Shown here: in pieces, positions 1-64,000 of the stretch
Numbering within the stretch: the first letter of the stretch is position 1
Layout: each line of letters opens with the position of its first letter
The notes under the pieces: generated by a model
The model's database searches: none
What the model was told of the DNA's origin: nothing
Seen by the model: the letters and a program-made list of their open reading frames with translations, nothing else
Program-made: the position numbers and the translations under genes
From: Rothia nasimurium
GTDB lineage: Bacteria; Actinomycetota; Actinomycetes; Actinomycetales; Micrococcaceae
Reading direction: 5' to 3'
Length of the DNA: 64,000 bases
NCBI RefSeq assembly: GCF_928381705.1
Contig: NZ_CAKMSR010000006.1
Span: 1-64,000, forward strand

Positions 1-49
1 GTGCCCCCCGCCCCTCTTGTCGTGCTACCTGGCTGATGCCTTGCTGCGG

Positions 50-1558
50 CTAGGGCAGGCTAATTTCGTCGTCCCTACCCACAATGTTGATAGAGGTGGT
101 CTGGGTGGGAACCTGCTCTAAGTGCTCGGCTGCCAGAGCCCGTACTCGCTTGCGGACGGCCAGCCAACCAACCACCAGCACGGGCACTACCAGAATCATG
201 GCTGCCAGGGCGTAGGTGCCGATGGGGTAGTCGAAGGCAATGAGTACCAGCACACCCACCAGGAAGGCCATGGTGAGCCAGTTGGTGACGGGTGCTAGGG
301 GAGCCTGATACTCGGGGCGGACGCGCTCACCCCGGCGGGCCATGGCCACAAAGCGCTGGTGGGGTAGGGTGATGGCCATCCAGCCAATCACGATACAGAC
401 GGCTGAGATGTTGAGGACGATCTCAAAGGCCTCTGAGGGCTTCCAGTAGTTGATGGCTACACCGAGCAGGGCCACGGCGCCGGTGAGCAGGATACCGCCA
501 ATGGGTACGCCAGACTTGCTCATAGCCCCGGTGAAGCGGGGAGCTGAGCCGTTCATGGCCATGGAGTGGGTGATACGGCCTGTGGAGTAGAGGCCCGCGT
601 TCAGCGATGAGGCCGCTGCGGTAATGACCACCAGCTGCATGATGGGGGCGGCGTAGTCCACACCGATGGAACCGAAGAAAGTCACGAAGGGAGATTCATC
701 GGCCGAGTAGGCGTCGTAAGGTAGCAGCAGGGAGAGCAGCAGTACGGAGCCTACATAGAAGAGGGCAATACGCCAGACCACGGTGTTGATGGCCTTGGGG
801 ATAGCCTTGCGGGGGTCCTTAATTTCACCTGAGGCGGTACCAACTAACTCAATACCGGAGTAGGCGAAGATAACGCCCTGAGAGACAACCAGCGCTGCCA
901 TCAGGCCGTTGGGCAGGAAACCGGACTCGGCGATGTGGGTAAAGCCCACGGGCGAGCCGGTTGGGGTACCGAAGATAACAAAGAAGATACCGATGATCAT
1001 GAAGAGCAGCAGGGAGCCGACCTTAATCAGGGCAAACCAGAACTCCAGTTCACCGAAGATCTTGACCGAAATCAGGTTCATCGATACCACCACAACAATG
1101 ACGATGAGCGCCACAACCCACTGATCAATCTGCTCGATAGCAGGGATATACTGGCCAAACCAGTTGAAGTAGATAGCGATAGCGGTGGCGTCCACAATGG
1201 CGGTGGCGGCCCAGGAGAACCAGTACATCCAGCCCACGAAGAAGGCCCATTTTTCGCCGTAAAATTCGCGGGTGTAGCTAACGAAAGAGCCGGACGAGGG
1301 GCGGTAGCTGACCAGTTCACCCAGCTGCCGCAGAATCAGGTAGCCGAAGAAACCTGCAATCGCGTAGAGGAAGATGAGGGAGGGGCCAGCATCGTGCAGG
1401 CGTCCGCCCGCGCCGAGAAAGAGGCCGGTTCCGATAGACCCGCCCATGGCAATCATCTGAATCTGGCGGGGCTTGAGCCCCTGCTGGAAGCCCTCTTGCT
1501 CGTGGGCGAAGGACGGCACATCGGCGTGCTGCCCTCTGGGGGTTGGGGGTGTCGACAA
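50..1558 (-). CDS. ansP: L-asparagine permease (APC family, AnsP-type)
   Basis: Twelve-helix amino-acid/proton symporter of the amino acid-polyamine-organocation superfamily. After a short cytoplasmic N-terminus comes the hallmark first helix, QMIAMGGSIGTGLFLGAGG. Then follow the conserved GELVSYRPSSGSFVSY loop, the GIELVGTASGEIKDP segment and the SSLNAGLYSTGR helix. These blocks match my memory of E. coli AnsP more closely than of GabP or ProY, so asparagine is the likely substrate, though this is inferred from family resemblance. The frame is open upstream to 1657. I choose the TTG at 1558 because AAGGAG sits just 5' of it (about 1565-1570); this gives 502 aa, normal for the family. It is divergent from mutM and its 5' region lies in the 166-bp gap. 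Confidence 0.82.
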   Translation of the reverse strand: MSTPPTPRGQHADVPSFAHEQEGFQQGLKPRQIQMIAMGGSIGTGLFLGAGGRLHDAGPSLIFLYAIAGFFGYLILRQLGELVSYRPSSGSFVSYTREFYGEKWAFFVGWMYWFSWAATAIVDATAIAIYFNWFGQYIPAIEQIDQWVVALIVIVVVVSMNLISVKIFGELEFWFALIKVGSLLLFMIIGIFFVIFGTPTGSPVGFTHIAESGFLPNGLMAALVVSQGVIFAYSGIELVGTASGEIKDPRKAIPKAINTVVWRIALFYVGSVLLLSLLLPYDAYSADESPFVTFFGSIGVDYAAPIMQLVVITAAASSLNAGLYSTGRITHSMAMNGSAPRFTGAMSKSGVPIGGILLTGAVALLGVAINYWKPSEAFEIVLNISAVCIVIGWMAITLPHQRFVAMARRGERVRPEYQAPLAPVTNWLTMAFLVGVLVLIAFDYPIGTYALAAMILVVPVLVVGWLAVRKRVRALAAEHLEQVPTQTTSINIVGRDDEISLP

Positions 1559-1677
1559 AAGTCTCTCCTTGATACAGAAGGGTTGGTTCTGCCCCTGCCG
1601 CCCGCCATATATCAGTAGGCTGGTTGCAGGCGAGAATGCACAGGGTCTATTCTGCACCTGATATGTTCAAGATGTGG

Positions 1678-1702
1678 GCACCACGCGGTGCATATTTTTT
1701 CA
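1678..1702 (+). terminator. Hairpin followed by T-tract in the mutM leader
   Basis: GCACC (1679-1683) pairs with GGTGC (1688-1692) and is followed by ATATTTTTT. It looks like a weak intrinsic terminator or attenuator just 5' of mutM. No upstream plus-strand gene is visible for it to terminate, so an attenuator role is possible but speculative. Confidence 0.3.
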
Positions 1703-1724
1703 TTTTTCGAAAGGCGGAGTGAAT

Positions 1725-2678
1725 ATGCCAGAGTTACCCGAGGTCGAGGTGGTCCGCCGGGGCCTAGCCGGGCACATCCTCGGTGCGGTGCTGGAACGCG
1801 TGCAGGTAGTGGACGGACGCTCGGTGCGGCGCCACGAGGCCGGGCCGGTGGATTTCGAGCGGCTGCTGACGGGCCTGCGCGTGGCGGATGTGGCTAGACG
1901 CGGCAAGTACCTGTGGCTGCTCTTTGAGGGCAACGAAGAATTTGCCCTGGTCATTCACCTGGGCATGAGCGGCCAGGTTTTGCTTAAAGCCCCCGAGCTA
2001 CCGGCAGAAAAACACCTCAAGGTGCTCATAGACTTAGCAGGAGCCACCGACGAGAGCGGGTGCGAAGCCCCGCTCACCCTGCGCTTTGTGGACCAGCGCA
2101 TCTTCGGCGGCATGTTTGTAAGCCCCCTGCTCCCCGTACACAACGCCGCCGGGGAGCCGGTGCCGGGGGCGTCCGCGTCCGCACTGGGGCTACCCCTCAT
2201 CCCGCAGGCCGTTGCCCACATCGCCCGCGACCCGCTCGACCCCCACTTCGACTTCGGGCAGTTCAGGCGCACCATGCTGGGCACCTCCACCGGCATCAAG
2301 AAGCTCCTGCTCGACCAAAGCGCCATTTCCGGGGTAGGCAATATCTACGCCGACGAAGCCCTATGGCGGGCCAGACTGCACTACGCCAAACCCGCCAAGA
2401 GCATCCCAGCCTCAACCGCCCGCGAACTGGTGGACGCCGCGCGCACCGTCATGCGGGATGCCCTAGCCCAGGGCGGCACCAGCTTCGATGCCCTCTACGT
2501 CAATGTCAACGGGGAGTCGGGCTACTTCGACAGGTCCCTCAATGCCTACGGGCAGGCAGGAAAACCCTGCCCCCGCTGCCTAGAGGCGGGGCGCACCTCG
2601 CTGATGGTGCGGGAACCCTTCGGAGGCAGGAGCTCATACCGGTGCCCTCACTGTCAGAGAAGACCTCGGGGCATGTAA
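1725..2678 (+). CDS. mutM: Formamidopyrimidine-DNA glycosylase (Fpg/MutM)
   Basis: Bifunctional base-excision repair enzyme that removes 8-oxoguanine and formamidopyrimidines and nicks the abasic site. The start ATG at 1725 gives the invariant N-terminus M-PELPEVEVVRRGL, where Pro2 is the catalytic imine-forming residue and Glu3 is also catalytic. Upstream in-frame codons are therefore excluded. GAAAGGCGGAG provides the ribosome site. The H2TH region includes SAISGVGNIYADEALWRA. The C-terminal zinc finger is intact, with CPRC near residue 281 and CPHC near the end. Length (317 aa) is typical. In many actinobacteria mutM sits between rnc and smc; here no rnc is present and the ole operon separates it from smc. 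Confidence 0.95.
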   Translation: MPELPEVEVVRRGLAGHILGAVLERVQVVDGRSVRRHEAGPVDFERLLTGLRVADVARRGKYLWLLFEGNEEFALVIHLGMSGQVLLKAPELPAEKHLKVLIDLAGATDESGCEAPLTLRFVDQRIFGGMFVSPLLPVHNAAGEPVPGASASALGLPLIPQAVAHIARDPLDPHFDFGQFRRTMLGTSTGIKKLLLDQSAISGVGNIYADEALWRARLHYAKPAKSIPASTARELVDAARTVMRDALAQGGTSFDALYVNVNGESGYFDRSLNAYGQAGKPCPRCLEAGRTSLMVREPFGGRSSYRCPHCQRRPRGM

Positions 2679-2821
2679 CAACATCAGGGAATAGAAAGTC
2701 AGGCAGAGCGCCTAGGCCAGCAACCCTCTTGGTCTCGCGCGGGGCGCTCGCCCAATTCACCGCCAGCCCCGGTCCAGCTGGCTGTCGGCGCTCTGCCTAC
2801 CTATTCGAAAAGGGCTAGTTA

Positions 2822-3886
2822 TTAGTTCCTACGAAATCTACGTCCGTAGTAGTCGCCCAGCCGCTCATACCCTTCCTCCAGGGAGACGGCAGGAGACCAG
2901 TCCAGGAGTTTCCGGGTGGTGCGCTGGTCGAACCAGTGGGCGGTGGACAGCTGCTCGGCTAAGAAAGAGGTCAGCGGGGGAATCTGTCCGGGGGCACAAC
3001 GGGCCCAGGCCTTTTCCATCACCAAACCCAGCCCATAGGCCACGGACGCCGGCAGTGAGTAGGCCGGGGGTTTGACGCCGCAGGCGGTACACATGCCGGC
3101 GATAATCTCACCGACCGGGCGGGGCTGGCCGTTGGTAACCACCAGGGGTACCCCGCGAATCGCTTCCAGGCGCTGGTAGCCGCGTACGAAAGCGTCCGCC
3201 CCGTTATCGATGTAGAGGGTGTCAATCATGGCGGTGCCCTGGTTGAGTAGGGGCAGACGGCCTGCGGCGGCGCGTTCTAGGACGCGCTCCACCAGCTGGG
3301 TATCGCCGGGGCCCCAGACAATGTGGGGGCGCAGCACACCCACCCAGAAGTCGTCCGCATTGTAGCTTAGGGCCAGCAGCTCAGACTCGGCCTTAGACCG
3401 GGCATAGTTACCGCGGGCCTGGTCGGGGCTAGCGGGCGGGTTACCTTCGCCCACGATGGAGGCTCCAGTGTGGGCTACAGAGGGCGAAGAGGTGTGCAGG
3501 AACTTGCCGATACCGACTGTGCGGGCAGCCTCAAGCAGGGTGCGGGTGCCCTCGACGTTGACCTGCCGGTAGTCCTCCCAGTCCCCGACCACAGATACCT
3601 TAGCGGCCAGATGGATAATCCCCTGAACACCGGTAACAGCCCGGCGCACCGCCAGCTGGTCGGTGAGGGAACCCTGCACCTGGTCGAAGCGGTCGGCTAG
3701 GTGGGCAGGGAGCATTTGGGCTATACCGGAGTCCCCGCGCTGGAAGGCCCGCACAGCATACCCTGCCCTCAGCAGGGCAAAGACAACCTCACGGCCCAGA
3801 AGCCCAGAGGCGCCGGTGACCAGTACCCGCTCAGACCGGGCAGGCTGGCAGACCTCGGGGGTAAGGGGACGCAGTGAAACTACCAC
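2822..3886 (-). CDS. oleD: OleD, 2-alkyl-3-ketoalkanoate reductase (SDR)
   Basis: NAD(P)H-dependent short-chain dehydrogenase of the 3-beta-hydroxysteroid dehydrogenase/epimerase type. In the olefin pathway OleD reduces the 2-alkyl-3-keto acid made by OleA to the 2-alkyl-3-hydroxy acid that OleC cyclises. The Rossmann motif GASGLLG is at residues 25-31 and the catalytic Tyr161-x3-Lys165 is in GNYARSKAESE. The start is GTG at 3886, overlapping the oleBC stop by 7 nt (GTGGTAG), which implies translational coupling. Length is 354 aa. The sequence alone would allow any extended SDR sugar or sterol enzyme; the assignment rests on its place behind oleA and oleBC. Confidence 0.85.
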   Translation of the reverse strand: MVVSLRPLTPEVCQPARSERVLVTGASGLLGREVVFALLRAGYAVRAFQRGDSGIAQMLPAHLADRFDQVQGSLTDQLAVRRAVTGVQGIIHLAAKVSVVGDWEDYRQVNVEGTRTLLEAARTVGIGKFLHTSSPSVAHTGASIVGEGNPPASPDQARGNYARSKAESELLALSYNADDFWVGVLRPHIVWGPGDTQLVERVLERAAAGRLPLLNQGTAMIDTLYIDNGADAFVRGYQRLEAIRGVPLVVTNGQPRPVGEIIAGMCTACGVKPPAYSLPASVAYGLGLVMEKAWARCAPGQIPPLTSFLAEQLSTAHWFDQRTTRKLLDWSPAVSLEEGYERLGDYYGRRFRRN

Positions 3887-6597
3887 GCGATAACCCCCTT
3901 TCCCAGACGGGCCTTTTTCCCCTGGAGGAGTTGCTCAGCCCAGGCAGCAAGAACCGGGCGGTCAATCTTCGAGTTGTGTCGCACATCGGTGGGGTGCTCA
4001 GCAACAACCAGCACAGCCGATACCTCTACACCGGTCTCAGCCAGTACCCGCTCCCGCACCCGCTGGGCCAGGTCAGCCGGAGCCAGGCCGTTGCGGGTCT
4101 TCTTGCCCCGGAAGGTGGGGCCAACCTCGGCCACGATGAGGACGGACGCCGCCCCGGCCGGGCCGGTAGCAACAGCGGCTGCCCGGCGCACCTCAGCATC
4201 GAGCTCGGCAGCCTGTTCCAGGGCAACCGGGGTGAGTACGCCCTGGGCGGTCACCAGCACGTGGGCAAGGCGGCCCTCAACCCAGAGGCGTCCGCTGGCA
4301 TCGAAATGCCCCACATCGCCGGTGCGGTGCCAGCCGGGGGTGGCGCTGGAAGCGCGTTCGGTGATCCAGAGGGTGTCGTAGCGGTCCTTGATGTGCGGGG
4401 CTGCTACCAGAATTTCACCGGTGATACCGGGCTCGGTGGTGACCTCGGTTGAGGCGGTTCCATCCGGCAGCAGGGGAGCGATCTGCAGGGCTGCCCCGTG
4501 GACGGGGGTGCCAACGCAGACACCGCCGCCAGCGCCGAGGAGCCCGGCTGCCGCGTCCTGCTCGGCCTGCTGAATCTGGTCGTAGGAGACGTCGGTGGTG
4601 GGCAGGGACTCGGTCATGCCGTAGGGGGTGTGCAGGGAAGCTGCCGGCAGCAGGGTCTGCAGGCGGGCCAGCAGGGGAGAGGTAATGGGAGCCCCGGCGG
4701 AGAGCAGGGTGGTGACCTGCCCCAGGGCAGAGCGCTGCTGGCTGCTCAGGCCATCGACGGTCTCGAGCACGTTCATCAGGGCTGCCGGTGAAGCAAAGAC
4801 CGTGGTTGCCCCAATTGCAGAAGCTGCCGATGCCAGGGCGGCGGCGGTGAGGGTCTTAGGTTTGGTGACGTCCATGGCCGGGGTGACAGAGGTGGCTCCC
4901 AGGGCCGGGCCCAGCAGGGCGAAGGGGGCAAAGCCCGCCACCAGACCGCTGCCGGCAGCCAGATCGTAGGTGGCTGCGATGGTATCCCGCATAGCCGCCA
5001 GCTGGCGGTGGGTGTAGACCACGCCCTTAGCCGGGCCGGTGGAGCCTGACGTGTAGAGGATGGCGGCGTCCGCATCGGGGTCAGGGTCGGCTACCGTAAA
5101 AATCTCAGGGGCTGCAAAGTCATCGACCGCACCCACCACGCCCAGGGCCCGGGCAGCGGCAGCGGGGAGGGAACCGGCCGCAATGCGCTGGCCAGGCCAG
5201 CCCAGGGTACGGGCCAAGGTGAGGGCAGCCGGAATACCGATGAGCCAGGACGGGCGGGCCCCCTTGAGCGCGCGCGTCAGCCCCGCAGCGCCCAAGCCGG
5301 TATCGGCTACAACGATCACGGCCCCAATCTTGAGGCAGGCGTAGATGAGGGTGGTGAGTTTAATGCCGGGTGGCACCAGCAGATTGACCCGGTCGCCGGG
5401 CTTCACCCCGAGCCGGTGCAGGCCAGAGGCAACCCGGTCTACCTCGGAAGCCAGTTCAGCCCACGAGAGCTGGGCGGCTACCTCGGTGCCATCCCCCTTG
5501 CTGCTCATATCAACGATAGCGAGGGTGGTGTCGTCCGCCCGGTCTGCCAGCTCAGCTCCCATGGGGCGGTAATGAGCGGACGCCGGTACCCGGGCAGCGC
5601 GCGCGGTGAGGTGGAGGTCCCGCTGGGTCGTGCCGGTGACGAAGTGCTCGGTCAGCCAGGCCAGAATGGGGGTGGCGATGTCTTCATCTTCGGCAACCAG
5701 GTGGCTGGCGGTTTCAAAACGGTGGATGTCGGCCTGCGGCAGGCGGGTAGCCAGGTCGGCCATGTAACGGCGCTGGAAGACCGGGTCTTTAGTACCCCAG
5801 AGCATCAGGGCAGGCAGGTTAAGGTCTGTAATACCTTCGGCAACAGAGACCATGGGGCGGTAGCTGGCAGCCGCCTCGGTTGCCGGTATGTCGGCCACGA
5901 AATTCCGCACGCCCACCCGGTGCTCGGCGGTGGTGTAGGGCAGCTTGTAGGCCTTCTTGACCGCAGCATCAAGCCCGCCCTGGGCCAGACCCAGAGTCAC
6001 GTCGATAAAGGCGGTTGATTTTTCGGTCGCCCAGGAATGCAGTGCCGGGTTGAGGGCTGCCTGCAGGGCGACCGGGATTTTCTCACCGGCGTCATGAAAA
6101 ACAGCGGTGTTGGTCAGCATGACACCCGAGACAATCTCACGGTGGCGCAGGGCCCACCCCAGCGAGATCAGCCCGCCCCAGTCATGGGCCAGCGTGACAA
6201 GGGGCAGGTCGGTAGTGTCAAGCCCAAGCGCGGCCGTAAAATCACCGAGGTCAGCAATGCGGTCTGAAAGCGAACGGGTCAGGCCGGTGCGCTCCGAATA
6301 GCCCATATCGAGCTGGTCTACCGCTACCACGCGCCAGGGCTGCTCGGCATCAGTGGCGGCAGCGATAACCGACCGCCAGAGATAGGACCAGGTGGGGTTA
6401 CCGTGCACCGCCAGTACGGTACCGACCGGGGTGCGCCCGGCGGCCTCGAGCGCCGGGCCATTATCGAGGTAGTGCCAGCGGCGGCTAGCCCCGGCTTCTT
6501 CTACCGGGGCGGACGCGGGCACCTGCACCTGCTGGGACCAGGCAGGGTCAACGCCGGGCCAGAGGGCAGGAACAGGAGTGAGCTGAGAAAACGTCAT
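3880..6597 (-). CDS. oleBC: OleBC fusion: beta-lactone decarboxylase plus beta-lactone synthetase
   Basis: Two olefin-pathway enzymes in one 905-aa chain. Residues about 1-330 form an alpha/beta-hydrolase of the haloalkane-dehalogenase type: oxyanion motif HGNPTW (65-70), nucleophile Asp139 in LAHDWGG, Asp271 in WGTKDP and His299. This OleB part decarboxylates the beta-lactone to a cis-alkene. Residues about 345-905 form an AMP-binding acyl-adenylate-type domain: YTSGSTGPAKG (515-525), TPYGMTES, WHRTGDVG. This OleC part uses ATP to close the beta-lactone. In many Gram-negative bacteria oleB and oleC are separate genes, whereas a fused OleBC is known from Micrococcus. The ATG at 6597 is 9 nt from the oleA stop. 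The fusion probably channels an unstable lactone. Both sets of catalytic residues are visible, so both halves look active. Confidence 0.93.
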   Translation of the reverse strand: MTFSQLTPVPALWPGVDPAWSQQVQVPASAPVEEAGASRRWHYLDNGPALEAAGRTPVGTVLAVHGNPTWSYLWRSVIAAATDAEQPWRVVAVDQLDMGYSERTGLTRSLSDRIADLGDFTAALGLDTTDLPLVTLAHDWGGLISLGWALRHREIVSGVMLTNTAVFHDAGEKIPVALQAALNPALHSWATEKSTAFIDVTLGLAQGGLDAAVKKAYKLPYTTAEHRVGVRNFVADIPATEAAASYRPMVSVAEGITDLNLPALMLWGTKDPVFQRRYMADLATRLPQADIHRFETASHLVAEDEDIATPILAWLTEHFVTGTTQRDLHLTARAARVPASAHYRPMGAELADRADDTTLAIVDMSSKGDGTEVAAQLSWAELASEVDRVASGLHRLGVKPGDRVNLLVPPGIKLTTLIYACLKIGAVIVVADTGLGAAGLTRALKGARPSWLIGIPAALTLARTLGWPGQRIAAGSLPAAAARALGVVGAVDDFAAPEIFTVADPDPDADAAILYTSGSTGPAKGVVYTHRQLAAMRDTIAATYDLAAGSGLVAGFAPFALLGPALGATSVTPAMDVTKPKTLTAAALASAASAIGATTVFASPAALMNVLETVDGLSSQQRSALGQVTTLLSAGAPITSPLLARLQTLLPAASLHTPYGMTESLPTTDVSYDQIQQAEQDAAAGLLGAGGGVCVGTPVHGAALQIAPLLPDGTASTEVTTEPGITGEILVAAPHIKDRYDTLWITERASSATPGWHRTGDVGHFDASGRLWVEGRLAHVLVTAQGVLTPVALEQAAELDAEVRRAAAVATGPAGAASVLIVAEVGPTFRGKKTRNGLAPADLAQRVRERVLAETGVEVSAVLVVAEHPTDVRHNSKIDRPVLAAWAEQLLQGKKARLGKGVIAW

Positions 6598-6606
6598 AGC
6601 GGCCCC

Positions 6607-7638
6607 CTACCAGGTGATTTCCATGAGCGCGGTATTCAGGCCGGAGCCCACACCCATGCAGAGAATACGGTCACCGGCTACGAAGTGGGCGCTTTCCTCA
6701 GCCAGGGTCATGGGAAGGGCGGCTGCCGCCACGTTACCCCAGACCGGGAAGGTCATGGGGATGCGCTCGCGGTCGATACCCACGGCCTCAATAATGGCGT
6801 TGGTGTGGGCGTTAGAAATTTGGTGGGTTACGTAGGAGCGCATGTTGCCCCAGTCCCAGCCGTTCTGGTGGGCTTCTTCCCAGGCCTCAGCGACCAGCTG
6901 CAGGCCGTGCTTGAGCAGACCCGCGGCGTCCGTATTCATCCCCTGGTCGGCTTCACCGCCAATGCAGAGGTTGCGGTGCTCGGTTCCCGCGCGGGAAACC
7001 GAACCGACAATCTTGTGGCCAGCGGGGTGCAGGTCGGAGCGGCCAATGACGGCGGCTGCGGCTCCCGAGCCCAGGGTCAGGGTGGCGAACTGGGCCAGCA
7101 CGTCGTCTCGGGTTGAATCGGGGCGGTTCAGCTGGCGCAGGGCGGTGGCATGCCAGGGGGAGGGGTCTTCGCCGTCGACGATGAGGGCGTAGTCGATAGC
7201 CCCGGCATCAATCATGGTGGCGGCAACCGTAATGCCGTTGACGAAGCCCAGGCAGGCGTTGGTGATATCGAAGTTCAGGGCGTGGCGGGGCAGGCCCAGG
7301 CGGTCGTGAATACCCACGGCCACGGCCGGTTCAAAATTATCGCGGGTGACCGAGGTGTTAATAATCAGCCCGATTTGTTCCTTGCTGATACCGGCCTGGG
7401 CGATAGCCTGCTCAGCAGCCTGCACCGCGCCGTCCTCAAAATGCATGGAAGTGCCCCAGGAGCGGCGCTCGCTAATACCGGCGAGGCGCTCGAGTAGACC
7501 CTTGGGCATCCTCAGTCGCTTGTAGGTGGCCGCTAGTTGCTCGTCAAAGTAGGAGCTGGTGACGACCTCCGGCGGTAGCACCCTGGTTACCGATAGCAGG
7601 GAGGCGTTCTTGTGGCGAATATCTGAATTAGCGGTCAA
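6607..7638 (-). CDS. oleA: OleA, head-to-head acyl-CoA condensing enzyme
   Basis: Thiolase-superfamily enzyme, KAS III-like, that joins two fatty acyl-CoAs by a non-decarboxylative Claisen condensation to a 2-alkyl-3-ketoacid, the first step of long-chain olefin synthesis. The triad is visible: Cys129 in ITNACLGF, His272 in THQISNAH and Asn302 in GNVAAAA. The N-terminal R-H-K-N-ASLLSV segment resembles Micrococcus OleA rather than FabH, and a separate fabH exists at 51 kb. The frame opens with TTG at 7638; an AGAAGAG stretch lies upstream. It is first in the oleA-oleBC-oleD operon and divergent from smc, sharing a ~200-bp promoter region. Length is 343 aa. Confidence 0.92.
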   Translation of the reverse strand: MTANSDIRHKNASLLSVTRVLPPEVVTSSYFDEQLAATYKRLRMPKGLLERLAGISERRSWGTSMHFEDGAVQAAEQAIAQAGISKEQIGLIINTSVTRDNFEPAVAVGIHDRLGLPRHALNFDITNACLGFVNGITVAATMIDAGAIDYALIVDGEDPSPWHATALRQLNRPDSTRDDVLAQFATLTLGSGAAAAVIGRSDLHPAGHKIVGSVSRAGTEHRNLCIGGEADQGMNTDAAGLLKHGLQLVAEAWEEAHQNGWDWGNMRSYVTHQISNAHTNAIIEAVGIDRERIPMTFPVWGNVAAAALPMTLAEESAHFVAGDRILCMGVGSGLNTALMEITW

Positions 7639-7783
7639 TCTACTCTTCTAGCCTTAGTGCGGATTTGGGTAAGCCCTTATTTGAAGAAACAGGGCACTTT
7701 TTCAATAATATGCCCCGGCGGGGCAGGTGCGGTGATTGATGGTGCGGGTTCATCTCACACCGAACAGGGGCGCGGGCCTGCGG

Positions 7784-7789
7784 TAAAGT
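7784..7789 (+). promoter_or_regulatory. Candidate -10 element for smc
   Basis: TAAAGT fits the actinobacterial TAnnnT -10 pattern, 50 bp before the smc start. The same hexamer precedes rimM and rnpB. No good -35 box is visible. The oleA-smc gap contains nothing else that I recognise. Confidence 0.3.
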
Positions 7790-7838
7790 GGTAAGCCGAC
7801 CCAAACCTGTTTTTACCCAACCGATGGGGCCCACCACT

Positions 7839-10800
7839 ATGTACCTAAAATCTTTGACCGTGCGCGGCTTTAAGTCTTTTGCGTCGGCCACCGTGTTTGA
7901 GTTTGAGCCGGGCTTGAATGTGCTGGTGGGGCCGAACGGGTCGGGTAAGTCGAACGTGGTGGATGCCCTTGCCTGGGTGATGGGTGCCCAGGGGGCTAAG
8001 CAGCTGCGCGGCGGCGCCATGAAGGACGTCATTTTTGCTGGCGGTGGTTCCCGCGGTGCGCTGGGGCGCGCCAGGGTTGAGCTGGTGATTGATAACGAGG
8101 ACGGCGCCCTGCCGCTGCCTCATGCTGAGATTCGGCTTTCGCGCACCATGTTTTCTGCAGGCGGTTCTGAGTACGAGATTAACGGGGAGCCTGCCCGTCT
8201 GGCTGATGTGCAGGACTTACTGGCGGACGCCGGTGTGGGCCGGGAACTCTACACCCTGGTGGGGCAGGGGCAGGTCGATAAGATTTTGCACGGCACCGCT
8301 GATGACCGGCGCGAGCTGATTGAGCAGGCTGCCGGCTTGCTCAAGCACCGTAAGCGCCAGGCGAAGACCGCGAGCAAGCTTGATGATTTGAAGACCAATC
8401 TTGACCGGCTGGAGGATCTAGCCGGTGAGCTGGCTGAGCAGCTGGAAGGACGCCGGGAGCAGGCTGACGCGGCCCGGGCAGCTAGCGAGGTGGCGGGCCG
8501 TGTTCGTAGCTTGACCGCTGATCTTCTGGCTCATGACGCGCGTGCCATGATGCAGGAGCGGGAGGCCGAGCATGCCGCTGGCCAACAGGCTGAGGCTGCC
8601 CGCCTACGGGCGCAGGAGCGCAGCCGCACCCTCGAGGGGCAGCTGGGGGAGTTGGCCAAGGCCCGGCAGGTAGCCCAGCAGGCACTTGATGAGGCCACCC
8701 AGCGCCGTACCTCCTTGAAAGAGGTGGCCCACCTGGTGGAGACGGTTCAGCTGGTGGCTGCTGAACGTTTGTCCGCCTCCCACCACGAGGAAGAAGACCA
8801 GGACGCCGCCACCCGCCTAGATTCGGCCCAGCAGGCCTGTGCCCGGGAGGAAGAAAACCTTGAACGGGCCCGGGAGGCGGGGAAAGCGGCTGAAGAAGAA
8901 CTTACCGCTGCCCACTCTGCCCTAGAAAAGGCTCGGGTGGAGCAGAGCACGGCCCAGCAGGCACTGGCTACGGCCGACCAGCAGGTGCGGGACTATAAGG
9001 AGAACCTGTCGCAGCTCACCGCCCAGCTGGCTACCGCCCGCGTAGCTTTTGAGCGAGCCGGTGAAGAGGCCGCCCGTCGGGTGGCTGAGTATGCCGAGGC
9101 TAAAGAGCAGGGGGCTTCAGCCGGTGCTGATACCGAGCGGGCCCAGGCCGCCGTGAACGGCTACCGGGAGCAGCTAGAGCGGGCCGAAGCCGAAGAAGAA
9201 AACCTGCGTCGGGCGCGGCAGCGGGCGAGCGAAGCGGTGGAGTCCAGCCGCAAAGAACTGCATCAAGCTCAGGTAAAGCTTCATGCTGCTCAAGCTCGCT
9301 GCGAGGCCCTTGAGGCGGCCTGGCAGCATGACGATGCCGAAAGTGGCGATAGTGAAGGTCTCCGCCAGCAGGCCCTGGAGCAGGGAGCTCAGGAACTTAT
9401 TTCTCTACTTGAGATTGAAGATACCTGGCAGGCTGCTGTGGCTGCTGCCTTGGGCCCCTATCTGAGGGCCCTCACCCTGACGAGCGGTGAGTCCCTGCCC
9501 GCTGGAGTAACCCAGCTTTATTCCTTTGAGGGTGACATTGAGCAGATTGACCTGCATGAACTATCTACATCTCAAGCTGAGGTTTATCAAGCCCGCCCGC
9601 TGGCGGACGTCCTGACCGCACCGCAGGCCCTCAGCCGCGCTCTCGCTGTGCTCACCGCTGATACCTACCTGACTCCCGATCAAGAAGCCGCCCGCGCCCT
9701 GGTAGCTGCCCACCCGGGCGTCCGCGCTGTGACCCCCGACGGTACCGTGCTGACCGCAGGCTCAACCCTCTACCCCTCCCAAGAGCGACCCCTGACTGAA
9801 CGCTACGCTGAACTCACCCGAGCTCAACAGACCCACCGGGAGCTTGCCCAGCAACAGGAGCAGGCAGAGAGAGCCCACCAGCAGGCCGAAGAAGTACTAA
9901 AGACTGCCCAGGAGGCTGAAAAAGCCCAGGCCCGCACCACCGGTTCACTCACGGCCCAGCTAACTGCCGCCCGGGCAGACCTTGCCACCCTCACCGGCCG
10001 GGCAGAAAGCTCACAGGCGGCCCTTGACCGTCTGCAAGAAGCTGCAACCCGCGCTGAAGAAGCCCAGAAAGAGACCCAAAGGCACGTGGAGGCCGCCCAA
10101 GAGGCCTTGGCTCGGGCTCGCAGCACGGAGCCCCAAGCCGACAGTGCTACCCTGCGCGAGGCCGTCCGCACCGCAGAAAAAACCCTGGTCGCAGCCCAGG
10201 AGGCTAAAACCCTCGCCGAGGCTACAGCAATCTACGCCCGCGAAAAAGAGGAAGCTGCCCAGGCCCGTCTCACTCAGGCCCAAGAAGCCCTGGCCGCCCT
10301 CGAAAAGGCTGAGGAAGCTCGTCAGCTGCGTCAACAAGAGGCCGCTGACACCGGGCATCGTGCCCGCAGGGTAGCTGCCTGCGCCAAGGCTCTGGCACTG
10401 GCCCTCGCGCAGGTGGAGAGCCAAGAGAACGAAGAACACAGTAAGGCCCTGGCCCGTGCTGAGCAGGCCCAGCAGACCCTCACTGCCACCCGCGAAGAAC
10501 TGGCCGGGGCCCAGACATCGCTGGCTGCTGCCCTAACCCTGCAGGCTGAATCGTCGGCCCAGGGCGCCCGCGTTGAAGCCCGCTGGGAAGCCCTGACCCA
10601 GCGGATAGATAGCGAATTGGGGCTCAGCCTTGAGGCCCTGCTAGAGAGCCGCAAGGCCGGTGACCTGCCCCGGGAGGATATCGAGACTGACCTTGCGGCG
10701 GCCGAGGCAGAGCTGGCCCGCCTGGGAGTTATCAACCCCCTGGCCCTTGAAGAATATGAGGCCCTCGAACAGCGCCATAGCTACCTGCGCCAGCAGATTA

Positions 10801-11315
10801 AAGACATCAAGACCTCGCGGGCAGACCTGCGGGCCGTGATGAAGGACGTGACCGGCCAGATTGAAACCTCTTTCAATCGGGCACTGGCCGATGTGCAGGT
10901 GGAGTTCAGTCGAATCTTTGCCCTGCTCTTTCCCGGCGGCCAGGCCGAACTGGTGCTGGCTGACCCCAACGACCTTGAGCACAGCGGGCTTGATATCCGA
11001 GTGACACCGGCCGGTAAGAAGGTCACCCGTCTTTCCCTGCTCTCTGGCGGCGAGCGCACCCTGGCCTCTCTGGCCCTGCTCCTGGCGGTTTTTATGGCCC
11101 AGCCTGCCCCCTTCTATGTGCTGGATGAGGTAGAAGCTGCGCTTGATGACCGTAACCTGGGCCGTCTGCTGGAGGTGCTAGGGCAGCTGCGGGAGAAGTC
11201 CCAGCTGCTGATGATTACCCACCACCAGCGCACCATGGCCCAGGCCGATACCCTTTACGGCATCACCATGCGGCAGGGGGTATCAAGCGTACTCTCGCAC
11301 CGCCTGGCGGACTAG
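7839..11315 (+). CDS. smc: Chromosome segregation ATPase SMC
   Basis: Structural maintenance of chromosomes protein, the core of the condensin that organises and segregates replicated origins. Walker A is GPNGSGKSNV at 31-40. Then come a long Ala/Glu/Gln/Arg-rich coiled coil, a globular hinge (roughly residues 520-650, around GPYLRALTLTSGESLPAG), a second coiled coil, and the C-terminal head with signature LSGGERTLASLALL and Walker B FYVLDEVEAALDD. I chose ATG at 7839 because MYLKSLTVRGFKSFA is the canonical N-terminus; the upstream open frame is non-homologous. Length 1158 aa is standard. It is usually followed by ftsY, but here a minus-strand MFS gene intervenes. Klebsiella-type MukB is excluded by the motifs. 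Confidence 0.96.
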   Translation: MYLKSLTVRGFKSFASATVFEFEPGLNVLVGPNGSGKSNVVDALAWVMGAQGAKQLRGGAMKDVIFAGGGSRGALGRARVELVIDNEDGALPLPHAEIRLSRTMFSAGGSEYEINGEPARLADVQDLLADAGVGRELYTLVGQGQVDKILHGTADDRRELIEQAAGLLKHRKRQAKTASKLDDLKTNLDRLEDLAGELAEQLEGRREQADAARAASEVAGRVRSLTADLLAHDARAMMQEREAEHAAGQQAEAARLRAQERSRTLEGQLGELAKARQVAQQALDEATQRRTSLKEVAHLVETVQLVAAERLSASHHEEEDQDAATRLDSAQQACAREEENLERAREAGKAAEEELTAAHSALEKARVEQSTAQQALATADQQVRDYKENLSQLTAQLATARVAFERAGEEAARRVAEYAEAKEQGASAGADTERAQAAVNGYREQLERAEAEEENLRRARQRASEAVESSRKELHQAQVKLHAAQARCEALEAAWQHDDAESGDSEGLRQQALEQGAQELISLLEIEDTWQAAVAAALGPYLRALTLTSGESLPAGVTQLYSFEGDIEQIDLHELSTSQAEVYQARPLADVLTAPQALSRALAVLTADTYLTPDQEAARALVAAHPGVRAVTPDGTVLTAGSTLYPSQERPLTERYAELTRAQQTHRELAQQQEQAERAHQQAEEVLKTAQEAEKAQARTTGSLTAQLTAARADLATLTGRAESSQAALDRLQEAATRAEEAQKETQRHVEAAQEALARARSTEPQADSATLREAVRTAEKTLVAAQEAKTLAEATAIYAREKEEAAQARLTQAQEALAALEKAEEARQLRQQEAADTGHRARRVAACAKALALALAQVESQENEEHSKALARAEQAQQTLTATREELAGAQTSLAAALTLQAESSAQGARVEARWEALTQRIDSELGLSLEALLESRKAGDLPREDIETDLAAAEAELARLGVINPLALEEYEALEQRHSYLRQQIKDIKTSRADLRAVMKDVTGQIETSFNRALADVQVEFSRIFALLFPGGQAELVLADPNDLEHSGLDIRVTPAGKKVTRLSLLSGGERTLASLALLLAVFMAQPAPFYVLDEVEAALDDRNLGRLLEVLGQLREKSQLLMITHHQRTMAQADTLYGITMRQGVSSVLSHRLAD

Positions 11316-11321
11316 GGCAAG

Positions 11322-12680
11322 CTACTTGCCGGTGTAGCCTTCGTCGGCTATGTCTACCGGGAACTTGGGGCGGTAGCCGGGGAACCAGCCAACAGCCGCA
11401 AGAAGAAGTAGAGCACCGGCCACGATAAAGGCGGGGAAGAAGCCCCAGGCGTCGATGATAAAGCCAGCTACGAGCGGGCCGACGATCAGGCCGATGTCTG
11501 AGACCATTTGGTAGTAGGCCAGGGGCTGACCGCCTGAGCGCTTGTTGCCCACAATGTCTGATACAGCAGCCTGCAGGGAGGGGCCGAGCAGGGCCGAGGC
11601 AATGCCCAGAAGTACGGCTGCCCCCACAAAGACAACCGGGTTGGTAATCAGGCCAAAGACGATGGTGACGATACCTGCCAGAATTAGCCCGGAAAAGACC
11701 ATGGGGCGGCGGCCAATCTTATCGCCCATTTTGCCCGAGTAAATCTGGATTAGGGCGTTACCGGCTGCGTAGGTTGCCAGGGTGAAACCTGCCAGCTTGG
11801 CTCCGGCAGCGGCGGCATCGTAGCCGGCTTCACCGGCGTGCAGGTTAGCTAGGAGGGCTACGGCGGCGAGGGGAACTACGGTGGACTGTAGGCCGAAGAC
11901 GCTCCACCCTACCGCCAGGTTGGTCACGAGGGCTGCTTTGAAGTTGGTGAACTTCAGTGCGTCGGCCAGCTTGAGTTCGGGCTTGGGTACGGCGATACCC
12001 TGGGTGTTGAGGTTGACCTCTTGCGGCTCGTCCTTGAGCTGGGTGAGCACTACCAGGGCAGCACACAGGAGCATTGCCGCATAGACAAAGAAGGGCACCC
12101 GCATACCCAGGGACGAGGCCGCTGCCCCCAGCACGGGCCCCAAAATATTGCCCAGCAGGAAGGACGTAGCAAAGTAGCCCGAGACCTTACCCCGAATCGT
12201 CGGGGGTGAGTTGCGCACCAAGATGCCCATGGCGGCCACGGTAAACATGACGGAGCCGGTGCCACCGACAATGCGGGAGGCAATGAGCATGGGGTAGTTA
12301 ACTGAAAGTCCGGCTCCAATGGATCCCAGCCCCACAATAATGAGGCCCGCCGAGTAGATGCGGCGCTCGCCGAAGCGGGAGATGAGGCGTCCGGACGCCG
12401 GCGCGAAAGCCAGGCGCGAGAGGGCGAAGGCTGAGACAACGAAGGTCGCTGCCATGGCTCCCACATCGAAGCTACGGGCAAAGCCGGGGAGCACGGGGGC
12501 GACCAGGCCGTAGCCGAGGGCAATGAGGAATGAGGCCGCAATCAGGACCTTGATTTGGGTCGGCACCTTGACGGTTTCTTTGGTGTGGGGCTTTTGGTTG
12601 CGGCTTTCCTGCCGTACGGATTCGGGGATGATGGGGATGGCCCCGGTGTCCATGGAGGGGGTGGGGATGTGGTTGCTCAT
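11322..12680 (-). CDS. MFS transporter, probable drug exporter
   Basis: Twelve-helix major facilitator of 452 aa with a ~45-residue hydrophilic N-terminal tail. The first helix contains IALGYGLVAPVLPGF. Motif A-like RLISRFGERRIYSAG lies between helices 2 and 3, with the second-half counterpart YSGKMGDKIGRRPMVFSG. The overall pattern fits DHA1 drug:proton antiporters (TetA/Bcr class), but the substrate cannot be read from sequence. It sits convergently against smc (6-bp gap) and divergently to ftsY, breaking the usual smc-ftsY operon, so it is probably an insertion into that order. Confidence 0.8.
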   Translation of the reverse strand: MSNHIPTPSMDTGAIPIIPESVRQESRNQKPHTKETVKVPTQIKVLIAASFLIALGYGLVAPVLPGFARSFDVGAMAATFVVSAFALSRLAFAPASGRLISRFGERRIYSAGLIIVGLGSIGAGLSVNYPMLIASRIVGGTGSVMFTVAAMGILVRNSPPTIRGKVSGYFATSFLLGNILGPVLGAAASSLGMRVPFFVYAAMLLCAALVVLTQLKDEPQEVNLNTQGIAVPKPELKLADALKFTNFKAALVTNLAVGWSVFGLQSTVVPLAAVALLANLHAGEAGYDAAAAGAKLAGFTLATYAAGNALIQIYSGKMGDKIGRRPMVFSGLILAGIVTIVFGLITNPVVFVGAAVLLGIASALLGPSLQAAVSDIVGNKRSGGQPLAYYQMVSDIGLIVGPLVAGFIIDAWGFFPAFIVAGALLLLAAVGWFPGYRPKFPVDIADEGYTGK

Positions 12681-12835
12681 GCGCTTGTGCTCTGCTGCTT
12701 CTATGCTGCGTGTATCTGTCTGAAAAGTATCTTAGCTCACAATGCCCGCCGGTGTGGGGTGGCAGTGTGCAGAAGTGCATTCTACTCCCATCGCTGGGGC
12801 TGTATGGGGCGGGGAGAATATGGCAAGCTAGAAGG

Positions 12836-13939
12836 GTGAATGATTCTCTAACTCTCATTGTGTACATACTTCTCGGTGTGCTGATTCTAGGTGGCGTGCT
12901 CGCGGTTCTGCTGCGCGGCCCTAAGGCCCCTAATGAAGGCTACGAGGGCACCCGCGATGCCGATGACCTCCCCGCAGATAGCGCTGACGGGCCGGTCACT
13001 ACTATCGAGCGTCCGGCGTCCGCCCAAGGCCGCCTGGTGCGCCTACGCGCCCGCCTCTCGCGCTCCAATAACCTGCTGGGCAAGGGCCTGCTGGCCCTGC
13101 TGTCCCGCGACAAGATTGACCAGGACGTCTGGGATGAGGTTGAAGAGACCCTGCTCCTGGCAGATCTGGGTGCCGAGCCCTCGGCCCGCCTGGTAGAGGC
13201 CCTGCAGCAGCGTGTGCGCGTGGAGGGCACTGAGAATCCCGCCCACGTCAAGCAGATGCTGCGTGAGGAGCTTCTTTCAATCGTGGGTGAAGATACCGAT
13301 CGCTCCCTGGCCCTGGACGGCACAGACGGCAACCCCGGCGTCGTGCTGGTCGTTGGTGTAAACGGCGTGGGTAAGACCACCACCGTGGGCAAGCTGGCCC
13401 GCGTGATGGTCGCTGAAGAGAAGAACCTCCTGCTGGGTGCCGCCGACACCTTCCGCGCGGCAGCTGCCGACCAGCTCCAGACCTGGGGCGATCGCGTAGG
13501 GGTCGACACCGTCCGCTCCGATAAGGACGGCGCCGACCCGGCTTCCGTTGCCTTCGAGGCTATCCGCGAGGGCAAGGCCCGCGGCGTCGATACCGTCATG
13601 ATTGACACCGCCGGACGCCTGCAAAACAAGGCCGGCCTGATGGACCAGCTGGGCAAAATCAAGCGCGTGGTCGAGAAAGAAGCCCCGGTCACCGAGGTGC
13701 TCCTGGTCATTGACGCCACCACCGGCCAGAACGGCATGATCCAGGCCAAGGTCTTCTCCGAGGTCGTTCAGATTACCGGTATCGTGCTGACCAAGCTTGA
13801 CGGCTCAGCCAAGGGCGGCATCGTGGTCGCTATCCAGGAAGAGCTGGGTGTGCCCGTCAAGCTCATCGGCCTGGGCGAAGGCCCCGACGACCTGGCGCCC
13901 TTCGAGCCTGGTGCCTTCGTTGACGCCCTCCTCGACTAA
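12836..13939 (+). CDS. ftsY: Signal recognition particle receptor FtsY
   Basis: SRP receptor GTPase that docks ribosome-SRP complexes at the membrane. From the GTG at 12836 the protein begins with a hydrophobic segment (about residues 5-27) typical of membrane-anchored actinobacterial FtsY. An acidic linker follows, then the NG domain with P-loop GVNGVGKT (174-181), DTAGR and TKLDGSAKGG. The frame is open to 12710, but those residues are not FtsY-like. AGAAGG abuts the GTG directly, so the start is uncertain; GTG at 12863 is an alternative that would truncate the anchor. Length is 367 aa. Partner ffh lies at 25.3 kb. Confidence 0.93.
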   Translation: MNDSLTLIVYILLGVLILGGVLAVLLRGPKAPNEGYEGTRDADDLPADSADGPVTTIERPASAQGRLVRLRARLSRSNNLLGKGLLALLSRDKIDQDVWDEVEETLLLADLGAEPSARLVEALQQRVRVEGTENPAHVKQMLREELLSIVGEDTDRSLALDGTDGNPGVVLVVGVNGVGKTTTVGKLARVMVAEEKNLLLGAADTFRAAAADQLQTWGDRVGVDTVRSDKDGADPASVAFEAIREGKARGVDTVMIDTAGRLQNKAGLMDQLGKIKRVVEKEAPVTEVLLVIDATTGQNGMIQAKVFSEVVQITGIVLTKLDGSAKGGIVVAIQEELGVPVKLIGLGEGPDDLAPFEPGAFVDALLD

Positions 13940-13962
13940 AGCGCAACCTAAGCTCATCAAGG

Positions 13963-14002
13963 AACCGGGGGAACTGTTTCAAACAGTTCCCCCGGTTTTT
14001 TC
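13963..14002 (+). terminator. Intrinsic terminator of ftsY
   Basis: Perfect 17-bp inverted repeat (13963-13979 with 13981-13997) with the stem AACCGGGGGAACTGTTT, followed directly by a run of six T. It ends the ftsY transcript and insulates the amtB promoter. Confidence 0.9.
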
Positions 14003-14021
14003 ATACCCGCCTAGAGGGCCG

Positions 14022-14132
14022 GTAACCTGCCCGTTACTGCCCGAAACACCCCTGTAACCCCTGTTTTCATACCCGCAACACGGGGAGGGCACCTGTAACC
14101 AGGGCGAAACTCCACGCGCAAGCAGCCGAAAC
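14022..14132 (+). promoter_or_regulatory. Array of GlnR-like half-sites upstream of amtB
   Basis: Seven half-sites of GTnAC or GAAAC type occur at near-helical spacing: GTAAC 14022, GTTAC 14033, GAAAC 14043, GTAAC 14054, then GTAAC 14095, GAAAC 14106 and GAAAC 14128. The pair at 14095/14106 is an exact GTnAC-N6-GAAAC, the core of the actinobacterial GlnR nitrogen-control box. The spacing is 10-11 bp, or 22 bp where one site has decayed. It lies 93-203 bp before the amtB start. This suggests that amtB-glnB is induced under nitrogen limitation by GlnR; the regulator itself is not in this window. Confidence 0.6.
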
Positions 14133-14224
14133 ACGCGCAGAGAACAATAGAACCTGTCAACACACCAAGAGCCGGTCTACCGGCACACAGGTTTTCTATA
14201 CGGGTTTTGAAAGGGGTAACAGGC

Positions 14225-15481
14225 ATGGAACTCACCGCCAGTGATGTTTGGACCGTGGTCGCCGCGGCACTTGTTCTGTTCATGACACCGGGTCTCGCTC
14301 TCTTCTACAGCGGTATGACGCGAGCCAAGTCAGCACTCAACATGATGATGATGTCGGTCATCTCAATGGGTCTCGTCGGCGTGTGCTGGGTGCTGTGGGG
14401 CTACAGCATGAGCGGGGGAGACGCCCTCATCCACGACATCGTCGGCTCACCCTTCAACGATTTTGGCCTATCAGCGACCCTTGCGGACGGCGGTACCAAC
14501 CTCCTCTCGGTAGCCTTCAGCTCCACCTTCGCTATCATCGCGGTGGCTATCATCTCAGGATCTATCGCAGACCGAGCCCGCTTCGGCGCCTGGTGCATCT
14601 TCGTGCCCCTCTGGCTCACCCTGGTCTACTGCCCCCTGGCCTTCATGGTGTGGGGCGGCGGCCTCTTCGGTGAAGAGGGCTTCATCGGGTCCATGTTCGG
14701 CGAAGCCATCGACTTTGCAGGTGGCCTGGTAATTCACATCAACGCCGGTGTCGCCGGTCTCATCCTGGCCCTGGTGCTGGGTGCCCGCAAGGGCTTTGGT
14801 GAAGACCCCAACCAGCGCCCCCACTCCCTGCCCCTGGTCATGCTCGGTGCAGCTATCCTCTGGTTTGGCTGGTTCGGCTTCAACGTGGGGGCTGCTGCGG
14901 ACGGCGCCCAGGCAGGCCTGATCTGGGTCAACACCCTTGCTGCCCCGGCAGCTGCCATGCTCGGCTGGGCCCTGCTTGAACGAATCCGCGACGGTCATGT
15001 GACCTCCCTGGGTGCGGCGTCCGGCCTGGTCTCTGGCCTGGTTGCTATCACCCCGGCCTGCGCCAACGTTGACCCGGTCGGTGCCCTGGCCCTGGGCTTT
15101 ATCTCGGGTATCGCCTCAGGCTGGGCTGTGGGCCTCAAGTACCGCTTCGGCTACGACGATTCTCTTGACGTAGTGGGTGTACACCTGGTCTCCGGCCTCA
15201 TCGGCACCCTGGCCCTCGGTTTTATCGCAACCCCGGCCACCGGAACCGCCGGTCTCTTCTACGGTGGCGGTCTAGGCCTGCTGGTCACCCAGACCGTAGC
15301 AACCCTGATTTCTATGGCCTACTGCGCGGTTGTGACCCTGCTGATTGTGATCCCGATTCACCGCACCATGGGCTTCCGGGTCAGCGAGAAGCAGGAGGTC
15401 CAGGGGATCGACCTGGCTCAGCACGCTGAAACCGCCTACGCCATGTCGAGCGGCACCTCCGGTGCCTTCGCTAAAAACTAG
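14225..15481 (+). CDS. amtB: Ammonium transporter AmtB
   Basis: Trimeric inner-membrane ammonium channel/transporter of the Amt/MEP/Rh family, 418 aa with about 11 helices. The family signature FAGGLVIHINAGVAGL carries the first pore histidine, and GVHLVSGLIGTLALGF carries the second. The N-terminus lacks an obvious cleavable signal. ATG at 14225 is preceded by GAAAGGGG. It stands 14 bp before glnB, the usual partner that plugs the channel when nitrogen is plentiful. A GlnR-like array lies upstream. The actinobacterial operon normally continues with glnD; this gene is absent here. Confidence 0.96.
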   Translation: MELTASDVWTVVAAALVLFMTPGLALFYSGMTRAKSALNMMMMSVISMGLVGVCWVLWGYSMSGGDALIHDIVGSPFNDFGLSATLADGGTNLLSVAFSSTFAIIAVAIISGSIADRARFGAWCIFVPLWLTLVYCPLAFMVWGGGLFGEEGFIGSMFGEAIDFAGGLVIHINAGVAGLILALVLGARKGFGEDPNQRPHSLPLVMLGAAILWFGWFGFNVGAAADGAQAGLIWVNTLAAPAAAMLGWALLERIRDGHVTSLGAASGLVSGLVAITPACANVDPVGALALGFISGIASGWAVGLKYRFGYDDSLDVVGVHLVSGLIGTLALGFIATPATGTAGLFYGGGLGLLVTQTVATLISMAYCAVVTLLIVIPIHRTMGFRVSEKQEVQGIDLAQHAETAYAMSSGTSGAFAKN

Positions 15482-15495
15482 AGGGAGTTCACGCC

Positions 15496-15834
15496 ATGAA
15501 ACTCATTACCGCTTTGATTCAGCCCGAAAAATTTGACGATATCCGCCAGGCCCTTGAAAACTTTGGGGTCGACGGGATGACGGTCTCAGAAGCCCAGGGC
15601 TACGGACGCCAGCACGGGCACGTAGAGGTCTACCGCGGCAAGGAATACGACATTCGTCTGATTCCTAAGGTTCGCCTGGAAATCCTGGCGGACGCTGACC
15701 GGGCCGAGGACATCATCGACCTCATTATCGCCACCGCCAATACCGGTAGCGCCGGGGACGGCAAAATCTGGGTGAGCAGCGTGGACGAGGTAGTTCGAGT
15801 CCGCACCGGAGAACGCGGCGTCTCCGCCATCTAA
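15496..15834 (+). CDS. glnB: Nitrogen regulatory protein P-II (GlnB/GlnK)
   Basis: Small trimeric signal protein (112 aa) that senses 2-oxoglutarate, ATP/ADP and nitrogen status. MKLITALIQPEKFDDIRQAL is the standard first strand and helix. The T-loop GYGRQHGHVEVYRGKEYD contains the tyrosine that is uridylylated or adenylylated in relatives. The B-loop AxTGSAGDGKIWV and C-terminal RTGERG are intact. It is translated with amtB (14-bp gap, GAGGGAG ribosome site), so by context it is GlnK-like. No adenylyltransferase gene follows, so the modifying enzyme must be elsewhere or missing. Confidence 0.95.
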   Translation: MKLITALIQPEKFDDIRQALENFGVDGMTVSEAQGYGRQHGHVEVYRGKEYDIRLIPKVRLEILADADRAEDIIDLIIATANTGSAGDGKIWVSSVDEVVRVRTGERGVSAI

Positions 15835-15856
15835 ACACAAGCGACATGCACATCTA

Positions 15857-15896
15857 GGGCAGACCCATGGGTTCGTGGGTCTGCCCTTACTTTTTG
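15857..15896 (+). terminator. Intrinsic terminator of amtB-glnB
   Basis: GGGCAGACCCA (15857-15867) pairs with TGGGTCTGCCC (15876-15886), followed by a T-rich tail (TTACTTTTT). Confidence 0.85.
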
Positions 15897-15947
15897 CAGT
15901 CTGGGTAGGAGAGCTGGCAGAGAGGGGCGGACGTGGGTCAGGGCGGC

Positions 15948-15957
15948 GGGGGGGGGG
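15948..15957 (+). repeat. Run of ten G
   Basis: Ten consecutive G lie 22 bp before the xthA start, immediately 5' of a candidate TAGACT -10 element. Homopolymers this long slip during replication and are the longest G run that I noticed in the window. Confidence 0.9.
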
Positions 15958-15979
15958 AGCACCGGGTAGACTAGGGGGC

Positions 15980-16810
15980 ATGAAACTTGTCTCCTGGAAT
16001 GTTGATTCACTCAATGCTGCACTCACCAGTGAGTCGGCCCGTGCCCTGCTCTCCCGCGATGTCTTTGCCTCCATCGCCCTGCTGAACCCCGACGTCCTTG
16101 CCCTGCAAGAAACCAAGCTCTCGGCCAAGGGGCCCACCAAGAAGCATCTCGAAGCCCTGCACGCCTACTTCCCCGACTACAAGATTGCCTGGGTATCTTC
16201 CGACGAACCCGCCCGCAAGGGGTACGCGGGTACCATGTTCCTCTACAAACAGGAGCTAGAGCCCACCGTCACCTACCCCCGCCTCGCAGCGCCCACCACC
16301 ATGGACGCCGAAGGCCGCATGATCACCCTAGAATTTGATAATTTCTACGTCACCCAGGTCTACACCCCCAACGCCTCAGATGGCCTGCGCCGCCTACCTG
16401 ACCGCCAAATCTGGGATTCCCTCTATGCCGACTACCTTGCCAGCCTAGATGCCTCTAAGCCGGTGCTGGCAACCGGCGACTTCAATGTCGCCCACACCGA
16501 AATTGACCTGGCCAACCCCAAGGCCAACCGCCGTTCCCCCGGCTTTACCGACGAGGAGCGTGAGGGCTTCACCCACATTCTCTCGCGCGGCTTCACCGAC
16601 ACCTTCCGCCACCTGCACGGCGACGTCACCGGGGCTTACACCTGGTGGGCCCAGCGCTCGCGCACCTCAAAGATCAACAACACCGGCTGGCGCATCGACT
16701 ACTGGCTGGTATCTGACCGGGTAGCTGAGAAGGTGAGGGCCTCTGAGATGATTGATTCTGGCCCGCGCCAGGACCACACCCCGATTCTCCTCGATATTGA
16801 CCTGGACTAG
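15980..16810 (+). CDS. xthA: Exodeoxyribonuclease III / AP endonuclease
   Basis: Mg-dependent exonuclease/AP endonuclease of the EEP superfamily used in base-excision repair. MKLVSWNVDSLNAAL opens the fold. The metal ligand glutamate is in LALQETKLS, the catalytic pair is in GDFNVAHTEIDL, and the Asp-His pair is in PRQDHTPILLDID. Length 276 aa is normal. ATG at 15980 gives the canonical N-terminus. A TAGACT -10-like element ends only 7 nt before the ATG, so the transcript may be leaderless. The preceding ten-G run lies in this promoter. It is monocistronic, followed by a terminator at 16837. Confidence 0.93.
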   Translation: MKLVSWNVDSLNAALTSESARALLSRDVFASIALLNPDVLALQETKLSAKGPTKKHLEALHAYFPDYKIAWVSSDEPARKGYAGTMFLYKQELEPTVTYPRLAAPTTMDAEGRMITLEFDNFYVTQVYTPNASDGLRRLPDRQIWDSLYADYLASLDASKPVLATGDFNVAHTEIDLANPKANRRSPGFTDEEREGFTHILSRGFTDTFRHLHGDVTGAYTWWAQRSRTSKINNTGWRIDYWLVSDRVAEKVRASEMIDSGPRQDHTPILLDIDLD

Positions 16811-16836
16811 GTAAAGACTCACCTGCCTGTTGATAG

Positions 16837-16877
16837 GCCCGAGAGCGCCCTGTACTCCAGGGTCTCTCGGGCTTTGC
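16837..16877 (+). terminator. Terminator after xthA
   Basis: GCCCGAGAGCGCCCTG (16837-16852) forms a long imperfect stem with CAGGGTCTCTCGGGC (16858-16872) and is followed by TTTG. The rest of the 428-bp gap to oppB holds a smaller GCCCG/CGGGC hairpin with T-tract (17025-17048) and the opp leader repeats, but no credible gene. Confidence 0.75.
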
Positions 16878-17107
16878 CGTGCTCCGGCGACCGGTCAGTA
16901 GCGGTCATTCAACAATCGTGAACTGACATGTGAGAAAAGCCGGGGTAAATGTTTAATGTTTTTAAAGTTTTGAAGCTGTAGAAACTGCAGAATCAGGTTT
17001 AAGCGGGGGAGTGGTGAAGGCTGCGCCCGTGTATTCTCGGGCTTTTTAATGCGTGGATTATTTCGGCTACGTTTCGCCGACTCTTTGCTGCGGACGAGCG
17101 GTGTGTT

Positions 17108-17171
17108 GCCCAACTTGATGTGACGGGTGCGACTAAATATACTCAACTCAACACGTCAGTATATGTTGGGC
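17108..17171 (+). promoter_or_regulatory. Nested inverted repeats in the opp operon leader
   Basis: An outer repeat GCCCAAC (17108-17114) / GTTGGGC (17165-17171) encloses an inner repeat ATATACT (17137-17143) / AGTATAT (17158-17164). The two right arms are contiguous. It lies 68-131 bp before the oppB ATG. It could be an operator pair or a folded leader RNA; no regulator gene is adjacent. Confidence 0.4.
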
Positions 17172-17238
17172 ATCACAAGCCTGGCAGTATCTGTAAAGGC
17201 TCACACACAATGTTCGTTACCCAGAAAGAGTTCGCCTC

Positions 17239-18225
17239 ATGATTAAGTATCTGCTGAGGCGAGCAGCTACCTACGCCGTCATGATCTTCTTAACGACGAC
17301 CGGTGGCTACTTCCTCGCCGTTACCTCACTGAACCCCGCCCTGCTCGAACAGGAACGCATTCCCCGCCCCTCACCGGAGCAGGTTCAGCGCAACTTCGCT
17401 GCCCTGAACCTCGATCCCACCATGAGTGCCTGGGACCGCTACGTCCAGTGGCTGACCAACGTTGTTCTGCACTGGGACTGGGGCCGCAGCCCCAACGGCG
17501 CCTACATCAACGCTGAATTCGGTCAGCGCGTGTGGGTATCAACCCGCCTCTACCTGGTGGCCGTGATTCTCTCCCTCATCATCGGTGTAGCCCTGGGCGT
17601 TTACTCAGCAGCTCGTCAGTACAAGTTCTCTGACCGTGTGATTACCGGCTACTCCTACCTGGTCTACATCCTGCCCGCCCCCATTGCCTACTTCCTGGTC
17701 CAGCTGGGAGCTGTAGCTATCAACAGTGCAGCGGGGGAGCGTATCTTCTTCGTAACCGGTATTTCCTCGCCAGGCCTCACCCCGGGTAGCTTCGAATACT
17801 GGGTAGACTTGGCAGCCCACTACATCGTGCCGACCTTCTGTATCACGATTATGAGCTGGGGCGGCTACCAGATTTCCCAGCGCCAGTACCTGCTCGACAG
17901 CGTCAACGCCGACTTTGTGCGCACCGCTCGCGCTAAGGGCCTCACCCGCAACCAGGCCATCCGCCGTCACGCCCTGCGAGTCTCCTTCATCCCGGTAGCC
18001 CAGTCCATCGCCTTTACCGTTCCCTCCATCTTCACCGGCGGCTTCTTCGCCGAGGCCATCTTCGCCTGGCCCGGTATTGGTCTCTGGTCAATCCAGGCAA
18101 TCGGCGCCCAGGACGTCAACGCGGCAGTAGCAACCCTGGCCTACGGCTCCTTCATCTTCGCAGTTGGCGCCATCATCGCTGATATCGCCACCACCATCGT
18201 CGATCCCCGAGTGAGGATCTCATGA
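17239..18225 (+). CDS. oppB: Oligopeptide/dipeptide ABC transporter permease (OppB-type)
   Basis: Inner-membrane permease of a peptide ABC importer, 328 aa. The N-terminus IKYLLRRAATYAVMIFLTT is the usual OppB/DppB first helix. A large external loop follows, then five further helices. The EAA coupling loop is NADFVRTARAKGLTRNQAI. ATG at 17239 has AGAAAGAG upstream. The stop overlaps the oppC start by 4 nt (ATGA). It is the first gene of a five-gene cluster oppB-oppC-oppDF-SBP1-SBP2. Substrate class (peptides) is inferred from the family and the binding proteins. Confidence 0.9.
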   Translation: MIKYLLRRAATYAVMIFLTTTGGYFLAVTSLNPALLEQERIPRPSPEQVQRNFAALNLDPTMSAWDRYVQWLTNVVLHWDWGRSPNGAYINAEFGQRVWVSTRLYLVAVILSLIIGVALGVYSAARQYKFSDRVITGYSYLVYILPAPIAYFLVQLGAVAINSAAGERIFFVTGISSPGLTPGSFEYWVDLAAHYIVPTFCITIMSWGGYQISQRQYLLDSVNADFVRTARAKGLTRNQAIRRHALRVSFIPVAQSIAFTVPSIFTGGFFAEAIFAWPGIGLWSIQAIGAQDVNAAVATLAYGSFIFAVGAIIADIATTIVDPRVRIS

Positions 18226-19196
18226 GCAATTCACCTTCCATCGACCACAACAACCTCACCGGTATTATCACGAGGGTCGATCAGACTAACGCTGACTTCG
18301 ACATCATCAGCAAGAAGAAGATTATCTTCCGCCGCTTTATGCGTAACAAGACCGCGGTCTTTGGCCTGGTCGTCCTGCTGCTGGTGATAGCTTTCGGTCT
18401 CTTTGGCGGCTTCCTCTCCAAGTGGGACACCACCACCATCGACCCCTTCTATATCTCCACCGGCCCCAGCGCCGAGCACTGGTTCGGCACTACCAGCGCA
18501 GGTACCGACCTCTACGCCCAGATGGTTGAAGCTGTCCGTACCTCGGTCTTCATCGGTCTGATCGTGGGCGGTGTCTCCGTCATCTTTGCAGCTATTTACG
18601 GCTGCGTCATGGCCTACTTCGGCGGCAAGATCGACAAGACCATGCTGTTCGTCCTTGAGACCCTGATTATGGCGCCCAGCCTGCTGGTTGTAGCGATTGT
18701 CATCAACGGTGCTGGCGGCCAGGCCATCCGCGATAACCTGCCCGGCTGGCTCATCCTGACCATCGTGCTCCTAATCTTCAGCTGGATGTACACCGCCCGT
18801 GTGATTCGAGCTATGGCCATGTCGCTCATCTCCCGTGACTACGTCAAAGCCGCCCGCTACATGGGTGTGCACCCCCTCAAGATTGTCTGGCGTCACCTGG
18901 TTCCCAACATCGGCTCCCTGATGGTGCTTGAATTCACCCGCGGTATCACCGCTGCAATTCTGGCTGAGGTGTCTTACACCTTCATCGGTATTGGCGTGAA
19001 ATACCCCAACTTCTCATTGGGGTCACTCATCGCCCAGGCTTCAAGCCAGATCAACACCCTGCCCTGGATGTTCTGGATTCCGCTGCTGTTCTTCTTCCTG
19101 CTGGTTGGCCCCCTGGCCCTGATGAACGACGGCTTGCGCGACGCCTTCGATCCCACCTCCCTGTCCGTTGGCAAAGTTAAGAAAAAGAAGAAGTAA
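18222..19196 (+). CDS. oppC: Oligopeptide/dipeptide ABC transporter permease (OppC-type)
   Basis: Second permease of the importer, 324 aa. It has the OppC N-terminal cytoplasmic tail (FRRFMRNKTAVFGLVVLLL), six helices, and the EAA loop SRDYVKAARYMGVHPLKIVW. The ATG overlaps the oppB stop (ATGA), and the stop is immediately followed by the oppDF ATG with no gap, so the three membrane-complex genes are tightly coupled. The C-terminus is lysine-rich (KVKKKKK), probably in the cytoplasm. Confidence 0.9.
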   Translation: MSNSPSIDHNNLTGIITRVDQTNADFDIISKKKIIFRRFMRNKTAVFGLVVLLLVIAFGLFGGFLSKWDTTTIDPFYISTGPSAEHWFGTTSAGTDLYAQMVEAVRTSVFIGLIVGGVSVIFAAIYGCVMAYFGGKIDKTMLFVLETLIMAPSLLVVAIVINGAGGQAIRDNLPGWLILTIVLLIFSWMYTARVIRAMAMSLISRDYVKAARYMGVHPLKIVWRHLVPNIGSLMVLEFTRGITAAILAEVSYTFIGIGVKYPNFSLGSLIAQASSQINTLPWMFWIPLLFFFLLVGPLALMNDGLRDAFDPTSLSVGKVKKKKK

Positions 19197-21272
19197 ATGA
19201 GCACTACACCAGTACTGAGCGTCCGAGACCTCAACGTAAAGTTCAATACCGAAAACGGTATTGTGCACGCGGTGCGCGGCATTGACTTCGACCTGTACGC
19301 GGGCAAGACGCTGGGCATCGTGGGTGAATCCGGCTCGGGTAAGTCGGTTGCCTCTATGGCGATTATGGGCCTGCACCCCACCACCGCAGACATCACCGGT
19401 TCCATCAAGTACAACGGCACCGAACTGCTGGGTCTGACCGATAAGCAGATGTGCGACTACCGTGGCAAAGAGATTTCCATGGTCTTCCAGGATCCGCTGT
19501 CATCACTCACCCCGGTATTCACCATCGGCCACCAGCTGGCTGAGGTACTCAAGGCCCACAACAAGGGTATGAGTGATAAGGCTATTCAGGCTCGCTCCGT
19601 GGAGCTCTTGCGTCTGGTAGGCATTCCCTCACCCGAGAGCCGTCTCAAGTCCTTCCCCCACGAGTTCTCGGGCGGCATGCGTCAGCGCGTCATGATTGCT
19701 ATGGCCATTGCGAACGAGCCGCGCGTACTGATTGCCGACGAACCCACCACCGCGCTGGATGTCACCATCCAGGCTCAGGTGCTTGAGGTGATGCAGAAGG
19801 CCCAGGAAGAGACCGGAGCGGCTACCATCATGATTACCCACGACCTGGGAATCGTGGCCGGTATGGCCGATGAAATCATGGTCATGTACGCGGGCAAGGC
19901 TGTAGAGCATGCCGCTGCCACCGACCTCTACAAGAAGCCCTCCATGCCCTACACCATCGGCCTGCTGGGCGCTGTGCCCCGCGTGGACCGCAAGGAAAAG
20001 ACCTCCCTGGTGCCGATTGAGGGAACCCCGCCCAACCTGCTCAAGCCCGTGGTGGGCTGCTCCTTCGCAGCCCGCTGCCCGGTGGCTACGGACGCCTGCC
20101 TCACCCAGGAGCCGGAGCTCAAGCTGATTGCCGGTACCGGCGAGAACCACCGCTCAGCCTGCCTGTACGCAGAGAAGTTCGTCAACGAACGTCCTGAGCA
20201 GATGTTCCCCGTTCCCCCCATCCCCGTCTCTGCCCTCGATAGCGTACCTCGCGAGGAGCGCTCCAGCGTGCTTGAGGTAAAGAACGTCAAGAAGTTCTTC
20301 CCCCTCACCAAGGGCGCCCTCATCAAGCGCCGTGTGGGCACCGTCAAGGCCGTCAACGGCGTCAGCTTCGATATCCGCGAAGGCGAGTGCTTCTCCATCG
20401 TGGGCGAGTCAGGCTGTGGCAAAACCACCACCCTGCTCGAAATCATGGAGTTCTCCAAGGACATTGACGGCGAAATCGTCATCGCCGGTGTCTCCAACAA
20501 GCAGGGCCTGCGCGGCTCCGAACTCAACGCCCTGCGCAAGAACCAGCAGATGGTCTTCCAAGACCCAACGGGTGCACTCGACCCCCGCTTCACCGTCTAC
20601 GAAATCCTGGCTGAGCCCCTACAAAACCAGGGCTGGGCCGTCAAAGACATCAAGAAGCGCGTGCTTGAACTGATGAAGACCGTCGGCCTGCAACCCGACC
20701 ACGTCAACCGCTTCCCCAACCAGTTCTCTGGCGGCCAGCGCCAGCGTATCGGCATCGCCCGTGCGCTCGCTGTCAACCCCAAGCTGGTGGCTCTCGACGA
20801 GCCGGTCTCTGCTCTTGACGTTTCTGTTCAGGCAGGCGTCATTAACCTGCTGGAGAAGCTGCGTGTCGAGCTGGGGCTGAGCTACCTGATGGTGGCACAC
20901 GATTTGGCTGTGGTGCGTCATGCCTCTGACCGTGTGGCCGTTATGTACCTGGGCCGGGTGGTTGAGATTGGAAATGTGGACGAGGTCTTTGATAACCCCG
21001 TGCACCCCTACACCCGGGCTCTGCTCTCTGCCATCCCTGTGCCCGACCCCGAGGTAGAGGCCAACCGCCAGCGCATTGTGCTCGAAGGCGACCTGCCCAC
21101 CCCAGTGAATGCACCGGAGGGCTGTGCTTTTGCAACTCGTTGCCCCATCTTCAAGCTTCTTCCTGAAGATAAGCAGAAGAACTGCACCGAGAATGTGCCT
21201 GTTCTAAGCCGGGCGAGCGAGGACCACCAGTACGCCTGTCATTATCCTGAACACGAAGTTGCTATGAGCTAA
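19197..21272 (+). CDS. oppDF: Fused peptide ABC transporter ATPase (OppD-OppF)
   Basis: One 691-aa chain with two complete ABC ATPases. The first half has Walker A GESGSGKS, signature FSGGMRQRV and Walker B VLIADEPTT. The second half (from about residue 358) has GESGCGKTT, FSGGQRQRIG and LVALDEPVSA. Each half ends with the oligopeptide-transporter C-terminal cysteine motif (GCSFAARCPVA; GCAFATRCPIF), which binds an Fe-S cluster in some relatives. Fused DF ATPases are common in actinobacteria, whereas E. coli has separate genes. It is translated from an ATG touching the oppC stop. Both active sites look intact. Confidence 0.93.
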   Translation: MSTTPVLSVRDLNVKFNTENGIVHAVRGIDFDLYAGKTLGIVGESGSGKSVASMAIMGLHPTTADITGSIKYNGTELLGLTDKQMCDYRGKEISMVFQDPLSSLTPVFTIGHQLAEVLKAHNKGMSDKAIQARSVELLRLVGIPSPESRLKSFPHEFSGGMRQRVMIAMAIANEPRVLIADEPTTALDVTIQAQVLEVMQKAQEETGAATIMITHDLGIVAGMADEIMVMYAGKAVEHAAATDLYKKPSMPYTIGLLGAVPRVDRKEKTSLVPIEGTPPNLLKPVVGCSFAARCPVATDACLTQEPELKLIAGTGENHRSACLYAEKFVNERPEQMFPVPPIPVSALDSVPREERSSVLEVKNVKKFFPLTKGALIKRRVGTVKAVNGVSFDIREGECFSIVGESGCGKTTTLLEIMEFSKDIDGEIVIAGVSNKQGLRGSELNALRKNQQMVFQDPTGALDPRFTVYEILAEPLQNQGWAVKDIKKRVLELMKTVGLQPDHVNRFPNQFSGGQRQRIGIARALAVNPKLVALDEPVSALDVSVQAGVINLLEKLRVELGLSYLMVAHDLAVVRHASDRVAVMYLGRVVEIGNVDEVFDNPVHPYTRALLSAIPVPDPEVEANRQRIVLEGDLPTPVNAPEGCAFATRCPIFKLLPEDKQKNCTENVPVLSRASEDHQYACHYPEHEVAMS

Positions 21273-21293
21273 ATTACATGTATAGTATGTAAT
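21259..21293 (+). promoter_or_regulatory. Promoter with overlapping palindrome before SBP1
   Basis: TTGCTA (21259-21264), a 16-bp spacer and TATAGT (21281-21286) make a plausible sigma-70 promoter. The -10 box sits exactly in the spacer of the perfect palindrome ATTACAT-N7-ATGTAAT (21273-21293). A protein bound there would occlude RNA polymerase. This suggests separate regulation of the binding protein from oppBCDF. Confidence 0.45.
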
Positions 21294-21347
21294 CGAAATC
21301 ACTTCAAACCCACCTTTGCCCGTGCTCTTTACAAAGGAGAAGAGAGA

Positions 21348-23063
21348 ATGAACAAGAATGTAGTTCTGAACCGCCGTACCCTGCTTTGGGGTACCGGTAT
21401 TCTGGGAACCACCGGCCTGCTAACTGCTTGCGGTGGCTCAGGCTCCAACACCACCAGCGCCGCAACCGCCAGCATGGCAGCAGCTGGTGATGAAATTAAG
21501 GTCGAAATCAACGAGCAGGACGTCGCCAACCTCCAGACCGGTGGCGTCGTCAACCTGCCCGTTAGCTCCCTGGGCCCTGATTTCAACATCTCCTCCCAGA
21601 ACGGTAACTCAGCAAATAACAGCTTCGTTCTCTCCACCTTCCACACTTCGATGACCAGCGGTATCTGGCAGTCAGACTTCGACGGTACCCCCAGCATCAA
21701 CCCTGACTTCTGTGAGTCCTACGAGTCTGAAACCGTTGATGGCGTGCAGACCATCCGCGTCAAGCTTAACTCCAAGGCTAAGTTCAACGATGGCACCCCC
21801 ATTGATATTGAGTCCCTGCGCACCTCATGGAACGTCTTCAAGTCCACCGAGGGCGACTACAACATTGTTACCTCGGGCATGTACGAGTTCATCGAGTCCA
21901 TTGAAGAAGATGGCGACGCCTTCTCTGCTGTTGTGACGATGAAGCAGCCCTACTACCCAGCAGATAACCTCTTTGGTACCCTGCTACACCCTGCCATGGC
22001 AGACCCGGCAGTCTTCAACGAGGGCTGGACCGACAACCCCAACCCCGACTACGGCGTAGGCCCCTTCAAGCTGGAAGAATGGAACTCAGCAGAAAAGCGC
22101 CTTTCCGTTGTTCCCAACGAAAACTGGTGGGGTACTAAGCCCATCCTGGACCGCATCACCTTCCGCCAGATGGAAGCTGCCGCAGCCCGCGCAGCCTTCC
22201 GCAACGGCGAAATTGATGCAGTGGGTGCTCGTACCCTAGCGGCCTACAAGGACGTTGAGGGAACCCCCGATGCTGAGCCCCGTCGCGCTCTGCGCCTCTT
22301 CTCCGGCGGTTTGAACCTCAACCCCGCCCGTATCCAGGACGCCGCCCTGCGCCGCGCAATCTTTGCAGGCACCGACCGTAAGGCCCTCTCAGATATCCGT
22401 TTCCAGGGCCTGAATTGGACCGAAGAGACCCCGGGCTCCATGCTTCTGTTGCCCATCTCTGAGTACTACCAGGACAACTTCCCCGCCGATCGTGGCGTTG
22501 AGGCTGCCCAGAAGATTCTGGAAGATGCCGGTTACACCAAGAACGGCGACTACTACGCTAAGGACGGCGCTAACGCTAGCTTCCGCGTGACCAACTTCGG
22601 TGACGACCCTGGCTCAGCTGCCCTGGCTCAGACCATGGTTGAACAGATGAAGACCATCGGCATTGAGTGCTCCATCGACCAGCAGCCCGACGCTAACTTC
22701 GCCTCGGTGGTTGGTAACAAGGAATACGACATGACCTTCTCAGGCTTCACTGTTGGCTCCGATGCAACCTCAGTAACCCGTCAGTTCTACCACTCATCTA
22801 ACCTCGATGGTGCCGCAGGCTCTGAGGAAATCGATGCCATGATCGCCGAGATGGAAAAGATTGAGGACGACGCTGAGCGTAACGCAAAGTGCAACGAGAT
22901 CGAAAAGAAGTTCATGGCCGAGTTTGCAACCCTCGGTACTGTCTTCAACGGTCCCGATATCCACTACTGCAAGACCAAGCTGGCTAACTACGGTGCCGCT
23001 ATGTTTGGTGGCCACTCTGCCAACCCCCATCTCTGGGCCCGCCTTGGCTGGATGAAGGACTAA
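21348..23063 (+). CDS. Peptide ABC transporter substrate-binding lipoprotein 1 (Tat)
   Basis: Extracytoplasmic solute-binding protein of family SBP_bac_5 (OppA/DppA), 571 aa. The signal peptide has a twin-arginine motif (LNRRTLLWG) and a lipobox LTAC with lipid-modified Cys28, so it is folded before export and anchored outside. The mature domain contains the family blocks KFNDGTPIDIESL, VVPNENWWG and RITFRQMEA. GGAGAAGAGAG precedes the ATG. It is 75 bp from oppDF with its own promoter candidate and ends in a strong terminator. It is a close paralogue of the next gene. The actual ligand is unknown. Confidence 0.92.
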   Translation: MNKNVVLNRRTLLWGTGILGTTGLLTACGGSGSNTTSAATASMAAAGDEIKVEINEQDVANLQTGGVVNLPVSSLGPDFNISSQNGNSANNSFVLSTFHTSMTSGIWQSDFDGTPSINPDFCESYESETVDGVQTIRVKLNSKAKFNDGTPIDIESLRTSWNVFKSTEGDYNIVTSGMYEFIESIEEDGDAFSAVVTMKQPYYPADNLFGTLLHPAMADPAVFNEGWTDNPNPDYGVGPFKLEEWNSAEKRLSVVPNENWWGTKPILDRITFRQMEAAAARAAFRNGEIDAVGARTLAAYKDVEGTPDAEPRRALRLFSGGLNLNPARIQDAALRRAIFAGTDRKALSDIRFQGLNWTEETPGSMLLLPISEYYQDNFPADRGVEAAQKILEDAGYTKNGDYYAKDGANASFRVTNFGDDPGSAALAQTMVEQMKTIGIECSIDQQPDANFASVVGNKEYDMTFSGFTVGSDATSVTRQFYHSSNLDGAAGSEEIDAMIAEMEKIEDDAERNAKCNEIEKKFMAEFATLGTVFNGPDIHYCKTKLANYGAAMFGGHSANPHLWARLGWMKD

Positions 23064-23100
23064 GCTCCTCGAGTCTAGAAATCTCCTAGGGTAAACCCTG

Positions 23101-23145
23101 ACTTGCCCCATCACCTAATGCAGGTGGTGGGGCAAGTTGTTTGTT
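23101..23145 (+). terminator. Terminator after SBP1
   Basis: A 16-bp stem (23101-23116 with 23122-23137; ACTTGCCCCAT... / ...GTGGGGCAAGT, one wobble pair) is followed by TGTTTGTTT. It separates the two binding-protein genes. The remainder of the 339-bp gap is AT-rich and probably carries the second gene's promoter, which I cannot place with confidence. Confidence 0.85.
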
Positions 23146-23402
23146 TAATCTGGGGCGTTATCTCCGCATGCTGTCAGGCCTGTAGGTTGGTGGCCGGGGG
23201 AGGAGCTCTGAAGATGTTGAAAACATCAGAAAAATTTAGAGAAGCTAATCTATTTCTGATAAAAATACTCAGCACTTACGGGGCCATTATGTGAAATACG
23301 GGTTTAAAAAGAGTTACAGTGGCATGAATTACCTGCAAGGGTAGTCTCAATCACACAAAAGGTGTGGCGAACATTAAGTTCTGCTTATCTAAGGATGGCA
23401 TC

Positions 23403-25118
23403 ATGACTGCACGTATTAACCTCAACCGCAGGTCCTTTTTCATTGTCTCGGGCGTCGCCGGTATGACCGGACTGCTCGCAGCCTGTGGCGGCAACAGCAA
23501 TACCTCAAGCGCCGAAACCGGCTCAGCCCTCACCAGCGGAGACGACATCTCAAAGCTCGTGGCTATCAACGAACATGATCGCGCAGACCTGCAGACCGGC
23601 GGCGTCCTTAACCTTGCCGTAGCCACCCTGGGCCCCAACTTCAACGTCGCAACCCAAACCGGCTACACCACCAGCAATCTCAACGTCATGGCGGCCGTCA
23701 ACACCGCCACCGTCAGCGGCCTGTGGAAAACCAACGCCCTGGGCGAGTACAGCATCAACACCGACTACTGCACCGCCTACGAAGCCAGTGAAGTTGACGG
23801 CGTGCAGACCATCTCCATCAAGCTCAACCCCCAGGCAAAGTTCAACGACGGTACCCCCGTAGACGTCAAGGCCCTGCAGGTTACCCACAAGACCCTCACC
23901 GAAGAGGGCTACAACATCGTTGATCCCGGCGTTTATGCCCACATCGCCTCTATCGAAGAAGACGGAGACGCTTACTCGGTCAAGATCACCATGACCGAAC
24001 CCTATTACCCTATCGAGGGCCTCTTCGGCACCGGCCTGGTCCACCCCGCCATGGAAGACCCCGCAATCTTCAACGACGGCCTGCTCGATACCATCAACAA
24101 CGACTACCTCTCTGGCCCCTACAAGGTCGATAACTGGGACTCCGCCCAGAAGGTGCTCACCGTTGTGCCCAACGAGAACTGGTGGGGCGAAAAGCCCCTG
24201 CTCGACCGCATCACCTTCCGCCAGATGGAAGCCTCAGCAGCCCGCGCAGCCTTCCGCAACGGTGAAATCGATGCGGTGACCGCTAACAGCCTGACCGCCT
24301 ACAACGACATTGACGGTACCAGCGGCGCTGAGCCCCGCCGCGGTCAGAACCTCTACGCCGGTGGCCTGGTCATCAACCCTGAGCGACTCACCGATACCGC
24401 CCTGCGCCGCGCTATCTTTGCAGCCATCGACCGTCAGGCCATTGCAGCCGTCCGCTTCAACGGCCTCAACTGGACCGAAGAAGTCCCCGGTTCCATGATG
24501 CTCATGCCCTTCGCCACCGACTACCAGGACAACTACCCAACCGAAACCGGTGCAGAGGCAGCCAAGAAGATCCTGGCCGATGCGGGCTACAGCCAAAACG
24601 GTGACTACCTGGCCAACTCTTCAGGCAATGCCAAGTTTGCCATCACAACCTTCGGCGATGACCCGGTGTCATCAGCTACCGCCCAGACCATCGTGCAGCA
24701 GATGAAGGCTGCCGGTATCGAATGCACCATCGACAACCAGCCCGATGCGAACTTCTCCACCGTCATCGGTAACAAGGAATACGACGTGACCTTCTCCGGC
24801 TACGGCATCCTGGGTGAAGACGCCTCAGGTTCAGCAGAGTACTTCTACCACTCAGCCACCTACAACGGCATCGGCACCGACGAAATCGACGCAATGTGTG
24901 AGCGCCTGCGCACCATCGAGTCCATGGAAGAGCGCAACGCCCTGGCCAATGAAATCGAGAAGAAGCACATGGCAGAGGTAGCCACCATGATCCCCATCAT
25001 TAACGGCCCCGAAATCTGGTTCTGCAAGACCAACCTGGCCAACTACGGCGCCTTCCTCTTCGCCCGTCCCTACGCTAACCCTGATGTCTACATCAACGTT
25101 GGTTGGGTCAAGGAATAG
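23403..25118 (+). CDS. Peptide ABC transporter substrate-binding lipoprotein 2 (Tat)
   Basis: Second SBP_bac_5 lipoprotein, 571 aa from ATG 23403 (AAGGA ribosome site 9 bp before; the frame opens earlier at 23364). Signal peptide NLNRRSFFIVSG has the twin arginines and lipobox LAAC with Cys28, matching SBP1 residue for residue in spacing. Many blocks are identical to SBP1 (VVPNENWWG, RITFRQMEA, RAAFRNGEIDAV), so the pair arose by tandem duplication. Both use the single oppBC/oppDF membrane complex, suggesting a widened ligand range. The 339-bp gap with terminator implies independent transcription. Confidence 0.92.
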   Translation: MTARINLNRRSFFIVSGVAGMTGLLAACGGNSNTSSAETGSALTSGDDISKLVAINEHDRADLQTGGVLNLAVATLGPNFNVATQTGYTTSNLNVMAAVNTATVSGLWKTNALGEYSINTDYCTAYEASEVDGVQTISIKLNPQAKFNDGTPVDVKALQVTHKTLTEEGYNIVDPGVYAHIASIEEDGDAYSVKITMTEPYYPIEGLFGTGLVHPAMEDPAIFNDGLLDTINNDYLSGPYKVDNWDSAQKVLTVVPNENWWGEKPLLDRITFRQMEASAARAAFRNGEIDAVTANSLTAYNDIDGTSGAEPRRGQNLYAGGLVINPERLTDTALRRAIFAAIDRQAIAAVRFNGLNWTEEVPGSMMLMPFATDYQDNYPTETGAEAAKKILADAGYSQNGDYLANSSGNAKFAITTFGDDPVSSATAQTIVQQMKAAGIECTIDNQPDANFSTVIGNKEYDVTFSGYGILGEDASGSAEYFYHSATYNGIGTDEIDAMCERLRTIESMEERNALANEIEKKHMAEVATMIPIINGPEIWFCKTNLANYGAFLFARPYANPDVYINVGWVKE

Positions 25119-25140
25119 GCTCAACGCCTAAGTTTCCACC

Positions 25141-25185
25141 CTTTCGCCGGTTTTCGACGGTTTTGCCGTTGAAAACCGGCGAAAG
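25141..25185 (+). terminator. Long hairpin after SBP2
   Basis: A 20-bp near-perfect stem (25141-25160 with 25166-25185; CTTTCGCCGG...CCGGCGAAAG, one mismatch) has a 5-nt loop, TTTTG. It lacks a clear T-tract but is the only candidate terminator between SBP2 and ffh. Further on, GCGGGCT/AGCCCGC (25279-25299) forms a small hairpin in the ffh leader. Confidence 0.6.
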
Positions 25186-25334
25186 TGTCGAAACAGGGAT
25201 TCTAACTCTCAACCGCGCAAACCCGGCGGCTCCTTGCCTATATACGTTATTCTTAATAGCTGATTCTTAAATTTGTTAGCGGGCTCCTTTAAAGCCCGCG
25301 ACGCCCATCCAGCCACGAAAGTAGTGCACAGCCC

Positions 25335-26909
25335 GTGTTTAATTCACTCTCAGACCGGTTGACAGCAACCTTCAAAAACCTGCGCGGCAAAGGCAAGCTG
25401 ACTGAAGCAGATATTGACGCTACAGTTCGCGAGATTCGCCGTGCCCTGCTGGATGCCGACGTCGCCGTCCCCGTCGTCCGCGAATTTACCTCCCACATCA
25501 AGGAACGTGCCCTGGGTGCCGAGGTCTCCGAGGCCCTCAACCCCTCCCAGCAGATCGTCAAGATCGTCAACGAAGAGCTGGTCAACATTCTGGGTGGCCA
25601 GACCCGCCGTATCAACATGGCCAAGACCGGCCCCACCATCATCATGCTGGCCGGTCTGCAGGGCGCCGGTAAGACCACCCTGGCCGGTAAGCTTTCCCAC
25701 TGGCTCAAGAAGCAGGGTCACACCCCCATGCTGGTGGCCTCTGACCTTCAGCGCCCCAACGCTGTTAACCAGCTCAAGGTGGTGGGTGAGCGCGCTGGCG
25801 TGCCCGTTTACGCTCCCCACCCCGGTGTCACCAGCGAATTCGACGTGCCCACCGGTGACCCCGTCCAGGTCGCCCGCGACGGTGTCGCTGAGGCCCGCGC
25901 CAAGCTGCACGATGTGGTCATCGTCGATACCGCAGGCCGCCTGGGTGTAGATGCTGAGCTCATGCAGCAGGCCCGCAATATCCGCGACGCCATTGAACCC
26001 AACGAAGTCCTCTTCGTTATCGACGCCATGATCGGTCAGGACGCCGTCAACACCGCTAACGCCTTTAACGAGGGCGTCGACTTTACCGGCGTTGTGCTCT
26101 CTAAGCTGGACGGTGACGCCCGCGGTGGTGCCGCCCTGTCTGTTGCTTCGGTAACCGGCAAGCCCATCATGTTCGCCTCAACCGGTGAAAACGTCACCGA
26201 CTTTGAGCAGTTCCACCCCGACCGCATGGCCAGCCGTATTCTCGACATGGGTGACGTGCTCACCCTGATTGAGCAGGCCGAGCAGACCTGGGACAAGGCC
26301 GAAGCTGACCGCATGGCCAAGAAGTTCGTTGACCAGGAAGACTTCACCTTTGAAGACTTCCTGGCCCAGATGCAGCAGATTCGCAAGATGGGGTCCATGA
26401 AGAAGCTGCTCATGATGATGCCGGGTGCAGCCCAGATTCGTCAGCAGCTGGAGAACTTTGACGAGAAGGAAATCGACCGCGTCGAAGCGATCGTGCGCTC
26501 CATGACCCCGCACGAGCGCGTGGCTCCCAAGATTATTAACGGATCCCGCCGTGCCCGTATCGCTAAGGGTGCCGGTGTGACCGTTTCTGAGGTCAACATG
26601 CTCATGGAGCGTTTTGCCCAGGCCCAGAAGATGATGAAGAAGCTTGCTAGCGGCAACATGGCAGGTATGCCCGGTGGCATGCAGATGCCCGGTATGGCAG
26701 CTGCCGGTGGTGCTGCTCGCAAGAACAAGGGTAAGGGCAAGGGTAAGCAGAAGGCTCGTTCCGGCAACCCGGCTAAGCGAGCTCAGCAGGAGCAGGCAGC
26801 GGCAGCTAAGCAGCAGGCTGCTCTGGGGTCAGCTTTTGGCCAGCAGGCCCAGGACGTCAAGCCCGAGGATCTGAACCTGCCCAAGGGCTTTGAGAAGTTC
26901 CTCAAGTAA
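25335..26909 (+). CDS. ffh: Signal recognition particle GTPase Ffh
   Basis: SRP54 homologue that binds signal sequences on ribosomes and delivers them to FtsY. It has an N-domain (1-90), a G-domain with P-loop GLQGAGKT (107-114), DTAGR and SKLDGDARGG, then the methionine-rich M-domain (LMMMPGAAQI, QKMMKKLASG). The C-terminal tail is a Met/Gly stretch followed by Lys/Ala-rich residues, typical of high-GC Gram-positives. The start is GTG at 25335 (MFNSLSDRLTATF), which matches the family. Length is 524 aa. It is monocistronic with a strong terminator. Confidence 0.97.
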   Translation: MFNSLSDRLTATFKNLRGKGKLTEADIDATVREIRRALLDADVAVPVVREFTSHIKERALGAEVSEALNPSQQIVKIVNEELVNILGGQTRRINMAKTGPTIIMLAGLQGAGKTTLAGKLSHWLKKQGHTPMLVASDLQRPNAVNQLKVVGERAGVPVYAPHPGVTSEFDVPTGDPVQVARDGVAEARAKLHDVVIVDTAGRLGVDAELMQQARNIRDAIEPNEVLFVIDAMIGQDAVNTANAFNEGVDFTGVVLSKLDGDARGGAALSVASVTGKPIMFASTGENVTDFEQFHPDRMASRILDMGDVLTLIEQAEQTWDKAEADRMAKKFVDQEDFTFEDFLAQMQQIRKMGSMKKLLMMMPGAAQIRQQLENFDEKEIDRVEAIVRSMTPHERVAPKIINGSRRARIAKGAGVTVSEVNMLMERFAQAQKMMKKLASGNMAGMPGGMQMPGMAAAGGAARKNKGKGKGKQKARSGNPAKRAQQEQAAAAKQQAALGSAFGQQAQDVKPEDLNLPKGFEKFLK

Positions 26910-26919
26910 ACCTGCTCTA

Positions 26920-26957
26920 GGGGCGGGGGTAAGCGGTCAGCTTCCCCCGCCCCTTTA
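26920..26957 (+). terminator. Terminator of ffh
   Basis: GGGGCGGGGG (26920-26929) and CCCCCGCCCC (26944-26953) form a GC-rich stem followed by TTTAG. Confidence 0.8.
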
Positions 26958-27084
26958 GTCATTAAGGACGCTTGCGGCTGGGGCCAGTTCTGCTGAGAGA
27001 GTGCAAGGGCCCCTCTACCTTTCACGCTGTGGTCTGGCGCGGTACATTGGGTGTAGTAACCGCCAGCCGAGAAGGAGCAGAGCC

Positions 27085-27579
27085 GTGGTTGATTCTTATC
27101 TACCTGAAGAAGAGCTGAAAGCCTTTATCGCAACCCTACCTACCCGTCGTCTGGCAGCCGGAGCCCTGATTCGAAATGATGAGGGGAAGATGCTGGTGGT
27201 CAAGCCTAACTATAAGGATGGCTGGGCTATTCCCGGCGGTACCGTAGAGGCTGGCGAAGCCCCGCAGGCCGGTTGCTTCCGTGAGGTAGCTGAAGAAGTT
27301 GGTCTTGACCTAGAACCGGGCCGCCTGCTGGTGATTTTTCACGGGCTTCAGATGGGTATCTGGGGCGACTCTACCTACTACATTTATGATGCTGGCGTGC
27401 TACCTGCGACCGCGACGATTACCCTGCAGGAGGAAGAGCTTACCGGCTATGAGTGGGTTGCTCCTGAAGATTTAGATGATTATTTTGGGCCCCGTCACGC
27501 CCACCGTCTGCGACAGGCTTTCCGCGCTGTGCAGACCGGCGCCGTGTATGAGTTCTCTAGCGAAAGACCTGCCAGCTAG
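27085..27579 (+). CDS. Nudix hydrolase
   Basis: Hydrolase of nucleoside diphosphates linked to another moiety, 164 aa. The complete Nudix box runs from GGTVEAGEAPQ to REVAEEVGL (G-x5-E-x7-REVxEExG). Specificity cannot be read from the sequence; the short length and N-terminal RLAAGALIRN suggest an ADP-ribose/NADH or MutT-like housekeeping enzyme. GTG at 27085 is chosen because GAAGGAGCAG precedes it; the frame extends to 27001 without family resemblance. It lies between ffh and an unrecognised gene, probably as the first of a short transcript. Confidence 0.85.
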   Translation: MVDSYLPEEELKAFIATLPTRRLAAGALIRNDEGKMLVVKPNYKDGWAIPGGTVEAGEAPQAGCFREVAEEVGLDLEPGRLLVIFHGLQMGIWGDSTYYIYDAGVLPATATITLQEEELTGYEWVAPEDLDDYFGPRHAHRLRQAFRAVQTGAVYEFSSERPAS

Positions 27580-27649
27580 ATTTTTCTTCCCCTGTAGCCA
27601 GGGTAGAGCTCTGCCCGTTTGATGAAGCGTCGAGAAGGATTGTAAGCAT

Positions 27650-29581
27650 ATGACTGAATCACACCGTGACCCCGCCCAGCAGGGTGCCTCCCGCGGGGAG
27701 GCTGTGGGTTCTGATGTGCTGTGGGTGCGTCTGCGCATTGATCGTGCCCAGCCCTGGGGGAGCTGGCGGGAGCTAGTGCCCGCCCTGTACAGCGGCGCGT
27801 CTGATACTCAGCAGGGGGCGGACGCCGGTGAGCAGCTTGCCCTGCCTGCTGACGTTGAGCAGCAGGTTCGGGATCAGCTAGAGAGCATTATCGGCATGAT
27901 TCGGGAGCAGGCTCAGGGAGCTGACCAGAGCTATGAGTACACCGATGAAGACATCAAGAGCGTTGAGGAGCTCGCTGCCGACCCCGATAAGTTCGATGAC
28001 CTGATTCAGCAGATTATGCAGGCTGAGCAGGGGAGCGAAGAGGTCCTGGCAGAGCCTGAAGAGGTTTCTACTGAGGTTACCGCAGAGGAGCTTCAGGCGC
28101 TGACCGGCGACCCCACCCCAGAGGCTCTGGCCGCGATGGAAGAGCTGAACTGGGAAATCACCCCTCAGTTGGCGGGTTATTTAGAGTCGGTGGCGACGGT
28201 GACGGCCCTTGAGACGGACGGACGCCGCGCCCAGCTCTTCGTGCTGTGCGAGCGGGTGCCGGGGCAGGCGTCCTTGCGCACCGTAGAGACCGACAGCACC
28301 GGGGTGCTGTTGCCCGGTGTGCCCCTGAACGAGTTTCTGAATCAGCTGGACGCCCTCTTCCCGGGTGCCGCTGACCTTCTGCCCCAAAAGCCGGGGGAGG
28401 ACTACCACCTGGCGTCCTTCTCCCAGGGCACCGATTCTCTGAGCCTTGACCCGTACGGGGTGAGTGCTGCGCTGGTGGAACTGTCGATGGCTGATCTTGC
28501 CACCTACATGCAGCCTGAGCTCATGGCCGGTGAGGTTGAGGCGGCGCCTGCCGATAAGGGCTGGTCGCTGCTCACCGCCGACCCTTGCACCCTGGCCAAC
28601 CTGCTTGAAGCTATGAACGTGCCCTCGATTGTGGCTGAGCAGACCCTCTTCGGTCAGAACCTGACCTTCGTGCTCCCGGCCGATTCCACCGGTCCCGAAA
28701 CCAGTAGCGTCACCGACTGGGTTAACCAGGTCATGGGCACTCCCGACTCGGGTCTGGTGGGCACCGTGTTGACTTTCAGCTGGTCGCCCCTCACAAAAAT
28801 TGGCTCTGCCCTTGAACGGGTCTCCAGCGAAGTGGGTAATCTGGTCTGGAGTCTGCCGGGCCTACTCCCAGCACCGTTCAGGGAGCTAGCCGCCCGTGAC
28901 CAGCTCGAACAGCTCATCTGGCTCTACGGGCTCGATGAGCAAACCGCTAACCGCCTGACCAACTACGTGCTGGATTGCGAAAGTTCCGACGGGCTGGAAT
29001 CCACTATCCACGCCCTCGAACTTCCCGAAGAATTACTGAAGGTGCTCACCGGGGCTGTGCACCTTGACGAGTTTGTGGGCTACCGAAAATTCGCCCCCGA
29101 TATGAACGGGCTGGAGCGCTTCAAGGAGAGCGTCACCGCCTACCCCAACGGCACCGATACACTCAGCACCGTGAGCCGGGAAATTAGGGAACGCCCCTGG
29201 CTTATCACAGCGGACGCCACCGCCCAGCTCGGTGCCTCCGGCGCCCTGGCCCTGTGGGCAGCCCGGCGCGTGGCGCAGGGGCGTTCACCCCGCGCTGCCC
29301 TCATCGCAGCAGCCACCCTCGGGGCTACCGGCGCAGCCGAACTGGTCATCGCAAGGGTCTACCACCGCCTGCAGGCAGCCGAGAAACTGCCCACGGTCGA
29401 ACACCATCGGGTGCGGCCCCTCTCACTGACTGAAGAGCTCCGGGCCCAGGCCCAGCAGCAGGCAGAAGAAACCTCCGAGCCGCAGACCCCCAAGGTCGTC
29501 CGCAACGCCCAGAAGCTCGGCCGCCAGGCAGGGCAGCTTGCCCGGCAGCAGCTGGGGCGGTTCTTCGGCGCTCGCGACTAG
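27650..29581 (+). CDS. Unrecognised 643-residue protein
   Basis: I do not recognise this family. The N-terminal ~150 residues are very acidic and Gln-rich (many EE, DE and EL pairs). Residues about 150-420 look like a globular domain (around LDALFPGAADLLPQ and LATYMQPELMAGE). Another helical block lies at 420-540. An Ala/Gly-rich hydrophobic stretch (about 548-590, containing GALALWAARR and AATLGATGAAELV) could be one or two membrane helices. The tail is basic and Gln-rich. There is no signal peptide. ATG at 27650 has GAGAAGGAT upstream. It is 63 bp before a histidine kinase gene but need not be related to it. Codon use looks native. Confidence 0.75.
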   Translation: MTESHRDPAQQGASRGEAVGSDVLWVRLRIDRAQPWGSWRELVPALYSGASDTQQGADAGEQLALPADVEQQVRDQLESIIGMIREQAQGADQSYEYTDEDIKSVEELAADPDKFDDLIQQIMQAEQGSEEVLAEPEEVSTEVTAEELQALTGDPTPEALAAMEELNWEITPQLAGYLESVATVTALETDGRRAQLFVLCERVPGQASLRTVETDSTGVLLPGVPLNEFLNQLDALFPGAADLLPQKPGEDYHLASFSQGTDSLSLDPYGVSAALVELSMADLATYMQPELMAGEVEAAPADKGWSLLTADPCTLANLLEAMNVPSIVAEQTLFGQNLTFVLPADSTGPETSSVTDWVNQVMGTPDSGLVGTVLTFSWSPLTKIGSALERVSSEVGNLVWSLPGLLPAPFRELAARDQLEQLIWLYGLDEQTANRLTNYVLDCESSDGLESTIHALELPEELLKVLTGAVHLDEFVGYRKFAPDMNGLERFKESVTAYPNGTDTLSTVSREIRERPWLITADATAQLGASGALALWAARRVAQGRSPRAALIAAATLGATGAAELVIARVYHRLQAAEKLPTVEHHRVRPLSLTEELRAQAQQQAEETSEPQTPKVVRNAQKLGRQAGQLARQQLGRFFGARD

Positions 29582-29644
29582 GAGCCCGGCTCCTTCCGCC
29601 TCGCGGGGGAGCCGCCAGCGCCCCGGTCTTGATACAGTGGGCAG

Positions 29645-31036
29645 GTGAACACTGCCACCCGTTTTTCCTTCTCACAGATAGACCCCGACTGGGAGCGGCC
29701 CACCCCACCGGCGGCGTCCTTACGTAAAGATGTTTTGGTGTGGGGCGTGGTGCTTGCAGCTACTCTTCTCTTGAATGCCGCCTACCATTCTGCGGGTTTT
29801 CTGGGGGACGATACCGAGCAGATTCGCTATTCCTATGGGGCAGCTGCTGCTATGACCCTGCCCTTGATTTTGCGCCGTATCTACCCGCTGAGCATGATGC
29901 TGGTAGCCACCGCCCTTTTCTTTGCTCTGAGTTATGTGTCCGAAATAGCGCCCGCCACCCTGAGCTACCAGCTCTGCTATTTCGCGGTGCTTTTTGCCGG
30001 CATAGCCTGGGGCAAAAACCGCACCTTGACCTGGATTGTCTACGCACTGGTCTGTGCTGCTGCCCTCGTCTGGATCGTGATTGCCTGGGTGGTAACCGAC
30101 TCGGCCTACAGCATGGCGGGTGTTGAAGAGTATTCCGGGGGGCCTTTTAGCCAGGCAACGGCTGGCTACGTGATGGCTTTCGTCACGAACCTTTTCTACT
30201 ACGGGTGCGCAGCCCTCATGGGGCGAACCGCCTGGAACCAGGCCTACCAGCGGACTGTCCTTGCTGCCCAGGCCCGGCAGCTAGAGCAGCAGGCCGAGCA
30301 GATGGCCCAGGACGCCGTCACCCGCGACCGCCTGCGTATTGCCAGGGAGCTTCACGACTCGGTGGGCCACCACGTCTCGTCCATGGGGATTCAGGCGGCA
30401 GCAGCCCGCCGGGCCCTGAGTAAGAAACCTGAACTGGCAGCAGAGCCCCTGGCCAACATTGAAAAGCTGGCTCGCTCGTCGGTCTCTGAAATGAAGAACC
30501 TGATTCGAGTCATGCGGGCAGCCGGGGAAGCGGAGCATGGCGGCGGTTCGGTGAAAGAACCCCAGGTCGCTGAAATTTTTGACCTGGTAGAGCACATGAG
30601 CTCGGTCGGCGTCCAGACCCGGCTGCAGGTAGGGGAGCAGGACCTTGCCCGGCTGACCCACCTTCACCAGGGAACCCAGCTGTCCATCTACCGTATGGCC
30701 CAAGAAGCCCTGACTAACGTGCGCAAACATTCAGCGGCCCAAAACGCGGTGCTGGCCCTGCGTACCGGCGGCAGCACCGGTGCCTACTGGGCTGAATTAG
30801 AGGTCACCGATGACGGCCCTGCCACCGGCCTAGAGCGGGGAGAAGGCCAAGAGTACATACCCGATTCCAGCCACCACGGTTACGGTCTGCAAGGCATCCG
30901 GGAACGAGCTGCCGCCTTGGGTGGTACCTGCTGGGTAGGCCGGAGGCAGGGTGCCCCCGGCTGGAAGGTGCAGGTGCGTTTCCCTATAGAGATTGACGAA
31001 ACCCACGACCCCGACGCCTCTAGGAGCGCCTCATGA
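29645..31036 (+). CDS. Sensor histidine kinase (NarL-type, HisKA_3)
   Basis: Membrane sensor kinase of 463 aa. About six hydrophobic helices between residues 30 and 195 form an integral-membrane sensor without a large external loop. A coiled-coil linker follows (ARQLEQQAEQM), then the HisKA_3 dimerisation domain with phospho-accepting His237 in RELHDSVGHHVS. The ATPase domain has N-box QEALTNVRKHS and G-boxes TDDGPATG and GYGLQGIRER. The class is that of LiaS/DesK. The GTG at 29645 lies 6 nt after a TACAGT -10-like box, so it is possibly leaderless. The stop overlaps its response regulator by 4 nt. Confidence 0.9.
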   Translation: MNTATRFSFSQIDPDWERPTPPAASLRKDVLVWGVVLAATLLLNAAYHSAGFLGDDTEQIRYSYGAAAAMTLPLILRRIYPLSMMLVATALFFALSYVSEIAPATLSYQLCYFAVLFAGIAWGKNRTLTWIVYALVCAAALVWIVIAWVVTDSAYSMAGVEEYSGGPFSQATAGYVMAFVTNLFYYGCAALMGRTAWNQAYQRTVLAAQARQLEQQAEQMAQDAVTRDRLRIARELHDSVGHHVSSMGIQAAAARRALSKKPELAAEPLANIEKLARSSVSEMKNLIRVMRAAGEAEHGGGSVKEPQVAEIFDLVEHMSSVGVQTRLQVGEQDLARLTHLHQGTQLSIYRMAQEALTNVRKHSAAQNAVLALRTGGSTGAYWAELEVTDDGPATGLERGEGQEYIPDSSHHGYGLQGIRERAAALGGTCWVGRRQGAPGWKVQVRFPIEIDETHDPDASRSAS

Positions 31037-31755
31037 CCCTCAAAGTACTGTTAGCTGACGACCAAGACATGGTGCGATCCGGTTTCGCCCTCATTCTCTC
31101 CTTGGAGGACGACATCGAGGTAGTCGGCCAGGCCCGCAACGGCAAAGAGGCCCTGGAACTTGCCGCAAGCGTCCGCCCCGATGTAGTGCTCATGGACGTT
31201 CAAATGCCCGTGATGGACGGAATTACCGCCACCGCCGCCTTAACCGAGCAGCTGCCGGGCACAGCCGTCCTTATCCTCACGACCTTTGACCGCGAAGACT
31301 ACCTCTTCTCAGCCCTGCAAGCCGGTGCCAGCGGTTTCCTGCTCAAAACCTCAGACGCTGATGAGCTGGTTGCTGCTATCCGTAAGGTTGCCGGGGGTCT
31401 AGCTCTGCTCTCACCCGAAATGACCCTGCCGCTCATCGCCCGTTTTGTGGAGCAGACTAAGGGGCAGGACGCCGCGACCCCGGCAGGCAGCATCGGGCAG
31501 GGACAGGCTGGGGGAGTGCAGGCCACCAGCGACCTGAGCCCCGACGATGCCTTTGCTCTTGCAGCCCTGACACCGCGCGAGAAAGAGACCCTGGAACTGC
31601 TCGCCCAGGGGCTGACCAACGCGGAAATTGCAGAACAACTCTTTCTGGGAGCTGCAACCGTCAAGACGCACGTTTCTAACATCCTGGCCAAAACCCACAG
31701 CCGTGACCGGGTTGGCGCCGTGATTTTTGCCCACCGGGTAGGGCTAGCTGGCTAG
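31033..31755 (+). CDS. Response regulator (NarL/LuxR family)
   Basis: Transcription factor partner of the preceding kinase, 240 aa. The receiver domain has the acidic pair in LLADDQD, phospho-acceptor Asp55 in VLMDVQMPVMDG and the conserved Lys in FLLKTSDADE. The output domain is a LuxR-type helix-turn-helix (LTPREKETLELLAQG...NAEIAEQLFLGAATVKTHV). The linker between them is unusually long and Gly/Gln-rich (about residues 140-175). ATG overlaps the kinase stop. The likely target is the adjacent ABC exporter, by analogy with LiaR-type systems; this is inference from position only. Confidence 0.92.
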   Translation: MTLKVLLADDQDMVRSGFALILSLEDDIEVVGQARNGKEALELAASVRPDVVLMDVQMPVMDGITATAALTEQLPGTAVLILTTFDREDYLFSALQAGASGFLLKTSDADELVAAIRKVAGGLALLSPEMTLPLIARFVEQTKGQDAATPAGSIGQGQAGGVQATSDLSPDDAFALAALTPREKETLELLAQGLTNAEIAEQLFLGAATVKTHVSNILAKTHSRDRVGAVIFAHRVGLAG

Positions 31756-31776
31756 CTTCGCCTGTTGTCACCCCAA

Positions 31777-31825
31777 AAGAACTCCCCCCGTGAAGCTCCG
31801 CCCCACGGGGGAGTTCTTCTCTGCG
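31777..31825 (+). terminator. Terminator after the two-component pair
   Basis: AAGAACTCCCCCCGTG (31777-31792) pairs with CACGGGGGAGTTCTT (31804-31818) with one bulged C, followed by a T-rich tail. It separates the regulator from the ABC exporter. Confidence 0.8.
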
Positions 31826-31873
31826 TGGGCTTTCTAGACTTGGGGGTACAAGCAAGATACAGGAAGTGCCCTT

Positions 31874-32791
31874 ATGAACGACCGTACGATAGAAGTCCGC
31901 GACCTCACCAAGGTCTACGGCAGCGGCCCCACCGCAACAGCCGCCGTAGAAAAGGTGAGCTTTACCGTTGAACCCGGCTCCATGACCGGTTTTCTTGGCG
32001 CAAACGGTGCTGGCAAGACCACCACCATGCGCATGATTATGGGGCTGCTCGAACCGACTGCCGGGCAGGTACTTTACGGCGGGCGTGCCATCACCGCCGA
32101 AGATCGCGCAAACTTTGGCTACATGCCCGAAGAACGCGGCCTTTACCCCAAGCAGGCTATCTTGGCCCAGCTGGTTTACCTGGGGCAGTTACGCGGCATG
32201 AGCGCCAGCACCGCCCGGTCCGTCGCCACCGAACACCTGACTGAACTGGGGCTGGGAGAACGTCTGAACGACAAACTTGAATCCCTCTCCCTGGGTAACC
32301 AGCAGCGGGTACAGATTGTAGCCTCAATCCTGCACCAGCCCACCGCCCTGATTCTCGATGAGCCCTTCTCCGGCCTGGACCCCAGAGCCGTAGATACCAT
32401 GGTTTCCATGATGCGGGAGCTCATGCGCACCGGCGTCCCCATCCTCTTCTCATCCCACCAGCTCGACCTGGTCGACCGCCTCTGTGACCGCGTCGTCATT
32501 CTGCATGGTGGCACCGTGCGGGCGGCCGGTAGCGCCACCGAACTCAGAGAATCAGGCACCCCCCGCTACCTCTACCGGGGAGGGGCCGATGCCGCCTGGC
32601 TGCGCGAACTACCCGGGGTCAGAGTCCTTGATGTATCCGGCACCGACGCCGTCCTCGAACTGGCCCCCGGCGCTGACCTCCCCAGCGTCCGTCACCAGAT
32701 TTTCAGCAGCGGTCTGGAACACGATATACAGGAGTTCTCCCGCCAGCTTCCCACCCTCGGCGACATCTACCGAAAGGTCACCGGCCAATGA
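31874..32791 (+). CDS. ABC exporter ATP-binding protein
   Basis: Cytoplasmic ATPase of an ABC-2 type exporter, 305 aa. Walker A is GANGAGKTTT, the signature is the degenerate LSLGNQQRV instead of LSGGQ, Walker B is LILDEPFSGLDP, and the H-loop is in SSHQLDL. A C-terminal DUF4162-like extension (about residues 220-305) is typical of NatA/YhaQ proteins. ATG at 31874. The stop overlaps the permease start by 4 nt. The substrate is unknown; sodium, peptide antibiotics or lipids are possible for this family. Confidence 0.9.
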   Translation: MNDRTIEVRDLTKVYGSGPTATAAVEKVSFTVEPGSMTGFLGANGAGKTTTMRMIMGLLEPTAGQVLYGGRAITAEDRANFGYMPEERGLYPKQAILAQLVYLGQLRGMSASTARSVATEHLTELGLGERLNDKLESLSLGNQQRVQIVASILHQPTALILDEPFSGLDPRAVDTMVSMMRELMRTGVPILFSSHQLDLVDRLCDRVVILHGGTVRAAGSATELRESGTPRYLYRGGADAAWLRELPGVRVLDVSGTDAVLELAPGADLPSVRHQIFSSGLEHDIQEFSRQLPTLGDIYRKVTGQ

Positions 32792-33969
32792 GCACCACAC
32801 CAGCACAGCGCACTTCAAGGCCCAAGAACGCCTGGCAGATTGTTGCCACCCGCGAAATCATGGTCAAGCTGCGCGATAAATCCTTTATCGGGGGCACCAT
32901 CTTCTCCCTGGTCATCATCCTGGCCGCAATCCTCATCCCCTACTTTGTCAGCTCCGGTTCTACCGACTACACCGTAGCCACCAGCGACGACCGGGCAAGC
33001 TCCCTGGTCGCCGCAGCCGATGCAGCGAGCGACGACGAAACCAGCTATACCGCCACCCAGGTTGACAGCGCGGACGCCGCCCGCACCCTCGTTGCCGACG
33101 GGGACGCGGACGCCTACCTCGCCCCCACCGACCAGGGCTGGGAACTCGTCTTTGACTCTTCTCCCGACAACAGCCTGGTCACTGAACTGAGCGCCGCCAT
33201 CACCTCCACCGTTACAGCCGAAAACGCAGCTGCCTCAGGCGTTGATCTCGAAGCCCTGGCCGCGGGCACCCAGGTGAGCACCAGCGTCCTCTCCGGTAAC
33301 AGCAATGCAGGGCTGGCCTTCCTTATCGCCATGGTCTTCGCCATGATTTTCTACATGACCACCGTGCTCTTCGGCGTAGCCATCGCCAACTCCGTGGTCG
33401 AAGAAAAACAAAACCGCATCGTCGAAATCATCGCCACCGCCATACCGCTCGGCCAACTTCTCGCCGGAAAAATCGTGGGCAACATCGTGCTCGCCATCCT
33501 GCAAGTAGCCATCTACGCAGTCGCAGGCCTCATCGGCATGCAAATTACAGGAAGTGCCTCAGAATTCGGCTGGATTCTACCCTCGGTCGGCTGGTTCGCC
33601 CTGTTCTACGTCGTTGGCTTCGCAGCTATCGCCACCATCTGGGCCGCAGTCGGCGCCATGGCAGCTCGCACCGAAGACATCGCCAACCTCTCCAACCCCA
33701 TCACCATGGTGCTCATCGCCGCCCTCTTTGCCGGTATCTACGTCTCAGGAACCTGGCTCAAGGTCGTCTCCTTTGTGCCTGTCCTATCCTCCATCGCCAT
33801 GCCCCGCCGCCTACTCACCGAAGACGTAGCCCTCTGGGAGCCCCTACTCGCCCTCGCCCTCACCCTGGCGGTAGCAGCCCTCCTCACCCGGCTCGGCGCC
33901 CGCATCTACCGCGCCAACATCATGCGCGGTGGAACCTCGGTGAGCTGGAAGCAGGCGCTGAGGAAATAA
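32788..33969 (+). CDS. ABC-2 type exporter permease (NatB/YhaP-like)
   Basis: Membrane partner of the preceding ATPase, 393 aa. One N-terminal helix (FIGGTIFSLVIILAAILIPY) is followed by a ~130-residue extracytoplasmic domain rich in Ala, Asp, Ser and Thr. Five or six C-terminal helices follow (LAFLIAMVFAMIFYMT onward), with the ABC2_membrane_3 motif SVVEEKQNRIVEIIATAIP. The start is ATGA-overlapped with the ATPase. This topology marks NatAB/YhaQP exporters. No terminator is obvious before rpsP. Confidence 0.88.
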   Translation: MSTTPAQRTSRPKNAWQIVATREIMVKLRDKSFIGGTIFSLVIILAAILIPYFVSSGSTDYTVATSDDRASSLVAAADAASDDETSYTATQVDSADAARTLVADGDADAYLAPTDQGWELVFDSSPDNSLVTELSAAITSTVTAENAAASGVDLEALAAGTQVSTSVLSGNSNAGLAFLIAMVFAMIFYMTTVLFGVAIANSVVEEKQNRIVEIIATAIPLGQLLAGKIVGNIVLAILQVAIYAVAGLIGMQITGSASEFGWILPSVGWFALFYVVGFAAIATIWAAVGAMAARTEDIANLSNPITMVLIAALFAGIYVSGTWLKVVSFVPVLSSIAMPRRLLTEDVALWEPLLALALTLAVAALLTRLGARIYRANIMRGGTSVSWKQALRK

Positions 33970-34176
33970 ACACGGTCAGCTTGCTCACAACACGCTCACT
34001 GCATAGAGCGTAACCCTAGATTAAGCGGGGACAAGCTGGCATACTTGACGGGTACTCGATTTTTCCCGGCCCCTCTCATCCGGGAGGAATTGTGTCCGCA
34101 GAGGTCTTGACGAAGCCCGCCCCACGAGCTGAGACCTGACCTCGAACAGTTATAGAAAACAGGAGAAACCACTACA
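33970..34176 (+). promoter_or_regulatory. rpsP leader region
   Basis: 207-bp non-coding leader before ribosomal protein S16. It has TTGACG near 34046 and an inverted pair AGGTCT (34102-34107)/AGACCT (34132-34137) that could fold in the mRNA. An AGGAG lies 11 nt before the GTG. Autoregulatory leaders are common for ribosomal operons, but I recognise no named motif. Confidence 0.35.
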
Positions 34177-34605
34177 GTGGCTGTTAAAATTCGTCTGAAG
34201 CGTTTCGGTAAAATCCGCGATCCCCGCTACCGTGTTGTAGTAGCTGACTCACGCACCAAGCGTGACGGTAAGGCTATCGAGGAAATCGGCATTTACCACC
34301 CGACCGAGAACCCCTCACGCATCGAGATCAACTCAGAGCGTGCCCAGTACTGGCTGTCCGTTGGCGCCCAGCCCACCGAGCAGGTAGCTGCTCTGCTGAA
34401 GCTGACCGGCGACCTGGCTGCTGCCAAGGGCGAAAAGGCTGAGTCAACCGTAAAGCCCGTTGACGCCAAGCCCGAGTTCGTTGTTCCCGAAAAGGGTTCC
34501 GTTATCCTTCCCGAGGCAATCACCCCCAAGGGCGAGGACAAGGCTGAAGAAGCTCCCGCAGAAGAGGCTGCTGAAGAAGCAGCTTCTGAGGAAGCAGCTG
34601 AGTAA
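34177..34605 (+). CDS. rpsP: 30S ribosomal protein S16
   Basis: Small-subunit ribosomal protein, 142 aa, starting GTG ([20 protein letters not shown]). The core (1-80) is canonical, with GRAIEEIG-type and YHPTENPS motifs. The C-terminus carries an actinobacterial extension ending in a Glu/Ala-rich acidic run ([19 protein letters not shown]). It opens the conserved rpsP-khpA-rimM-trmD-rplS block, with khpA starting 2 nt downstream. Confidence 0.97.
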
Positions 34606-34607
34606 TC

Positions 34608-34850
34608 ATGTTGGCTGACGCTCTCGAACACCTCGTTCGGGGTATCGTCGACAACCCAGACGACGTCCAGGTGCGCGCCAAAACCGGCCGCCGGGGCGAA
34701 ACCCTGGAGGTTCGCGTGAACCCTGATGACCTTGGCCGTGTGATTGGCCGCTCCGGCCGCACCGCCAAGTCCATCCGCACCGTGGTCAACGCCATCAACG
34801 ACGGCGACCATGTGCGCGTAGACGTCATCGACACGGACAAGCGACGCTAA
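34608..34850 (+). CDS. khpA: KH-domain RNA-binding protein KhpA
   Basis: 80-residue single KH-domain protein (YlqC/DUF1150-like family now called KhpA), an RNA chaperone that partners KhpB in other Gram-positives. The GxxG-type loop is VIGRSGRTAKSIRTVVNA. ATG starts 2 nt after the rpsP stop. Normally rimM follows directly; here a terminator hairpin and a restriction cassette intervene. Confidence 0.93.
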   Translation: MLADALEHLVRGIVDNPDDVQVRAKTGRRGETLEVRVNPDDLGRVIGRSGRTAKSIRTVVNAINDGDHVRVDVIDTDKRR

Positions 34851-34858
34851 CTGAATAC

Positions 34859-34903
34859 AAAAAAGTAATCCTGAGTGTATAATATGCTCAGGATTACTTT
34901 TTT
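34859..34903. terminator. Bidirectional terminator with TATAAT in the loop
   Basis: Perfect 17-bp arms (34859-34875 and 34887-34903), AAAAAAGTAATCCTGAG on the left and its complement on the right, flank an 11-nt loop. The A- and T-tracts make it work in both directions. The loop contains a consensus -10 box TATAAT (34878-34883), 35 bp before the mcrB ATG. Read-through from khpA would stop, while transcripts starting inside the right arm would not form the hairpin. The -35 region is poor. Confidence 0.8.
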
Positions 34904-34917
34904 GTGAGGTTATATAA

Positions 34918-36549
34918 ATGGATTCACCTGTCGAATGGATATCAGCCGATAAGTCTGTGACATCATATCAAGCAGACTCAAATCGAAAAGAACCGCAATC
35001 ATTAACTTTTGATGAATTTCTCTCATTGAAGCTGGAAGATGGAGGGAAGTTTCACCTCCTGAGTGGTACTGTAATTGATTTTGAATACACAGGTACCAAT
35101 GAGAAAATAAGTGGATTAATAAAAAAATATAAAGAAAACTATACTGTTGGTCGTAAATCAACTATTGGCCAGTCTTTAGTTGCGTTAGCTTATTTCGGTG
35201 GATACAAAAACTTTCTTGAAACTCAAGCCGGAAGCTTACCAATTGCAGGAAATATTAGAGTTAATGATCCTAAGATTTACCATAATTTTCTAGATAATTT
35301 CAAAAATTTTGTTGATGAACCTGAATTTCTTGAAATAAAAATGGTTGGATACAGTAGATATGATGAAAAGATTGGGACAACCTCAAGGGTGTTCAGAAAT
35401 AACAATTTAAATGTTGAATTGGGCTGGTCGGAGGAAAATATGCTTGAGGAAGCTGGTGGTGGATACTCAGATTCTAAATTGGTAATTTCTTCACTAAATA
35501 CAATTTTAGAGGGCGTAGCCGGCTGTGGAAAAACATATTATCAGAAATCGCTTTTTGATTCTCAAGATATCAACGGCCATTTTGGGTTTGACCCTGAACT
35601 AAGCGAAACTGTAGTTTTTCACCCCTCAACCTCGTATGAGGATTTTGTATCAGGTTTGCGTCCTCAGAAAGGCGGAAACTTTTCAGGTAAAGCTGGTATT
35701 TTCGTGGAGCTCTGTAACCGTGCTGCAGCAGACCAGGAGAATAACTACCTACTCTTTATCGATGAGATTAACCGTGCCAACACCGCGAAGGTATTCGGTG
35801 ATCTACTCATGGTAATTGAGGAAGCCAAGCGAACTCCTAAAGAGCTACTCAGTAAGTACGGCCGAGCGGTTCTCACCCGTAAGGAAGCAAAGGAGCTGCA
35901 AAGTACCCGCTATGAAGATAAAGATCCGGAGCATGCAGCCGTTCGTTTGCAAACTGCAGTCGATGAGGTCCCCGGCATCTCTAAATTACCTGAAGAACCG
36001 CTCGAATATCTAGCTGTTCCTAACAACCTTTACATTGTTGGAACCATGAATTCGACGGACCGTTCTGTGGGAACCATCGACTTGGCTCTGCGGCGTCGCT
36101 TTACCTGGCACACCATGGAGCCTATGACAATGGAACAACTTCGTGGCCAGAAAAAAGTGAAACACCGCACTGACCTTGACCAGTTACGTCCTCTCCTGAG
36201 TTGGTATAACGAGGCTAATGAGAAGCTCTACACCAAGGTGGGCCCTGATGCACGCTTGGGACATTCCTACTTCTTCCAAGACGATAAATCTGCCCAGCAG
36301 ATTGCCCATGACCTCCTCAAACAACTGGCTGAAATCGCCTACATCTTCCATCTAGAAGATTTAATGACCGAGTCACCCTTCAACCAGACAATTAACGGTC
36401 TCCGCCTTGAAATGCCGGGTGATGGTCTGGGCAAGAGAGTCATCGTAGCTTTTGCACCCACCAGTCCAGACACCGAAACCCCGGATGGGGGTGCAGAGCC
36501 CCTAGAATCTTCTGATGAGTCTTCAGAAAGCTTAGCTGATGAAGGTTAA
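34918..36549 (+). CDS. mcrB: McrB-like GTPase subunit of a type IV restriction system
   Basis: AAA+ motor of a methylation-dependent restriction enzyme, 543 aa. Residues 1-185 are a domain that I do not recognise, in the place where McrB proteins carry their modified-DNA binding domain. Then come P-loop GVAGCGKT (199-206), Walker B LLFIDEINRAN (278-288) and the McrB-specific GTP motif MNSTDRS (377-383), followed by LRRRFTW with arginine fingers. The first ~770 nt (to about 35690) are very AT-rich, while the rest approaches host composition. The gene therefore looks like a mosaic whose N-terminus was replaced. TGAGGT precedes the ATG. The stop lies 11 nt inside mcrC. Confidence 0.88.
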   Translation: MDSPVEWISADKSVTSYQADSNRKEPQSLTFDEFLSLKLEDGGKFHLLSGTVIDFEYTGTNEKISGLIKKYKENYTVGRKSTIGQSLVALAYFGGYKNFLETQAGSLPIAGNIRVNDPKIYHNFLDNFKNFVDEPEFLEIKMVGYSRYDEKIGTTSRVFRNNNLNVELGWSEENMLEEAGGGYSDSKLVISSLNTILEGVAGCGKTYYQKSLFDSQDINGHFGFDPELSETVVFHPSTSYEDFVSGLRPQKGGNFSGKAGIFVELCNRAAADQENNYLLFIDEINRANTAKVFGDLLMVIEEAKRTPKELLSKYGRAVLTRKEAKELQSTRYEDKDPEHAAVRLQTAVDEVPGISKLPEEPLEYLAVPNNLYIVGTMNSTDRSVGTIDLALRRRFTWHTMEPMTMEQLRGQKKVKHRTDLDQLRPLLSWYNEANEKLYTKVGPDARLGHSYFFQDDKSAQQIAHDLLKQLAEIAYIFHLEDLMTESPFNQTINGLRLEMPGDGLGKRVIVAFAPTSPDTETPDGGAEPLESSDESSESLADEG

Positions 36550-38158
36550 CGGTGCCCAGACCCAAACTGAAACCACCCGCTGGTTCCAGGTCAGTAGCCG
36601 GGGTAACGGGGTAGGGCTAACTGTGATTAGAGTTCCCATATCACCGAACTCCAATGACCATGCAACCTTGATTTTCCATATCCTACCCAAGCTGTGGCGC
36701 CCTCAATATGCGAGAACTCTTACCCTCGACATTGGAGAGCTAAAAGCTCACCAGGAAAATCACTTCGTCCTCAATGAGCAGGACCTTATCGGCGTACACG
36801 ATTCCTACCTGGTGGAAGTGTTAACCACCCTGGTTGAGAATAAGCCAGTCACGGAAGAGCTCCTTGCAGAAGAAGCCGTTGTTTCTGCTTCTGAAAATGA
36901 TGACAACTCCAGGCTCTCGCCTCTTTGGTCTGTAACATCTGCACCACAAGGGGGAGTGGGTGGGTTCCTTCTGCCTGAAAATTCACAAGAGCTGGAGGGG
37001 CCTATGGCCCTTTGGACCATGTTGGACGCCTATCAGGTTAAAATCGAGCCCATCCCGACTTCCAAAGATTTTGGATCAGCCGGTATGGCTATGTTTGCAA
37101 CGAGCAGACTGATGAAGCAGTTTGTATACCAACGTTTTATCGAAGAAGTCCTGCTTTCCCTGCGAGACCGACGCCCCCAGTATGTCTTACAGACAGACCA
37201 TATTGCTACTGTCAAAGGACGGATCACCCCGGAAGGGCTGATCAAAAGGAAGATTACTGGCTCAGCAAAAATTGAGTGTGAATTTGATGAGCTAACCCCG
37301 GATAATCACATCTGGCAGGTTATCAGGGCCGCTGTCGAGCTGTGTGTTCCCGAGCTCAAACGCCACCACGTCAAGAATAAAAAGACCAGCTATGCAAAGG
37401 CACTGCTAGCAGCAGCCCAATTGCGCGATGTCACGGTAGCTTCAAGACAGGCCCTTCTGTCGCAAGCAGCATACTACACTGTGCCCCGGCAAGAGTCCTC
37501 TGCTGTTCGCACTAGCTACGAACTTGCACGAGCAATCCTGCAGGCTAAGTTCAACGCATCAGTCAATAAGCAAGAAGCACCTGGTGTTGTAGCCAACCTC
37601 AAATACTCCATGAACGGACTCTGGGAACAGATGGTCCAAGAGCAATTCAATAAGGTTGATAATACTGAGGCTGCTGGACAAAACGAATCGGCAAAGGTCC
37701 ATATTTTCTATGACCGGAAAGATGGACAGTGGGGTAGAGCGTTGGACGGCGGCAAACGACCTGACGTCGTCGTCAAATATACACAAAACAACACAGAATC
37801 AACCTTCTATGTAGACGCTAAATATAAGGTAAACGAACTGGGAATCACTAAGGCAGGGATGGGAGACCAATATCAGATGGCCACTTACGCCTTGAGAACC
37901 AAACGGAACGTATATCTGGCCTATCCCACCTGTGACGCTGAGCTGGTCAAAAAAGTGCCTGAATTCCAGTACATTCCCTACGCAGATCCGTACACCGATA
38001 CCCAGGAAATACCTGCTACTAATGAATTTATTCAAGTAGGTCAGTTCTATCTTCCCTTCCCCTCCCAAGAGGACGCCCAAAGAAAGAACTTTGTTCCAAC
38101 AGCAAGTCAACTGACTCCTGAACGGGTCAAGGAATTATCTCGCACCTCTTTTGCCTAG
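36539..38158 (+). CDS. mcrC: McrC-like nuclease subunit of a type IV restriction system
   Basis: Endonuclease partner of McrB, 539 aa. The N-terminal ~300 residues match the McrC plan, including VKGRITPEGLIKRK and IECEFDELTPDNHIWQVI. The C-terminal PD-(D/E)xK core is complete: Glu363, RPDVVV (Asp409), YVDAKYK (Asp426, Lys428) and a downstream GDQYQM. The ATG at 36539 overlaps mcrB by 11 nt, implying coupled translation. No methyltransferase gene is adjacent, consistent with type IV systems that cut modified foreign DNA. A strong terminator follows before rimM. Confidence 0.88.
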   Translation: MKVNGAQTQTETTRWFQVSSRGNGVGLTVIRVPISPNSNDHATLIFHILPKLWRPQYARTLTLDIGELKAHQENHFVLNEQDLIGVHDSYLVEVLTTLVENKPVTEELLAEEAVVSASENDDNSRLSPLWSVTSAPQGGVGGFLLPENSQELEGPMALWTMLDAYQVKIEPIPTSKDFGSAGMAMFATSRLMKQFVYQRFIEEVLLSLRDRRPQYVLQTDHIATVKGRITPEGLIKRKITGSAKIECEFDELTPDNHIWQVIRAAVELCVPELKRHHVKNKKTSYAKALLAAAQLRDVTVASRQALLSQAAYYTVPRQESSAVRTSYELARAILQAKFNASVNKQEAPGVVANLKYSMNGLWEQMVQEQFNKVDNTEAAGQNESAKVHIFYDRKDGQWGRALDGGKRPDVVVKYTQNNTESTFYVDAKYKVNELGITKAGMGDQYQMATYALRTKRNVYLAYPTCDAELVKKVPEFQYIPYADPYTDTQEIPATNEFIQVGQFYLPFPSQEDAQRKNFVPTASQLTPERVKELSRTSFA

Positions 38159-38187
38159 AGACAAAACTAGGAGAAGAAAAAGATAAT

Positions 38188-38225
38188 AGCCCCATACCAG
38201 CATCTCGCTGGCATGGGGCTTTTAC
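38188..38225 (+). terminator. Terminator after mcrC
   Basis: AGCCCCATACCAGC (38188-38201) pairs with GCTGGCATGGGGCT (38207-38220) with one wobble, followed by TTTTA. It closes the restriction cassette, so rimM needs its own promoter. Confidence 0.85.
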
Positions 38226-38252
38226 CTACCCACCGGCGTCCGTAAAACCCGG

Positions 38253-38258
38253 TAAAGT
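38253..38258 (+). promoter_or_regulatory. Candidate -10 element for rimM
   Basis: TAAAGT lies 44 bp before the rimM GTG, just downstream of the mcrC terminator. The hexamer recurs before smc and rnpB. No clear -35 box. Confidence 0.3.
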
Positions 38259-38301
38259 TAGACCCAAACCCCACACCACCTTTACCCCCAAGGAGATACG
38301 C

Positions 38302-38919
38302 GTGCAGGTACAGGTCGCCCGCATCGGCAAACCCCACGGCATCCGCGGCGAAGTCACCGTCCAGCTCTTCACCGACGCCCCCGAAGAACGCTTCGCTCCC
38401 GGGGCTGTACTGGAGATCGAAAACTTCAACCCCGCAAGCCCCGCAGGAGCCATCGCCCCCGCCGGAACCCTCACCGTCAAAAAAGCCCGCTGGAACAAGA
38501 AAATCCTGGTCGTAGCCTTCGAAGAAGTCACCAACCGCAACCAGGCCGAAGAACTCCGCGACACCCGCCTCACCTTCGACTCCTCCGCAGAAGCCGACAC
38601 CGACAGCGACGACGAAGGCTACTACGAGCACGAACTGCTCGACCTGCCCGTCTACCTGGCCGCCGACATCAAGGACGGCTACCTACCCGAAGAACCCATC
38701 GCCATCGTCACCGGCCTGCAGACCATGCCCACCCAGGATCTGCTGATCCTCGAAAACACCGCAGATGGTGAAGAGGTCATGATCCCCTTCGTCGAAGAAC
38801 TTATCCCCGCTATTGACACCGAAGAGGGCTACATCATCATCAACCCTCCCGCCGGCCTGCTCGAACTCAACAGCGACGATGAAGAAGTAGAGCCCGAGAC
38901 CGAGAGTGAGCACAACTAA
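38302..38919 (+). CDS. rimM: Ribosome maturation factor RimM
   Basis: 16S processing factor that binds S19 during 30S assembly, 205 aa. [16 protein letters not shown] is the family N-terminus. The second (PRC-barrel) half has [12 protein letters not shown] and [21 protein letters not shown] at 38302 has AAGGAGAT upstream. The C-terminal ~15 residues are acidic. trmD follows after 5 nt. Confidence 0.95.
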
Positions 38920-38924
38920 CGCTC

Positions 38925-39749
38925 ATGCGCTTTGACGTTATCACCATCTTCCCCGAATACCTGGCCCCGCTAGAGCTCTCCCTCATGGGCAAAGCTCGTG
39001 AATCGGGCAAGGTTGACCTGCACCTGACCAACCTGCGTGACTTCGCCTTTGACCGGCACAAGACCGTTGACGATACCCCCTACGGCGGGGGAGCGGGCAT
39101 GGTTATGAAACCCGAGCCCTGGGGCCTCGCTCTGGACCAGGCACTTGCCGCCTCGCCGGCGTCCGCGCGGGCGGACGGGAGCAAACCCCTGCTGATCGTG
39201 CCCTCACCTGCCGGCACTGTCTTCAACCAGCAGCTGGCCTACGACTTGGCCGAAGAAGAGCACATCGTGTTCGCCCCGGCCCGCTACGAAGGCATTGACG
39301 AGCGGGTGCTGGACTGGGCTGAGCAGGAATTTAGGGTGCTGCCCGTATCAATCGGCGACTACGTGCTCTACGGGGGCGAGGTGGCCGTGATGGTCATGAT
39401 TGAGGCCATTACCCGCCTGATACCCGGTGCTATGGGCAACCCTGAGTCCCTGGCCGAAGAGTCCCATACCGGCGGGCTGCTGGAGTACCCGGTCTACACC
39501 AAGCCCGCCACCTGGCGAAACCAGCAGGTGCCGCCCGTCCTGCTCTCTGGCAACCATGGCGCCATTGCCCGCTGGCGCCGCGACGAGCAGATCAAGCGCA
39601 CCTTCGCCCGCCGCCCCGACATGATCAAGGCCTACCCCGCAGAGAACTGGGACAAGAAAGACCGCAAGCTCCTGCAGGAGCTGCACACCGAGCAGAAAGC
39701 CGCCAAAAAAGCTGAGCGCGAGGCCGGGCTTTCGAGGGAAGGCCAGTAA
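38925..39749 (+). CDS. trmD: tRNA (guanine-37-N1)-methyltransferase TrmD
   Basis: SPOUT-class AdoMet enzyme that methylates G37 next to the anticodon and prevents frameshifting. [13 protein letters not shown] is the standard start. The trefoil-knot AdoMet site is seen in [13 protein letters not shown] and [28 protein letters not shown] completes the core. Length is 274 aa, with a lysine/alanine-rich C-terminal extension. It is 5 nt after rimM and terminated at 39781. Confidence 0.97.
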
Positions 39750-39780
39750 AGTAGGTAAGCTCACAAGCAACACGCGGACG

Positions 39781-39814
39781 CCCGCCCCGGGACCCCTGGT
39801 GCGGGCGGGTTTTC
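39781..39814 (+). terminator. Terminator after trmD
   Basis: CCCGCCC (39781-39787) pairs with GGGCGGG (39803-39809), followed by TTTTCTG. A copy of the recurrent GCGGACGCC word overlaps its 5' edge. Confidence 0.7.
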
Positions 39815-39819
39815 TGTGG

Positions 39820-40018
39820 GATAATTTTTATTTGTGTTCATGCTGGGCACGCCCCTGCCGCAGGGGGAAGAGCGACCTATAACAGCGTGAACCACCGGCT
39901 CTGACCGTTCAGAGCGCGGTGAGTAAAGAATTCATCGCAGACAGCATCAGTCTGGCACCACCCGGTGACCCCTAGACACTGCCTGCGACATACACCGAAT
40001 ATGTTTGACCTGCGGCAG
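39820..40018 (+). promoter_or_regulatory. rplS promoter and structured leader
   Basis: A GATAAT -10-like box (39820-39825) follows the trmD terminator. The ~200-nt leader then shows two hairpins: CCCCTG-CCG-CAGGGG (39852-39866), and a longer one with arms CTGCC (39979-39983)/GGCAG (40014-40018) enclosing ACATA/TATGT. The latter ends 21 nt before the L19 start. It could be an autoregulatory L19 leader; I recognise no catalogued motif. Confidence 0.4.
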
Positions 40019-40039
40019 AGATATTCACGGAGAAACTCA

Positions 40040-40387
40040 ATGCAGACTCTTGACTTCATTGATAACAAGTCACTTCGCACCGACATCCCCGAGTTCGGCC
40101 CCGGCGACACCCTGAACGTACACGTCAACATTGTTGAAGGTAACCGCAGCCGTGTCCAGGTCTTCAAGGGCTTCGTTGTTGGCCGTCAGGGTGCTGGCGT
40201 CCGCGAAACCTTCACCGTCCGCAAGGTTTCCTTCGGTGTTGGCGTAGAGCGTACCTTCCCCGTACACTCTCCCGTCATCGAAAAGATCGAGGTTGTCACC
40301 CGCGGTGACGTCCGCCGTGCAAAGCTCTACTACATGCGCGACCGTCACGGTAAGGCTGCTCGTATCCGCGAGAAGCGCGAAGCCTAA
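40040..40387 (+). CDS. rplS: 50S ribosomal protein L19
   Basis: Large-subunit protein at the 30S-50S interface, 115 aa. ATG at 40040 gives [19 protein letters not shown]. Core motifs are [22 protein letters not shown] and [25 protein letters not shown] precedes the start; the upstream open frame has no similarity. It has its own leader and is followed at 23 bp by lepB. Confidence 0.97.
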
Positions 40388-40410
40388 GCCATTTAGGTTT
40401 CAACAGTTTT

Positions 40411-41067
40411 ATGGAGACTGGCGTAAACGCCGACTCTTCTGAGGCAAGGCGCCAACCCTTTCTACAGGGCTGGCGCCTTGTTGCTGTCGCCGCAGCCCTC
40501 GCCTTTACCGTGCTCCTGGTGGTTCGTTCCTTTTTCATTGATGTGTTCTACATACCCTCAAGTTCCATGGAACCCACCTATGAACCGGGCGACCGTATTC
40601 TAGTCTCAAAACTAGCTACCGAGCCCCAGCGTGGCGATGTGGTCGTTTTTGACGGTACCGGCTCCTTTGCCCCCTATGTGCCCGGCAGCCCCTGGGTGCG
40701 TGATCCGCTCACAACCGCGGGGCAGTGGCTCGGGCTGGTGGGCTCAGATACGGTCTACATCAAGCGCGTCATCGGGGTAGCTGGCGATACCGTCGAGTGC
40801 TGCGATGCCGAGGGCTATCTTCTCATCAATGGGCAGCGCTCCGAAGAGCCCTATCTTTACCCCGGCGACAGCGCCAGCGAGGTGAGCTTTAGCGTGCAGG
40901 TACCCGAAGGACGCATGTGGGTGATGGGCGACCACCGCTCGGCGTCCGCTGACTCCCGGGCTCTGCTAGGGGCGCCCGGCGGCGGTATGATCCGCACCGA
41001 GAAAATCATCGGCACCCCGGTCTTCATCGCCTGGCCAGCCCACCGCTTTGGTCAAGCTCCCAGCTAA
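40411..41067 (+). CDS. lepB: Signal peptidase I (first copy)
   Basis: Membrane serine protease that removes Sec and Tat signal peptides, 218 aa. One N-terminal helix (about 24-45) is followed by catalytic Ser in PSSSMEPTYEPGDRIL and catalytic Lys in YIKRVIGVAGDTVE. The box-E sequence is GDHRSASADSR. All boxes are present. It is shorter than its neighbour and has Cys-Cys near ECCDAEGY. It is a tandem paralogue of the next gene, with 50 bp between them. Confidence 0.93.
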   Translation: METGVNADSSEARRQPFLQGWRLVAVAAALAFTVLLVVRSFFIDVFYIPSSSMEPTYEPGDRILVSKLATEPQRGDVVVFDGTGSFAPYVPGSPWVRDPLTTAGQWLGLVGSDTVYIKRVIGVAGDTVECCDAEGYLLINGQRSEEPYLYPGDSASEVSFSVQVPEGRMWVMGDHRSASADSRALLGAPGGGMIRTEKIIGTPVFIAWPAHRFGQAPS

Positions 41068-41117
41068 AACCACTAAACTATCCTCTAAACACGTTCACAG
41101 CAGAAGGGTGCGGGCTC

Positions 41118-41852
41118 ATGGAGCAGCAGAATTCAGACAGCATCGAGGCAGCGGCACAGGACGCCACCACAGCCTCGACCGACAAGCCCCGCGGCGGTAA
41201 GCGCCGCCGCGAAAACAGCGCGGTCAAAGAGTACGCCCTGATTATCCTCTACGCTGTGCTCATCGCCTTCCTGCTGAAAACCTTTGTGGTTCGCGGGTTT
41301 TACATTCCTTCTAGCTCCATGGAAGATACCCTGCAGATCAACGACCGCGTTTTTGTGAACGTGGCAGGTGGACTCTTCACCGAAGCCGAGCGCGGTGACA
41401 TCGTGGTCTTCAAGGACACTCAGGGCTGGATGCCTGTCTCTACCAGCTCTAACCCCGTGCGTGATGCGCTTGCCTTTGTGGGGGTTATGCCCGATAGCTC
41501 ATCAAACTACCTGGTCAAGCGTGTGATTGGTGTGGGTGGTGACCATATCGTGGGTACTGCCGATGGCCGCATTACCGTCAACGGCGTAGAAATTGACGAG
41601 ACCTACCTCAAGCCCGGTGTAAGCCCCACCGAGCTTCCCTTCGACGTGATCGTTCCCCAGAACTCCTACTTCGTCATGGGCGATAACCGCTCTAACTCTG
41701 CTGACTCCCGCTACCATATTCAGACCGGCACCGAGTTCATCAACGACGCCGACGTCGTGGGCGAAGTCTTTGTGGTCGCCTGGCCCCTGTCTAGCTTCAC
41801 TTTCATTGGTGGGGCTAGCGATGTCTTTGCCGACGTACCCGATACCGAGTAA
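41118..41852 (+). CDS. lepB: Signal peptidase I (second copy)
   Basis: Second type I signal peptidase, 244 aa. A longer charged N-terminus (KPRGGKRRREN) precedes one helix, then Ser in PSSSMEDTLQINDRV, Lys in LVKRVIGVGGDHIVG and box E GDNRSNSADSR. Both copies look active. Tandem signal peptidases are frequent in actinobacteria and may differ in substrate preference. It is followed directly by rnhB. Confidence 0.94.
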   Translation: MEQQNSDSIEAAAQDATTASTDKPRGGKRRRENSAVKEYALIILYAVLIAFLLKTFVVRGFYIPSSSMEDTLQINDRVFVNVAGGLFTEAERGDIVVFKDTQGWMPVSTSSNPVRDALAFVGVMPDSSSNYLVKRVIGVGGDHIVGTADGRITVNGVEIDETYLKPGVSPTELPFDVIVPQNSYFVMGDNRSNSADSRYHIQTGTEFINDADVVGEVFVVAWPLSSFTFIGGASDVFADVPDTE

Positions 41853-41856
41853 GACC

Positions 41857-42639
41857 GTGCCAGCTAAAGAACCCGCGTCCGCTGACCTGAGCGTCGAAAC
41901 CCAGCTCTTTGCAGCGGGCAAGACCCTGGTGGCGGGTATGGACGAGGTGGGGCGCGGACCGCTGGCCGGGCCGGTCACCGTTGGGGTCGCCGTGATTGAT
42001 GCGAACGCCCAGCTCAGCATCGAGGGGCTCATCGATTCAAAGGCCCTGACCGAGAAAAAGCGGGTGGCGATGGCTCCGCAGGTGAAGCAGTGGGCCGTGA
42101 CCGCGGTGGGGCACGCCAGCCCTGCTGAAATCGATGCTCTGGGTATCACCACGGCCCTGCGTTTAGCGGGGCAGCGGGCTCTTGCCAAGGTGGCCCGGGC
42201 TGGGGCTTACCCTGACGCCGTCCTTTTGGACGGCAAGCATAACTGGCTTTCTGCTCCCTATGCTGACCTTTTTGCCGACCTTGATCCGGCAACCGCCCTC
42301 TACCGTGGGTTGGTGGCTGAAGCCTGGGCAGGGCTGGCGGGGGAGTCAGGTGGCTGGTTCGGGCCGGTGCAGATGGAGATTAAGGGTGACTACCGTTGTG
42401 CCTCTATCGCGGCAGCTTCGGTGGTGGCTAAGGTGGAGCGCGATACCCTCATGGACGAGCTGGACGCCCGCTACCCCGGCTACGGCTGGGCGAAAAATAA
42501 GGGCTACGGGTCGGGTGCCCACCGCACCGCGATAGAAACGATGGGGCCCACCCCATTGCATCGGCTGAGCTGGTCGCTGCCGGCTACCGAGGCACAAATC
42601 CAGCAGGCTATGGTGGAACGAGAGAAGGAAGAAGTATGA
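41857..42639 (+). CDS. rnhB: Ribonuclease HII
   Basis: Endonuclease that removes RNA from RNA-DNA hybrids and single ribonucleotides from DNA. The catalytic acidic residues are in AGMDEVGRGPLAGPV and in VLLDGKHNW. KGDYRCASIAAASVVAKVERD and GYGSGAHR complete the fold. The start is uncertain: GTG at 41857 (260 aa) lies just after the lepB stop, while ATG at 41821 would overlap lepB by 32 nt and has GGTGGGG upstream. The stop overlaps the DUF2469 start by 4 nt. Confidence 0.92.
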   Translation: MPAKEPASADLSVETQLFAAGKTLVAGMDEVGRGPLAGPVTVGVAVIDANAQLSIEGLIDSKALTEKKRVAMAPQVKQWAVTAVGHASPAEIDALGITTALRLAGQRALAKVARAGAYPDAVLLDGKHNWLSAPYADLFADLDPATALYRGLVAEAWAGLAGESGGWFGPVQMEIKGDYRCASIAAASVVAKVERDTLMDELDARYPGYGWAKNKGYGSGAHRTAIETMGPTPLHRLSWSLPATEAQIQQAMVEREKEEV

Positions 42640-42971
42640 GCCAAGAGGATCTTGAGAGCTACGAGTCAGGTGCCCAGCTAGCCCTGTATGAAGAGTACAA
42701 GAATGTAGCTGAGCTCTTTACCTATATCGTTGAGACCGACCGCCGTTTTTATCTGGCCAACCAGGTGCAGGTGACCCCGCGAACTGCTGATGGGTCTCTG
42801 TATTTTGAGGTTGAGATGCAGGACGTGTGGGTGTGGGATATTTTCCGCCAGTCTCGGTTTGTTAAGAACGTGAAGGTGTATTCGGTGCGCGATGTGAACG
42901 TTGAAGAACGCGCTGCTGCCGAAGACCTGGTAGTGCCGACCATGAGTGATTTCGACCCCGGTTCGGCCTAA
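42636..42971 (+). CDS. DUF2469 family protein
   Basis: 111-aa acidic protein of an actinobacterial family of unknown function that nearly always follows rnhB. MSQEDLESYESGAQLALYEE and YVxETDRRFYLAN-type blocks identify it, together with DVWVWDIFRQSRFVKNV. ATGA overlap with rnhB implies coupled translation. No motif suggests a catalytic role. Confidence 0.88.
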   Translation: MSQEDLESYESGAQLALYEEYKNVAELFTYIVETDRRFYLANQVQVTPRTADGSLYFEVEMQDVWVWDIFRQSRFVKNVKVYSVRDVNVEERAAAEDLVVPTMSDFDPGSA

Positions 42972-42984
42972 AAACTAGCGTATG

Positions 42985-43023
42985 AGCCCGCCTCCTTCCC
43001 GTGAGGGAAGGGGCGGGTTTTTG
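42985..43023 (+). terminator. Terminator after DUF2469
   Basis: GCCCGCCTCCTTCCC and GGGAAGGGGCGGG form a strong stem with a GTGA loop, followed by five T. The remaining ~225 bp before yraN holds one GCGGACGCC word (about 43035) and nothing else that I recognise. Confidence 0.88.
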
Positions 43024-43249
43024 TATGCAGAGATGCGCGGACGCCCGGTGCAGCTGGCTGGGGATAAGGACGCGCGGGGCGTCATAGTTGCGTCATGGCT
43101 GTACCGTTTATGAGCGCGAAGACGGGAGCTATCTGGTGCTGACCTGGTGGTATAGGGAAGGGCAGATATCCACAGCCAGCGCAGAGGTAGGCAGAACCAG
43201 ACACAGCAGGTCATGATGGGGCTAACCCTGATACTTGAAGGAGGCCCCC

Positions 43250-43666
43250 ATGAACCCCGCACTACAGCCAGTCTCGCCCCATGCGTCCTTGCGGCCCAAA
43301 GAAGTGGGGCGCTGGGGTGAAGATATCGCCCTGGCAGTCTTAGAGCAACAGGGCTATACCCTCTTGGCTCGTAACTGGCGTCCTGCACGAACTGAAGAGC
43401 GGCCGCGGTGGAGCGGCGAACTTGATTTGATTATGCGCGATAGCGACCAGACCCTGGTATTTATCGAGGTTAAAACCCGTTCTGGTGTGGGCTACGGGCA
43501 CCCTCTTGAATCTATTACTTCCCGGAAATGCCAGATGCTACGATACCTGGCCTACGCCTGGTTAGCAGAAAACCGGGCTCCCTGTTCTACCATGAGAGTA
43601 GACGCTATTGCCCTGTGCGGGAGCCCCACTGATTTCACCTTTGAGCATCGGCAGGCGGTGGTGTAG
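43250..43666 (+). CDS. yraN: YraN/UPF0102 family protein
   Basis: 138-aa restriction-endonuclease-fold protein found beside rnhB and dprA in many bacteria. It has GRWGEDIALAVLEQQGY, an acidic residue in SGELDLIMRD and EVK in LVFIEVKTRSG, i.e. a PD-(D/E)xK-like core. ATG at 43250 is preceded by AAGGAGG. Its role is unresolved in general; DNA repair or processing during transformation is a common suggestion. It is the first gene of yraN-comM-dprA-xerC. Confidence 0.9.
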   Translation: MNPALQPVSPHASLRPKEVGRWGEDIALAVLEQQGYTLLARNWRPARTEERPRWSGELDLIMRDSDQTLVFIEVKTRSGVGYGHPLESITSRKCQMLRYLAYAWLAENRAPCSTMRVDAIALCGSPTDFTFEHRQAVV

Positions 43667-43668
43667 CC

Positions 43669-45219
43669 GTGGCCTTCGCACGAACCTATTCGGTTGCCCT
43701 GGTGGGCGTCACCGGCTATCTCGTTGAAGTAGAAGCCGATATCTCATCTGCCCTACCCGGCTTCGTCCTGCTTGGCTTGCCCGATAGTTCTTTGAACGAG
43801 GCCAAAGACCGGGTACGGTCTGCCGCGAAGAATTCCGGGCTGCCCCTGCCACCCCAGAAACTCACCATCAACCTCACCCCGCCTACTCTTCCCAAACGCG
43901 GCTCGGCATTTGATGTGGCCATGTTGGTTGCAGCCCAGCAGGCGGCGGGGCAGCTAGGTTCATCAGGCCGCACGGTCTTCCTGGGCGAAGTCGGTCTCGA
44001 TGGGAGCGTGCGACAGGTTCCCGGAGTACTACCTGCCGTCAAAGCCGCCCGCGATGCCGGTCATGAGCGGGTAGTTGTACCCGAAGGCAACGCCCAAGAA
44101 GCAGCCCTCATAGAGGGGGTTGAAGTGACCGGGGTCAGCTGTCTCGCTGAAGTGTTTGAACTTCTGGGCTGCCCCGAACCAGAAAAACTCAAAAGACCAG
44201 TTCTGGTGGGGAGCCAGAGGACCGTTGCGGAGCCCAGCAGCCCGCAGCAGAGCGCTGATATGGCAGATGTTGCCGGGCAGGCTGAGGGGCGCCTAGCCCT
44301 TGAAATAGCGGCTGCAGGGGGCCATCACCTGTTGCTGACCGGCCCCCCTGGTTCTGGCAAGACCATGCTGGCAGAACGCCTCCCCGGTATTCTTCCTCCG
44401 CTCACACCGCAAGAAGCCCTGGATGTCACCGCGGTGCACTCGCTCTGCCGTTCGGGTGAGCCGCTCACCGAACTGATGACCAGACCGCCTTTCGAAGCAC
44501 CCCACCACACTGCCAGCGCACCGGCGATTATGGGAGGCGGTGCCGGGCTGCCCAAGCCGGGGTGTATCTCAAAGGCGCACCGGGGCGTCCTTTTTCTCGA
44601 TGAAGCCCCGGAATTTAAGCGCAGCGTTTTAGATTCTCTGCGCCAGCCCCTCGAAAGCGGCGAAGTTATTATTAGTCGCTCAGCTGCTTCAGCCCGATAC
44701 CCGGCTAGGTTCCAACTCGTTTTAGCTGCCAACCCTTGCCCCTGCGGCTACAACGTTGGTCGGGGTCTGGACTGCACCTGTACCAGTCGAGAGCGAAGGT
44801 CCTACTTCAGCCGGCTATCGGGGCCCCTGCTCGACCGTATCGATCTTCATATCAGCGTTCCTAAAGTAACGGCCGCCGACCTCGCTACCAGCGGCACCAA
44901 CGAAAGCTCAGAGGAAATCCGTTACCGGGTTAGCCAAGCCCGCAAAGCCCAGGCAGAAAGACTGAGTCCGCTGGGCATGGCCACAAACGCTGAGACGAAC
45001 GGCAAGATTCTGCGAGGCCCTCTCAAGCTTCCATCCCAACTCACCTCGTCCCTCTCCACCGCCCTGGACCACGGCACCCTCACAGCCCGCGGCTATGACC
45101 GAGTACTACGGACAGCCTGGACCTTAGCCGATTTAGATGGAGCCACCAGCCCCAGCCGAGACCACCTTGACCTTGCCCTCTACTTCCGCAACCATGCCAC
45201 TGAAAGCTACCAGACATGA
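43669..45219 (+). CDS. comM: ComM/YifB family Mg-chelatase-like ATPase
   Basis: AAA+ protein of 516 aa. The N-terminal Lon-protease-like domain (SSALPGFVLLGLPDSSLNEA) is followed by a Mg-chelatase-type ATPase with P-loop GPPGSGKTMLAERLPG and Walker B GVLFLDEAPEF. A Cys-rich insert (NPCPCGYNVGRGLDCTC) and a C-terminal helical domain follow. In Haemophilus and Vibrio ComM is a helicase that drives branch migration in natural transformation. GTG at 43669 lies 2 nt after the yraN stop, and the stop overlaps dprA by 4 nt. Confidence 0.92.
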   Translation: MAFARTYSVALVGVTGYLVEVEADISSALPGFVLLGLPDSSLNEAKDRVRSAAKNSGLPLPPQKLTINLTPPTLPKRGSAFDVAMLVAAQQAAGQLGSSGRTVFLGEVGLDGSVRQVPGVLPAVKAARDAGHERVVVPEGNAQEAALIEGVEVTGVSCLAEVFELLGCPEPEKLKRPVLVGSQRTVAEPSSPQQSADMADVAGQAEGRLALEIAAAGGHHLLLTGPPGSGKTMLAERLPGILPPLTPQEALDVTAVHSLCRSGEPLTELMTRPPFEAPHHTASAPAIMGGGAGLPKPGCISKAHRGVLFLDEAPEFKRSVLDSLRQPLESGEVIISRSAASARYPARFQLVLAANPCPCGYNVGRGLDCTCTSRERRSYFSRLSGPLLDRIDLHISVPKVTAADLATSGTNESSEEIRYRVSQARKAQAERLSPLGMATNAETNGKILRGPLKLPSQLTSSLSTALDHGTLTARGYDRVLRTAWTLADLDGATSPSRDHLDLALYFRNHATESYQT

Positions 45220-46460
45220 CACATCACGACCCCCACCACGATATTCGTAGAGCCCGCACCGAGATCCTGCGCATTACCGACCCCGAGGACGTCGCCACCT
45301 ACACCCTGCTTCGGCTTGTGGGACCGGTGCGTGCCGCAGACTACCTCACCGGCCGTCAGGAGCTCACCCCGCATCTTTTAGCCCGCCACCTTGAGGAAGC
45401 AGGAGCGCACGATGTCTCTGCGGCACCTGCCCTAGCTAGTGCCATCGGCGAACGGACGCAGCGGTGGAAGAACAGACGGGCAGGTATCAGCGTCCAACAG
45501 GATACGGCTTTAGCCCGGGCTAGCGGCAGCTGGCTGTGTATACCCGAAGACCCAGACTGGCCACAGGCCTTGAATGACCTCGCAGAAAAAACTCCGGTCG
45601 GCCTCTGGGGCAGGGGAGAGCGCCAGCTGCTGGCTCAGCTCACCACCGAAAAGAGTTATGCGGTAGTGGGGTCCCGCGATGTCAGCTCCTACGGTAACTC
45701 AGCAACCAGCCACCTGGCCGGTGAACTAGCAAACCGGGGCTATACGGTGGTCTCAGGCGGAGCCTTTGGTGTAGATGCCACCGCCCATCGAGCTGCCCTC
45801 GCTACGGCGACGTCTTCCCTGCCCACGGTAGCTTTGATGGCGGGAGGTCTTGACCGTCTTTACCCCAAGCCCAATGAACGCCTGCTGCACGAGATCATTG
45901 AACGGGGCCTGCTGCTGAGCGAGGTTCCCCTGGGGCAGAACCCCACCCGTTACAGGTTCCTTCAACGTAATCGGCTTATCGCCGCTCTCACCGGGGCCAG
46001 CATAGTTATCGAAGCCCGCTGGCGCAGTGGCGCGCTCAACACAGCCCATCATGCTCTGGAACTGGGTCGCCCCGTCTACGCTGTACCCGGCCCTATCTTT
46101 TCACCGACCTCAGAAGGCTGCCACCGTCTGATTCGAGACGGTCTAGCCCAACTTGTGACCGATGCCCGGCAGATTCTTGACGACAGAACTTCGGAGATAG
46201 CTGCAGAACAAACCAGCCTATTTGCAGCTCCTTCTGCCCACCAGCAGCTCCTGGATTCGCTTACCGAAACTCAAAGACGGGTGTGGGACGTACTGCCCCT
46301 CCGCACTCCGGCTACCGTCGAACAGCTCAGTGCTGACCTTGCGCTACCTGCCCGAACCGTCATGATTGCCCTATCTCAACTCAACCGACTCAACCTCGCA
46401 GAGCAGGAAGGCATGGGCTGGCGAAAAACCAAACCACCGGCGGAAAGCTCCGGGGGATAG
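45216..46460 (+). CDS. dprA: DNA processing protein DprA
   Basis: RecA-loading protein that protects incoming single-stranded DNA, 414 aa. The Rossmann-like core is clear: SYAVVGSRDVSSYG, VSGGAFGVDATAHRAAL, ALMAGGLDRLYPKPN and RFLQRNRLIAAL. An N-terminal SAM-like domain and a C-terminal winged helix (ATVEQLSADLALPARTV) flank it. ATG overlaps the comM stop. With comM and yraN it forms the usual DNA-processing trio; competence itself would need pilus and ComEC genes not seen here. Confidence 0.95.
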   Translation: MTHHDPHHDIRRARTEILRITDPEDVATYTLLRLVGPVRAADYLTGRQELTPHLLARHLEEAGAHDVSAAPALASAIGERTQRWKNRRAGISVQQDTALARASGSWLCIPEDPDWPQALNDLAEKTPVGLWGRGERQLLAQLTTEKSYAVVGSRDVSSYGNSATSHLAGELANRGYTVVSGGAFGVDATAHRAALATATSSLPTVALMAGGLDRLYPKPNERLLHEIIERGLLLSEVPLGQNPTRYRFLQRNRLIAALTGASIVIEARWRSGALNTAHHALELGRPVYAVPGPIFSPTSEGCHRLIRDGLAQLVTDARQILDDRTSEIAAEQTSLFAAPSAHQQLLDSLTETQRRVWDVLPLRTPATVEQLSADLALPARTVMIALSQLNRLNLAEQEGMGWRKTKPPAESSGG

Positions 46461-46503
46461 AATGAAGACCTCACCTCAGTCACCGGTAGGAAGGAGCAGT
46501 ACG

Positions 46504-47499
46504 GTGCACTCTGCAGACCAGCTACCCACCACCCTCAAAATCGGGGCCTCCACGGTCGACGAAGACCGAGAGTTCGTACGAGCCCTTGAAGCTTTTGAAC
46601 GCTACCTCACCTACGAGCTCCACCGCTCACCCCAAACAATTCGGGCCTACGTCTCTGATCTCACCGATTTCTTTGCCCACGCTCGCAGGCACGGCACCAC
46701 CCACCTCTCCCACATCACCCTTGAAGTCATTCGAGACTGGCTAGCCTACCATCACCGCAAACAAGCTGCCCGGAGCTCTATGGCCCGACGGACCTCGTCC
46801 TTGCGGACCTTCTTCACCTGGGCGGAGGAAGAAGAACTCATCCAAGCCAACCCGGCACTCAAACTCACTACCCCCAAGAAGAGCAACCACCTGCCCTCGG
46901 TACTCAGCGAAACCCAGATGCAGGCCCTCACCACAACCCTCACAGCAGCTCTGGAGCAGACCCCGCGGGACGCCCGACTCCTGCGTCTTCAGGCGGTAGT
47001 GGAGCTACTCTACGCCAGCGGGTTGCGCATCTCTGAGCTCACAGGTCTCGACCTAGCAAGCATTGACCGCCACCAGCGAACCCTACGCGTGCTGGGTAAG
47101 GGCAATAAAGAGCGGGTTGTGCCCTTCGGAGCCCAGGCTATGCAGGCTCTCAACCGGTGGGTTGTGGCAGGACGCCCGCAGTGGCTTCCCGAGATAGAAG
47201 AAGCTAAAAGCGCCCCGGCTCAACACGCCCTCTTCATCGGCCCCCAGGGTAAACGCGCCAACCCCCGGCAGATTCGCCAAGACCTTACCACCCTGCTGGG
47301 TACTTTGGGCGATACCGAAGCCACAGGCGCCCACGTCTTCCGCCATACAGCTGCAACCCACATGGTCGATGGGGGAGCAGACATCAGAGCCGTCCAAGAG
47401 TTTCTTGGGCACAGTTCTTTAGCAACCACCCAGGTCTACACCCACGTCTCGGTAGACCGCCTTGCCCAGGCCTATAGCAGGGCTCACCCCAGGGCCTAA
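46504..47499 (+). CDS. xerC: Tyrosine recombinase XerC
   Basis: Site-specific recombinase that resolves chromosome dimers at dif with XerD and FtsK, 331 aa. The N-terminal SAM-like core-binding domain (FERYLTYELHRSPQTIRAYV) is followed by the catalytic domain: Arg in YASGLRISELTGLD, Lys in LGKGNKERVVPFG, HxxR in HVFRHTAATHM, FLGHSS and Tyr in TQVYTHVS. I choose GTG at 46504 because AAGGAG lies 7 nt upstream; an ATG at 46462, just after the dprA stop, is the alternative (+14 aa). The catalytic set is complete. The position next to dprA argues for XerC rather than a phage integrase. Confidence 0.9.
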   Translation: MHSADQLPTTLKIGASTVDEDREFVRALEAFERYLTYELHRSPQTIRAYVSDLTDFFAHARRHGTTHLSHITLEVIRDWLAYHHRKQAARSSMARRTSSLRTFFTWAEEEELIQANPALKLTTPKKSNHLPSVLSETQMQALTTTLTAALEQTPRDARLLRLQAVVELLYASGLRISELTGLDLASIDRHQRTLRVLGKGNKERVVPFGAQAMQALNRWVVAGRPQWLPEIEEAKSAPAQHALFIGPQGKRANPRQIRQDLTTLLGTLGDTEATGAHVFRHTAATHMVDGGADIRAVQEFLGHSSLATTQVYTHVSVDRLAQAYSRAHPRA

Positions 47500-47531
47500 A
47501 GGTAAGGCAGAAGGTATAGGATGGGAAGACC

Positions 47532-48083
47532 ATGTTTTCACCAGCAGAAAAGCCCGGCCAGCCCGTTCCACTACCGCCAGAGACTATCGGCAACCCTACC
47601 GGTGGTTTTATCTTTCTGCTGGCTGTCCCCTCAGCTCTCACAAGTCACGTGACCTGGGCTCTTGAAAATCTCACTGCTCACCGGCTGACCCCCACCTGGC
47701 AAGCCCAACCCCAGAAACCGGGCTACCACCGTGCAGATATCAGCTGGCAGGGCAACAGCGGGGGAGCCGCTCTCATCGCCTCCACCCTGCGGCACTTCAA
47801 GGGTAGCTATTTTGAAGTCACCGAGCGCCGCACCGCAACCTCCGATGCCTTACGCATCATGCATACCCCCGAACTCGGTATCTGTACCCTACCGGTAGAC
47901 CTCCAGGGCAACTTCACCGTGACCGAAGACCGCATCCGCTATGCCTTCGAAAAGGCAGCCGGTAATTTCGATGAACTTTACCGGCAGTTCTCTGCGGCCG
48001 TTGGCCAGCCCTGGGACGACGAACTTGAGCCCCTGCGTCCTAACGCTTCATCGGCTAGCGCTACCGCCAGGCTCCGGGCCTAA
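47532..48083 (+). CDS. DUF3145 family protein
   Basis: 183-aa protein of an actinobacterial family that sits next to fabF in many genomes. Recognisable blocks are AVPSALTSHVTWALENL, PGYHRADISWQG, YFEVTERRT and LPVDLQGNFTVTEDRIR. Function is unknown; the constant fatty-acid context suggests a lipid-related or regulatory role. Here it is convergent to fabF, sharing a bidirectional terminator. ATG has GGATGGGAAG upstream. Confidence 0.85.
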   Translation: MFSPAEKPGQPVPLPPETIGNPTGGFIFLLAVPSALTSHVTWALENLTAHRLTPTWQAQPQKPGYHRADISWQGNSGGAALIASTLRHFKGSYFEVTERRTATSDALRIMHTPELGICTLPVDLQGNFTVTEDRIRYAFEKAAGNFDELYRQFSAAVGQPWDDELEPLRPNASSASATARLRA

Positions 48084-48111
48084 GACAAGAGAGTGTGCCC
48101 CAGAGCACAGC

Positions 48112-48156
48112 AAAGGGCCCTTCTGCCCGAACCAGGGTTCGCGCAGAAGGGCCCTT
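48112..48156. terminator. Bidirectional terminator between DUF3145 and fabF
   Basis: AAGGGCCCTTCTGC (48113-48126) pairs with GCAGAAGGGCCCTT (48143-48156), with a secondary small hairpin (CGAACC/GGGTTCG) in the loop. It lies between convergent genes. Confidence 0.85.
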
Positions 48157-48179
48157 GCACACGCTAGACCAGCACGGTG

Positions 48180-49451
48180 TTAGTTACTGACGCTACGGAA
48201 AGCCGCTACAGCGTTGTGGCCACCAAAACCGAAGGAGTTCGAGACAGCAACAATCTCACCGGCAGGAAGGTCCCGAGCCTCGGTGACAACGTCGAGGTCA
48301 ATCTCGGGGTCCTTGTTCTCCAGGTTGATGGTGCAGGGAGCCTTGCGGTGGTAAACCGCAAGAACAGTTAGCACAGCTTCAAGAGCACCGGCACCGCCGA
48401 GCAGGTGACCGGTCATTGACTTGGTTGCAGATACAGCTACCTTGCCGGTGTGCTCACCGAAGACCTCACGCAGAGCCAGAGACTCGGGGATATCACCCAC
48501 GGGAGTAGAGGTTGCGTGCGCATTGACGTGCACTACCAGCTCGGGAGAAATACCGCCATCGGTCAGAGCTTCCTGCAGGGCGCGGGTAGCACCCAGAGCA
48601 GCCGGGTCGGGAGCGGTGATGTGGTGGGCGTCCGCTGAGACGCCGGTGCCAACCAGCTCCGCGTAGATACGGGCTCCGCGGGCCAGCGCGTGCTCCTCAG
48701 ATTCAAGAATTAGCGCAGCACCGCCCTCACCCATCACAAAACCGTCGCGGCCGATATCGTAGGGGCGGGAAGCACCAGCAGGGTCATCGTTGCGGGTCGA
48801 TAGGGCCTGCATCTTTGCAAAGGCGCCAATCGTCATGGGGTGGATCGCGGCCTCAGAACCACCGGCAATCACCACATCGGCCTTACCCGAGCGAATCAGC
48901 ATCAGGCCCAGCTCCAAAGCCTCGGTCGACGAAGCGCAGGCAGACACCACGGTCTGGGCAGCGCCACGGGCCTTCAGATTCATCGAGACGGCAGCAGCAT
49001 TTGAATTGGGCATCAGCATGGGAACCGTCATAGGCAGCATACGGCGCGGGCCCTTCTCGCGCAGAGTATCCCAGGCATCAAGCAGAGTCCACACACCACC
49101 GATACCGGTACCAAAAGCAACCGCGGTCCGCAGCGGGTCGCACTCTTCGGCAGCCTCAGCGTCAGGGCCGCTAAAACCGGCGTCCTCCCAGGCCTCGCGC
49201 GCAGCAACCAAAGCCAGCTGGCCCGAGGGGTCCAGGCGCTTAGCCTCAACCTTGGTCAGGCGGCCCGAATCAACAGCGTCTACAGCCACACGGCCAGCAA
49301 TCGAAACCGGCAGGTCGAATTCCTCAACCCAGGGCTCTTCAATAGTGGTGATGCCTGAGACACCTGCAAGCGCATTTTCCCAGGTCGTCGGAACATCCCC
49401 ACCGATGGGGGTGGTGGCGCCGAGGCCGGTGACCACAACTTTACGAGTCAT
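48180..49451 (-). CDS. fabF: Beta-ketoacyl-ACP synthase II
   Basis: Elongating condensing enzyme of type II fatty-acid synthesis, 423 aa. MTRKVVVTGLGATTPIGG is the family start. The Cys nucleophile is in VVSACASSTEAL, His residues are in VNAHATSTPVGD and KSMTGHLLGGAGALEA. ATG at 49451 has AAGGAAT upstream; the frame opens earlier without similarity. It is last in fabD-fabH-acpP-fabF on the minus strand. Confidence 0.95.
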   Translation of the reverse strand: MTRKVVVTGLGATTPIGGDVPTTWENALAGVSGITTIEEPWVEEFDLPVSIAGRVAVDAVDSGRLTKVEAKRLDPSGQLALVAAREAWEDAGFSGPDAEAAEECDPLRTAVAFGTGIGGVWTLLDAWDTLREKGPRRMLPMTVPMLMPNSNAAAVSMNLKARGAAQTVVSACASSTEALELGLMLIRSGKADVVIAGGSEAAIHPMTIGAFAKMQALSTRNDDPAGASRPYDIGRDGFVMGEGGAALILESEEHALARGARIYAELVGTGVSADAHHITAPDPAALGATRALQEALTDGGISPELVVHVNAHATSTPVGDIPESLALREVFGEHTGKVAVSATKSMTGHLLGGAGALEAVLTVLAVYHRKAPCTINLENKDPEIDLDVVTEARDLPAGEIVAVSNSFGFGGHNAVAAFRSVSN

Positions 49452-49543
49452 GCTTGATTCCTTCGAATACAGTCTTGGGTTGGGGTAAAGAATAAAAAGC
49501 AGGTTGGGCACGATCAGACCGTGCCCAACCTTGTCAACGCGAC

Positions 49544-49783
49544 TTAGGCGTTAGCGATGAAGTTAACAGCGTCGCCGACGGTCTTCAGGTTCTTGACCTC
49601 TTCGTCGGGAATGGTAACGCCGAACTTTTCCTCAGCGTTCACAACGATGGTCATCATTGAGATGGAGTCGATGTCCAGGTCCTCGGTGAAGGACTTCTCG
49701 AGCTGGACGTCCTCAACCTCTACACCGGTCTCTTCGTTCACGATTTCTGCAAGACCTGCGAGGATTTCGTTCTGATCTGCCAT
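49544..49783 (-). CDS. acpP: Acyl carrier protein
   Basis: 79-aa acidic carrier of growing acyl chains. The phosphopantetheine-attachment serine is Ser40 in DLDIDSIS, with the usual DSL replaced by DSI. Helix II IVVNAEEKFGVTIPDEEV follows. GAAGGAGCC precedes the ATG. It lies 92 bp upstream of fabF, and 233 bp separate it from fabH. That gap contains a TTGACA on the minus strand (49967-49972) and a GCGGACGCC word, so a second promoter is possible. Confidence 0.96.
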   Translation of the reverse strand: MADQNEILAGLAEIVNEETGVEVEDVQLEKSFTEDLDIDSISMMTIVVNAEEKFGVTIPDEEVKNLKTVGDAVNFIANA

Positions 49784-50016
49784 GATGGCTCCTTCGTCTT
49801 AGTATGAGTGGCGTGGGGCCACTGATGTAACTCACCGCGCAGGGGCGCGCAGCGGTTAAGGGTAAGTGAGCGATGCCCACTTTAGCTTCCAAAAATGAGT
49901 GTAGCCCCTAGCCCGCACAAAGCTCAGCTGTGACGCCACCTAATTTTTGAAATAAATCTAACATTTTGTCAAAATACGGTGCGGACGCCCGCCCCGCCCA
50001 CCCGGCACAGGGCAGG

Positions 50017-51042
50017 TCAGGGGAGCACAACAACCTGGGCCGCGTAGGCCAGACCCGCACCGAAACCAATCTGCAGGGCAAACTTACCAGAGAGGTCGGG
50101 GTTGTCTTGGAGCAGCTGGTGGGCAGCTAGCGGAACAGAGGCAGCAGAGGTGTTACCTGCACACTCAATATCGCGGGCCACCACAACGCTCTCGGGTAGC
50201 TTCAGGGTTTTCACCATCTGGTCGATAATGCGCATGTTCGCCTGGTGAGTCACCAGCGCTCCCAAATCATCTGCAGTAATACCGGCAGCATCGAGAGCCT
50301 TCTGCGCAACCTTAGCCATCTCCCAGACAGCCCAACGGAAGACCGTCTGACCGTCCTGACGCAGGGTCGGCCAAAGCTTCTCGCCCTCCTGCACCGGGTT
50401 AGCCACAAAATCACGGTTGCGGATATCAAGCATGGAATGGGTCATACCCACAGCGCCCCAGCGCTCGCCGTCCGAACCCCAGATAGTGGGGCCGATGCCG
50501 GGTTCATCGGAGGCACCTACGACCGCCGCACCAGCACCGTCACCGAGCAGGAAGGAAATGGTGCGTTCGGTGTTGTCGATGAAATCCGAGAGTTTCTCAA
50601 CGCCGATGACCAGAACCTTCTGGGCGGTGCCGGAGCGCACCAGGGCGTCCGCCTGGGCGATGCCGTAGCAGAAGCCTGCACAGGCTGCTGAGATATCGTA
50701 AGCAGGAGCCTTGGACCCCACAGCTTCCGCTACCAGGGTCGCGAGGGCGGGGGTTGCGTAGGGGTGGGAGATGGTGGCGACGATGACGGCATCCAGCTCT
50801 TCGCCCTGCACACCTGAGGCGGCCAGGGCGTCCTTGGCAGCTCCCACAGCCAGGTCGGTAACTGAAATCTTCTCTGACGCGCGGTGGCGGGTCTTAATGC
50901 CGGTGCGCTGGACGATCCACTCGTCGGAGGAATCAATGGGGCCGGCAATGTCGTCGTTGGTGACGATGAGGTCAGGGCGGGAGGCGCCGTAGCCCAGAAT
51001 ACGGGAGTAGCGGTTGGGCTCAACCTGCTTGAGAGTAGGCAT
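50017..51042 (-). CDS. fabH: Beta-ketoacyl-ACP synthase III
   Basis: Initiating condensing enzyme of FAS-II that joins a starter acyl-CoA to malonyl-ACP, 341 aa. Cys121 is in DISAACAGFCYG, His is in THQANMRIIDQ and Asn in ECAGNTSAASVPLA. In branched-chain actinobacteria it uses isobutyryl-, isovaleryl- and anteisovaleryl-CoA, which would set the branch ends of OleA substrates too. The 23-bp gap to fabD carries its ribosome site (AAAGGACTTC). Confidence 0.95.
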   Translation of the reverse strand: MPTLKQVEPNRYSRILGYGASRPDLIVTNDDIAGPIDSSDEWIVQRTGIKTRHRASEKISVTDLAVGAAKDALAASGVQGEELDAVIVATISHPYATPALATLVAEAVGSKAPAYDISAACAGFCYGIAQADALVRSGTAQKVLVIGVEKLSDFIDNTERTISFLLGDGAGAAVVGASDEPGIGPTIWGSDGERWGAVGMTHSMLDIRNRDFVANPVQEGEKLWPTLRQDGQTVFRWAVWEMAKVAQKALDAAGITADDLGALVTHQANMRIIDQMVKTLKLPESVVVARDIECAGNTSAASVPLAAHQLLQDNPDLSGKFALQIGFGAGLAYAAQVVVLP

Positions 51043-51065
51043 CGTGAAGTCCTTTCGGGGAAACT

Positions 51066-51977
51066 TTAGGCCTGGAGAGCCTGGGCTAGGGCGGCAAGGT
51101 CGTCGGGGGTGTTGATGGCAGACGCCGGTGTGCCGCGCATACCGCGCTTGGCGAGACCCACGAGGGTACCAGCGGGAGCAACCTCAACAAGACGGGTAAC
51201 TTCCCGCTCCGCGAGGGTTGCCATACACAGGTCCCAGCGGACGGGGCGGGTCACCTGGGCAACCAGCGATTCAAGGGCCGCTGCCCCCGAGGCAACGGGC
51301 TGGCCGTCGAAGTTTGAGAGCAGCTCAGCAGTCGGTTCTGCGGGGGAGAGGCCTGCCGCAAAGTCTGCCAGGGGCCCCTGGGCTGCCGCCATGTAGTCGG
51401 TATGGAAAGCACCGGCTACCTTCAGCGGAATCACGCGGGTCTTGGCGGGCGGGTTCTCGGCGAAAGCTGCAAGAGCGTCGATGGAACCAGCGGCTACAAT
51501 CTGCCCGCCGCCGTTCGAGTTGGCGGCGGTGAGGTTTGCTTCAGCGATAGCGGCGCGGACGTCGTCCTCAACTCCGCCAAGCACGGCGGCCATGCCGGTG
51601 GGGGTAGCGGCAGCTGCCTGAGCCATGCCGTCGGCCCGCACCTTGATAAACCGCATGGCGTCCTCTTCGGTGAGCACACCGGCTAGGGCTGAAGCTGTAA
51701 TTTCACCTACCGAGTGACCGGCAAAAACAAGCTTCTGGCCCTCCAAGGTCTTCTGGGCTAGGCGACCGGTGACAAGACCAGCTGCCACAATCAGGGGCTG
51801 GGCAATAGCGGTGTCCTTGATGGTTTCCTCATCGGCCTCGGTGCCGTAATGAACCAGGTCGAGCTCTACAGCCTCAGAGAGGCGCTCGAGGTGGGGGCGT
51901 ACCCCATCGAGGTCTAACCAGTTTGTGAGGAATCCGGGCTTCTGCGACCCCTGGCCGGGGCACACCAGTGCTATCAC
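51066..51977 (-). CDS. fabD: Malonyl-CoA:ACP transacylase
   Basis: Loads malonate on the acyl carrier protein, 303 aa. The oxyanion motif is CPGQGSQKPGF, nucleophile Ser89 is in FAGHSVGEITASALAG, and the catalytic His is in VAGAFHTDYM. First gene of the fab operon. In many relatives a PucR-type regulator (FasR) gene lies between aceE and fabD; here there is only a 297-bp non-coding gap. Confidence 0.95.
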   Translation of the reverse strand: MIALVCPGQGSQKPGFLTNWLDLDGVRPHLERLSEAVELDLVHYGTEADEETIKDTAIAQPLIVAAGLVTGRLAQKTLEGQKLVFAGHSVGEITASALAGVLTEEDAMRFIKVRADGMAQAAAATPTGMAAVLGGVEDDVRAAIAEANLTAANSNGGGQIVAAGSIDALAAFAENPPAKTRVIPLKVAGAFHTDYMAAAQGPLADFAAGLSPAEPTAELLSNFDGQPVASGAAALESLVAQVTRPVRWDLCMATLAEREVTRLVEVAPAGTLVGLAKRGMRGTPASAINTPDDLAALAQALQA

Positions 51978-52008
51978 GCGTAACCGCCTTGAAAATAGAG
52001 TGTGAGAC

Positions 52009-52029
52009 CTAGAACTTGAAAGTTTCTAG
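52009..52029 (-). promoter_or_regulatory. Palindrome upstream of fabD
   Basis: CTAGAA (52009-52014) and TTCTAG (52024-52029) form a 21-bp imperfect palindrome about 31 bp before the fabD start, a suitable place for an operator controlling fatty-acid synthesis. The bound factor is unknown. Confidence 0.4.
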
Positions 52030-52183
52030 CGCTTTGTTCAAATAACTATCCTACTCCTGTTGGCAGGCTAGCTGGGACGGCACAGCTGTTCAATCTCAAA
52101 AGCCAAGAAAACTCACAGCTAAGGACTTCGGCCCAAGAAAGCTAGAGAGTAAGACAGGCTAGGCCAAAGACTGCCCAGAACAA

Positions 52184-52215
52184 AAGCGACCCCCACGATA
52201 ATCGTGGGGGCCGCC
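52184..52215 (-). terminator. Terminator of aceE
   Basis: On the minus strand CGGCCCCCACGA / TCGTGGGGGTCG forms a strong stem followed by CTTTTGTT. It ends the aceE transcript before the fab promoter. Confidence 0.8.
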
Positions 52216-52274
52216 CTTACACTCAGCGCGAATCTAGGACTCGCTGTGAGCTAGGAACTGATCAGCACAGGGGC

Positions 52275-55016
52275 TTAGGCGTCGCCACCGGCGGTGCCTG
52301 AGGTGCCTGCGTTGATGTTGTTCAGGTCGTACTTCTCAAAGGCCTTAGCAGGAGCGTCAGCGGGAACTTCGCCTCGCTTAGCCAGCATCTGCAGGGTGCG
52401 GACGACGATGGACTCGGCATCGATCTTGAAGAAGCGGCGGGCACCGGCACGGGTATCAGAGAAACCGAAGCCATCTGCACCCAGGGTTGCAAATTCGTTG
52501 GGAACGAACTGGCGGATACCGTCCATCAGGTCGGTCTGGTAGTCAGACACGGCAACGATGGGGCCGGTGGCACCCTCAAGCTGCTGGGCAACGAAGGGGG
52601 TGCGGGGGCTAGCTGAGGGGTTGTTCAGCAGCTCACGTTCGGTCTCAAGGCCGTCGCGGCGCAGGTTGGTCCAGGAGGTAACTGACCAAACATCTGCTGA
52701 GACGCCCCAGTCTTCGGCAAGAATCTGCTGTGCCTTTTCAGCCCAGGGAACTGCAACGCCTGAGGCCAGAAGCTGGGCACGGGGGCCGTCATTCTTTGCC
52801 TCGTGCAGGCGGTAGATACCACCAATCAGGCCGTCAACGTCGAGGTTTTCGGGTTCAGCGGGGTGCTGAATGGGCTCGTTGTAGACGGTGATGTAGTACA
52901 TGACGTTGTGGTCTTCGTCCTTGTCACCGTACATGTGCTCGATGCCGCGCTTGACGATGTGACCGATTTCGTAACCGTAGGCAGGGTCGTAGTGAATCAC
53001 TGCGGGGTTGGTGCCGGCCAGGATCGGTGAGTGGCCGTCTGCGTGCTGCAGGCCTTCACCGGTCAGGGTGGTGCGACCTGCGGTTGCACCCATGATGAAG
53101 CCACGGGTCAGCTGGTCAGCAGCAGCCCAGAAGGAGTCGCCGGTGCGCTGGAAACCGAACATCGAGTAGAAGATGTATACGGGAATCATGGGCTCGCCAT
53201 GGGTGTCGTAGGAAGTACCTACGGCGGTGAAGGCTGAGGTGCCACCGGCCTCGTTGATACCTACGTGAATGATCTTGCCCTCGGGTGATTCCTTGTAGGC
53301 CAGCATGAGTTCACGGTCAACAGCCAGGTAGTTCTGGCCGTTGGGGTTGTAAATCTTGGCGGTGGGGAAGTAGGAGTCCATGCCGAAAGTACGAGCCTCA
53401 TCGGGGATGATGGGCACGATACGGTGGCCGAAGTCCTTCTCGCGCATGAGGTCCTTGAGCAGGCGCACAAAGGTCATGGTGGTTGCAGCCATCTGCTTAC
53501 CGGTGCCCTTGAATGCACCCTTGTAGGCCTTGTCTGAAGGCAGGGTAATCTTGGGCTGAACATTCTTGCGGGAGGGGACGAAGCCGCCCAGTTCCTCACG
53601 GCGGGCCATGAGGTACTTGTACTCTTCGGAGTCCTTACCGGGGTGGTAGTAGGGCGGGTTGTAGAGGTCCTTCTCCAGCTCCTCGTCGGAGATGGGGATG
53701 CGCAGGTGGTCGCGGAACTGCTTCAGGTCTTCCATCGACAGTTTCTTCATCTGGTGGGTGGCGTTGCGAGCCTCGAAGGAAGCACCCAGGCCGTAGCCCT
53801 TAACAGACTGAGCAAGGACGACGGTGGGCTGGCCCTTGTGCTCAACAGCTGCCTTGAAGGCTGAGTAAACCTTGTGGTAGTCGTGGGCGCCGCGCTTCAT
53901 GGCCCAGATCTCGTCGTCGGTCATGTCCGCAACGAGTTCCTTGGTTTCAGGGGTCTGACCGAAGAAGTGTTCACGGATAAAGCCGCCGGACTCAGCCTTG
54001 TAGGTCTGGTAGTCACCGTCGCGGGTTTCGTTCATGATGCGGACGAGCTCGCCGGACTTATCCTTTTCGAGCAGGGAATCCCATTCGCGGCCCCAGAGGA
54101 CCTTGATGACGTTCCAGCCTGCGCCGCGGAAGAAGGCTTCAAGTTCCTGAACAATCTTGCCGTTACCGCGGACGGGGCCGTCCAGACGCTGCAGGTTGCA
54201 GTTAACAACGAAGGTGAGGTTGTCGAGCTTGTCGTTGGCAGCTAGCTGCAGGGCACCGCGTGACTCGGGCTCGTCCATTTCGCCGTCGCCCAGGAAGGCC
54301 CAGACATGCTGGTCTGAGGTGTCCTTGATACCGCGGTTGTGCAGGTATTTGTTGAACTGAGCCTGGTGGATAGCGTTGAGGGGACCAAGACCCATGGATA
54401 CCGTGGGGAACTGCCAGAAATCAGGCAGGTTGCGGGGGTGGGGGTAGGAGGGCAGATGGGTGCCCTGCTTGGTCTTTTCCTGGCGGAAGCCATCGAGCTG
54501 CTCTTCGGTGATGCGACCTTCCAGGAAGGCACGTGCATAGTTACCGGGGGAGGAGTGGCCCTGGAAGAAAATCTGGTCGCCGCCACCGGGGTGGTTGCGG
54601 CCACGGAAGAAGTGGTTGAAACCTACTTCGTAGAGGGTGGCTACACCTGCGTAGGAGGAAATGTGGCCACCTACGCCGATAGTGGCTTTCTGGGCACGCT
54701 GTACCATCATGGCAGCGTTCCAGCGGAGCATGGCGCGGTAGCGGCGTTCAATCTGCTCGTCGCCGGGGTATTCGGGTTCCTGGTCGACAGGAATGGTGTT
54801 GACGTAGTCAGTGGTGGTCACCATGGGTACGGTGATCGACTTCTGGCCTGCGCGCTGCATAAGTGAGCGCACGATGAACTGTGCACGTTCGGTGCCGTGG
54901 GCTTCTACCAGGTCGTCGAAGGACTCAATCCACTCGTTGGTCTCTTCGGGGTCGATGTCGGTGAAGCTGTTGGTCAGTGCACTCAAAACGTGATCGTTCG
55001 TTTCTGAGGGTCCCAC
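52275..55016 (-). CDS. aceE: Pyruvate dehydrogenase E1 component (homodimeric type)
   Basis: ThDP-dependent E1 that decarboxylates pyruvate and acetylates the E2 lipoyl group, 913 aa. It has the homodimeric AceE architecture: ThDP motif starting [12 protein letters not shown] and ending with [10 protein letters not shown], then the central pyrimidine-binding and transketolase C domains. The start is GTG at 55016 with AGAGAGG upstream ([14 protein letters not shown]). It is monocistronic; E2 and E3 genes are elsewhere. It feeds acetyl-CoA to the neighbouring fatty-acid genes. Confidence 0.96.
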
Positions 55017-55405
55017 TAGTCAACCTCTCTTTGTTGTAGGGGTATGTGTTCACCAGCGGCAGCCTATGTGCCCGGTGAGCCTTGGGTGTATGCCTTGCGC
55101 GGCCGGTGGGCAGGCGCTAAGACAACTTCCCTTCTATGTTGTCACAAATTGCTTCTTTTAAGGTTGTGGTTTCAAGGGTTTGGGGGTGTGAAATAGCCGT
55201 CACTTGCCCCTACTTTTTCTGAGGGTGAAATTAGCTGGCCTATTTTGGTCGTGTTCTGTTGATTTGGGGGCATGAAGCGTGTTCAGTAGGAACTAAAGGC
55301 ATGCCCGGTCTCGTTTACTTTCGTTGCGGAAGTGGTGAAGGAGGGTGTGTGGGGCTTTGTTGAATTGCTAGCCCGCCATTGTCATTTGAATCTTGGAGGA
55401 TGTAC
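55017..55405. promoter_or_regulatory. Divergent intergenic region aceE / DUF3052
   Basis: 389 bp without a credible gene. It must hold the promoters of aceE (minus) and DUF3052 (plus), but I cannot place boxes with confidence, and I see no named riboswitch. Confidence 0.4.
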
Positions 55406-55822
55406 GTGAGCGCCACCGGTGCTGCTAAAGAGACTGTTGGTCAGAAGCTAGGGCTGCCTGTTGGCAGCCTGATGCAGGAGTTTGGCTACGATGAGGATGT
55501 CGACTTCGACCTGCGCGATGCCTTGGAGGATTTTCTGGGAACAGAGCTTCTTGATGAGGATGACCAAGAAGTTGTCGATGGCATCTTGCTGTGGTGGCGT
55601 GCTGAGGACGGCGACCTGGTCGATGGTCTGATGGATGTGCTAGCTACTCTTGACGAGGGTGGGGTGGTATGGCTGCTGACCCCCAAGTCTGGTCGGGATG
55701 GGCATATTCCTCCGGTGGAGATTCAAGAAGCTGCCCCGCTGGCGGGGCTGCATGTGACCACATCTGAGTCGCTAGCTCAGGATTGGGCTGCTTTTCGCCT
55801 GGTCATGAAACAGGGGAAATAA
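55406..55822 (+). CDS. DUF3052 family protein
   Basis: 138-aa acidic protein of an actinobacterial family, commonly found next to aceE in divergent orientation as here. Blocks: KLGLPVGSLMQEFGYDEDVD, ILLWWRAEDGDLVDGLMD and WLLTPKSGRDGHIPP. Function is unknown. I prefer GTG at 55406 because GGAGG (55395-55399) is 6 nt upstream; an ATG at 55400 abuts that site. Confidence 0.85.
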   Translation: MSATGAAKETVGQKLGLPVGSLMQEFGYDEDVDFDLRDALEDFLGTELLDEDDQEVVDGILLWWRAEDGDLVDGLMDVLATLDEGGVVWLLTPKSGRDGHIPPVEIQEAAPLAGLHVTTSESLAQDWAAFRLVMKQGK

Positions 55823-55827
55823 GTGTG

Positions 55828-55864
55828 AGGGCCTTCTGTCAGGGTAGACAGGGGGCCCTTTTTC
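55828..55864 (+). terminator. Terminator after DUF3052
   Basis: AGGGCC...CTGTC and GACAG...GGGCCCT form an imperfect stem followed by five T. Confidence 0.75.
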
Positions 55865-55946
55865 ATGGGTTTTAGCCATGGAGAGCGGTGGTTCAGAAAA
55901 AAATTAGAAATTTTTTGAAAAAATATAAGTGCTTGTCAAATCGGCA

Positions 55947-55982
55947 TTTTCTGATATTTGTCTGTGTAAAATAGTCAGAAAA
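55947..55982 (+). promoter_or_regulatory. Inverted repeat in AT-rich tRNA promoter region
   Basis: TTTTCTGA (55947-55954) and TCAGAAAA (55975-55982) flank a candidate -10 box TAAAAT (55967-55972), about 100 bp before tRNA-Val. TTGTCA at 55933 could be a -35. The surrounding ~110 bp is the most AT-rich non-coding stretch near this locus. Confidence 0.35.
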
Positions 55983-56086
55983 TCGGGCTTTTTGCACCCT
56001 GAGGGGCGGTTTCGATTTGCAAGACCGTTTGGGTCTGCGTAAAGTATTACATGTCGCCGCGAGAGATAACGCGGAAGGGACAACAA

Positions 56087-56159
56087 GGGTCTTTAGCTCA
56101 GCTGGTAGAGCGCCACGTTTACACCGTGGATGTCATCGGTTCGATCCCGGTAGGACCCA
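56087..56159 (+). tRNA. tRNA-Val (anticodon TAC)
   Basis: Complete cloverleaf: acceptor GGGTCTT/AGGACCC, D-arm with AGCTCAGCTGGTAGAGC, anticodon stem CCACG-TTTACAC-CGTGG with anticodon TAC, and T-arm ending in GGTTCGATCCC. Discriminator A73 is present; CCA is not encoded. It reads valine GTA/GTG codons. A strong terminator follows. Confidence 0.95.
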
Positions 56160-56164
56160 CAGAT

Positions 56165-56200
56165 AAGCCCCACACCTCGGTGTGGGGCTTTTTGTTTTTC
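56165..56200 (+). terminator. Terminator after tRNA-Val
   Basis: AAGCCCCACACC (56165-56176) pairs with GGTGTGGGGCTT (56179-56190), followed by a long T-run. Confidence 0.9.
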
Positions 56201-56342
56201 TACGGCTAGCTGTAGGTCGGGTGGGGCGAGAGAAAATGTGGGCTTCTTATCAGGGTGAAAGTCGCACCGGCAGAAGGCGCCGATAGGTAGACTGAAAACT
56301 TCAGTCTGACTCACACACATACCTTTAGAGGGGAAACCTATC

Positions 56343-56993
56343 GTGACTACCTCACGCCGTGCTCTACTTGAGGGGACTGCCTGGGCGGCACCTGCCGTCC
56401 TCGCTACTGCAGCTATCCCTGCCTACGCAGCATCAACTCCCTCCGTGGTAGCCCACGGCTCCACCACCGAAATCACCCTGGAAAACACCGTCTCCGGTGC
56501 AAGCGGTCGCGTCAGCGGTTCTGCGGTCTCATCCACCGACCCCGCTGGCTTCCGTCTTTACCGGACATCAGGTACCGCAACCACCGCCACGATTTCTGCC
56601 CTGACCTACTACATCGCCTTCCCCAAGAACCAGGGCTGGACTGTGGATATGGTCAAGCATAACTTTGACCTTGTCGACACCGCCTGGACTGCCTTTGGCC
56701 TCGCCAGGGACGCTTCAATCGCTACAGCAGATGGTCAGGTGCTGACCGCAGCTGATTACACTTTCTACTCGGTTAGCTACTCCACCCTGCCCATCACCAA
56801 CTACGCTGTTGGTGGCCAGGCTGATTCACTGCCGGTTGACCGAAGCACCATCAACGCTGACATCGCCATTACATCTGGCGACCCCGCCGCTGTCGCCGGC
56901 ATCTACGCAGGCTACGTCGCAACCTACGCTGTTGACGGTGGTTCCGCAGCAACAGCATCCACCGTCAGCCCCGCTGCTATCAGCGTCCGCTAA
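56343..56993 (+). CDS. Tat-exported small protein of unknown function
   Basis: 216-aa secreted protein. The start is GTG at 56343 with AGAGGGGAAA upstream. The N-terminus TTSRRALLEGTAWAAPAV has a twin-arginine motif, a hydrophobic core and a likely cleavage site AYA|AS near residue 29. The mature part is rich in Thr, Ala, Ser and Val with little charge, and probably a beta-sandwich. It has no Cys and no LPXTG or C-terminal anchor, so it is likely released or loosely wall-bound. I do not recognise the family. A small membrane protein follows 26 bp downstream. Confidence 0.75.
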   Translation: MTTSRRALLEGTAWAAPAVLATAAIPAYAASTPSVVAHGSTTEITLENTVSGASGRVSGSAVSSTDPAGFRLYRTSGTATTATISALTYYIAFPKNQGWTVDMVKHNFDLVDTAWTAFGLARDASIATADGQVLTAADYTFYSVSYSTLPITNYAVGGQADSLPVDRSTINADIAITSGDPAAVAGIYAGYVATYAVDGGSAATASTVSPAAISVR

Positions 56994-57019
56994 CCACAAA
57001 AACACTCACAGCAACCCCG

Positions 57020-57205
57020 ATGAACCGAAATTTTAAGCCCCGCAATTTCACAGCAGTCTTCCTCTCAGTTGTCTGGCTCCTGATATCGATTTTCTTTATC
57101 ACTCAGGGAGCTATGGTGACCCTCTGGTCGATTTTTGCGTGCGTGGCCCTGGTCATCGGGGCTGCTGCTCTGTGGGTGCTCTTCACCGATACCTACAACT
57201 CCTAA
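57020..57205 (+). CDS. Small two-helix membrane protein
   Basis: 61 aa: basic N-terminus (NRNFKPRNF), then two hydrophobic helices (about 11-30 and 33-55). No strong ribosome site. Its position 26 bp after the Tat-exported protein and the clean membrane pattern make it plausible, perhaps translated from the same transcript. Function unknown. Confidence 0.5.
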   Translation: MNRNFKPRNFTAVFLSVVWLLISIFFITQGAMVTLWSIFACVALVIGAAALWVLFTDTYNS

Positions 57206-57303
57206 AAACCCATGACCCCTACTGCTCTCCCATAATGTGAGAGTTTGCTTCATCTCACCCAGCCCTGAAGCATAAATAGAGCAGACCAGCGTAGTCTTAA
57301 GAC

Positions 57304-58782
57304 ATGACTGAAAACAATACTGCTCGTAAGGCACAAATTGGTGTAACCGGCCTGGCTGTCATGGGTGCAAATCTGGCCCGCAACCTGGCCCGCAACGGCT
57401 ACACCGTAGCCCTGCACAATCGCTCCGTTGAAAAAACCGACGCCCTGCTCGAAGCCCACGGCGATGAAGGTGACTTCATCCGCACCGAGACCCTGCAGGA
57501 ACTGGTTGACTCTCTCGAAGCTCCCCGCCGCATCCTCATCATGGTTAAGGCAGGCGGCCCCGTTGATGCTGTCATTGAGCAGCTCGAACCCCTGCTCGAT
57601 GAAGGCGATGTCATCATTGACGGCGGTAACTCCCACTTCCCCGATACCATCCGCCGCGAGCGTGCCCTGGCAGAAAAGGGCCTGCATTTCGTCGGTATCG
57701 GCGTCTCCGGCGGTGAAGAGGGCGCCCTCAACGGCCCCTCCATCATGCCCGGCGGTTCTGCTAAGTCCTACGAATCCCTCGGCCCCCTGCTCGAAAAGAT
57801 TTCAGCCAAAGCACCCAACGGCGATCCCTGCTGCGCCTGGATCTCAACCGACGGCGCTGGCCACTTCGTTAAGATGGTCCACAACGGTATCGAGTACGCA
57901 GACATGCAGGTCATCGGCGAGGCCTACGACCTGCTGCGCACCGTTGCTGGGCTTGAGCCCGCAGCCCAGGCTGAAATCTTCAAGCAGTGGAACACCACCG
58001 ACCTCAACTCCTACCTCATTGAAATCACCGCTGAGGTTCTGGCCCAGGTCGATGCTAAGACCGGCAAGCCCCTGGTCGACGTGATCGTCGATGAGGCCGG
58101 CCAGAAGGGTACCGGCCGCTGGACCGTCCAGGCAGCCCTGGATCTGGGGGTACCAGTCTCCGGTATTGCGGAGTCAGTATTTGCCCGTGCCCTGTCTTCT
58201 AGCAACTCTGATGCCCGCAAACAGGCCCAGGAAGAGCTACCCGCAGGCCTCATCGCAACCACCGCCGTTGCTAACGGCGATGAAGAGTTCATTGAGGACG
58301 TCCGCAAGGCCCTCTTCGCCTCCAAGCTGGTTTCCTACGCCCAGGGCCTGGACATGCTGGCTAAGGCTGGCGACGAGTACGGTTGGGACCTCAAGCTCGA
58401 CGTCATCGCAGGTCTCTGGCGCGCAGGCTGCATTATCCGTGCAGAACTGCTGGGTGAAATCATGAACGCCTACAAGGATGAAACCCCCGCCAACATGCTG
58501 CTGGCTCCCGGCTTCAAGAAGCTCATGGAAGAACTCGTTCCCTCCTGGCGTCGTGTGGTTGCCAAGGCAACCGCTGAGGGCGTGCCCGTCCCCGTCTTCG
58601 CCTCATCCCTAAGCTACTACGACGGTCTGCGCCGCAAGCGCCTACCCGCTGCCCTGATTCAGGGGCAGCGTGACTTCTTCGGTGCCCACACCTACGGTCG
58701 AATCGACTCCGAGGGTATGTGGCACACCGAGTGGAGTGGCGACCGCAGCGAGATCAACGCTGAGGACTCCCACACCCACTAG
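57304..58782 (+). CDS. gnd: 6-phosphogluconate dehydrogenase, decarboxylating
   Basis: Third step of the oxidative pentose-phosphate pathway, making ribulose-5-phosphate and NADPH. Rossmann motif GVTGLAVMGANLARNLARNG, then HNRS-type NADP specificity. The substrate site is in GISGGEEGA-like GVSGGEEGALNGPSIMPGG, with the catalytic Lys in HFVKMVHNGIEYADMQ. C-terminal YFGAHTYGR-like FFGAHTYGRID is present. Length 492 aa is the long form. It is monocistronic with a terminator at 58803. Its NADPH would support fatty-acid synthesis and the OleD step. Confidence 0.96.
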   Translation: MTENNTARKAQIGVTGLAVMGANLARNLARNGYTVALHNRSVEKTDALLEAHGDEGDFIRTETLQELVDSLEAPRRILIMVKAGGPVDAVIEQLEPLLDEGDVIIDGGNSHFPDTIRRERALAEKGLHFVGIGVSGGEEGALNGPSIMPGGSAKSYESLGPLLEKISAKAPNGDPCCAWISTDGAGHFVKMVHNGIEYADMQVIGEAYDLLRTVAGLEPAAQAEIFKQWNTTDLNSYLIEITAEVLAQVDAKTGKPLVDVIVDEAGQKGTGRWTVQAALDLGVPVSGIAESVFARALSSSNSDARKQAQEELPAGLIATTAVANGDEEFIEDVRKALFASKLVSYAQGLDMLAKAGDEYGWDLKLDVIAGLWRAGCIIRAELLGEIMNAYKDETPANMLLAPGFKKLMEELVPSWRRVVAKATAEGVPVPVFASSLSYYDGLRRKRLPAALIQGQRDFFGAHTYGRIDSEGMWHTEWSGDRSEINAEDSHTH

Positions 58783-58802
58783 GCGACAAGAGCCTACAAC
58801 CG

Positions 58803-58854
58803 ATATGCTCTGTGCCCTGATACTTCACTGTTCAGGGTGTAGAGCATATTTTGT
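58803..58854 (+). terminator. Terminator after gnd
   Basis: ATATGCTCT (58803-58811)/AGAGCATAT (58841-58849) with inner CCCTGA/TCAGGG, followed by TTTTG. Confidence 0.8.
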
Positions 58855-58875
58855 CTAAGAGAATTGAGAAACTTG

Positions 58876-59733
58876 ATGTCGTTTGGTTCAAAGATTAAGA
58901 AAGTGCTAATTAGCGATCAGGGGAACCTATTCACCACCTTTGGTTATGGTCTGGTCGTAGGGGCTATCGTAAAGTATTACAGCCTAACCGCTCGTTTTGC
59001 GTTCCGTAAAGAAACCCCCATCAGCGCAGATTTCAATGAGAACGTGACCTTTGCGGTAAAGACCTTTTTGCGGCCTAAAACTATGAATCGCTGTCTTTCT
59101 GGTATTCGTCAAACAACGTTTGCTGGGCGTGTAGTGGTAGCAGATGACTCCGAAAAACATTGGTCAACAACAGACCCGGCTGTTCAGGTCGTGAAGCTGC
59201 CCTTCAACGTGGGTATTTCGCGGGGGCGTAACGCGGCTCTAGCACAGGTCAATACCAAGTATGTTCTATTTACTGACGACGATACCGTCCACACACGTGC
59301 AAGTAATTGGCAGAAGGCCTATGAGTATTTAGAAGCCCACCCTGATGTGGATGCAGTAGCCTGTACCCTGATTGAGGTTCCCACCTTCCGCACCCATATT
59401 TACGGTTCAAAAGCGGATACCCTGTACGCTAAATCAGCTGACCCCGCATACGAACCCGGGCAGCTGGTTCACGGGCTTCCTTTCCGGCTAATGACCTCCA
59501 ATGACTTCTTAGCACGCACTGAGTCAATTCGTTCTATTGGGGGCTGGGACGACGAGCTTAGGCTTAACGAACACAGAGATTTTTTCTCTCGTGCCAGCGG
59601 AAAGCTCGTATTCGTTCAGGACCCCGAAGTCTTTGCTTTCCACGCCCGCACCCCCTGGAATAAGAAATACCAGAAGTATCGTCACGATAACGTCGTATCT
59701 CGAAGTTTAATCACCCAAAAGTGGGGAGAATAA
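58876..59733 (+). CDS. Glycosyltransferase, GT2-like (GT-A fold)
   Basis: 285-aa nucleotide-sugar-dependent transferase. After a ~50-residue N-terminus with one weak hydrophobic segment (FTTFGYGLVVGAIV) comes the GT-A core: VKTFLRPKTMNRCLSGI, RVVVADDS, NVGISRGRNAAL and the metal-binding FTDDDTVH. The acceptor side has GGWDDELRLNEHRDFF. It resembles proteins that add HexNAc-like sugars in capsule or wall polymers, but donor and acceptor cannot be named. Base composition is lower in GC than gnd or cysE. ATG at 58876; TTG at 58864 is possible. It stands alone, flanked by terminators. Confidence 0.8.
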   Translation: MSFGSKIKKVLISDQGNLFTTFGYGLVVGAIVKYYSLTARFAFRKETPISADFNENVTFAVKTFLRPKTMNRCLSGIRQTTFAGRVVVADDSEKHWSTTDPAVQVVKLPFNVGISRGRNAALAQVNTKYVLFTDDDTVHTRASNWQKAYEYLEAHPDVDAVACTLIEVPTFRTHIYGSKADTLYAKSADPAYEPGQLVHGLPFRLMTSNDFLARTESIRSIGGWDDELRLNEHRDFFSRASGKLVFVQDPEVFAFHARTPWNKKYQKYRHDNVVSRSLITQKWGE

Positions 59734-59764
59734 AAAATCCCAGCCTGTATGGCTGGGATTTTTT
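59732..59764. terminator. Bidirectional terminator between GT2 and cysE
   Basis: AAAAAATCCCAGCC (59732-59745) and GGCTGGGATTTTTT (59751-59764), perfect arms with a TGTAT loop, between convergent genes. Confidence 0.92.
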
Positions 59765-59765
59765 A

Positions 59766-60350
59766 TTAGATCCACATGGTCGGGTCCACGTACTCGACAG
59801 CGTCGACCAGGGGTTTTTTGTTCTCGGGAGTGCGCGGACGCGAGCGGGCGGGAATACCGGTAATGATGGAGTCCTCGGGGTGGTCATGTACGACCACCGA
59901 GTTACCGCCGATAGCCGAGTCAGCACCAATAAGCACCGGGCCTAGGACCTTGGCACCAGCACCGATGGTCACACGGTCGCCGATAGTGGGGTGGCGTTTC
60001 CCCTTCTCCAGAGAACGTCCGCCCAGAGTCACCCCGTGGTAAATCATGACATCGTCACCGATTTCGGTGGTTTCACCAATCACCACCCCCATGCCGTGGT
60101 CGATGAAGAAGCGGCGGCCAATGGTGGCACCGGGGTGAATCTCAACCCCCGTCATGAAGCGGGCAAACTGGCTGAGGGTGCGGGCTAATGTACGGGTAGA
60201 GTCCTTCTGCCACAGTTTATGGGCCAGCCTGTGAGCCCAGATGGCGTGCATACCCGAGTAGTTAATCATGATTTCCACATCGCCGCGGGCTGCGGGGTCG
60301 TGTGCTTTGACGGTGTCTAAGTCTTCACGCAGGCGCGCTCGGAAACTCAT
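59766..60350 (-). CDS. cysE: Serine O-acetyltransferase
   Basis: First step of cysteine synthesis: L-serine plus acetyl-CoA gives O-acetylserine. 194 aa, the short bacterial form. The left-handed beta-helix hexapeptides include [19 protein letters not shown] and GVTLGGRS; active-site Asp-His are in [16 protein letters not shown] at 60350 with GAGGAG upstream gives [11 protein letters not shown]. It is downstream of cysK in the same orientation, with a hairpin between. Confidence 0.94.
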
Positions 60351-60498
60351 GCTTCTCCTCAAAATCTAGGCAGGGGAGCGCAGCGGGCGCTCTTGCTGAA
60401 CTCTACAACAGTCACGGCTAGAACGATATTCCGTCTCACCCAAAATATTTACGTCAAGCCGGGGCGGGCGTCCGCGCGGGCCACCAGACGTAGACACA

Positions 60499-60531
60499 CG
60501 GGCACCCCGCTGCCAAGCAGCGGGGTGCCCG
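60499..60531 (-). terminator. Hairpin between cysK and cysE
   Basis: CGGGCACCCCGCTG (60499-60512) and CAGCGGGGTGCCCG (60518-60531) form a perfect 14-bp stem without a T-tract. It may be a partial terminator or mRNA stabiliser that lowers cysE relative to cysK. The rest of the 203-bp gap contains one GGCGTCCGC word (60466). Confidence 0.65.
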
Positions 60532-60553
60532 AGATTATCACGGAACTAAATGT

Positions 60554-61489
60554 TTAGCCGCGGATATCTTCGTAGAGCAGGGTAGAGATGTAGCGCTCAC
60601 CGAAGTCGGGAACGACAGCGACAATCAGCTTGCCGGCGTTCTCGCTCTTCTTCGCTTCTTCCAAGGCGGCCCAGACGGCTGCACCGGAGGAGATACCGCC
60701 CAGGATGCCCTCTTCGGTACCCAGCTTACGGGCGGTGGCAACGGCGTCGTCGATAGCAACGTCGGTGACGGCGTCGTAGATGTCGCGGTTGAGGGTATCG
60801 GGTACGAAGTTAGCGCCCAGGCCCTGGATCTTGTGGGGGCCAGCCTTACCCTCGGTCAGCAGGGGGGAGTCCTTGGGTTCGACCGCAACAACCTTGATGT
60901 TGGGGTTCTGCTCCTTGAGGTACTTACCGGTACCAGAGACGGTACCGCCGGTGCCAACGCCAGCTACGAAGATATCAATCTTGCCTTCGGTTGCTTCCCA
61001 GACCTCGGGGCCGGTGGTCTTGTAGTGAATCTCGGGGTTGGCTTCGTTGGAGAACTGGGAGGCCAGAATAGCGTTCTCGGTGGAGGCTACGATTTCCTTG
61101 GCCTTTTCAACAGCACCGCGCATACCCTCAGAACCGGGGGTCAGCACGATTTCAGCACCGTAGGCGCGCAGCATGACGCGACGCTCGTTGCTCATGGTTT
61201 CGGGCATGGTCAGAATGACCTTGTAGCCGCGGGCAGCGCCCACCATAGCCAGGGCGATACCGGTGTTGCCTGAGGTACCTTCAACGATGGTGCCGCCGGG
61301 CTTGAGGGCGCCGGACTTCTCAGCGGCGTCGATGATAGCTACACCGATGCGGTCCTTGACGGAGTTGGCGGGGTTGTAGAATTCCAGCTTGACTGCGACG
61401 TTGCCGGGCAGATCAGCATCCAGGCGGTTGAGGCGGACGATGGGAGTGCGGCCGACAACTTCGGTGATATTGTTGTACATCTTTGACAC
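60554..61489 (-). CDS. cysK: Cysteine synthase A (O-acetylserine sulfhydrylase)
   Basis: PLP enzyme that makes cysteine from O-acetylserine and sulfide, 311 aa. PLP lysine is in [11 protein letters not shown]. The substrate loop is [13 protein letters not shown], and the PLP-phosphate loop is [18 protein letters not shown] at 61489 has AAAGGTG upstream; ATG three codons later is possible. cysE follows, so the two enzymes of the pathway are adjacent. Confidence 0.96.
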
Positions 61490-61556
61490 GAGTGCACCTT
61501 TCAGGTGGAAGCGATGAATGGTTCGCCCTCTAGTTTACGAAACAAAGGGGGAGGGC

Positions 61557-62081
61557 TTAACTTCTAAGAAACTTGGCGTAATGTTGCCTAGCCTTAGCCA
61601 GCTTGGGATTGATGACGGCCATACAGTAGCCCTGGTAGGGATTCAGGGCGTAGTAGTTCTGATGGTAGGCCTCAGCCTCGTAGAAAGTGCCCAGGGGCTC
61701 TACCACCGTGACGATGGGCTGATCCCACAGCTTCTGTGCCCTGCCAATGGCTGCTTCAAAGAGAGCCTTCTGCTCATCATTCTCGTAGTAGAGGGCCGAG
61801 CGGTACTGGGGGCCAGCGTCCGCTCCCTGACGATCCCAGCTGGTGGGATCGTGCGAAGTGAAGAAGATATCGAGCACGGTTTCGGCCGGAATGACGGTCT
61901 CATCGAACTCGACCTTGACCACCTCAACGTGGCCGGTGCTACCTGAACAGACCTCCCGGTAGGTGGGGTTATCGACGTGCCCACCGGTGTAGCCACAGAT
62001 GCTAGCGGTTATTCCTTCAAACTGGCGGTATACGGCGTCGATGCACCAGAAGCACCCGCCGCCAACGACAAAACTTTGCAT
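61557..62081 (-). CDS. msrA: Peptide methionine sulfoxide reductase MsrA
   Basis: Repairs oxidised methionine (S-epimer), 174 aa. The catalytic GGGCFWCIDAVY sits at the N-terminus, and GYTGGHVDNPTYREVCSGSTGH follows in two blocks. ATG at 62081 (AGGAAAT upstream) gives MQSFVVGGGCFWC; the longer open frame upstream is spurious. Divergent from the Nif3-family gene. Confidence 0.95.
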   Translation of the reverse strand: MQSFVVGGGCFWCIDAVYRQFEGITASICGYTGGHVDNPTYREVCSGSTGHVEVVKVEFDETVIPAETVLDIFFTSHDPTSWDRQGADAGPQYRSALYYENDEQKALFEAAIGRAQKLWDQPIVTVVEPLGTFYEAEAYHQNYYALNPYQGYCMAVINPKLAKARQHYAKFLRS

Positions 62082-62146
62082 ATTTCCTGTAACCCGGCAG
62101 GGGTAACTCTTATTCCCAGTACAAGGGCGCATGACACAATAGGGGC

Positions 62147-63043
62147 ATGACTGAACTGAAAACACCCACCCTAAGCGATGTAACCCGTGCCTTCCACGAG
62201 ATTTTCCCACCCGATATTGCCGAGAAATGGGATGCTGCCGGTCTGGTAGTTGGACGAGCTGACGCTCCTGTGACCACTCTTGGGTTTGCCGTGGATGCCA
62301 CCGTGGCAACTGCCCGCGAAGCTGTAGAAAAAGGCGCAGGGCTACTCATCACCCACCACCCCCTGCTCATGCGTGGTGCCTCTTTCCTGCCCGACACCGA
62401 CTATAAGGGCGAGGTTGTTCACACCCTCATTGAGGGAAGGTGCGGATTGCTGGGGGCCCACACCAACGTGGACTCAGCCCCGCACGGCACCAACGAGGCC
62501 TTTATGAACAAGCTGGGCATCACCGACACCGAGATTCTGGCAGAGGAAGAGACCGTACAGATTGATGGGGCGGACGTTCGCGTCGGCATCGGGCGCGTTG
62601 GCAGTCTGCCTGCCCCCGTCAGCCTCAAGGAACTGGCTGAAAAAATTGCTGACTTTCTGCCGGCAACCGCCGGCGGTCTACGCATCGCAGGCCGGCCCGA
62701 CCAGAGCGTCCAAAAAATTGCCCTCTGCACCGGGGCAGGCGATTCCCTCTTTGGCGATGCCCGCGCATCGGGTGCGGACGTCTACATCACCGCCGACCTG
62801 CGCCACCACCCGGCCTCAGAAGCCCGCGAACAGGCCCTCATCAGCGGCGGCACCCCGGCCCTGATTGACTGCTCCCACTACGCCAGCGAATGGCTCTGGA
62901 TGGACGGGGCCGCCCGCCTTATCACCGAAAAACTGGAGGAGCGAGGCTTTACTATCGATACCTACGTCTCGATTCTCAACACCGACCCCTGGGACTTCAC
63001 CGTCTCCACCGGGCAGGTCGCAGGCTCAGCCTCCACCCGCTAG
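62147..63043 (+). CDS. Nif3-like dinuclear metal-centre protein
   Basis: 298-aa member of the NIF3/DUF34 family (YbgI/YqfO), often annotated GTP cyclohydrolase I type 2 homologue. Metal-binding His are in LLITHHPLLMRGASF and GAHTNVDSA, and the C-terminal DCSHYASEW. The true function of the family is unsettled. An AATAGGGGC element lies immediately before the ATG, so the transcript may have a very short leader. Convergent to yaaA with a 5-bp gap. Confidence 0.9.
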   Translation: MTELKTPTLSDVTRAFHEIFPPDIAEKWDAAGLVVGRADAPVTTLGFAVDATVATAREAVEKGAGLLITHHPLLMRGASFLPDTDYKGEVVHTLIEGRCGLLGAHTNVDSAPHGTNEAFMNKLGITDTEILAEEETVQIDGADVRVGIGRVGSLPAPVSLKELAEKIADFLPATAGGLRIAGRPDQSVQKIALCTGAGDSLFGDARASGADVYITADLRHHPASEAREQALISGGTPALIDCSHYASEWLWMDGAARLITEKLEERGFTIDTYVSILNTDPWDFTVSTGQVAGSASTR

Positions 63044-63048
63044 GAGCC

Positions 63049-63816
63049 CTACTCCCTCACCAGAAGAGTCAGGGTACCCGGCTTCTTCTCGGTGGGGGAG
63101 AGCAGCTCCACCTCAAAACCGGGGGCAAGAGCCTCAGCCAATTCACCGGCATCCTCAATCCCGGTCAGGTTCTCCTGCACCAGGTAGCGGCCCAGCAGGC
63201 CCCGGTAATGCTTAGCCATATGCGAGACCACCTTGCGGCCACCGTCAGCCGCCACCCTCTCCACCCGAACCAACAGATGACGCTGCGGGGCGGGCGTCCA
63301 CGCCTTTGCGTAGGCAGCAGAGCGGCCGTCCACCACCAGTTGGCCCCCGGCCAAATCATCCAAGGGGCGTTTGAGCTCGCTCTTCCAAAACTTAGCCAGA
63401 TCCCCAATCTCACCCAGCTTCGTGCCCATCGACAGCCGGTAGGCCGGAATCATATCGGTAAGACCCACTGCACCCCAGGCTGCAGATATCACCACAACAG
63501 CCCTATCAGCCCGCGCCCGCGCGTCCGCCCCCAAAGAACCGTACCCAAAAGCCTCAAACAAAACCCCCGAATACACCTCGGACGCAGGCGCCGCCGGCTC
63601 CGACCACAACCGAGTATTCCGCTCAACCTCAGCCAGCAAGGACGGACCCACCTTCAACAGCTGCCCTGCATCGGGCAAACCGCTCACCCGCACCAACTCA
63701 TCCACCACGGTCTCGCGAGCCCCCGTCAACTCAGGAGCCAACAACTCACCCAACTCAACCCCGGAACCAGATGTGGCAGGAGTCTTACCCTCAGACGGCG
63801 GAAACAAAATCAACAT
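63049..63816 (-). CDS. yaaA: YaaA/DUF328 family protein
   Basis: 255-aa protein of the YaaA family; in E. coli YaaA lowers free iron and DNA damage under peroxide stress and binds DNA. The start ATG at 63816 gives MLILFPPSEGKTP, the family N-terminus. YSGVLFEAFGYGSL and VVISAAWGAVGLTDMIPAYR are conserved blocks, as is VVSHMAKHYRGLLGRYL. The longer frame upstream crosses the rnpB gene antisense and is discarded. Confidence 0.88.
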   Translation of the reverse strand: MLILFPPSEGKTPATSGSGVELGELLAPELTGARETVVDELVRVSGLPDAGQLLKVGPSLLAEVERNTRLWSEPAAPASEVYSGVLFEAFGYGSLGADARARADRAVVVISAAWGAVGLTDMIPAYRLSMGTKLGEIGDLAKFWKSELKRPLDDLAGGQLVVDGRSAAYAKAWTPAPQRHLLVRVERVAADGGRKVVSHMAKHYRGLLGRYLVQENLTGIEDAGELAEALAPGFEVELLSPTEKKPGTLTLLVRE

Positions 63817-63830
63817 ACCCACCAGTGTAG

Positions 63831-63836
63831 TAAAGT
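63831..63836 (+). promoter_or_regulatory. Candidate -10 element for rnpB
   Basis: TAAAGT about 9 bp before the presumed 5' end of the RNase P RNA, the same hexamer as before smc and rimM. Confidence 0.4.
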
Positions 63837-63844
63837 AGAACCCC

Positions 63845-64000
63845 AGAACGGGACGCCCAGGCAATCGCGCAGCGCACAAACGCTTCGAGGAAAGTCCGGG
63901 CTCCACAGCACAGGGTGGTCGATAACGTCGACTCAGGGTAACCTGCAGGCCAGTGCCACAGAAAACAAACCGCCCCACCACGACGGGGTAAGGGTGAAAA
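63845..64000 (+). ncRNA. rnpB: RNase P RNA (5' part, truncated by window end)
   Basis: Catalytic RNA of RNase P, which matures tRNA 5' ends. The universally conserved 5' core is present: GAGGAAAGTCCGGGCTCC (near 63886-63903), then ACAGCACAGGGTGGT and later GGGTAAGGGTGAAA near the end. These match bacterial type A RNase P RNA. The start is estimated from the TAAAGT box; the 3' half lies outside the window. Confidence 0.92.

What the first reader, a model, noticed from the sequence alone, without database searches (positions are those of the whole stretch)
34859..38225. McrBC-like restriction cassette inserted inside the rpsP-khpA-rimM-trmD operon
The order rpsP-KH-rimM-trmD-rplS is among the most conserved in high-GC Gram-positives. 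Here a complete two-gene type IV restriction system (AAA+ GTPase with MNSTDRS, and PD-(D/E)xK nuclease) sits exactly between khpA and rimM. It is bounded on the left by a 17-bp perfect hairpin and on the right by a terminator. Insertion of a defence cassette into an essential ribosomal operon requires the downstream genes to acquire a new promoter. No transposase, integrase or direct repeat is visible.
Basis: partly seen in the sequence, partly recalled or inferred. Interest (0 to 1): 0.7.

Follow-up and report, generated by a model that had tools for sequence, protein, structure and literature searches.

The report
Swappable McrBC cassette beside rimM
A Rothia-group bacterium carries an intact phage-defence (McrBC-like) gene pair in a small slot between two conserved ribosome-maturation gene groups, a slot that close relatives leave empty or fill with other DNA, so it looks like an exchange site for accessory genes.

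Summary
An intact McrBC-type pair (mcrB 34918-36549, mcrC 36539-38158) lies between khpA and rimM, with a strong hairpin on each side. Of 33 genus genomes holding both flanking genes, 3 carry mcrBC here, 3 carry other inserts of 0.7-0.9 kb, and 27 have 110-242 bp. The core gene smc is 92-97% identical in the window's group, yet its McrB motor and McrC are only 68-73% identical to the other two copies, and the McrB N-terminal domain shows no detectable relation to theirs. Alleles were probably replaced or acquired separately.

Occupied clade alleles end in a hairpin plus a conserved motif and hold no recombinase-sized gene besides mcrBC; one insert is flanked by an 18-bp direct repeat. I favour exchange by homologous recombination through the flanks. 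Restriction, termination and promoters are inferred. Two other genera of the family hold unrelated cargo at the junction. This is a new location of a known kind: a variable site between core genes.

The parts
34177..34605 (+). rpsP (conserved left neighbour)
   Evidence: Pfam PF00886 E=1.8e-25
34608..34850 (+). khpA (left flanking gene)
   Evidence: NCBIfam NF002761, 130.4 bits over cut-off 106
34856..34906 (+). Left hairpin of the cassette, terminator-like
   Evidence: -30.6 kcal/mol, z -9.3; stands where cassette-free relatives have another hairpin after khpA; not called by the plain terminator scan
34878..34883 (+). TATAAT in the hairpin loop, candidate -10 box for mcrB, beginning 40 bases before the ATG
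   Evidence: G019 and G028, with a different hairpin, have TATCAT at the same distance; promoter function inferred, no good -35, not called by the promoter scan
34918..36549 (+). mcrB: N-terminal module plus AAA+ GTPase-type motor
34918..35478 (+). McrB N-terminal module (presumed specificity domain), low GC, no clear family match
   Evidence: no similarity to the G028 N-terminus; 21-23% in forced alignment; no Pfam, plasmid or viral relative
36539..38158 (+). mcrC: McrBC nuclease subunit with PD...DxK motif
   Evidence: PF10117 E=1.8e-18; motif
38188..38220 (+). Right hairpin, terminator-like
   Evidence: z -6.3; the terminator scan calls it on the minus strand only
38226..38243 (+). Right-boundary motif CTACCCACCGGCGTCCGT, where the cassette ends and the shared rimM leader begins
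   Evidence: present in empty and occupied alleles; on both sides of the G018 insert
38244..38301 (+). rimM leader, nearly identical in empty and occupied alleles of the eight closest genomes
38302..38919 (+). rimM (right flanking gene)
   Evidence: TIGR02273 E=1.9e-31

Best explanation
This is a Type IV (McrBC-like) restriction cassette in an exchangeable slot between rpsP-khpA and rimM-trmD. McrB would form a GTP-driven AAA+ motor whose N-terminal module picks the target, and McrC would cut the DNA (inferred from families). The slot lies where one transcription unit appears to end (hairpin after khpA) and the next to begin (rimM leader), so cargo can come and go without hurting either. The cassette has a hairpin at each end, insulating it; the -10-like box in the left hairpin loop may start mcrB transcription (inferred). 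Cargo moves without a recombinase of its own, by homologous recombination through khpA on one side and the hairpin-motif-rimM stretch on the other, after transformation or transduction (inferred). Shown here: the anatomy, the variable occupancy, the excess divergence of the cargo over smc, and the mosaic patterns.
For: Occupancy: 33 of 35 genus genomes have both genes; gaps over 600 bp in 6 of 33, 110-242 bp in 27; mcrBC at the site in 3 of 33 (G000, G019, G028). G018 holds a 95-aa + 62-aa gene pair, G016 short ORFs that look broken, G002 nothing recognised. Divergence: smc 92-97% identical in nucleotides among G000, G018, G019, G004, G005, G028, G016, yet the G000 McrB motor is 71% and McrC 68-73% identical to the G019/G028 proteins. 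Mosaics: the McrC C-terminus (400-539) of G000 is 90% identical to G028 but 70% to G019 (nucleotides); G028 rimM-trmD has 100-base windows at 78-86% to G005 where G004 and G005 agree at 94-98%. Slot: hairpin candidate after khpA in all 33 (29 of 33 above all shuffles). G028 is serial: mcrBC, hairpin and imperfect motif, truncated copy of the G018 pair, hairpin and motif, rimM. G018 has the 18-bp motif on both sides. ComEC-family protein in 8 of 8 clade genomes searched.
Against: No transcript data; 4 of 33 hairpins did not beat all shuffles, and the plain scan of the window found no plus-strand terminator at either end of the cassette. The divergent rimM-trmD windows are not tied to an insert: G030, whose junction is empty, has windows at 72-88% to G005, and G019 has two at 82-85%. 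One genome per species, so no swap within a species was seen. ComEC-family proteins ring in 10 of 14 control genomes too. PADLOC gave McrB only REase_II-type hits and a weak PDC-S03 hit, and McrC none. The N-terminal module matches no known reader. Other cargo is not proven to be defence: the G018 pair has no significant family hit; of G016 two ORFs were searched, of G002 none. Confidence lowered from 0.72 to 0.70 on rechecking because of the G030 windows.
Confidence: 0.7

Rival explanations
1. Old resident: mcrBC was gained once at the base of the clade and lost in most lineages; divergence reflects fast evolution of a defence gene.
For: Same site and gene order in three species; G019 and G028 copies are 82-88% identical by region and share the left hairpin type.
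Against: G000 is 95.4% to G019 in smc but 68% in McrC and without detectable relation in the McrB N-terminus; G018, nearest to G000 by smc, has other cargo plus the empty-type left hairpin; four of ten clade junctions are empty without visible scars.
Confidence: 0.15
2. Integron-like or other site-specific cassette system: each unit is cargo plus hairpin plus an 18-bp motif, joined at the motif by a recombinase encoded elsewhere.
For: Units in G018 and G028 meet at hairpin-motif stretches; G020 keeps a short remnant after its motif.
Against: A strict hairpin-plus-motif pattern occurs once, at this site, in 5 of 10 genomes searched and nowhere in the other 5 (it misses variant copies); no recombinase-sized ORF besides mcrB and mcrC in the Rothia inserts. 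The genomes were not searched for integrases.
Confidence: 0.08
3. The cassette is placed here to be expressed by read-through from the rpsP promoter.
For: mcrB, mcrC and the G018 pair all point the same way as rpsP.
Against: A strong hairpin precedes mcrB in all three mcrBC alleles (energy for G000), and a -10-like box begins 40 bases before each ATG.
Confidence: 0.1

Closest known systems
E. coli K-12 McrBC (Type IV restriction)
   Same: AAA+ motor with McrB signature and McrC nuclease in one operon-like pair
   Different: N-terminal module without a sequence match; scores far below the NCBIfam equivalog cut-offs (121.9 of 637 and 39.2 of 338 bits)
McrBC census and CoCoNuTs (PMC11090510; passages seen)
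   Same: Variable specificity modules fused to a conserved GTPase, as the passages describe
   Different: Signature MNSTD rather than the NxD variant of the CoCoNuT branch; coiled coils were not tested here
Core defence hotspots of Pseudomonas aeruginosa (PMC10250203; passages seen)
   Same: Variable cargo between conserved core genes, no single mobile element, flank recombination proposed
   Different: Much smaller, within a ribosome-maturation gene run, one recognised defence system so far
Listeria immigration control region (PMC10059834; start of abstract in a search listing)
   Same: Diverse restriction systems at one chromosomal site
   Different: Other phylum, other flanking genes

Membership tests
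McrBC Type IV restriction system | McrB AAA+ domain related to known McrB | tested here: met
   6hz4 E=1.3e-32; AAA_5
McrBC Type IV restriction system | McrB GTPase signature MNxxD | tested here: met
   MNSTD at residue 377; signature recalled from knowledge
McrBC Type IV restriction system | McrC family partner with PD-(D/E)xK nuclease motif | tested here: met
   PF10117 67 bits, cut-off 23.9; RPD...DAK; no PADLOC hit and no PDB sequence hit
McrBC Type IV restriction system | N-terminal domain that reads modified bases | tested here: inconclusive
   no Pfam match; weak PADLOC PDC-S03 match, residues 25-70, E=2.6e-4; model unusable, pLDDT 34
McrBC Type IV restriction system | GTP-dependent cleavage of modified DNA | not testable with these tools
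   needs biochemistry
Core defence hotspot | Same conserved flanks, varied content in related genomes | tested here: met
   6 of 33 junctions over 600 bp, with different contents
Core defence hotspot | Several different defence systems at the site | tested here: inconclusive
   only mcrBC recognised; G018 pair and two G016 ORFs unmatched, G002 not searched
Integron cassette array | attC-like sites and an integrase | tested here: inconclusive
   module found only at this site by a strict pattern; no integrase-sized ORF besides mcrBC in the inserts; genomes not searched for one
CoCoNuT | NxD-type GTPase signature | tested here: not met
   MNSTD; criterion from passages
CoCoNuT | Long coiled-coil regions | not tested
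   no coiled-coil prediction was run

The most novel reading that the evidence does not exclude
The khpA-rimM junction is a recombinase-free cassette dock: units of cargo plus hairpin plus an 18-bp motif stack in series. The motif's core belongs to a clade-specific dispersed word (CCGGCGTCCGC, 122-152 copies per genome in eight genomes) that acts like a DNA uptake or recombination signal, so natural transformation preferentially delivers and swaps defence cassettes here. I know of no such signal in Actinomycetota; two paper searches (listings only) showed none.
Probability: 0.1. Interest if true: 0.75.

Novelty: new member of a known kind. Interest (0 to 1): 0.42.

Why it matters
It marks a concrete landing site for accessory genes inside a well conserved bacterial gene run, and suggests how that is tolerated: the site already looks like a boundary between a terminator and a leader. 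The site is short and simple to screen in many strains for new defence genes. It also offers a test of whether defence genes can travel by ordinary homologous recombination alone, and a McrB specificity module of unknown target.

Tried and rejected
Exact left hairpin searched in genome contigs: 0 matches, the own genome possibly left out. Origin of the McrB N-terminus: no plasmid match at E 1, no viral contig relative, no Pfam, no similarity to the G028 N-terminus. Full McrB against genome contigs gave one confirmed locus, Rothia nasimurium 15QC2CO, whose contig length equals that of G019 contig C1. Full McrB matched 254 plasmid and 11 phage records, each below 60% identity and none covering 80% of the query. 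AlphaFold of residues 1-195 without an alignment failed (pLDDT 34), so no fold search was run. McrC had no PDB sequence hit. I considered Chi-like polarity for the dispersed word and found no clear strand bias (GGCGTCCGC 28/28, 19/26 and 12/9). Most copies of the short core lie in predicted genes with frame preference, so part of the excess may be codon usage; only the longer forms are clearly enriched between genes, the 13-mer 7 of 14 against 1.8 expected (rough ORF-based gene calls). Inverted pairs stay within the simulated range. Of 24 papers holding the terms of a search for an insertion at rimM/rpsP, the 8 listed showed nothing on point.

Full report
What is there. The window lies in contig C6 of a 2.6 Mb genome. 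Gene order is rpsP, khpA, mcrB, mcrC, rimM, trmD, confirmed by Pfam and NCBIfam. mcrB and mcrC are intact and overlap. McrB has Walker A and B motifs and MNSTD; McrC has an RPD...DAK motif. The motor matches E. coli McrB structures at E=1.3e-32. Near the start of mcrB GC is 33-38%, in the rest 47-51%, in the surroundings about 60%. PADLOC named neither protein McrBC: McrB hit REase_II models and, weakly, PDC-S03; McrC hit nothing.

Whose genome. The one relative found in the named collection is Rothia nasimurium 15QC2CO; its contig length, 618258, equals that of G019 contig C1, so I take the genus to be Rothia. The species of the window is not established; its smc is 95.4% identical to that of G019.

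Is the site variable? Both flanking genes were found in 33 of 35 genus genomes. The khpA-rimM gap is 110-242 bp in 27 of 33 and over 600 bp in 6 of 33: G028 3788, G000 3454, G019 3368, G016 917, G018 788, G002 674. mcrBC is at the site in G000, G019 and G028 only. G018 holds a pair of small genes (95 and 62 aa) with no significant family match; from recall it resembles a toxin-antitoxin pair, and the only plasmid match of the 95-aa protein is a hypothetical protein of Kocuria at 40% identity. G016 holds short ORFs that look broken (two searched in Pfam without a hit). G002 has ORFs up to 102 aa that I did not search. In the ten-genome clade around the window (G000, G004, G005, G016, G017, G018, G019, G020, G028, G030), five junctions carry cargo, G020 a short remnant, and four are empty (G004, G005, G030, G017).

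Old resident or newcomer? Seven genomes (G000, G018, G019, G004, G005, G028, G016) are 92-97% identical in smc, about 23 kb away. Against this the McrB motor of G000 is 71% and its McrC 68% (G019) and 73% (G028) identical, and the N-terminal modules show no detectable relation (21-23% in forced alignment; no BLAST similarity). G019 and G028 are closer to each other (motor 86%, McrC 82%, N-terminus 88%). The last quarter of McrC is 90% identical between G000 and G028 but 70% between G000 and G019, a mosaic. In G028, windows of rimM-trmD fall to 78-86% against G005 where G004 and G005 agree at 94-98%, and the next 600 bases return to 96-100%. This may be an imported tract, but it is not tied to an insert: G030, with an empty junction, has windows at 72-88%, and G019 two at 82-85%. 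Repeated replacement or acquisition fits better than one gain with losses; for G019 and G028 alone one shared gain is not excluded.

How the slot works. A stem-loop candidate follows khpA in all 33 junctions; 29 of 33 score above all 40 mononucleotide shuffles, and G002, G014, G016 and G027 do not, G014 and G027 probably because my scorer handles bulges poorly. Hairpin energies are strong in the empty allele G005 (z -6.9) and at both ends of the window's cassette (z -9.3 and -6.3). The plain consensus scan called no plus-strand terminator there, so termination is inferred. The rimM leader is nearly identical in empty and occupied alleles of the eight closest genomes; G017 and G020 differ more. 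Hence the insertion need not have forced a new rimM promoter. The left hairpin goes with the N-terminal module: one type in G000, another in G019 and G028. In all three a -10-like box in the hairpin loop begins 40 bases before the mcrB start; that it is a promoter is inference, and the promoter scan, run on the window only, did not call it.

Modular ends. Occupied clade alleles end in a hairpin or its remains, then a motif like CTACCCACCGGCGTCCG, then the shared leader. G018 keeps the empty-type hairpin and motif on the left and has a second hairpin and motif on the right, so its insert is flanked by an 18-bp direct repeat. G028 has mcrBC, a hairpin and imperfect motif, a truncated copy of the G018 pair, then another hairpin and motif. 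A strict hairpin-plus-motif pattern occurs once in 5 of 10 clade genomes, at this site, and not in the other 5. The inserts hold no recombinase-sized ORF besides mcrB and mcrC. Homologous recombination through the flanks is the simplest mechanism; a ComEC-family protein is present in 8 of 8 clade genomes searched, but also in 10 of 14 controls.

Beyond the genus. In a survey of 158 family genomes I measured 143; median gap 152 bp, over 1 kb in 8 of 143, seven of them in two other genera. Sampled cargo there: glycosyltransferases and a TupA-like protein in one genus, a sensor kinase in the other; 2 of 8 proteins searched had no hit. So the junction takes accessory genes of several kinds, not only defence genes. 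A McrC relative at E 1e-30 was found in 9 of 295 family genomes.

What is known. Variable specificity modules on McrB are documented (PMC11090510, passages), and hotspots between core genes, with flank recombination proposed, are documented in Pseudomonas (PMC10250203, passages). Micrococcus luteus, which I place in the same family from recall, takes up DNA with Flp pili (PMC4322843, passages). The listings of my searches showed no paper on this junction; they cover only the held library and only the rows listed. I therefore rate it a new member of a known kind.

Noticed in passing
38226-38243 and genome-wide; relatives G004, G005, G016, G018, G019, G028, G030: A clade-specific dispersed word, CCGGCGTCCGC: 122-152 copies per genome in eight genomes, similar on both strands, against 1-7 for the reversed control; 43-50 in G017 and G020, 25-32 in G007 and G008; two other genomes have 34 and 49 but with controls of 23 and 20, the rest 0-15. 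Its core gives the most over-represented 8- and 9-mers of the window; the 13-base form is enriched between predicted genes, 7 of 14 against 1.8 expected.
   Followed up: partly
G000:C7:49749-52426 (L044, L064): A second, divergent mcrBC pair (McrC about 35% identical) at a locus sharing flanking DNA with G005, G018, G028 and G030, with divergent alleles; the G019 relative of its McrC has one internal stop.
   Followed up: partly
L066, L069, L070, L071 (khpA-rimM junctions of two other genera): Inserts of 8-11 kb with glycosyltransferases, a TupA-like protein, or a sensor kinase at the same junction.
   Followed up: partly
7839-11312 (smc) against G030: smc of G030 is only 75% identical while its rpsP-khpA is 99% identical to the window, suggesting replacement of smc in one lineage or a fast-evolving gene.
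   Followed up: no
34990-35127: Weak PADLOC match of McrB residues 25-70 to PDC-S03, E=2.6e-4, a hint that this module is shared with another candidate defence protein.
   Followed up: no
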